Source: a virus
Direction: 5' to 3' (one strand)
Virus record (IMG/VR): IMGVR_UViG_3300025645_000600
Location: 1-20,159 of that record
DNA length: 20,159 nucleotides
Shown: piece after piece, positions 1-20,159 of the stretch
Layout of the letters: each line of letters starts with the position of its first letter
Numbering within the stretch: the first letter of the stretch is position 1
Position numbers and translations under genes: made by a program
Notes under the pieces: model-generated
What the model saw: the letters and a program-made list of their open reading frames with translations, nothing else
Database searches by the model: none
What the model was told of the DNA's origin: nothing

Positions 1-56
1 TCATCTTCCCATTCATGAAGAGCTGCTAATTGTTCCTCTTCAGTCATTTCCGTCAT
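1..56 (-). CDS. 5' end of an unidentified gene (partial, runs off the left edge)
   Basis: Only the first 18 codons are in the window (MTEMTEEEQLAALHEWED, acidic). The ATG at 56-54 overlaps the end of the 72-aa gene by 17 nt and has GGAG about 10 nt upstream. A second in-frame ATG at 47-45 is possible but has a poorer ribosome site. It is included because the frame is open to the edge and the overlap style matches the neighbours. No function can be given from so short a piece. Confidence 0.45.
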   Translation of the reverse strand, partial: MTEMTEEEQLAALHEWED

Positions 57-258
57 CGACTTCAGTCTCCAATTCAATTTTTAGCATATCTGTAAAAGCT
101 TTTGCAGCTACCTCTATTTGATCCAATCGAGCACGAGTCTGTACTCCTTGGGTATTAAGGTCTTGAATTTGGTTGATAAAATACTTCGCTTTATCACTAA
201 TAGAGTCAATAGTGTACTCTTTATCATTAAAGGTAATTGTTTTTACTTCTTCTGTCAT
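40..258 (-). CDS. 72-aa small coiled-coil-like phage protein (DUF6447-like?)
   Basis: A small acidic protein of unknown function. A short N-terminal beta-hairpin-like stretch (ITFNDKEYTIDSIS, about residues 8-21) is followed by a heptad-like helix from about 25 to 65 rich in I, L, Q and A, suggesting a helical hairpin or coiled coil. The organisation resembles the small DUF6447 family seen in marine phages, but that assignment is from memory of the pattern only. The ATG at 258 has AAGGA 8 nt upstream and begins 11 nt after the nrdB stop, so it is the last complete cistron in this window of the operon that contains nrdA-nrdB. It has no signal peptide or membrane segment. Confidence 0.7.
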   Translation of the reverse strand: MTEEVKTITFNDKEYTIDSISDKAKYFINQIQDLNTQGVQTRARLDQIEVAAKAFTDMLKIELETEVDDGND

Positions 259-269
259 TATTTTATTCC

Positions 270-1232
270 TTATTTAAATATATCTTGCCAATTGCCAGTT
301 GTACTTGCTTTAGAGTACTCAGTGGCGCGGTTTTCAAAGAAGTTGGTATGCTCAACTCCGTTTAACATATAGTCCAACCAGTCCAGAGGATTCTTTTCAC
401 TACCAAAAATCTTCTTTAGGCCGAGACCAAGTAATCTACGATCCGCAATATAGCGAATGTATAATTTTACATCTTCTGGTGTTAAATCAGGTACATCTGC
501 ACCCTCAAAACACAAATCAATAAACGCATCTTCTAACTCTACTGAACGCTCTGCAGCACAATAGATTTCATACTTTAGATCATCGTTCCACAGCTCTGGA
601 TTTTCTTGAATGAAAGTACGGAAAAGTTGTGACATACCTTCTACGTGCAAGCTCTCATCTCTCACAGACCAAGTTACAATCTGCCCCATGCCTTTCATCA
701 AGTTATGTCGAGGAAAGTTCAATAGAATCGCAAAACTACTAAACAACTGTACTCCTTCTGTAAAACCGCTATAGATGGCCATAGTTTTAGCTATATCCAT
801 CTTAGTGCCCATACCGAAGTTACTCAAGTGCTCATGCTTATCCAACATAGCTTTGTGCTTCATAAACTCTTGATACTCGCCCTCACCATAGCCAAGAGTT
901 TCTAATAGCAAAGAGTACGCTTCTTGGTGTACTGCTTCCATTGCTGCGAAAGCAACCAGCATCATTCGTACTTCTGGCTGCTTGAAAGTAGGCAAATAGT
1001 GCTTTGCGTAACCACAGCATACATCAACGTCAGCCTGTGTAAAGAAGCGAAAGATGTTAGAGAGCAACAACTTGTTGCCCTCGCTCAAGTTCTCACGAAA
1101 GTCTTTTAAATCATCCGCAAGGTTCACTTCATCTGGAAGCCAGTGCATATGCTGCTGGCTCTTATAATGTTCAAATGCCCACGGGTAGTTAAACGGCTTG
1201 TAATATTCTCTTTCTTCTAATAAGTTACTCAT
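270..1232 (-). CDS. nrdB: Class Ia ribonucleoside-diphosphate reductase, beta (radical) subunit
   Basis: NrdB holds the di-iron tyrosyl radical that starts ribonucleotide reduction in NrdA, supplying dNTPs for phage replication in the cytoplasm. Residue numbers here count from a GTG four codons upstream of the chosen start. Conserved features visible are E103, H106 and Y110 (EAVHQEAY, with Y110 in the radical-tyrosine place), E163 (FTEGVQ), E197 and H200 (RDESLH), and the acidic ligand in ADVDV at 71-75. The C-terminal tail, with ENRATEYSK at 305-313 and ending in DIFK, fits the peptide that docks on NrdA. I place the start at the ATG at 1232 (320 aa) because GAGGG lies 6 nt before it and the nrdA TAA ends one base upstream. 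The GTG at 1244 would put the ribosome site inside the gene. All iron ligands are present, so it should be active. Confidence 0.96.
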   Translation of the reverse strand: MSNLLEEREYYKPFNYPWAFEHYKSQQHMHWLPDEVNLADDLKDFRENLSEGNKLLLSNIFRFFTQADVDVCCGYAKHYLPTFKQPEVRMMLVAFAAMEAVHQEAYSLLLETLGYGEGEYQEFMKHKAMLDKHEHLSNFGMGTKMDIAKTMAIYSGFTEGVQLFSSFAILLNFPRHNLMKGMGQIVTWSVRDESLHVEGMSQLFRTFIQENPELWNDDLKYEIYCAAERSVELEDAFIDLCFEGADVPDLTPEDVKLYIRYIADRRLLGLGLKKIFGSEKNPLDWLDYMLNGVEHTNFFENRATEYSKASTTGNWQDIFK

Positions 1233-1233
1233 T

Positions 1234-3003
1234 TTATCCCTCACACGCTAAACAAGCGCCTTCGTCTATACTATCAAACATATACTGTCTTAGTGCTTCG
1301 TCAGATACTGTCTCAGCTCGCTTCATTGCTTCACTACGTAGATAATACATAGTTTTTACACCTTGCTTCCATGCCATCATATGAATAGCGTGTAGCTCCT
1401 GCTTGGAAACGTTTGCAGGGAAAAATACATTTAACGATTGACTCTGGCAAATATGCTTCTGTCGATCTCCAGCAAGCTCAATAACCCATCTCTGGTCTAT
1501 TTCCACCGCTGTCTTAAACACATCTTTAGTGTATTCATCCAGAAAATCAAGGTGTTGTACACTACCGCCATTCGTAATAATACTCTTCCAAACTTCATCC
1601 GTATTTTGATCAATCTCATCGAGAGCGTGTTCCAAATACTCATTTTTAAGAAGGCTTGAACCACTCTTTGTCTTCTGAGTGAACGCATTAGCTCGATAGG
1701 GCTCAATACTAGGACTCGTATTCCCACAAATAATGCTAGAAGAAGCATTAGGGGCAACAGCAAGAAGATGAGCGTTGCGAACACCCGAACCGACTCCATC
1801 AGGGCACTCCCCTCTTTCTGTTGCAAGTTGTCTTGTTGCACGTACTGCCTCCGCCTTAATTCGTGTAAACATTCTATTATTAGCACCTTTTGCAAGGACG
1901 CTCTCAAACGGAATGTTATGCCGCTGAAGATAGGCGTGGAATCCCATAGCACCCAGGCCAATACTTCTTTCTCTTTCTGCACTTAACTTAGCTCGGTAAA
2001 GCTCGTCGGGTGCGTTTGCTATAAAGAATGTGAGAACATTATCTAACATTCTTACAAGATCAGGAATAAACATATCATCGTCTTTCCACTCATCATACTC
2101 TTCCAGGTTTACACTTGACAAACAACATACTGCTGTTCTATCTGTAGTGGTTGCAAGAGTAATTTCAGAGCAAAGATTCGAATGGTGTACTTGTAATCCC
2201 AAATCTTTCTGAAATTGTGGTAAAGCTGCCTGAACTGTATCTTTAAACATAATATACGGCTCACCAGTTTCAACACGATTCTGTACCAACTTCACCCAAA
2301 GAGTTTTAGCTGAAACAGTTTTTACTACTTTCTTACTGTGTGGGTCTACTAATTCCCATGAATCGTCAAAGCCTTCTATACGAGTGGCTTGTTCAATTAG
2401 CTCCATGAACTCATCTGGGATAACAACAGCATGATGCAAATTAGTAGATTTTCTGTTAACATCGCCCCCAGTTGGTTTACGAATATCAAGGAACTCTTCA
2501 ATCTCTGGGTGAGATATATCCAAATATGCTGCATAACTACCTCGTCTTGTTACACCTTGTGAAAAAGCAAGCATTTCCGCATCCACTACTTTTAGGAATG
2601 GGATTACTCCAGTACTCTCTGACCCCGCTGAGGTTTTACTGCCTACAGAACGAATATCATTCCAGCAGCCACCAATACCGCCCCCAACAGAAGAAAGAAA
2701 AGCATTTTCTGTATAATGTCCAGTAATTCCTGCACGACTATCCTCCGCATAGTTTAAAAAACAACTAATAGGCATACCACGAGAGGTACCTCCATTAGTT
2801 AAAATAGGCGTAGAGAACATAAACCATAACTTACTTGCATAGTCATACAATCTCTGCGCGTGTGCCTCGTCGTCTGCAAAAGTTCTTGCAGCCCGCGCAA
2901 AGGCGTCTTGAGGAGATTTTTCTCCGTTTACCAAATATCTATCTTCGAGAGTTTTTATACTGAACTCTGATAGATATCTATCCCTTTTATAATTAAGCTG
3001 CAT
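1234..3003 (-). CDS. nrdA: Class Ia ribonucleoside-diphosphate reductase, alpha (catalytic) subunit, short form
   Basis: NrdA reduces ribonucleoside diphosphates to deoxy forms with NrdB. Visible are the active-site pair C81 (PISCFLN) and C293 (AVCCLSS), the N276-C278-E280 triad in SNLCSEI carrying the thiyl-radical cysteine, the radical-path tyrosines Y553-Y554 (KTMYYLR), and a C-terminal CLAC (C584, C587) that would accept electrons from thioredoxin or glutaredoxin. At 589 aa it is well short of E. coli NrdA (about 760). The N-terminus has no room for the roughly 90-residue ATP-cone, so dATP activity inhibition is probably absent, as in many phage enzymes. The ATG has AGGAG 10 nt upstream and overlaps the end of the flap endonuclease gene by 11 nt. 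The nrdB gene follows one base after the stop. Confidence 0.97.
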   Translation of the reverse strand: MQLNYKRDRYLSEFSIKTLEDRYLVNGEKSPQDAFARAARTFADDEAHAQRLYDYASKLWFMFSTPILTNGGTSRGMPISCFLNYAEDSRAGITGHYTENAFLSSVGGGIGGCWNDIRSVGSKTSAGSESTGVIPFLKVVDAEMLAFSQGVTRRGSYAAYLDISHPEIEEFLDIRKPTGGDVNRKSTNLHHAVVIPDEFMELIEQATRIEGFDDSWELVDPHSKKVVKTVSAKTLWVKLVQNRVETGEPYIMFKDTVQAALPQFQKDLGLQVHHSNLCSEITLATTTDRTAVCCLSSVNLEEYDEWKDDDMFIPDLVRMLDNVLTFFIANAPDELYRAKLSAERERSIGLGAMGFHAYLQRHNIPFESVLAKGANNRMFTRIKAEAVRATRQLATERGECPDGVGSGVRNAHLLAVAPNASSSIICGNTSPSIEPYRANAFTQKTKSGSSLLKNEYLEHALDEIDQNTDEVWKSIITNGGSVQHLDFLDEYTKDVFKTAVEIDQRWVIELAGDRQKHICQSQSLNVFFPANVSKQELHAIHMMAWKQGVKTMYYLRSEAMKRAETVSDEALRQYMFDSIDEGACLACEG

Positions 3004-3832
3004 TTAACATTATCTCCTGAAGTTCAACCAAATTGGCTGAGCCGATTGCGTCATCGCAATATGTTACTAAATCCATTAACTCATAGTTCATGAGAAGTAC
3101 GTGAGCATTCGCATTAAGTTCTTGAATATATTTATACTTACCATCTATAGGTAAGGTGTTGTAGATTGTTAGCGCATCTCCGTACTGCTCTATGAGCTGC
3201 TGTGCACGCTTCGGGCCTACTCCGTTTATTCCAGGAACATTATCACCCTTATCGCCTGTTAGACACTTAAAGGATATATAATCTTCTGGAGATACATCAT
3301 AGTGATCATACCAGTTATCTATAGTTACTTCTTTACGAGTAACATATGAGAACCTACTAACATCTTCTTGTATTAATAAGTCCCAATCTCGGTCACTTGA
3401 TACTAACCACATTTTGTCGAAACCATACTCTTTCTTTCGTTTTACAAGATGGGCAGCAAGATCATCTGCCTCTACATTTTGAAAACGTAATACTATGTAT
3501 CTTTCAGACAACAACTCAAGAGTTGCTTCATACTCGTCAAAAAAGTCTATAAAAGCCTGCTTTTCTGCTTCTGTCTGCTCTGCGTATTTATCTTTTCGAT
3601 TCTGCTTATACTCTGGAAGTATCGCTTTTCTGTAGCGAGATGATCCAAGATCTGCAGTAATTACTATTCTACCACACTTATAAGATGCGGCTAAAGACTG
3701 GACAGTTTGAAGATAATCATTACGAAAATCGGTTCTTCCTGCGTGCTTCCATCGAAAAGCTAAGTTAAGGGCATCTACTACTAAGGTATTGCCTGCGTTA
3801 CTCTTTGTTTGTTCTGCGAAACTAAAAGCCAC
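2993..3832 (-). CDS. Flap endonuclease / 5'-3' exonuclease (T5 D15 / PolA 5'-nuclease family)
   Basis: The 279-aa protein removes RNA primers and 5' flaps, complementing a phage polymerase that lacks its own 5' nuclease domain. The order of motifs is that of the FEN family: D20 (VVDALN), D61 and the RKAILPEYKQNR helical-arch segment (68-79), E121-D123-D124 (VEADD), D147 and D149 (SSDRD), then D194 and D197 in TGDKGDNVPG, and the helix-hairpin-helix GINGVGPKRA (201-210). The acidic residues for two metal sites are therefore all in place. Translation probably starts at a GTG at 3832 with GGAG 7 nt upstream, overlapping the resolvase stop by 11 nt. It sits between the resolvase-like gene and nrdA in one operon. 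Confidence 0.93.
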   Translation of the reverse strand: MAFSFAEQTKSNAGNTLVVDALNLAFRWKHAGRTDFRNDYLQTVQSLAASYKCGRIVITADLGSSRYRKAILPEYKQNRKDKYAEQTEAEKQAFIDFFDEYEATLELLSERYIVLRFQNVEADDLAAHLVKRKKEYGFDKMWLVSSDRDWDLLIQEDVSRFSYVTRKEVTIDNWYDHYDVSPEDYISFKCLTGDKGDNVPGINGVGPKRAQQLIEQYGDALTIYNTLPIDGKYKYIQELNANAHVLLMNYELMDLVTYCDDAIGSANLVELQEIMLNAA

Positions 3833-4268
3833 CTATCCACTCCACTTTCTCTACTTTCAACCAGTCTTCGGCTACTAATATGTAACAGTCTAAGAACTTA
3901 ATATACAGATAATCATCTGTGTTTTTAGGCTCTTCTTCTATTACTACAAATACCTTAGATCGATCATATTTAAAAAATAGCATAGGCTTTTGATCGCCAC
4001 CTGCCGCTTGTATTACAACTTTCTTCCACCAGCGTATAAGATTGTTCGTCTTAGGCTGTGTAAAGATTTTATCTGTTAAAGGTGAGTCTTTATAGTTCTT
4101 GACCTCGATACAAAAGTGGTTTCTCTGATTGGGGACATATAAGTCCCCTTTCAGGTATTCAAGAGCACCAGATGCCGGTACTCTCTCAAACTTCAAACCT
4201 GTACTGTCTCGAAGCATATCACGAACTAAGTATTCGCCTCTCGCTCCCTTCGCTCTGGAGTCTACCAT
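3822..4268 (-). CDS. PD-(D/E)XK endonuclease, Hjc-like Holliday junction resolvase
   Basis: At 148 aa it is the usual size for archaeal-type Hjc or phage resolvases. The catalytic signature is clear: an N-terminal SRAKGARGE with E12, then PASGA before KGDLYVP carrying D42, then IEVKNY with E55 and K57. Such enzymes cut branched DNA by a two-metal mechanism. In this operon it would resolve junctions or trim branches made by recombination-dependent replication together with the SbcCD-like pair. The ATG at 4268 has GAGG 6 nt upstream, and the tail overlaps the flap endonuclease start by 11 nt. Its exact substrate (four-way junction versus general VRR-NUC-type nuclease) cannot be decided from sequence alone. 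Confidence 0.85.
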   Translation of the reverse strand: MVDSRAKGARGEYLVRDMLRDSTGLKFERVPASGALEYLKGDLYVPNQRNHFCIEVKNYKDSPLTDKIFTQPKTNNLIRWWKKVVIQAAGGDQKPMLFFKYDRSKVFVVIEEEPKNTDDYLYIKFLDCYILVAEDWLKVEKVEWIGGF

Positions 4269-4413
4269 GTTCTTCCTCGCTTTTACCGCAGTAGTTACAA
4301 CTGCTTCCTTTCTCTACTGAGATTACAATATTATCACATTTATGTGACCACATTACCATATCTTTTGTACCTCTACAATGTGTCCACCACAATCTACGCC
4401 TACCAGCTCCCAT
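4219..4413 (-). CDS. 64-aa cysteine-rich small protein, probable zinc binder
   Basis: A small unrecognised protein that fills the 144-nt hole between the SbcC-like gene and the resolvase gene. Numbered from a GTG one codon upstream, potential metal ligands are C14, H25, C27, C40 and C43, the last two as CNYC followed by GKS, which looks like half of a zinc ribbon. The N-terminus is basic and aromatic (GRRRLWWTHC). The ATG at 4413-4411 overlaps the SbcC-like TGA as TGATG, the usual arrangement for translational coupling, and the 3' end overlaps the resolvase by 50 nt in another frame. Expression is supported by position rather than by homology. The small size and the 50-nt overlap keep confidence moderate. 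Confidence 0.6.
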   Translation of the reverse strand: MGAGRRRLWWTHCRGTKDMVMWSHKCDNIVISVEKGSSCNYCGKSEEEHGRLQSEGSERRILSS

Positions 4414-6206
4414 CACTCTAATCCACTCACGTTTCCGTTCTTGACTACCTCTATCTTCTCCAGTAGGGGATGCGTCCAGCCGTGTGAAACAATATAAGTA
4501 TTTAAGTCTTCCTTCAACAATACTTCTACCATCTTTTCTCGGCCTACATCATCTAATACATTGATAACTTCGTCTAAAAATAAAATATTGATTCGAGACT
4601 TTGAAATACTACTCATTAGCTTACGAATTGCAATGAGAGTGGCAGTATTTACTCTGGCAAGTTCCCCAGAGGAGAGTGCTAAAATATCTACTATATTTCC
4701 ATTGTCTGTTATCTGTACGTTTAACTTGTCATTTGAAACTACGAACTCTAAGGTAAATCTACCATCTGATAGTTCTCCAAGATATTCGTTTGTCAACTCT
4801 TCCAGCTCTTTTACAAGATTTTCTATCTTGTAGGCCAGTAAACCATTAGTGCTGAAGGCTTTCTTTAATACATCTAAATTTGAGTCAATCTTCTGCTGTT
4901 CTTCGAGTTCGCTTTGGCACTGATTAAGTTGACTGATAAACTCATCCGTTTGTTCCTGAATTACTTGGATTCTGGTGTTTCTACGGGTTCGTTTCTCATT
5001 TTCTCTTGCGTTTTCAGCCAATACTTCTTTTGATTCCTGTAGTCGATTATGAACGCATAGTATGCGACTATCAAGCTCTCCTTTGTCCACAGGAGCACTC
5101 TGCAGGTCTTTGTCAATAGATCGGTACAAGCCTTCCCAATCGGCTTTAGCTTTCTGTACACGATTGAACTCTGCGTTATCTCTTTTAATTCGAGATATCT
5201 TTCCTTCAATTTCATCAATTTTCTCCTGTGCCTCTAATAACTTGGCCTGTTCCACAGCAATCATAGACTGCTCGACGGAAATATCAATAGATTGCTCACA
5301 AGTTGGGCACTTATCCTTCAGCTTTTTTAGCCTTGCCAAAGTTCGTTGAGCACCCGTGGCGGCTGCGTTAATACTACCTAACTCTGATTGCAGTATATCA
5401 TAGGATTCAATAGATTGAATACTACAGCTATTTAATTGATTAATATCAATAGCTTTTATAAGTGCTTTATATTGATTATTGGCACTAATTTTTTTATTTT
5501 TTTCAGAGATATTTTCAAGTTCTATTGATAAAGAACGCAAAGTCTTCTCGTCTTCAGATGTATCAATTTGTAAATTTAACAAGGGCAGTATGTTGGTATC
5601 ACTCAATTTATTATCTTCGAGCCATTTTTCTACGGTCGCTAACTTAGAAGAGATACTGTTCATTTTGAAAGAAGAGCTTTTCGAAGCCTCTTTAAACAAG
5701 TCAAACAACTCTACATAATGCTCCAAGTGTAGCAGATCAATTAGAAACTTCTTGCGGTTGGCATCGGTTGCAGTAAGAAACTGTAAGCTCGCATTTGTAT
5801 TCTGATATACTAACTGCGAGAAGGTCTTAAAGTCAATACCAATAATCTCTTGTAGAGTTTTATAGGTGTTTGTAGCTGTGTGACTGGAAATATCTTCTCC
5901 ATTCTTCTCCAGCTTTACTTTTATATTACTCTTTCTGTTGATGGTCACTTCATAACTGTTATCATCTTTCTTGAAAGAAAGTGATATATTATAGCCATCA
6001 TTAATATACCTATTCGGTATGTCTGCCTTTTTAATACCTTTTGAATTCTTATTATAAAGGGCTTCTTCGATAATTAACGGTATGGAGGACTTCCCCATAC
6101 CGTTAGTACCAATTATTTGTGTGACAGTGTTATCGTCAAGCTGCAGCTCATTACCAGAACCGTAGCTAAAGCAATTATCCCATTTCAGCTTTTGAAGCGT
6201 AATCAT
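4413..6206 (-). CDS. SbcC/Rad50-like recombination endonuclease subunit (T4 gp46, T5 D13 type)
   Basis: An SMC-type ATPase that works with the SbcD-like nuclease encoded just upstream to process DNA ends. The 597 aa show Walker A GTNGMGKSS (33-41), a first coiled coil of about 170-290, a zinc hook CPTC (C300, C303), a second coiled coil to about 475, the ABC signature LSSGE (511-515), Walker B ILFLDE (541-546) with D545 and E546, a D-loop LDD (551-553) and the switch histidine H575 (IVSHGW). Compared with bacterial SbcC (about 1000 aa) the coils are short, as in T4 gp46. The ATG at 6206 has AGGA 7 nt upstream and lies 32 nt inside the SbcD-like gene. It likely takes part in recombination-dependent replication and host DNA degradation. 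Confidence 0.95.
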   Translation of the reverse strand: MITLQKLKWDNCFSYGSGNELQLDDNTVTQIIGTNGMGKSSIPLIIEEALYNKNSKGIKKADIPNRYINDGYNISLSFKKDDNSYEVTINRKSNIKVKLEKNGEDISSHTATNTYKTLQEIIGIDFKTFSQLVYQNTNASLQFLTATDANRKKFLIDLLHLEHYVELFDLFKEASKSSSFKMNSISSKLATVEKWLEDNKLSDTNILPLLNLQIDTSEDEKTLRSLSIELENISEKNKKISANNQYKALIKAIDINQLNSCSIQSIESYDILQSELGSINAAATGAQRTLARLKKLKDKCPTCEQSIDISVEQSMIAVEQAKLLEAQEKIDEIEGKISRIKRDNAEFNRVQKAKADWEGLYRSIDKDLQSAPVDKGELDSRILCVHNRLQESKEVLAENARENEKRTRRNTRIQVIQEQTDEFISQLNQCQSELEEQQKIDSNLDVLKKAFSTNGLLAYKIENLVKELEELTNEYLGELSDGRFTLEFVVSNDKLNVQITDNGNIVDILALSSGELARVNTATLIAIRKLMSSISKSRINILFLDEVINVLDDVGREKMVEVLLKEDLNTYIVSHGWTHPLLEKIEVVKNGNVSGLE

Positions 6207-7134
6207 TGTAAGTTCCTAATATATCTGGTATTTTATCATCTGAGATTTCAAGTATATAACTTAGATACTCTACTAACTCTTCTTCTATAGTCATATCTTT
6301 ATCGATTATGAGTGCTGCTTCAGATTTTCGCTTTACAACTTTCTTATCGAGAAGGTCAGAGTTCTTCACTCCTGCCAAATCTTGTATATCTCCCTCTAAC
6401 TCATAGATGGTATGGTCATAGTCTGTAGGAACCATCTCTGAAGGATCTGTAACAGTCTTGCGAATTAACTGCGGAAGTCTAAACTCTTCCCACATCCAAG
6501 TCCAATCCTGCTCATTAATAAAGAGATAACCTGTTTTAACATGATTCCTATGGAACGATGTCGTCATAGGACTACCAGGATATACTATATTACGTTGAGT
6601 ATTACTATGAGCGTGTAGATCGCCCGCAAACACTACTGGAAAGTCTTCTAATAGATCGAGATCAATCTCTGGCTTCACATGAGGTGGAATCTCTCCACGA
6701 ACATGGGTAAACAAAGGTTGGCTCTTATTAAAATGATCTATACTACCCTTTCTGTGTAAGTCTGCATATGGAAGAATGCCAAACCCTAAATCGTTATCAA
6801 TGTAGGAAATGTCTATAACATGAATTAACGGATTAATGTCTCGTGAGACTTCCTTCAACTGTGAAAAGAATGTCTTATTCTTTTTAGTTGCTTCATGGTT
6901 TCCGTCATAAATAATTGTTGGAATCCTTACCGATCGAATAAACGAGAAGTAAAGTTCCAACTCTTCCATATTTGGCAGCCTATCAAATAAATCTCCACCT
7001 ATGATGTGCATACTGCACTCTTTCTCAAGTTCATAGACTTGTTGAAAGAATAAGTTATAGCGATTTACTGCCCACGCTACTGGGACATTCTTCTGTCCCA
7101 GTTTAATGTGCCAGTCTGCCGTATATAATATCAT
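6175..7134 (-). CDS. SbcD/Mre11-like metallophosphoesterase nuclease (T4 gp47, T5 D12 type)
   Basis: The nuclease half of the SbcCD-like complex. Calcineurin-like phosphoesterase motifs appear in order: D7 and H9 (TADWHI), D48 (GGDLFD), N79 and H80 (DGNHE), H144 (FTHVRGE), and H174 and H176 (GDLHAHS), which together supply two metal sites. The remaining C-terminal part (about 200-319) would be the capping and ATPase-contact region. Its ATG overlaps the SSB stop by 4 nt (ATGA) without a good ribosome site of its own, which suggests translational coupling to SSB. The following SbcC-like gene overlaps its 3' end by 32 nt, as expected for subunits of one complex. Confidence 0.94.
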   Translation of the reverse strand: MILYTADWHIKLGQKNVPVAWAVNRYNLFFQQVYELEKECSMHIIGGDLFDRLPNMEELELYFSFIRSVRIPTIIYDGNHEATKKNKTFFSQLKEVSRDINPLIHVIDISYIDNDLGFGILPYADLHRKGSIDHFNKSQPLFTHVRGEIPPHVKPEIDLDLLEDFPVVFAGDLHAHSNTQRNIVYPGSPMTTSFHRNHVKTGYLFINEQDWTWMWEEFRLPQLIRKTVTDPSEMVPTDYDHTIYELEGDIQDLAGVKNSDLLDKKVVKRKSEAALIIDKDMTIEEELVEYLSYILEISDDKIPDILGTYNDYASKAEMG

Positions 7135-7766
7135 ACGATTTTAAACTGCTCTTCGAGCATTTCATCGTCGTTATCATTGCTACCAGTACGCAGGCGATCA
7201 AGAAGCTCTTTCTGCGCATCAGGAGTTGGACGAGTCATAACATCATCCATAGATTTAAGGTTAGCAATAGAAGCCATCTCATCTTCATCGAGAGGGCGAT
7301 TTTTGCACTTTAGTACTTGCAACTGATACTCTACATTATATGGAAGTGGGCCAGTCTTTACTCGCTTGAAGCAAATATCCCAACCATTTACTGGATCAGT
7401 AGGATCGCCGAGGCCGTCCTGTGCTGTTCCAACAATTTGTTCCCAAAGTTTTTTCTTTAGGTTTACTACTTTTACTTTTCCATCAGCAGGGTCAATAGCT
7501 TGACAAGCATAGCTCCAGCCACACTTCAAGTCTGGGTAGTATTCACGAACCCAATCTTTTTCTTGGTTGTTGAAACGCTCGCTGTTGCGATCAAAAGACA
7601 GACACTCCAAAGGAATGTTTTTGCCGTTCTCGCCTTCAATCCAATAAACATAACGCGCAAGGATGTCTCCTACGATACGCATCTTGTTTTCGCCATCGCG
7701 GTATTGAAAAGTGTCGATTGATGATTTTTGGGCTGAACCCTGTTGACTGTTGAATGATAGTGCCAT
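7131..7766 (-). CDS. gp32-like single-stranded DNA-binding protein
   Basis: A 211-aa protein with the organisation of T4 gp32-type SSBs. A short N-terminal tail (1-25) is followed by a core rich in aromatic and basic residues (FQYRDGENKMRIVGD at 20-34, YVYWIEG at 39-45, CLSFDR at 55-60, REYYPDLKCGWSYA at 74-87, NLKKKL about 102-107), and the C-terminal tail is acidic (NDNDDEMLEEQ, 197-207), typical of SSBs that recruit replication partners. It lacks a clear T4-type zinc site (C55, C82 and C88 are present, but the T4 spacing is not obvious). The start overlaps the upstream stop by 1 nt (TAATG). It should coat single strands at the fork and interact with helicase, primase and the SbcCD-like proteins encoded alongside. 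Confidence 0.85.
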   Translation of the reverse strand: MALSFNSQQGSAQKSSIDTFQYRDGENKMRIVGDILARYVYWIEGENGKNIPLECLSFDRNSERFNNQEKDWVREYYPDLKCGWSYACQAIDPADGKVKVVNLKKKLWEQIVGTAQDGLGDPTDPVNGWDICFKRVKTGPLPYNVEYQLQVLKCKNRPLDEDEMASIANLKSMDDVMTRPTPDAQKELLDRLRTGSNDNDDEMLEEQFKIV

Positions 7767-8167
7767 TAGTGTAATTTCTCCGGTGTGACTTCTTCATATA
7801 GAAAGTGAACATATTGCTCATCTATCCGAAGTAGTCTATTGTCGTTAATTAATTCTAGTTCTACTGGTAAATGTAGTAGTTCTAGTGTGGTTTGTTGTGT
7901 TGCTATGTAGTGCGCCAAGCTCCGGATCGAAGCAATAGCGTAATATTCGGCAAGCTCACGCTGCGAATACTTATATGACTCGTAGACGAGTACGTCAGGG
8001 TGCAGCAGAAAGCTGGTACCCGCGAAGTTTTTCTGAGAAAATTTATAGATCGGATCGTATTTATTAATTGGAATACGCTTAGTAATAAGCATTTCCATAA
8101 TACGATTGCACTGGGAAATACTCCCGTTTGCTTCGTCGTAAACCTTCTGCCAGTCAAATAAGAACAT
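7766..8167 (-). CDS. 133-aa conserved-looking phage protein of unknown function
   Basis: I do not recognise a function. The protein is mainly helical with aromatic and charged segments (FDWQKVYDEANGS at 4-16, KYDPIYKFSQKNF about 36-48, then an LLHPD segment and YKYSQRELAEYYAIAS) and no nuclease, ATPase or membrane signature. Position between the SF2 helicase and SSB suggests a replication accessory role, but no loader motif is seen (inference only). The ATG at 8167 has only a weak AGAG upstream, and a consensus promoter -10 box ends one base before it, so a transcript from that promoter would begin inside the gene. The next methionines (residues 24 and 26) have no proper ribosome site. The SSB start overlaps its stop by 1 nt. 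Confidence 0.75.
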   Translation of the reverse strand: MFLFDWQKVYDEANGSISQCNRIMEMLITKRIPINKYDPIYKFSQKNFAGTSFLLHPDVLVYESYKYSQRELAEYYAIASIRSLAHYIATQQTTLELLHLPVELELINDNRLLRIDEQYVHFLYEEVTPEKLH

Positions 8168-8168
8168 T

Positions 8169-8197
8169 ATTATACTCTAAAATTGGATTATTGTCAA
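8169..8197 (-). promoter_or_regulatory. Sigma70-type promoter upstream of the SSB operon
   Basis: On the minus strand there is TTGACA (8197-8192), a 17-bp spacer, and TATAAT (8174-8169), with an A-rich tract just upstream. All 12 core bases match the sigma70 consensus. It differs from the other four copies in that TATAAT stops one base before an ATG. It should feed the SSB to nrdB series. Confidence 0.85.
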
Positions 8198-8208
8198 GAA
8201 CTATTTTT

Positions 8209-9492
8209 TTAAAGGTACTTCATGTTGTATCCCTCTTTCATGTAATATCCCACCCTATTCGAAGCTTGTCGCTGTGCGGTCTTGCCGCGAAGGTGTATAT
8301 CTACAATCACTGGGTCTACTTTACCTTCCCGCTTTCGTATGACTCGGCCTATTAGCTGCGTCAATAGCGGTTCATTGTTTACTGGTGTAGCAAGTATGAG
8401 ACAACTTAGTGTATCAACCGAAATACCTTCTGAGAAAATTGCCTGCGTACCGTAGAGTACGTTCTTATTTCCTGTAAGTATCTCTTCTACTAACCTTTCT
8501 CTTTCTTCGTGTGAAACCTCACCTGTAACACATACTGCTCTGTCACCTGTTAGCTCGGCGCAAGCCTTCAGAAATTGCACTCTATCACTTACGACTAAGA
8601 CCTTGTGCCCTCTTGCGGCGTAGGCCGCCGCAAGCATGGAAATAGTGTGGCGATATTCTTCATCGTTTGATAACTTTGTAACTCTATTCGCCCAGGGTAT
8701 CTTTGCACCATCCATGAACCGTATTTCAGAATGCACTAAGTGAATAGTCGGCACCATGTAATTCTCTTTCGGTGGTTTAAATATCTTAGACCCAAAGAAA
8801 TCTCTAAATACTACGTGCTTTCCGTCTTTTCTTTCGATAGTTCCTGATAGACCTATCTTATATCGACAATGGTTTGTGTCAATAATTTTAGAAAAAGTTG
8901 GACTACTCACATGGTGCATTTCATCAAGAATAATAGTGCCAAACTCTTTACGAATCTTGTCTATATTTCGGTACAAACTCTGTGTATTCCCAATGACGAT
9001 AGGAGCATCAAGTTCAAACCTTCCACTGCCAATGATTCCAGCTGTGATTCCATAGACTTTTTCTACCTCTTTCGCCCACTGATTTCTTAGTGGTACAGTA
9101 TGGGTTACAATAAGAGTTTTTTGTCCAAGTTTTCCAGCTATGGCAAGACCTGTGAAAGTCTTGCCCCAGCTGACCCAGGCGTTAATTATAGCACAGTCAT
9201 CAATCTCATCATATACCGCCTGTTGACTATCTCGGAGCGGGAACTTAAACTCTGGAAATTCAACTGGCACATATAACCGCTTATCAACTATCTCATAGTG
9301 GTCTGGTATTTTATCCACACAACCAGTCGGCAGCGAAATCAATCCATTACGAACTATGCCCATACTCTTTATAACCTGGGGCGGATCTAATGGATTGTAT
9401 GATGGAATTGTATATGTAAGCTCTCTATCGAGCTTGTCTTGAAACTCGGCGGTGCATTCCATATAAATTCTGTTGCTAATTACTGCCTTCAT
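8209..9492 (-). CDS. SF2 DEAD/DEAH-type DNA helicase (T5 D10 / T4 UvsW-like)
   Basis: An ATP-dependent helicase expected to remodel branched replication and recombination intermediates. SF2 motifs are in order: Q-like segment FPLRDSQQAVYDEI (84-97), motif I AWVSWGKT (105-112), motif Ia (about 127-140), motif II DEMH (190-193), motif III SGT (216-218), a C-terminal RecA domain with KVLVVSDR, and motif VI QLIGRVIRKREG (379-390). Motif I departs from GxxxxGKT by having alanine in the first glycine place. The 427-aa length fits the UvsW/D10 group. The N-terminal 80 residues form an accessory domain. The ATG overlaps the PhoH-like stop by 4 nt (ATGA). It is the last gene before the promoter at 8169-8197. 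Confidence 0.93.
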   Translation of the reverse strand: MKAVISNRIYMECTAEFQDKLDRELTYTIPSYNPLDPPQVIKSMGIVRNGLISLPTGCVDKIPDHYEIVDKRLYVPVEFPEFKFPLRDSQQAVYDEIDDCAIINAWVSWGKTFTGLAIAGKLGQKTLIVTHTVPLRNQWAKEVEKVYGITAGIIGSGRFELDAPIVIGNTQSLYRNIDKIRKEFGTIILDEMHHVSSPTFSKIIDTNHCRYKIGLSGTIERKDGKHVVFRDFFGSKIFKPPKENYMVPTIHLVHSEIRFMDGAKIPWANRVTKLSNDEEYRHTISMLAAAYAARGHKVLVVSDRVQFLKACAELTGDRAVCVTGEVSHEERERLVEEILTGNKNVLYGTQAIFSEGISVDTLSCLILATPVNNEPLLTQLIGRVIRKREGKVDPVIVDIHLRGKTAQRQASNRVGYYMKEGYNMKYL

Positions 9493-10148
9493 AGTTGTAG
9501 TTCATTCTTCGCTATAATATAATTTTTAACAAAATCGCTTCGAACAATATCTTCTACTTGGAAGTCGATAAAGGTGAAACAGTCCATGCGTTTAAGAATC
9601 CTAATAAAGTCTTTTAGACCGTTGCCTTTTAAATCGGCCTGCCTAAAATCTCCACAGAACATAACTCTACAATTCTCGCCCATTCGGGTAATAATTGAGT
9701 CTAATTCGTGAAAAGACATATTCTGGCACTCATCAATAAGAATAACAGCATCTCTAAGTGTGATTCCGCGTATAAACGAAGTAGTCATAAATTCTACTAA
9801 ACGTTTCTGTTTGAGTATTTCATAGGCATCGCCTCGTCCAAACAAATCGTTAGCAATATCTTTATAAGGCTCTTCATACACAGAACCCTTCTCTTTCTCC
9901 GTACCTGGCAGAAACCCAATGTCTCTGGTTGGTACAGCACTTCGTATAATTACGAGTTTTTGATAATCACCTTTTGTCATATCATCAAAAGCTAAATATG
10001 ACGATATAAACGTCTTACCTGTGCCCGCTAATCCATGTAATACAAGGTTCTTGTCTGATTCAAATGCTTTTAGTTGGTTACGTGTTAAGGGTTCTATCTC
10101 TCTCAGGTCAAAATTTACACCCGATAAAGTTTTTCGTCGTTTGCCCAT
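9489..10148 (-). CDS. PhoH-like P-loop ATPase
   Basis: A 219-aa PhoH-family protein with Walker A GLAGTGKT (39-46), the family segment IIRSAVPTRDIGFLPG (67-82), Walker B VILIDE (135-140) and GDFRQADLKGNGL, all hallmarks of PhoH or PhoH2-core ATPases. PhoH-like genes are very common in phages, particularly marine ones. Proposed roles (RNA helicase, phosphate-stress or nucleic-acid metabolism) remain unproven. Here it lies inside the polymerase-helicase operon, which argues for a nucleic-acid task (inference). The ATG is 5 nt after the previous stop, with an AGGA rather far away (13 nt), so expression may depend on upstream translation. No PIN or KH domain is attached. Confidence 0.92.
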   Translation of the reverse strand: MGKRRKTLSGVNFDLREIEPLTRNQLKAFESDKNLVLHGLAGTGKTFISSYLAFDDMTKGDYQKLVIIRSAVPTRDIGFLPGTEKEKGSVYEEPYKDIANDLFGRGDAYEILKQKRLVEFMTTSFIRGITLRDAVILIDECQNMSFHELDSIITRMGENCRVMFCGDFRQADLKGNGLKDFIRILKRMDCFTFIDFQVEDIVRSDFVKNYIIAKNELQL

Positions 10149-10153
10149 AGTTA

Positions 10154-10648
10154 TTAAACTTTCCTTCTTGAGTCTTTGAGTTTCTCGTCTGAGTACTCAT
10201 AAAGCATCCACGGTAGTCCATGTAGATGCAAAATACCCGCCCAGGTCATACCAACCTCTGGCGGACGTGGTACAGTAAAAGGAAACTTACAGCCTTTTAC
10301 CCAAATTATTGAAGCAACGTCCTTTCTATCTATTTTAGTAATTTTAAAATACTTTAATTTACAAAAAACTGTCTTTTCGTAGATAAAAGGCATACCATTT
10401 GTATCAATGAAGTACTTTGTAGATTGCTTCAATAAGCCATTTGGTGATACTATAGCTTTCTTTAAATCCTCTTGACCTCTTTGAGGTGTTTGTGCTCGAC
10501 GTATGCCCAGAGTATCTCCAGGCATATTTTTATCGTCTAACAGTTTTCCCTCTAAAAATAAAAGACCATCTGCATAGTCCCAGTTTCCAGACTTTAATAA
10601 ATATACTGGAAACCTTAACTTAGCTATATTTTTATAAGTAATTACCAT
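10154..10648 (-). CDS. 164-aa protein of unknown function downstream of DNA polymerase
   Basis: I do not recognise this family. It is basic and likely beta-rich, with alternating hydrophobics such as FPVYLLKSG and DGLLFLEGK, a KLKYFKITKIDRKDV segment, and a proline-rich turn VPRPPEVGM before WAGILHLHGLPW. The end is highly charged (KLKDSRRKV). No catalytic motif stands out. Its ATG is embedded in the polymerase 3' end (17-nt overlap) with only a weak GAGAAG as ribosome site, so it is probably translationally coupled to the polymerase. PhoH follows after 5 nt. That placement suggests a polymerase- or fork-associated role, which is inference from context only. Confidence 0.75.
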   Translation of the reverse strand: MVITYKNIAKLRFPVYLLKSGNWDYADGLLFLEGKLLDDKNMPGDTLGIRRAQTPQRGQEDLKKAIVSPNGLLKQSTKYFIDTNGMPFIYEKTVFCKLKYFKITKIDRKDVASIIWVKGCKFPFTVPRPPEVGMTWAGILHLHGLPWMLYEYSDEKLKDSRRKV

Positions 10649-12911
10649 ACATCTTCTCGAATTTACCCATAGAATAGTCTTCTCCTATCTCAAAGTCGCA
10701 CCCTACTGGGACACCTGGAATAGAAATACCTCGATCCATCTGAATAAAGTTCTGTAGGGTTTCTACATATGAGTCTACTTCTTCATCTGGTACTTCGGCG
10801 AGAATCGAGTCATGTACCAGTGCAAAGATGCGTGCTTTAGATTTTTTAGCCTTCAAATGCTCACTCATGTCTATTGCGCCTAATAAGTTAATATCAGAAG
10901 CAGCAGACTGCACCAGAAAGTTAAGACCAGACCTAATGCTATGGCTCTTGATACCCGCGTCTGTCGATCCAACATTTGGTAATCTCCTTTTTCGACCGAA
11001 ATAACTATAAATGAACCCGTTTTGGGCAATAAACTTTTGGTTCTCTTCAATCCAAGATTTTAACTTGTGAAACTCTCCAAAATATTCATTAATTACTTCT
11101 GTCGCTTCTTGTGGGCTAAAATATTTGCCCGAGTCCTTGGTTACTTGTTCGCTGATCTTCTTCGGCCCAGCTCCGTACATGATACCAAATGTTACTGCTT
11201 TTGCAGCCTGTCGTTGTGTGCTATATAGCTCTGCTACTTCTTCTGCTTCACAGGGTAGTTTAAATACTTTCTTTGCAATCTGTGAGTGAAAGTTTCCTCC
11301 CGCACGGAATACATCCATAAGGGCTTTATCTTTTGCAAGAACAGCAGCAACATATACTTCTGCTGTTGTTAAATCCATTGCTACAATTTTATGCCCCGGA
11401 GCAGCTTTGATACAACCTTTTACAATTGGGTTATCACGAGGCAGCTGCTGCATATTAAGTTTACCACTAGAGCTAAGACGACCGCTAGTAGTACTATGGA
11501 GATTAAAACCTGTACGTAAGCGAGAATCTCTATCCAATTGTGGAATGATTTTGTCCAGATAAGTATTTTTAATCTTTGATTTTTGTCGGATAGATAAGAT
11601 GAGTCCTGGAACTTCTGATTGCTCCGCCAGTTCTCCAAGTACTTCCGCATCTGTAGAATTCGCGCCTGTACCAGTCTTTTTTCCAGTAGGTTTGAGACCA
11701 ATGAAATCAAATAATAAACTACGAAGCTGCATAGTACTATTAGGATTAAAGTCTTTTCCATTAATTTGCTCAAATTTAGAGATTGCCGGATGCTCGTAGA
11801 GTTTTGCTACGGCTGCGTCAATATCTTCTTGCATTAATCGCTGTGAAATTACTAATCTATCTTTATCAAAAGGTACACCATTGTCTTGTACGTCTGTTAA
11901 GAATCTGCAACCAGGTATGAGAATATTCTCATAAACAGATTTAAGTTTTACATTCTTCTTAATTGCAATAAACTTCTCGTAAATAAGTAGAGTACATACT
12001 GCATCTAAAGCTGCGTATGTTTTCATAATCTCAAAAGGGATCAAATCCCAAGTGAAATCACCTTTTAGCATACCATGCTCTTTTCTATACTTATCCATCC
12101 AATCATACATTGGCTTCTCATAGTCGCCATAGGGAGTAAAGTGCATTGATAGTTGCTTTAGACCATGCCCTCCGGGATTCTCGTCTATGAGATAATGGAG
12201 CAACATTGTGTCTTCGAAGCGAGGAAACTTAAAGTTGAAGTGGTACTCAAAAAACGCCAAGTCAAACTTAGCATTATGAAATACTACTATCTTTTTATCG
12301 AACAGCGTCTGTAGTAGCTCTTCTGTAGTCTCATCAAAGCACTCTGTATTAATATACACACCTTTGTGTGGCTCGTAAGAAAGAGAGATTCCTAAGATAT
12401 GGCCATCGCGTGGGTATAAACCTGTGGTTTCCGAGTCAAGTGCAATGTATGGAAGAGGTGCATCAATTGCTGCTTGAATATAAGCATTGCATTGTGCTGT
12501 ATCTTCGATACCATAGCAATCCTCTTCAGAGACTACTACATCTACTGCTTCGCCTTTAATATGGCTAATGATTGCATCACGGGACTTTTCCCAAGTAGGG
12601 CGAGCCTCTGGTTTAAACGCAAGCATTGCAGGATTAATAACAGGCAAGAATTTATCTTCCACTTTCTTGCCAGAATATTCTGTAATTGAATTAATTTTAG
12701 TAAAGTACTTGAGTGCATCACTACCTACGAGGATAATCCAATCGTAGGCGTCAATATCAACCTGGATATCGCAATCGCGCTTTAATACTTTTTTGATATT
12801 AGGGTCAGAGCATAACTGAAATTGATCAAATTGAAACTCATGATCAAACTCTGATTTAAAATTAGTCTTACTTATCTTAGTCTCTATTAGAGCGACTCTT
12901 GGGCTCGTCAT
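10632..12911 (-). CDS. Family A DNA polymerase with 3'-5' exonuclease
   Basis: The phage replicative polymerase, 759 aa. Proofreading domain: Exo I D159 and E161 (LDSETTG), Exo II D217 (FHNAKFD), Exo III Y299 and D303 (YAALD). Polymerase domain: TSGRLSS at 475-481, motif A with D513 and E518 (MDLTTAEVY), motif B with R567, K571, F575 and Y579 (RQAAKAVTFGIMYG), N664 and Q668 (NFLVQSAAS), motif C H700-D701-S702. F575 is the position called 762 in E. coli Pol I. There is no 5' nuclease domain; that job falls to the separate flap endonuclease gene. The N-terminal 150 residues are a phage-specific extension. Motif A and motif C are unusual (see findings). The ATG has GAGG 5 nt upstream, 8 nt after the primase stop. 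Confidence 0.96.
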   Translation of the reverse strand: MTSPRVALIETKISKTNFKSEFDHEFQFDQFQLCSDPNIKKVLKRDCDIQVDIDAYDWIILVGSDALKYFTKINSITEYSGKKVEDKFLPVINPAMLAFKPEARPTWEKSRDAIISHIKGEAVDVVVSEEDCYGIEDTAQCNAYIQAAIDAPLPYIALDSETTGLYPRDGHILGISLSYEPHKGVYINTECFDETTEELLQTLFDKKIVVFHNAKFDLAFFEYHFNFKFPRFEDTMLLHYLIDENPGGHGLKQLSMHFTPYGDYEKPMYDWMDKYRKEHGMLKGDFTWDLIPFEIMKTYAALDAVCTLLIYEKFIAIKKNVKLKSVYENILIPGCRFLTDVQDNGVPFDKDRLVISQRLMQEDIDAAVAKLYEHPAISKFEQINGKDFNPNSTMQLRSLLFDFIGLKPTGKKTGTGANSTDAEVLGELAEQSEVPGLILSIRQKSKIKNTYLDKIIPQLDRDSRLRTGFNLHSTTSGRLSSSGKLNMQQLPRDNPIVKGCIKAAPGHKIVAMDLTTAEVYVAAVLAKDKALMDVFRAGGNFHSQIAKKVFKLPCEAEEVAELYSTQRQAAKAVTFGIMYGAGPKKISEQVTKDSGKYFSPQEATEVINEYFGEFHKLKSWIEENQKFIAQNGFIYSYFGRKRRLPNVGSTDAGIKSHSIRSGLNFLVQSAASDINLLGAIDMSEHLKAKKSKARIFALVHDSILAEVPDEEVDSYVETLQNFIQMDRGISIPGVPVGCDFEIGEDYSMGKFEKMYGNYL

Positions 12912-12919
12912 ATATACCT

Positions 12920-13747
12920 CTATTTGTATAATCGTTTCATTAGTTTTTTAACTTGTTGTTCTGTTAGTGCGCCTGGATCGGTATTGCTTAAATGTATATT
13001 TCTATGTAATAGTTCCGCACTTTCGCATAGAATCTTTACTTTCTCTGCTGATCGCTGTCCAGCCTCATCGCCATCAAAGAAGACATCAATACTATCTACG
13101 CCTTGAATGGATAGCATTCTTAGCTTATCTTCATTGATGTTCTGAGTGCCGAAACAACATACGGCATTTGTCATACCTTTATCATGTAGATTAATCATGT
13201 CATATATTCCCTCTACCAATACAACAGCGCCTTGTATAGGCTGTACTACAGGGAATAAAGGCATCTTCGCACCCGCAGGCGAGATCATATACTTTGGAGT
13301 GACCCCGCTTGTATGTCTGCCATTGAATGCTACAATCCTACCAGAGATGTCTCTAATAGGGAAATTGATTCTACCTATAAAGGTATTATCAGAGTTTTCA
13401 AATGCTTCAAATCTTTTATACGTTTCTGGCTTTATGTTTCTCCAATTGCCCGTATAAGGCATACTATTCTTGGGAAAAGACAAACCTACACTTTCTGCCC
13501 TCTTATCTTTAAGTTTTTTCTTTAAAAGTTCTCGGCGTAATTGTAACTGGTTTGCCTTTTCCCCAAAATAGGTAAATAGGTTTCCTTTGAATGAGCAAGA
13601 AAAGCACTGAAAGATTCCAGTAATCTGATCTACTCTCATGCTTGGATTTCGGTCAGCATGGTCTGGGTTTAGGCAACTTACTAAGAAGTCGCCACCCTTT
13701 GGCATAAAGTAAACATCTTTTGACTTTAGTAGTTCTTCAACTGTCAC
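12920..13747 (-). CDS. DnaG-type DNA primase, short form (zinc finger plus TOPRIM)
   Basis: A 275-aa primase that would make RNA primers for the polymerase encoded next. The N-terminal CHC2-type zinc motif is C25, H30, C48, C51 (SCLNPDH, QCFSCSF), followed by a basic linker (70-85). The TOPRIM fold has E179 (VLVEGIYD), with D183 nearby, and D225 and D227 (FFDGDEAG) for metals. There is no fused helicase domain, unlike T7 gp4. The separate DnaB-like helicase lies upstream. The gene starts with GTG overlapping the previous TGA by 4 nt (GTGA), with AAGGG about 10 nt upstream. The length is less than half of bacterial DnaG, matching phage T5/T4-type short primases. Confidence 0.93.
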   Translation of the reverse strand: MTVEELLKSKDVYFMPKGGDFLVSCLNPDHADRNPSMRVDQITGIFQCFSCSFKGNLFTYFGEKANQLQLRRELLKKKLKDKRAESVGLSFPKNSMPYTGNWRNIKPETYKRFEAFENSDNTFIGRINFPIRDISGRIVAFNGRHTSGVTPKYMISPAGAKMPLFPVVQPIQGAVVLVEGIYDMINLHDKGMTNAVCCFGTQNINEDKLRMLSIQGVDSIDVFFDGDEAGQRSAEKVKILCESAELLHRNIHLSNTDPGALTEQQVKKLMKRLYK

Positions 13748-14028
13748 TTGCCAATATCCCTTACGTTTTCTCTGCTGATAACTTGATAAGCTCCCTTATT
13801 GTATGCGGGTGCTATTGTGAATTTTTTGGACTCTTCTACCTTGTAGGAGTCATCTACTATTGGAGCCATGCCTACAACTTTTGCAGAAGAATACTCTTTA
13901 GTATCTCTACGATAAGCGCTTGAAGGTTCCAGAGGTTTAAAATCAGGCGTGTATGTTTTAGACTTAGGAAGCGGTCTACGCTTTCTACCTGATGCTGTGT
14001 GTCGTAAACTGCCGAATTGAATTGCCAT
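13744..14028 (-). CDS. 94-aa basic protein of unknown function, first gene of the primase-polymerase operon
   Basis: Not recognised. The N-terminal third is very basic (RHTASGRKRRPLPKSK, residues 9-24), with later FKPL and SAYRRDTKEYSS segments. It looks largely unstructured with few hydrophobics, so a DNA-, RNA- or partner-binding peptide is likelier than an enzyme (inference). Expression signals are strong: the promoter at 14057-14085, and GAGGAGG 6 nt before the ATG at 14028. The ribosome site is one arm of a 15-nt inverted repeat that spans the promoter. The primase GTG overlaps the stop by 4 nt, so the two are likely coupled. Confidence 0.78.
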   Translation of the reverse strand: MAIQFGSLRHTASGRKRRPLPKSKTYTPDFKPLEPSSAYRRDTKEYSSAKVVGMAPIVDDSYKVEESKKFTIAPAYNKGAYQVISRENVRDIGK

Positions 14029-14034
14029 AAAAAG

Positions 14035-14077
14035 CCTCCTCTACTTTAGAACAACTATTATACTAAATTAGAGGAGG
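14035..14077. promoter_or_regulatory. Inverted repeat (operator-like) spanning the -10 box of the primase-operon promoter
   Basis: Arms CCTCCTCTACTTTAG (14035-14049) and CTAAATTAGAGGAGG (14063-14077) are reverse complements at 14 of 15 positions and are separated by 13 nt that contain the -10 box. On the transcribed strand one arm fills the promoter spacer and the other is the leader with the ribosome-binding site. Only the second arm would be in the mRNA, so this is a DNA-level dyad suited to a repressor or activator, not an RNA hairpin. Binding by a regulator is inference. Confidence 0.7.
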
Positions 14078-14085
14078 AATGTCAA
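14057..14085 (-). promoter_or_regulatory. Sigma70-type promoter of the primase-polymerase operon
   Basis: Minus strand: TTGACA (14085-14080), 17-bp spacer, TATAAT (14062-14057), with an AT tract upstream. The end of -10 lies 29 nt before the ATG of the 94-aa gene, giving a leader of roughly 20 nt. It would drive the 94-aa gene, primase, polymerase, 164-aa gene, PhoH and the SF2 helicase. Confidence 0.9.
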
Positions 14086-14094
14086 GATTTATTT

Positions 14095-15444
14095 TTAAAT
14101 ATCATGGATATCTTCACCAGTTTGATGGGAAGAGTCCTCTCGCTCTTGGGGAGTGAGGGCAGACTCTGGGCCAATCTTTAGAGAGTCCCAATCTACTGTT
14201 GAAGTAAACGAAGTCATAGCTCCGTTACGCATTTTCACGCAGTTAAGTGTAATACAATTATCTTCGTGATCCCAGGTTTCAAGTGTGTATGCAGCGTCTG
14301 CCGCATCAAGAATACCTTTTGCGAAACGTGCTTCACCCGTAGCATCTGTTTGATATGGTGAGAATACAGTACAATCATATTCTTGTGCCATAGACTTCAA
14401 TGCTTTACTAACCTCGATCTGTTCTGTCCAGTCATATTGACCTCCGCGAGAAGGTAGGTTAGAGCGTTTTACTTGGTTTATATAGTCGACCACGATAATG
14501 CCAACATTCAATGCTTTTACTTTTTTATCAAGCTCGGCACGAATCTTAGCCAGTGTAAGAGACGGATCATAGACTACATCTAATTGCTGAGTCGGGAGAA
14601 GCTCGCAAGTAGTTTTTAATCTATGGTGAAACTTAGCAAAGTCGCGGTCTTCTCTATACTCTTTTAGACGCTCTTGCCCATTGACGAAACGACTGGCCCA
14701 CCAACCGGCTACCTTTTCCCACTCTACCACACTAAGATTTTTAGTGCGGAGTCGTGAGAAAGGTACTCCAGTTGCAATAGAACAACATCGTTGGAGGATA
14801 TTTCTGCTATCCATTTCGATAGTGAAGTAGATAGCAGATTTACCACTGTTGAAAACACTGTTGGCAATGTTTGCACAAATTACAGATTTACCAGCCCCTC
14901 TTTTTCCTCCCACCATAACCAAGTCTCTTGGAGAGAATTGAATAGAGTGGTCGTACTCAGCATTAAGCCCGAGAGGTACGTATTTCTCTAAGTCCTCTTC
15001 TGGCTCGAACAGTTCAATACCTTGCATACTTTCCTGTGGATCTTCTAAATCAACCTTCCCTTCAATGTCAAGGACAATCTGGTGAAGGTGATCTACCGAC
15101 TCTTGTGCATCTTCAAAAGCTACACTGTTGTCGATATAATCTTCGAGCGAGTTGAGTATCTCTTTTTGAGTATATTCGTTCTTGAGATACTGTAAGAGCA
15201 TAAACGCATCAGCATCAACAACGACACTTTCAACGGCATATAACTTCTCACGAGTAGCACTATCACGAATCTCAAACTTGAGATCATCGAACGTGGGCAT
15301 TTTATGATAGGTTTCGCAGTGCTTTTCAATTACTTTATAAAGGCTATGGTACTCAGTAGGCAAATAATGCTTATGAGTAACGCTCCAGGTCTGAAAGTCC
15401 TGAAGTGTTAGCACTTTATTAATTAATGCACTTGCAATGTTAAT
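14095..15444 (-). CDS. DnaB-like replicative helicase (RecA-fold), proposed ATT start
   Basis: The fork helicase of the phage. Numbering from the GTG at 15414: an N-terminal domain (1-140) with LPTEYHSLYKVIEKH, Walker A GGKRGAGKS (169-177), catalytic E200 (YFTIEM), Walker B IIVVDY (D310), then the QIEVSKALKSMAQEYDC region and QTDATGEARFAKG, as in DnaB/T7 gp4 helicases. The GTG has no ribosome site. In the same frame, GGGAG (15456-15452) sits exactly 7 nt before an ATT at 15444-15442, giving 449 aa, so I choose ATT. The conservative alternative is GTG at 15414 (439 aa). No promoter is seen between this gene and the hairpin at 15473-15501, so it depends on readthrough from the ligase-regulator unit. 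Family assignment is firm and the start is less certain. Confidence 0.9.
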   Translation of the reverse strand: MNIASALINKVLTLQDFQTWSVTHKHYLPTEYHSLYKVIEKHCETYHKMPTFDDLKFEIRDSATREKLYAVESVVVDADAFMLLQYLKNEYTQKEILNSLEDYIDNSVAFEDAQESVDHLHQIVLDIEGKVDLEDPQESMQGIELFEPEEDLEKYVPLGLNAEYDHSIQFSPRDLVMVGGKRGAGKSVICANIANSVFNSGKSAIYFTIEMDSRNILQRCCSIATGVPFSRLRTKNLSVVEWEKVAGWWASRFVNGQERLKEYREDRDFAKFHHRLKTTCELLPTQQLDVVYDPSLTLAKIRAELDKKVKALNVGIIVVDYINQVKRSNLPSRGGQYDWTEQIEVSKALKSMAQEYDCTVFSPYQTDATGEARFAKGILDAADAAYTLETWDHEDNCITLNCVKMRNGAMTSFTSTVDWDSLKIGPESALTPQEREDSSHQTGEDIHDI

Positions 15445-15472
15445 CGTAATTCTCCCAAATTCGATGTAAATA

Positions 15473-15501
15473 ATAGCCGTTGAGCGGAACCCAACGGCTA
15501 T
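15473..15501 (-). terminator. Hairpin terminator or attenuator after the four-repeat protein gene
   Basis: A perfect 10-bp inverted repeat (ATAGCCGTTG / CAACGGCTAT) with a 9-nt loop lies 24 nt after the stop of the 242-aa gene. The following bases on the minus strand are only moderately U-rich (TATTTAC), so termination is probably partial. The helicase gene downstream has no visible promoter of its own, so this hairpin may set its level by readthrough. The rest of the 15445-15525 gap holds only the helicase ribosome site GGGAG. Confidence 0.75.
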
Positions 15502-15525
15502 CAGGTTGTCTAATAACTACTGGGA

Positions 15526-16254
15526 TTAACCGGCAGCTTTAGCACTCTTAGCTGCACCATCGTAGTCAGCAGCGCTGATACCACGACGAGTTAGCATAGT
15601 TTTAACGCCACGAGCAGTTTTGCCAATAGCTTCAGCAATAGCTTCAACAGTCATGTCACTGATGTTAGTCAGTGTAGCCAAAGGGTCTTCTTTGGTAGCA
15701 GACTGAGTGAACTCTTGCTTAGGGATAGCGCCGATCTCACCAGCACGCAGAAGGCTAAGAGCTTTACCACGTACAGAGTTGACAGAACGACCCATTGCTT
15801 CAGCAATAGCTTCAACGTAAGCACCATCTTGTACCATAGATACAAAAGTGGCTTCTTCAGCAGCAGAGTACGTGCGTACAGCTTCAACTTTAGGAGCAGG
15901 CTTAACGTGGTCAGTTAATTCCATAGACAAAATCTTGCCTTGGATAGACTTAGGAGAGAAGGCACCATCTTCAAAATGGCCAGCAATCTCAGCATAAGTA
16001 TAGTCGCCGCTGTTGTCAGTGACAAAAGCAGCAAGAGTAGCTTCTTGAGCGTCAGAAAACGCACGGGTTGCACCCGCAGAAGCCAGTTCTACATCGAAGC
16101 CCATCTTGCGCAATTTGCTAGAGATAGAACGAGTAGTAGTTTCAAGCTGCTCAGCTGCTTCCGCAACAGTAGCTTGAGAAACGGGGCTTTCGCCGCCGAC
16201 AAAGGTAGTAAGTTGAGCAGTACGCTCGTCAGTCCACTTAGGTAGAGTTGACAT
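15526..16254 (-). CDS. 242-aa protein with four HTH/SANT-like repeats, putative DNA-binding regulator
   Basis: Four related units can be traced: about 5-55 (KWTDERTAQL to SSKLRKMGF), 65-118 (AFSDAQEATL to QGKILSMEL), 128-172 (TYSAAEEATF to RGKALSLLR) and 190-231 (TVEAIAEAI to VKTMLTRRGI). Each shows an aromatic-S/T-D/A start, an AEAxG-like helix and an S-(V/I)-x-(G/S)-K third helix, as in SANT/Myb or helix-turn-helix folds. Tandem units suggest cooperative binding to double-stranded DNA. The gene is rich in Ala codons. I use the ATG at 16254, with GGAG 9 nt upstream, not the TTG at 16269. It follows ligase half 2 after 4 nt and ends at a hairpin. In T5, as I recall, the DNA-binding regulator D5 has a similar place before the D6 helicase, so an analogous role is possible (inference). 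Confidence 0.8.
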   Translation of the reverse strand: MSTLPKWTDERTAQLTTFVGGESPVSQATVAEAAEQLETTTRSISSKLRKMGFDVELASAGATRAFSDAQEATLAAFVTDNSGDYTYAEIAGHFEDGAFSPKSIQGKILSMELTDHVKPAPKVEAVRTYSAAEEATFVSMVQDGAYVEAIAEAMGRSVNSVRGKALSLLRAGEIGAIPKQEFTQSATKEDPLATLTNISDMTVEAIAEAIGKTARGVKTMLTRRGISAADYDGAAKSAKAAG

Positions 16255-16258
16255 ATTT

Positions 16259-17008
16259 TTATTCTCCAATTAGTTCATTAAGGTTGGTTACAATTATAAC
16301 GCCAGCGTCCCTGGCTTTATTAGTTTTAGCAGTATCAATACCACTCTCATTAACCAGGATTGTGACATCCTTAGTCATGCTGGTTTTTACCTCATAACCA
16401 TGCTCTTTTAGAACACTGTGAGCTTCGGCTTTCGTTTTATAACTGACTAACTTGCCAGTAATACAAACTTTGCCAAGGCTGGTTGAGGGTTGTTTCGGTT
16501 TTTCAAATTTAAAGCTAAAAGGCAAGCCACTTACAAAAGGGTATTCATCTTCCAACCAAGTCAAGAGACTGGCGGCAGACTTCTCACCGAGGCCAGCAGT
16601 ACGGCACATATCATAGTCTATTTCTTCAATGTCATTGCAGACTTTGGATAGTTTTTCCGCTGCGGTTTTCCCGATAAGAGGAATACTAAATGCAGGTAGT
16701 AGCACATTCAGTGGAGCACTTGTGGAGCGTTTAAGCTCTAACATCAATTTTTCTGCAAGTCTCTCTGAAGAGAGCGCCTTAGCAACTTCTTCTTCGTTAA
16801 TTTGATAAACATCATCCAAAGATGATAACTCAAGTTTAGCGATAGTAGCAGGGCCGAGACCTTTGATCTTCAAAGAGGTTGCAAAATGTTGAATAAGTTT
16901 TTCTACTTTGCTTCCGCAGTACTCATTGCGACAATACAGGAGAAAGTTGACATCTTCTAACACTGAACTGCAGCTTGGGCAGTTAGTAGGTGCTTCGATT
17001 GTTGTCAT
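16259..17008 (-). CDS. ligB: NAD-dependent DNA ligase, C-terminal half (zinc finger, HhH, BRCT)
   Basis: The second half of a split LigA-type ligase. From the chosen ATG it has 249 aa: a four-cysteine zinc finger C10, C13, C26, C31 (NCPSCSS, YCRNEYC), helix-hairpin-helix repeats (KIKGLGPATIAKLE, then IPLIGKTAAEKL and GLGEKSAASLL), and a BRCT domain in roughly the last 75 residues (LGKVCITGKL to NLNELIGE). It would join the N-terminal half to seal nicks. The ATG at 17008 is preceded by GGGG and lies 28 nt after a consensus promoter. The longer frame from 17092 would place that promoter inside the coding region, so it is rejected. T5 also splits its ligase into LigA and LigB. Confidence 0.9.
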   Translation of the reverse strand: MTTIEAPTNCPSCSSVLEDVNFLLYCRNEYCGSKVEKLIQHFATSLKIKGLGPATIAKLELSSLDDVYQINEEEVAKALSSERLAEKLMLELKRSTSAPLNVLLPAFSIPLIGKTAAEKLSKVCNDIEEIDYDMCRTAGLGEKSAASLLTWLEDEYPFVSGLPFSFKFEKPKQPSTSLGKVCITGKLVSYKTKAEAHSVLKEHGYEVKTSMTKDVTILVNESGIDTAKTNKARDAGVIIVTNLNELIGE

Positions 17009-17035
17009 ACTGGATTCCCCTATAATTGAAAAACT

Positions 17036-17064
17036 ATTATACGCAATTTTAAGATTATTGTCAA
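17036..17064 (-). promoter_or_regulatory. Sigma70-type promoter of the ligase C-terminal half
   Basis: Minus strand: TTGACA (17064-17059), 17-bp spacer, TATAAT (17041-17036), AT tract upstream. The end of -10 lies 28 nt before the ATG at 17008. It gives this gene and the following regulator (and, by readthrough, the helicase) a transcript independent of the first ligase half. A weaker version of the dyad (CCCCTATAATTG / CAATTTTAAGATT) flanks the -10 box. Confidence 0.88.
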
Positions 17065-17088
17065 GATTTATTTTTTCATAGGTAGCAA

Positions 17089-18009
17089 TCAATCTATTCG
17101 TCTCACAACGCGAGGTATAATTTCACCTGAACGTATAACTTCTACTTGACAGCCTATTTCAAGGTTTAAGTCGCGAATGTACTGGATATTATGCAAAGTT
17201 GCACGTCCCACAGTCGCATCTCCAATCATAACAGGTGTAAGAATAGCTACAGGACTTACTACACCACTCTTTCCTACTTGCCATTTAACATCTTCTAAGG
17301 TAGTAATAACACCGGCTGCTTGCTCTTTTAGAGCGAATGCGCCGCGAGGGTGTTTAGAAGTGTGGCCTAACTCGTCGAACTTTACATTTGATTTGAGGCG
17401 AAATACTATACCGTCAGTAGGATAGTCATCCGCTTTAAAGCGAGTAACTACATTCAGACCCATCTTATGCAAAAGCTCAAGAGAGCAAGCATAATCGGAA
17501 GCAAGGCTTGGTGTAGCATCATAAGCAACAAACACTAAGGGGCGAGTCTTAAACTCCTCAAGGTCTTTGAGACCGAGAGACCCCGCTGCGAAGTTACGAG
17601 AGTTAGGTACACTACTTGGAGCAACCACTTCACCAGTGATCTGAATAAGGTCTGTACTATCAATCTTGTTAGGGACTAATAGACACATCTTATCAGTAAT
17701 ATCTCTACCCTGAATACCGTCGCCACGAGTTAGAGCTAACTCAAGGTTTCCGTCAACATAAAGAAGAGATACTGCTGCACCATCTAATTTAGGACTACTT
17801 ACACAGTCTTCTACTGCAAGAGGAGCCTTGCTAATATCAAAGCACTTCTGCAAAGAATACATTTGATAGGCGTGAGAAATCGCATCCGTAACTTCATAGC
17901 CTACAGAGTTATAGTTGTGCTTCTCGGCCAATAGATCAAACTCTTCATCCGATATAACAGGAGTACCTTCATAGTACAACTTACTCGCATGGTCTAAAAA
18001 GTCTCGCAT
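17089..18009 (-). CDS. ligA: NAD-dependent DNA ligase, N-terminal half (Ia, adenylation, OB fold)
   Basis: A 306-aa first half of a LigA-type ligase. Domain Ia (about 1-35) carries LYYEGTPVISDEEFDLL for NMN binding, and HAYQMYSLQKCF (46-57) follows. The nucleotidyltransferase has the KxDG motif K74-L-D-G with the adenylated lysine, R95-GDG, E127 (TGEVV), DGIV (199-202) and K228 (FALKEQ). An OB fold (about 240-306) contains VVSPVAILTPV and RATLHN and ends IPRVVRRID. The protein stops where bacterial LigA continues into the zinc finger, which is the next gene here. The ATG at 18009 has AGGAG 7 nt upstream and its own promoter. Catalytic residues are intact, so it should self-adenylate and need the partner half for efficient DNA sealing. 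Confidence 0.93.
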   Translation of the reverse strand: MRDFLDHASKLYYEGTPVISDEEFDLLAEKHNYNSVGYEVTDAISHAYQMYSLQKCFDISKAPLAVEDCVSSPKLDGAAVSLLYVDGNLELALTRGDGIQGRDITDKMCLLVPNKIDSTDLIQITGEVVAPSSVPNSRNFAAGSLGLKDLEEFKTRPLVFVAYDATPSLASDYACSLELLHKMGLNVVTRFKADDYPTDGIVFRLKSNVKFDELGHTSKHPRGAFALKEQAAGVITTLEDVKWQVGKSGVVSPVAILTPVMIGDATVGRATLHNIQYIRDLNLEIGCQVEVIRSGEIIPRVVRRID

Positions 18010-18035
18010 TAATTTTCTCCTAAATTAGAAAAGAT

Positions 18036-18064
18036 ATTATACGGTACTTTAAGCATAGTGTCAA
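18036..18064 (-). promoter_or_regulatory. Sigma70-type promoter of the ligase N-terminal half
   Basis: Minus strand: TTGACA (18064-18059), 17-bp spacer, TATAAT (18041-18036), AT tract upstream. The end of -10 is 27 nt from the ATG at 18009. The leader contains CTAATTTAGGAG, the same arm as in the promoter at 19220; the opposing arm in the spacer is only partly matched. Confidence 0.9.
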
Positions 18065-18067
18065 GAG

Positions 18068-18370
18068 TTATTTATATAAGTCGTGAATTAAATCTGAAAA
18101 ATGTTCTTCAATAAGTTCCTTTGATTCTGCCAGGGAAAGTATCTCTACCAACCCTACAAACAGCTCTCTGGAATTACTAAGGTCAAGTGGCATTGCTATC
18201 CCTTCCGGTGTAGGCTTCCACTCTTCTTCGAAGTCCATATAATATTTACGAAGGTGGATGTACTCTACTCCTCGAAAAGTATTAATAGTAAGTCTTACTT
18301 GAATTTCTTTTTCAGTGTCGTAATGTATGATCTTTGAGTAGGCTTCTGGTGCTTCATGAAGCTCTATCAT
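18068..18370 (-). CDS. PC4-like (p15 coactivator fold) single-stranded DNA-binding protein
   Basis: A 100-aa protein whose core (about 22-80) matches the PC4/YdbC-like fold: VRLTINTFRGVEYIHLRKYY (residues 25-44), then a loop, WKPTPEGIAMPLD (51-63) and a C-terminal helix ELFVGLVEILSLAE (69-82). The order beta-sheet with FRG-x-YI-x-LRKYY, then KPT-x-GI, then helix is diagnostic of PC4 homologues, which dimerise and bind single-stranded or unpaired DNA. T5 is known to encode a PC4 homologue linked to recombination-dependent replication, which agrees with the SbcCD-like and resolvase genes here. The ATG overlaps the preceding TGA by 4 nt (ATGA). The gene ends just before the ligase promoter. Confidence 0.82.
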   Translation of the reverse strand: MIELHEAPEAYSKIIHYDTEKEIQVRLTINTFRGVEYIHLRKYYMDFEEEWKPTPEGIAMPLDLSNSRELFVGLVEILSLAESKELIEEHFSDLIHDLYK

Positions 18371-18639
18371 CGCCGACCTTCATTCTTCAATATCGAAGAT
18401 AGGGGAACAACGCTTGATACATTACTCGGCCTTAATAGTCGATAAGAGTCAGTATCCCAACAAAAGAACAGAAGGGTATCTTCGGTTTCTTTAGCTCGAT
18501 TCTTCTTACCTTGTATGTAAGGTGTAGTAAAGTCTAAAGTACAAACATTGTACTTCAACTTTTTTGACTGCTCACTACGATAAGTAATGACGGCATCGCC
18601 ATAGTCGCGCACTAACTGTGCCAGTTCTTGCTTTTTCAC
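18367..18639 (-). CDS. 90-aa protein of unknown function paired with the PC4-like gene
   Basis: Not recognised. Hydrophobic beta-like segments (AVITYRS, KYNVCTLDFTT, DTLLFFCWDTDSYRLL) end in SVVPLSSIL, consistent with a small compact domain without catalytic signature. The start is set at the GTG at 18639 because AAAGGAG lies 5 nt before it; the TTG at 18666 would put that site inside the gene. The PC4-like ATG overlaps its stop by 4 nt, so the two are probably coupled and may act together (inference). It is downstream of the terminator at 18711-18740, and no convincing promoter is seen in between, so it may rely on readthrough. Confidence 0.75.
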   Translation of the reverse strand: MKKQELAQLVRDYGDAVITYRSEQSKKLKYNVCTLDFTTPYIQGKKNRAKETEDTLLFFCWDTDSYRLLRPSNVSSVVPLSSILKNEGRR

Positions 18640-18710
18640 TGTAGCTCCTTTGTAGCAGTTTAGCAATAATTATTGTAAATCTACATACTTTTGGTGCTTT
18701 CAGTGGGTGC

Positions 18711-18740
18711 AAAAAAGCCCCACTGGGCGAACCCAGTGAG
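18711..18740 (-). terminator. Rho-independent terminator with UUCG loop
   Basis: Minus strand: stem CTCACTGGG (18740-18732), loop TTCG (18731-18728), complementary arm CCCAGTGGG (18727-18719), then GC and six T residues (18716-18711). The nine-pair stem (one G-T), UUCG tetraloop and T run make a textbook terminator for the 146-aa gene, whose stop is 11 nt upstream. The rest of the gap to 18640 shows only an AT-rich stretch; a TACAAT is present there but lacks a matching -35. Confidence 0.93.
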
Positions 18741-18751
18741 GTTATGCTTAC

Positions 18752-19192
18752 TTAGTCTTCGTTTGAAAGAAGGGTAGTAAAGTACTGAGCGGCTTTACCA
18801 GTCAACTTAGAGATAATCTCTTCATCAACAGCTTTACCTGCATCAGTGATTGCAGCGGTGAGAGCTTCTTGAGCTGCTGCTTTGGAGACACGAGTGCCAC
18901 CAGTAGAAGCGCCGGTAGAAGCAGCTTTTGCTGCGGGGGTCTTTTTAACATAGACGCCAGCCTTGGTTAAAATCATGCGAACACCATTTGGTGATTCGTC
19001 GAGTTCTTCTGCAATATCTTTTACGATCTCCATAGATGTTTCTGGAGTTGGTTCTGCTGCTTCATAGAGGCGTACTGCCTCTGCTTTTTTATCGTCATCC
19101 CAAGCCACTTTTCGGCTCCTTCTGTTAGGGTTTTTGTTTCCTGGGCAATCGCCCAGAGCTTTTAGTTGTTGAGTATAAAACCGGTCGCCCAA
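18752..19192 (-). CDS. 146-aa HTH/SANT-like protein with low-complexity linker, putative regulator
   Basis: The N-terminal part (RFYTQQLKALGDCPGNK, 4-20) precedes one HTH/SANT-like unit from about 30 to 84 (AWDDDKKAEAVRLYE, then IVKDIAEELDESPNGVRMILTKAGVYVKK), which resembles the repeats of the 242-aa protein. A low-complexity Ala/Thr/Gly/Ser linker (85-108) leads to a helical C-terminus (110-146). A DNA-binding regulator is the best guess. The TTG at 19192 is chosen because it lies 28 nt after the -10 box, the same distance as in three sister promoters, with GGAG 8 nt before it. A GTG at 19108 with GGAG 7 nt upstream is the alternative (118 aa). It is transcribed alone, from the promoter at 19220 to the terminator at 18711. 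Confidence 0.8.
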   Translation of the reverse strand: MGDRFYTQQLKALGDCPGNKNPNRRSRKVAWDDDKKAEAVRLYEAAEPTPETSMEIVKDIAEELDESPNGVRMILTKAGVYVKKTPAAKAASTGASTGGTRVSKAAAQEALTAAITDAGKAVDEEIISKLTGKAAQYFTTLLSNED

Positions 19193-19200
19193 TTGCTATT

Positions 19201-19240
19201 CTCCTAAATTTGAAAAACTATTATACGCAAATTTAAGGAG
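19201..19240. promoter_or_regulatory. Inverted repeat (operator-like) spanning the -10 box of the 146-aa gene promoter
   Basis: Arms CTCCTAAATTTG (19201-19212) and CAAATTTAAGGAG (19228-19240) are reverse complements except for one extra base, with 15 nt between them holding the -10 box. The arrangement is the same as at 14035-14077: one arm in the promoter spacer, the other covering leader and ribosome site. It is a DNA-level dyad; a regulator bound here would block polymerase (inference). Confidence 0.7.
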
Positions 19241-19248
19241 GCCGTCAA
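19220..19248 (-). promoter_or_regulatory. Sigma70-type promoter of the 146-aa regulator gene
   Basis: Minus strand: TTGACG (19248-19243), 17-bp spacer, TATAAT (19225-19220), preceded by an A-rich tract nearly identical to the one at 8198-8208. It is the only one of the five copies with a one-base departure in the -35 box. Confidence 0.88.
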
Positions 19249-19258
19249 GAACTATTTT

Positions 19259-20002
19259 TTACAACCTCTCCAAATTTACGCCGTACTTTTTCAAGTGCTC
19301 CAGCTTCGCAAGCTCACAAGCAGGTGCATATGCGTGAAAGCCTCCAGAAGTTACGCTACTAAAGAAAGTGTCTTCACTATCTACTTTCTGAACTACGTAA
19401 ATCTGGTAGCAAGGAGAGGCATACTTACTTTCATAGTCTGTATTGCCAAGACCCTTTTTACTGGCTTGATACTCAGTGGTCATTCGGGTACCTACTCTTA
19501 CAGCACTATGATAAGTTGCTGACCAAGCGATCTCTCCTGGGGTGAAGTCTTCAGATACGCACTCATCTGGAAAGTAATCTACTTCTCGTTTTTCTTCTTT
19601 TGAGTTAGGGCGTTGTGGGACTCCAACTGTTTCAAGTATTTGTCGCACGAATCCTGTGCTTCGAAAAAGGCGTTTCGATATGTCCGTAACAGTCTCGCCT
19701 TGCAAGTAGTCAGTAACTGCTTCGCAAATTTCTGAATCCCTTGCAGGGCGCCCTCGATTTTGTGCTTTCCTTGTTTTAACATATGCTTTCTGCTCTAAAT
19801 AGCCATCTATAATTGCATTCAATCTTGTAGTATTATATGCAATGTTTAGTATTTCACAGGCTTCTTTTTTAGTTATCGCTTTTTTGGTTTTGGATTCCTC
19901 CGAAGCTGGGGCTGAAGTATCCGGGTTTAAAAGTGCTATCACCTTCTCGATGTTCTTGTTCGTCAGGTTCTCGTAGTCTTTCTTCTTTACAGTCTTTCTC
20001 AA
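19259..20002 (-). CDS. 247-aa protein with two helix-turn-helix segments, putative DNA-binding protein
   Basis: The family is not firmly recognised. From the chosen start: a basic N-terminus (RKTVKKKDYENLT), HTH 1 about 43-66 (ITKKEACEILNIAYNTTRL), a basic hinge (RKAQNRGRPARDSE), HTH 2 about 98-125 (GETVTDISKRLFRSTGFVRQ), then a C-terminal mixed domain (145-247) with aromatic beta-like segments (CYQIYVVQKV) and LAKLEHLKKYGV near the end. The HTH pair suggests DNA binding. The TTG at 20002 has GGAG 7 nt upstream; the TTG at 20008 has GGAG too close. It overlaps the previous gene by about 134 nt, more than any other pair here. No promoter is visible within the window before it. Confidence 0.78.
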   Translation of the reverse strand: MRKTVKKKDYENLTNKNIEKVIALLNPDTSAPASEESKTKKAITKKEACEILNIAYNTTRLNAIIDGYLEQKAYVKTRKAQNRGRPARDSEICEAVTDYLQGETVTDISKRLFRSTGFVRQILETVGVPQRPNSKEEKREVDYFPDECVSEDFTPGEIAWSATYHSAVRVGTRMTTEYQASKKGLGNTDYESKYASPCYQIYVVQKVDSEDTFFSSVTSGGFHAYAPACELAKLEHLKKYGVNLERL

Positions 20003-20159
20003 GTTCAATCTCCAGCTTGAATAATAAACAGCAGATAGCGTGTGCTAAATGCGAGTAATTTGTTTCTTCGTCTTTTAGTTCACCATCAAGGTGTGCGAAT
20101 ATGTGCCGAAGTGCACCACCGCTGTATCTATTCTGAAGATTGTCTAACTTACGCCAGTT
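19869..20159 (-). CDS. dATP/dGTP diphosphohydrolase-like (DUF5664/MazG-like) protein, C-terminal part, partial
   Basis: Reading the minus strand from the right edge gives 96 codons ending in TAA at 19871-19869. The first 55 or so residues contain NWRKLDNLQNRYSGGALRHI, then LDGE, then NYSHLAHAICCLLFKLE, the pattern of the phage dATP/dGTP diphosphohydrolase N-terminal domain: a tryptophan-containing start, a GALRH helix and a SHLAHA helix of an all-alpha MazG-like fold. It would clean up or remodel purine dNTP pools. After the domain comes a strongly charged tail (KDCKEERLREPDEQEHREGD) and a short Gly/Ser/Gln end, which together overlap the next gene in another frame. The gene continues beyond the window, so the start and full length are unknown. 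Confidence 0.68.
   Translation of the reverse strand, partial: NWRKLDNLQNRYSGGALRHIFAHLDGELKDEETNYSHLAHAICCLLFKLEIELEKDCKEERLREPDEQEHREGDSTFKPGYFSPSFGGIQNQKSDN

Follow-up and report, generated by a model that had tools for sequence, protein, structure and literature searches.

A phage replicative helicase gene probably translated from an ATT codon, and recurrent ATC and ATT starts in a second phage gene family

Non-canonical start codons as such are already known. Repression by IF3 has been established for the AUU start of E. coli infC and for the GTC start of Streptomyces sigR (PMC5472188), and E. coli pcnB also begins at AUU, as cited in PMC9410913; infC, named as the sole known case in a preliminary description of the DNA analysed here, is therefore not alone. 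A survey of close genome triplets counted a single AUG-to-AUU switch among 61,358 AUG starts; among 2,468 UUG starts it counted none (PMC5622118). Within the limited literature that we searched, no relevant paper was found that deals with non-canonical starts, ATT and ATC included, in phage genes. The phage genes that compare best with ours are D6 of phage T5 and its Demerecviridae counterparts, which encode a homologous helicase of about 30% identity. The helicase genes of phage Eos and, probably, of T5 appear to start at TTG, likewise a weak start; the cultured relatives checked mostly have ATG, and none has ATT or GTT. The homologous T5 D6 start is probably a TTG with AAGGAG 7 nt upstream, giving M-F-N-V-Q-A. 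In the T5 record (AY543070, 68109-68168; L108:8110-8169), the annotated D6 ATG lies inside a terminator-like hairpin, and the D6 annotation is the same in GEC_vB_N5 and DT57C.

The sequence studied here, referred to as the window, is a 20,159-nt stretch of IMG/VR virus record IMGVR_UViG_3300025645_000600, a metagenomic sequence of an uncultured phage that appears to be a marine relative of T5. Megablast of the window against cultured phage records returned no match, and the best cultured helicase relatives are about 31% identical to the window helicase. The minus strand carries a replication block of the T5-like type. Profile searches underlie the names of the helicase and the D5-like regulator, while the other names in the block (ligA, ligB, primase, polymerase, PhoH, UvsW-like helicase, SbcCD, exonuclease and ribonucleotide reductase) are our reading of the sequences and the gene order. 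The helicase matches the DnaB_C profile PF03796 (E=1.5e-20, 74.1 bits) and phrog_19 (E=1.4e-46), and has a Walker A motif, GGKRGAGKS, at residues 179-187, with an invariant G-x-G-K-S core. The order D5-helicase-primase-polymerase is common to the window, T5, pVp-1 and My1, and the ligA/ligB-D5-helicase-primase-polymerase synteny of T5 D6-type helicases is found in the window. Some 80 nt lie between the end of the D5-like gene and the helicase ATT downstream of it. The terminator-like hairpin between the two genes has a comparable counterpart between the D5 and helicase genes of T5; a consensus terminator scan did not flag it, and a promoter scan of the gap gave no convincing promoter. A promoter-like TTTACA-16-TACGAT over the helicase start was set aside, as its 9 matches out of 12 are near chance expectation and it reads TACGGT in the GTT phages.

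Coordinates of the features discussed (window positions unless a contig is named)
Feature	Position	Strand	Basis
DnaB-like replicative helicase, T5 D6 homologue; 449 aa from ATT	14095..15444	-	DnaB_C PF03796, phrog_19, T5-like gene order
GTG, first standard in-frame start codon, encodes Val11	15412..15414	-	Without Shine-Dalgarno sequence; column not conserved as start; within predicted helix
Proposed start codon ATT; sister phages GTT, other relatives TTG/GTG	15442..15444	-	Column identity, Shine-Dalgarno spacing
Rival start codon ACG; Shine-Dalgarno spacing 4 nt	15445..15447	-	Invariant in clade; aligned with pVp-1, My1 and T5 start codon
Shine-Dalgarno GGGAG, 7 nt from ATT	15452..15456	-	Invariant in ATT/GTT clade; modal spacing
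33-nt hairpin then UUU, between D5-like gene and helicase; terminator-like	15471..15503	-	Region fold z-score -3.55
D5-like transcription regulator gene, ATG start, Shine-Dalgarno GGAG	15526..16254	-	phrog_323 E=8.2e-43
PHROG-624 gene	L259-L338; L126:11072-11695	- (L126)	ATC/ATT start in 29/52 distinct homologues

The arrangement given in the preliminary description, with GGGAG exactly 7 nt ahead of an ATT, an open frame behind it and no Shine-Dalgarno sequence at GTG 15414, is borne out on the minus strand. The spacer between GGGAG and ATT is AATTACG (15451-15445), and after ATT the frame reads AAC ATT GCA AGT GCA TTA ATT AAT AAA, reaches GTG 15414 and stays open until the stop at 14095. Upstream, the nearest in-frame stop is a TAG 25 codons away, which leaves 24 open codons before ATT; the window contains no in-frame ATG, GTG or TTG between this TAG and GTG 15414, so that the frame lacks a standard start as far as codon 11, and the Shine-Dalgarno sequence lies at a productive spacing.

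We compared the start with those of 80 IMG/VR helicases (75-100% identical), all of which align from the ATT residue onward in a frame that is open throughout. All 80 share the N-terminus start-N-I-A-S-A-L-(I/L), with few conservative changes (e.g. NISSAF), and none begins at LTLQDF, the position expected of a protein initiated at the GTG. The residues NIASALINK, predicted to precede the GTG-encoded residue in relatives, are thus present; the ATG that had been predicted at their head is not, its place being taken by TTG or GTG. After deduplication, the ATT column of 120 distinct homologues holds TTG (100), GTG (11), ATT (5) and GTT (4), and no ATG. Pattern scans over the collection returned 14 stretches in which the first base is not T, and each of these reads GTG; no other T-first codon, of the TNH type, was returned.

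The ATT/GTT type, searched by its coding sequence and not by its leader, comprises 12 contigs from 12 metagenome datasets with five leader haplotypes, which excludes a base-calling error. In the tree these sequences form a single clade (SH-aLRT 99%) nested among TTG phages, and ATT and GTT alternate inside it. GGGAG at 7 nt is kept in 9/9 distinct ATT/GTT homologues; together with the modal spacing given below, this places the arrangement beyond coincidence. As the contigs are metagenomic, one could also think of a damaged allele, that is a pseudogene in progress, or of an assembly error, but with this recurrence across datasets and haplotypes, and with intact, full-length helicase ORFs whose 137 variable sites in codons 41-200 are split 24/15/98 in favour of third positions, we regard such an origin as barely credible.

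The stretch ahead of the GTG evolves as coding sequence. In codons 2-10 of the clade, 1, 0 and 6 variable sites fall at first, second and third positions; variation almost confined to third positions indicates that these codons are translated. Asn2 is invariant from the window helicase through T5, My1 and pVp-1. An AlphaFold model built on a 20-sequence alignment gives residues 1-10 a pLDDT of 87 and predicts a helix over residues 3-14, so that initiation at the GTG, which encodes a residue inside this helix, would cut it. The GTG column reads GTT, GTA, GTC, ACA or ACG, and is thus unable to start, in 39/120 homologues. A protein 10 residues shorter that begins at GTG 15414 has in its favour that this is the first standard start codon in the frame; against the missing Shine-Dalgarno sequence, the helix and the coding-type variation upstream, it is very improbable.

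We consider it likely that the helicase is translated from ATT 15444, and from GTT in the sister phages, by means of the GGGAG sequence. This reading, put forward in the preliminary description, is the best supported: the codon occupies the TTG/GTG column of the relatives, the Shine-Dalgarno sequence and its spacing are equal, and the sequence downstream evolves as coding. A neighbouring codon also has to be weighed. All 16 nt preceding ATT/GTT are invariant in the clade, and conservation is therefore unable to separate ATT from the ACG one triplet upstream. Were ACG the start, itself a very rare near-cognate start one base off ATG, ATT/GTT would encode Ile or Val as residue 2, and their interchange behind a codon that is constant in all five leader haplotypes would be an ordinary one. 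ACG is moreover aligned with the helicase start codon of the distant Demerecviridae, at the head of M-I-N-V; pVp-1 and My1 have ATG-ATA-AAC/AAT and T5 probably TTG-TTT-AAC. The spacing points the other way. In ten related contigs, 7 nt is the commonest distance from GGAG to ATG (31/106), whereas 4 nt, although it precedes some genuine-looking ATG starts, accounts for 5/106. ATT/GTT is also favoured by the immediate relatives among which the clade is nested, as these carry TTG or GTG in the same column, and the remaining orthologue-supported non-standard starts in the scan described below are ATC or ATT, none ACG. Initiation at ACG thus appears unlikely, and we infer that ATT is the codon actually read; with either codon, the helicase start is non-canonical.

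The 24 open codons upstream would allow a start farther away, and in two haplotypes the hairpin contains a TTG in this frame; the frame could also be entered from another ORF by coupling or frameshifting. However, the upstream in-frame residues are not conserved, the hairpin sequence varies between haplotypes, and the end of the D5-like gene lies at the distance given above. An out-of-frame TTG ORF that runs over the Shine-Dalgarno sequence was rejected as a point of entry because a TAG interrupts it in the L109-L111 haplotype. Entry from upstream in any of these forms is accordingly a very slim prospect.

Like infC and pcnB, the window helicase, if started at ATT, combines an AUU start with a Shine-Dalgarno sequence, no standard alternative and a product plausibly needed at a limited level. 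Unlike infC, where IF3 regulates its own synthesis, it is a phage replication gene for which no product feedback is expected, and its sister phages use GTT. With its two mismatches to AUG, GTT would ordinarily be expected to initiate poorly; the two mismatches and a strong Shine-Dalgarno sequence are shared with the GTC start of sigR, a gene whose excess is harmful. sigR differs in that it encodes a cellular sigma factor and is proven by mutation, whereas the evidence for the helicase start is comparative. If the present reading is true, GUU would be a start codon unreported in the literature searched. The novelty lies in a phage replication gene with a probable ATT/GTT start and in a phage gene family, described below, in which standard and AUH start codons have replaced each other many times.

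A possible mechanism is as follows. Because the hairpin separates the two genes and the gap lacks a convincing promoter, the helicase message would probably arise by read-through past the hairpin, followed by initiation at a weak codon. Initiation at ATT would make use of the good GGGAG sequence, and fMet-tRNA would begin the protein at this codon in spite of the mismatch. The helicase would as a result be scarce compared with the D5-like regulator, whose gene lies immediately upstream, and selection may have favoured this low output. ATT/GTT might then be the most extreme form of a start that has long been weak, given that the marine relatives carry TTG or GTG and in no case ATG. By analogy with infC and sigR, host IF3 may act on this start and set its level. 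The support for throttling or IF3 control is only indirect, from the 120 distinct homologues without ATG and the hairpin ahead of the gene. In all the related contigs compared, the exonuclease (2993-3832) and g99 (18367-18639), both on the minus strand, begin with GTG, while most neighbours have ATG; as genes other than the helicase thus keep weak starts too, gene-specific start strength seems to be selected.

Orthologue comparison across ten contigs exposed a second gene with such starts. It belongs to PHROG 624, annotated as 'DNA binding protein', some relatives being annotated as pyrimidine dimer glycosylase/endonuclease V, and its ATH form occurs in 52 IMG/VR records. By comparison of its homologues, the family unambiguously uses ATC and ATT starts, and the case is arguably more striking than that of the helicase. 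Among 52 distinct homologues, the start column holds ATC (21), ATT (8), ATG (17), TTG (4) and GTG (2), with ATC/ATT placed exactly at the ATG, TTG or GTG of the others. GGAG stands at 6-7 nt in 29/29 ATC/ATT cases and in 5/17 ATG cases; for ATC/ATT against all canonical starts, Fisher's test gives p = 1.8e-6 with kinship ignored. In 14 ATC/ATT cases an in-frame stop lies just four codons upstream, and therefore little else can be the start. A TATAAT box is found 25-27 nt upstream in the ATC/ATT cases, and some TATAAT box in 48/52 homologues overall. Identical proteins stand behind ATG, ATC and TTG (L307, L308, L314), and the tree requires about 11 start-codon switches, at least seven of them forced by well-supported branches. 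Natural AUU and AUC starts in bacteria are counted as single genes; here there are about 11 switches on the tree of one gene and ATT/GTT fixed in another. Nature thus offers a set of variants with which to study the reasons for adopting a weak start and the ways of compensating for it. None of eight cultured phages checked has ATC or ATT at the PHROG-624 start, the same residue being encoded by ATG, GTG or TTG. Pseudomonas phage vB_PpuM-Amme-1 (PP496439.1, 187157-187714) contains an intact, unannotated PHROG-624-like ORF with a GTG start, and PHROG-624-like matches in Pori-4 and KoPa-5 are likewise unannotated.

To see how widespread these starts are, 205 related contigs (2.04 Mb, 2,977 ORFs) were scanned for Shine-Dalgarno-anchored non-standard starts with standard-start orthologues in the same column. 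Three families only were returned, the helicase, PHROG 624 and one g146 homologue, and the codons in all supported cases are ATC, ATT or GTT. It looks as if rare start codons had served these phages more than once as a setting for low output, one that gene finders overlook. In viral metagenomes, gene callers restricted to ATG, GTG and TTG, a restriction that has also been stressed elsewhere (PMC5472188), would place the starts of such genes wrongly or cut the genes short. A broader idea, possible but more likely wrong than right, is that in this lineage of marine T5-like phages selection has repeatedly used AUU, AUC and GUU to set the expression of a few genes of DNA metabolism, with strong Shine-Dalgarno sequences as a balance and host IF3 or the supply of initiator tRNA as the readout; a tRNA gene of initiator type is even present in one sister phage.

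Several minor observations were made in these contigs. Apart from one in sister phage G003, no tRNA gene was found in the window and the other contigs scanned. The G003 gene (L112:10749-10825, plus strand) encodes a tRNA-Met(CAU) that resembles an initiator in two respects, a U1-U72 mismatch and an anticodon stem with GGG/CCC at its foot; a phage tRNA reading AUU was dismissed, as this sole tRNA has the anticodon CAU. The g146 homologue in L346 (reverse strand, 0-based 11666-12119), a counterpart of window gene 18752-19192, has an ATC start preceded at 6 nt by AGGAG, and its orthologues have ATG, TTG or GTG there. A fourth, weaker case appears to be g164 in G003 and G010, where an ATA start overlaps the stop codon of the upstream gene (L114:13036-13527, minus strand, with an orthologue in L113 of G003) and the orthologues have ATG or GTG.
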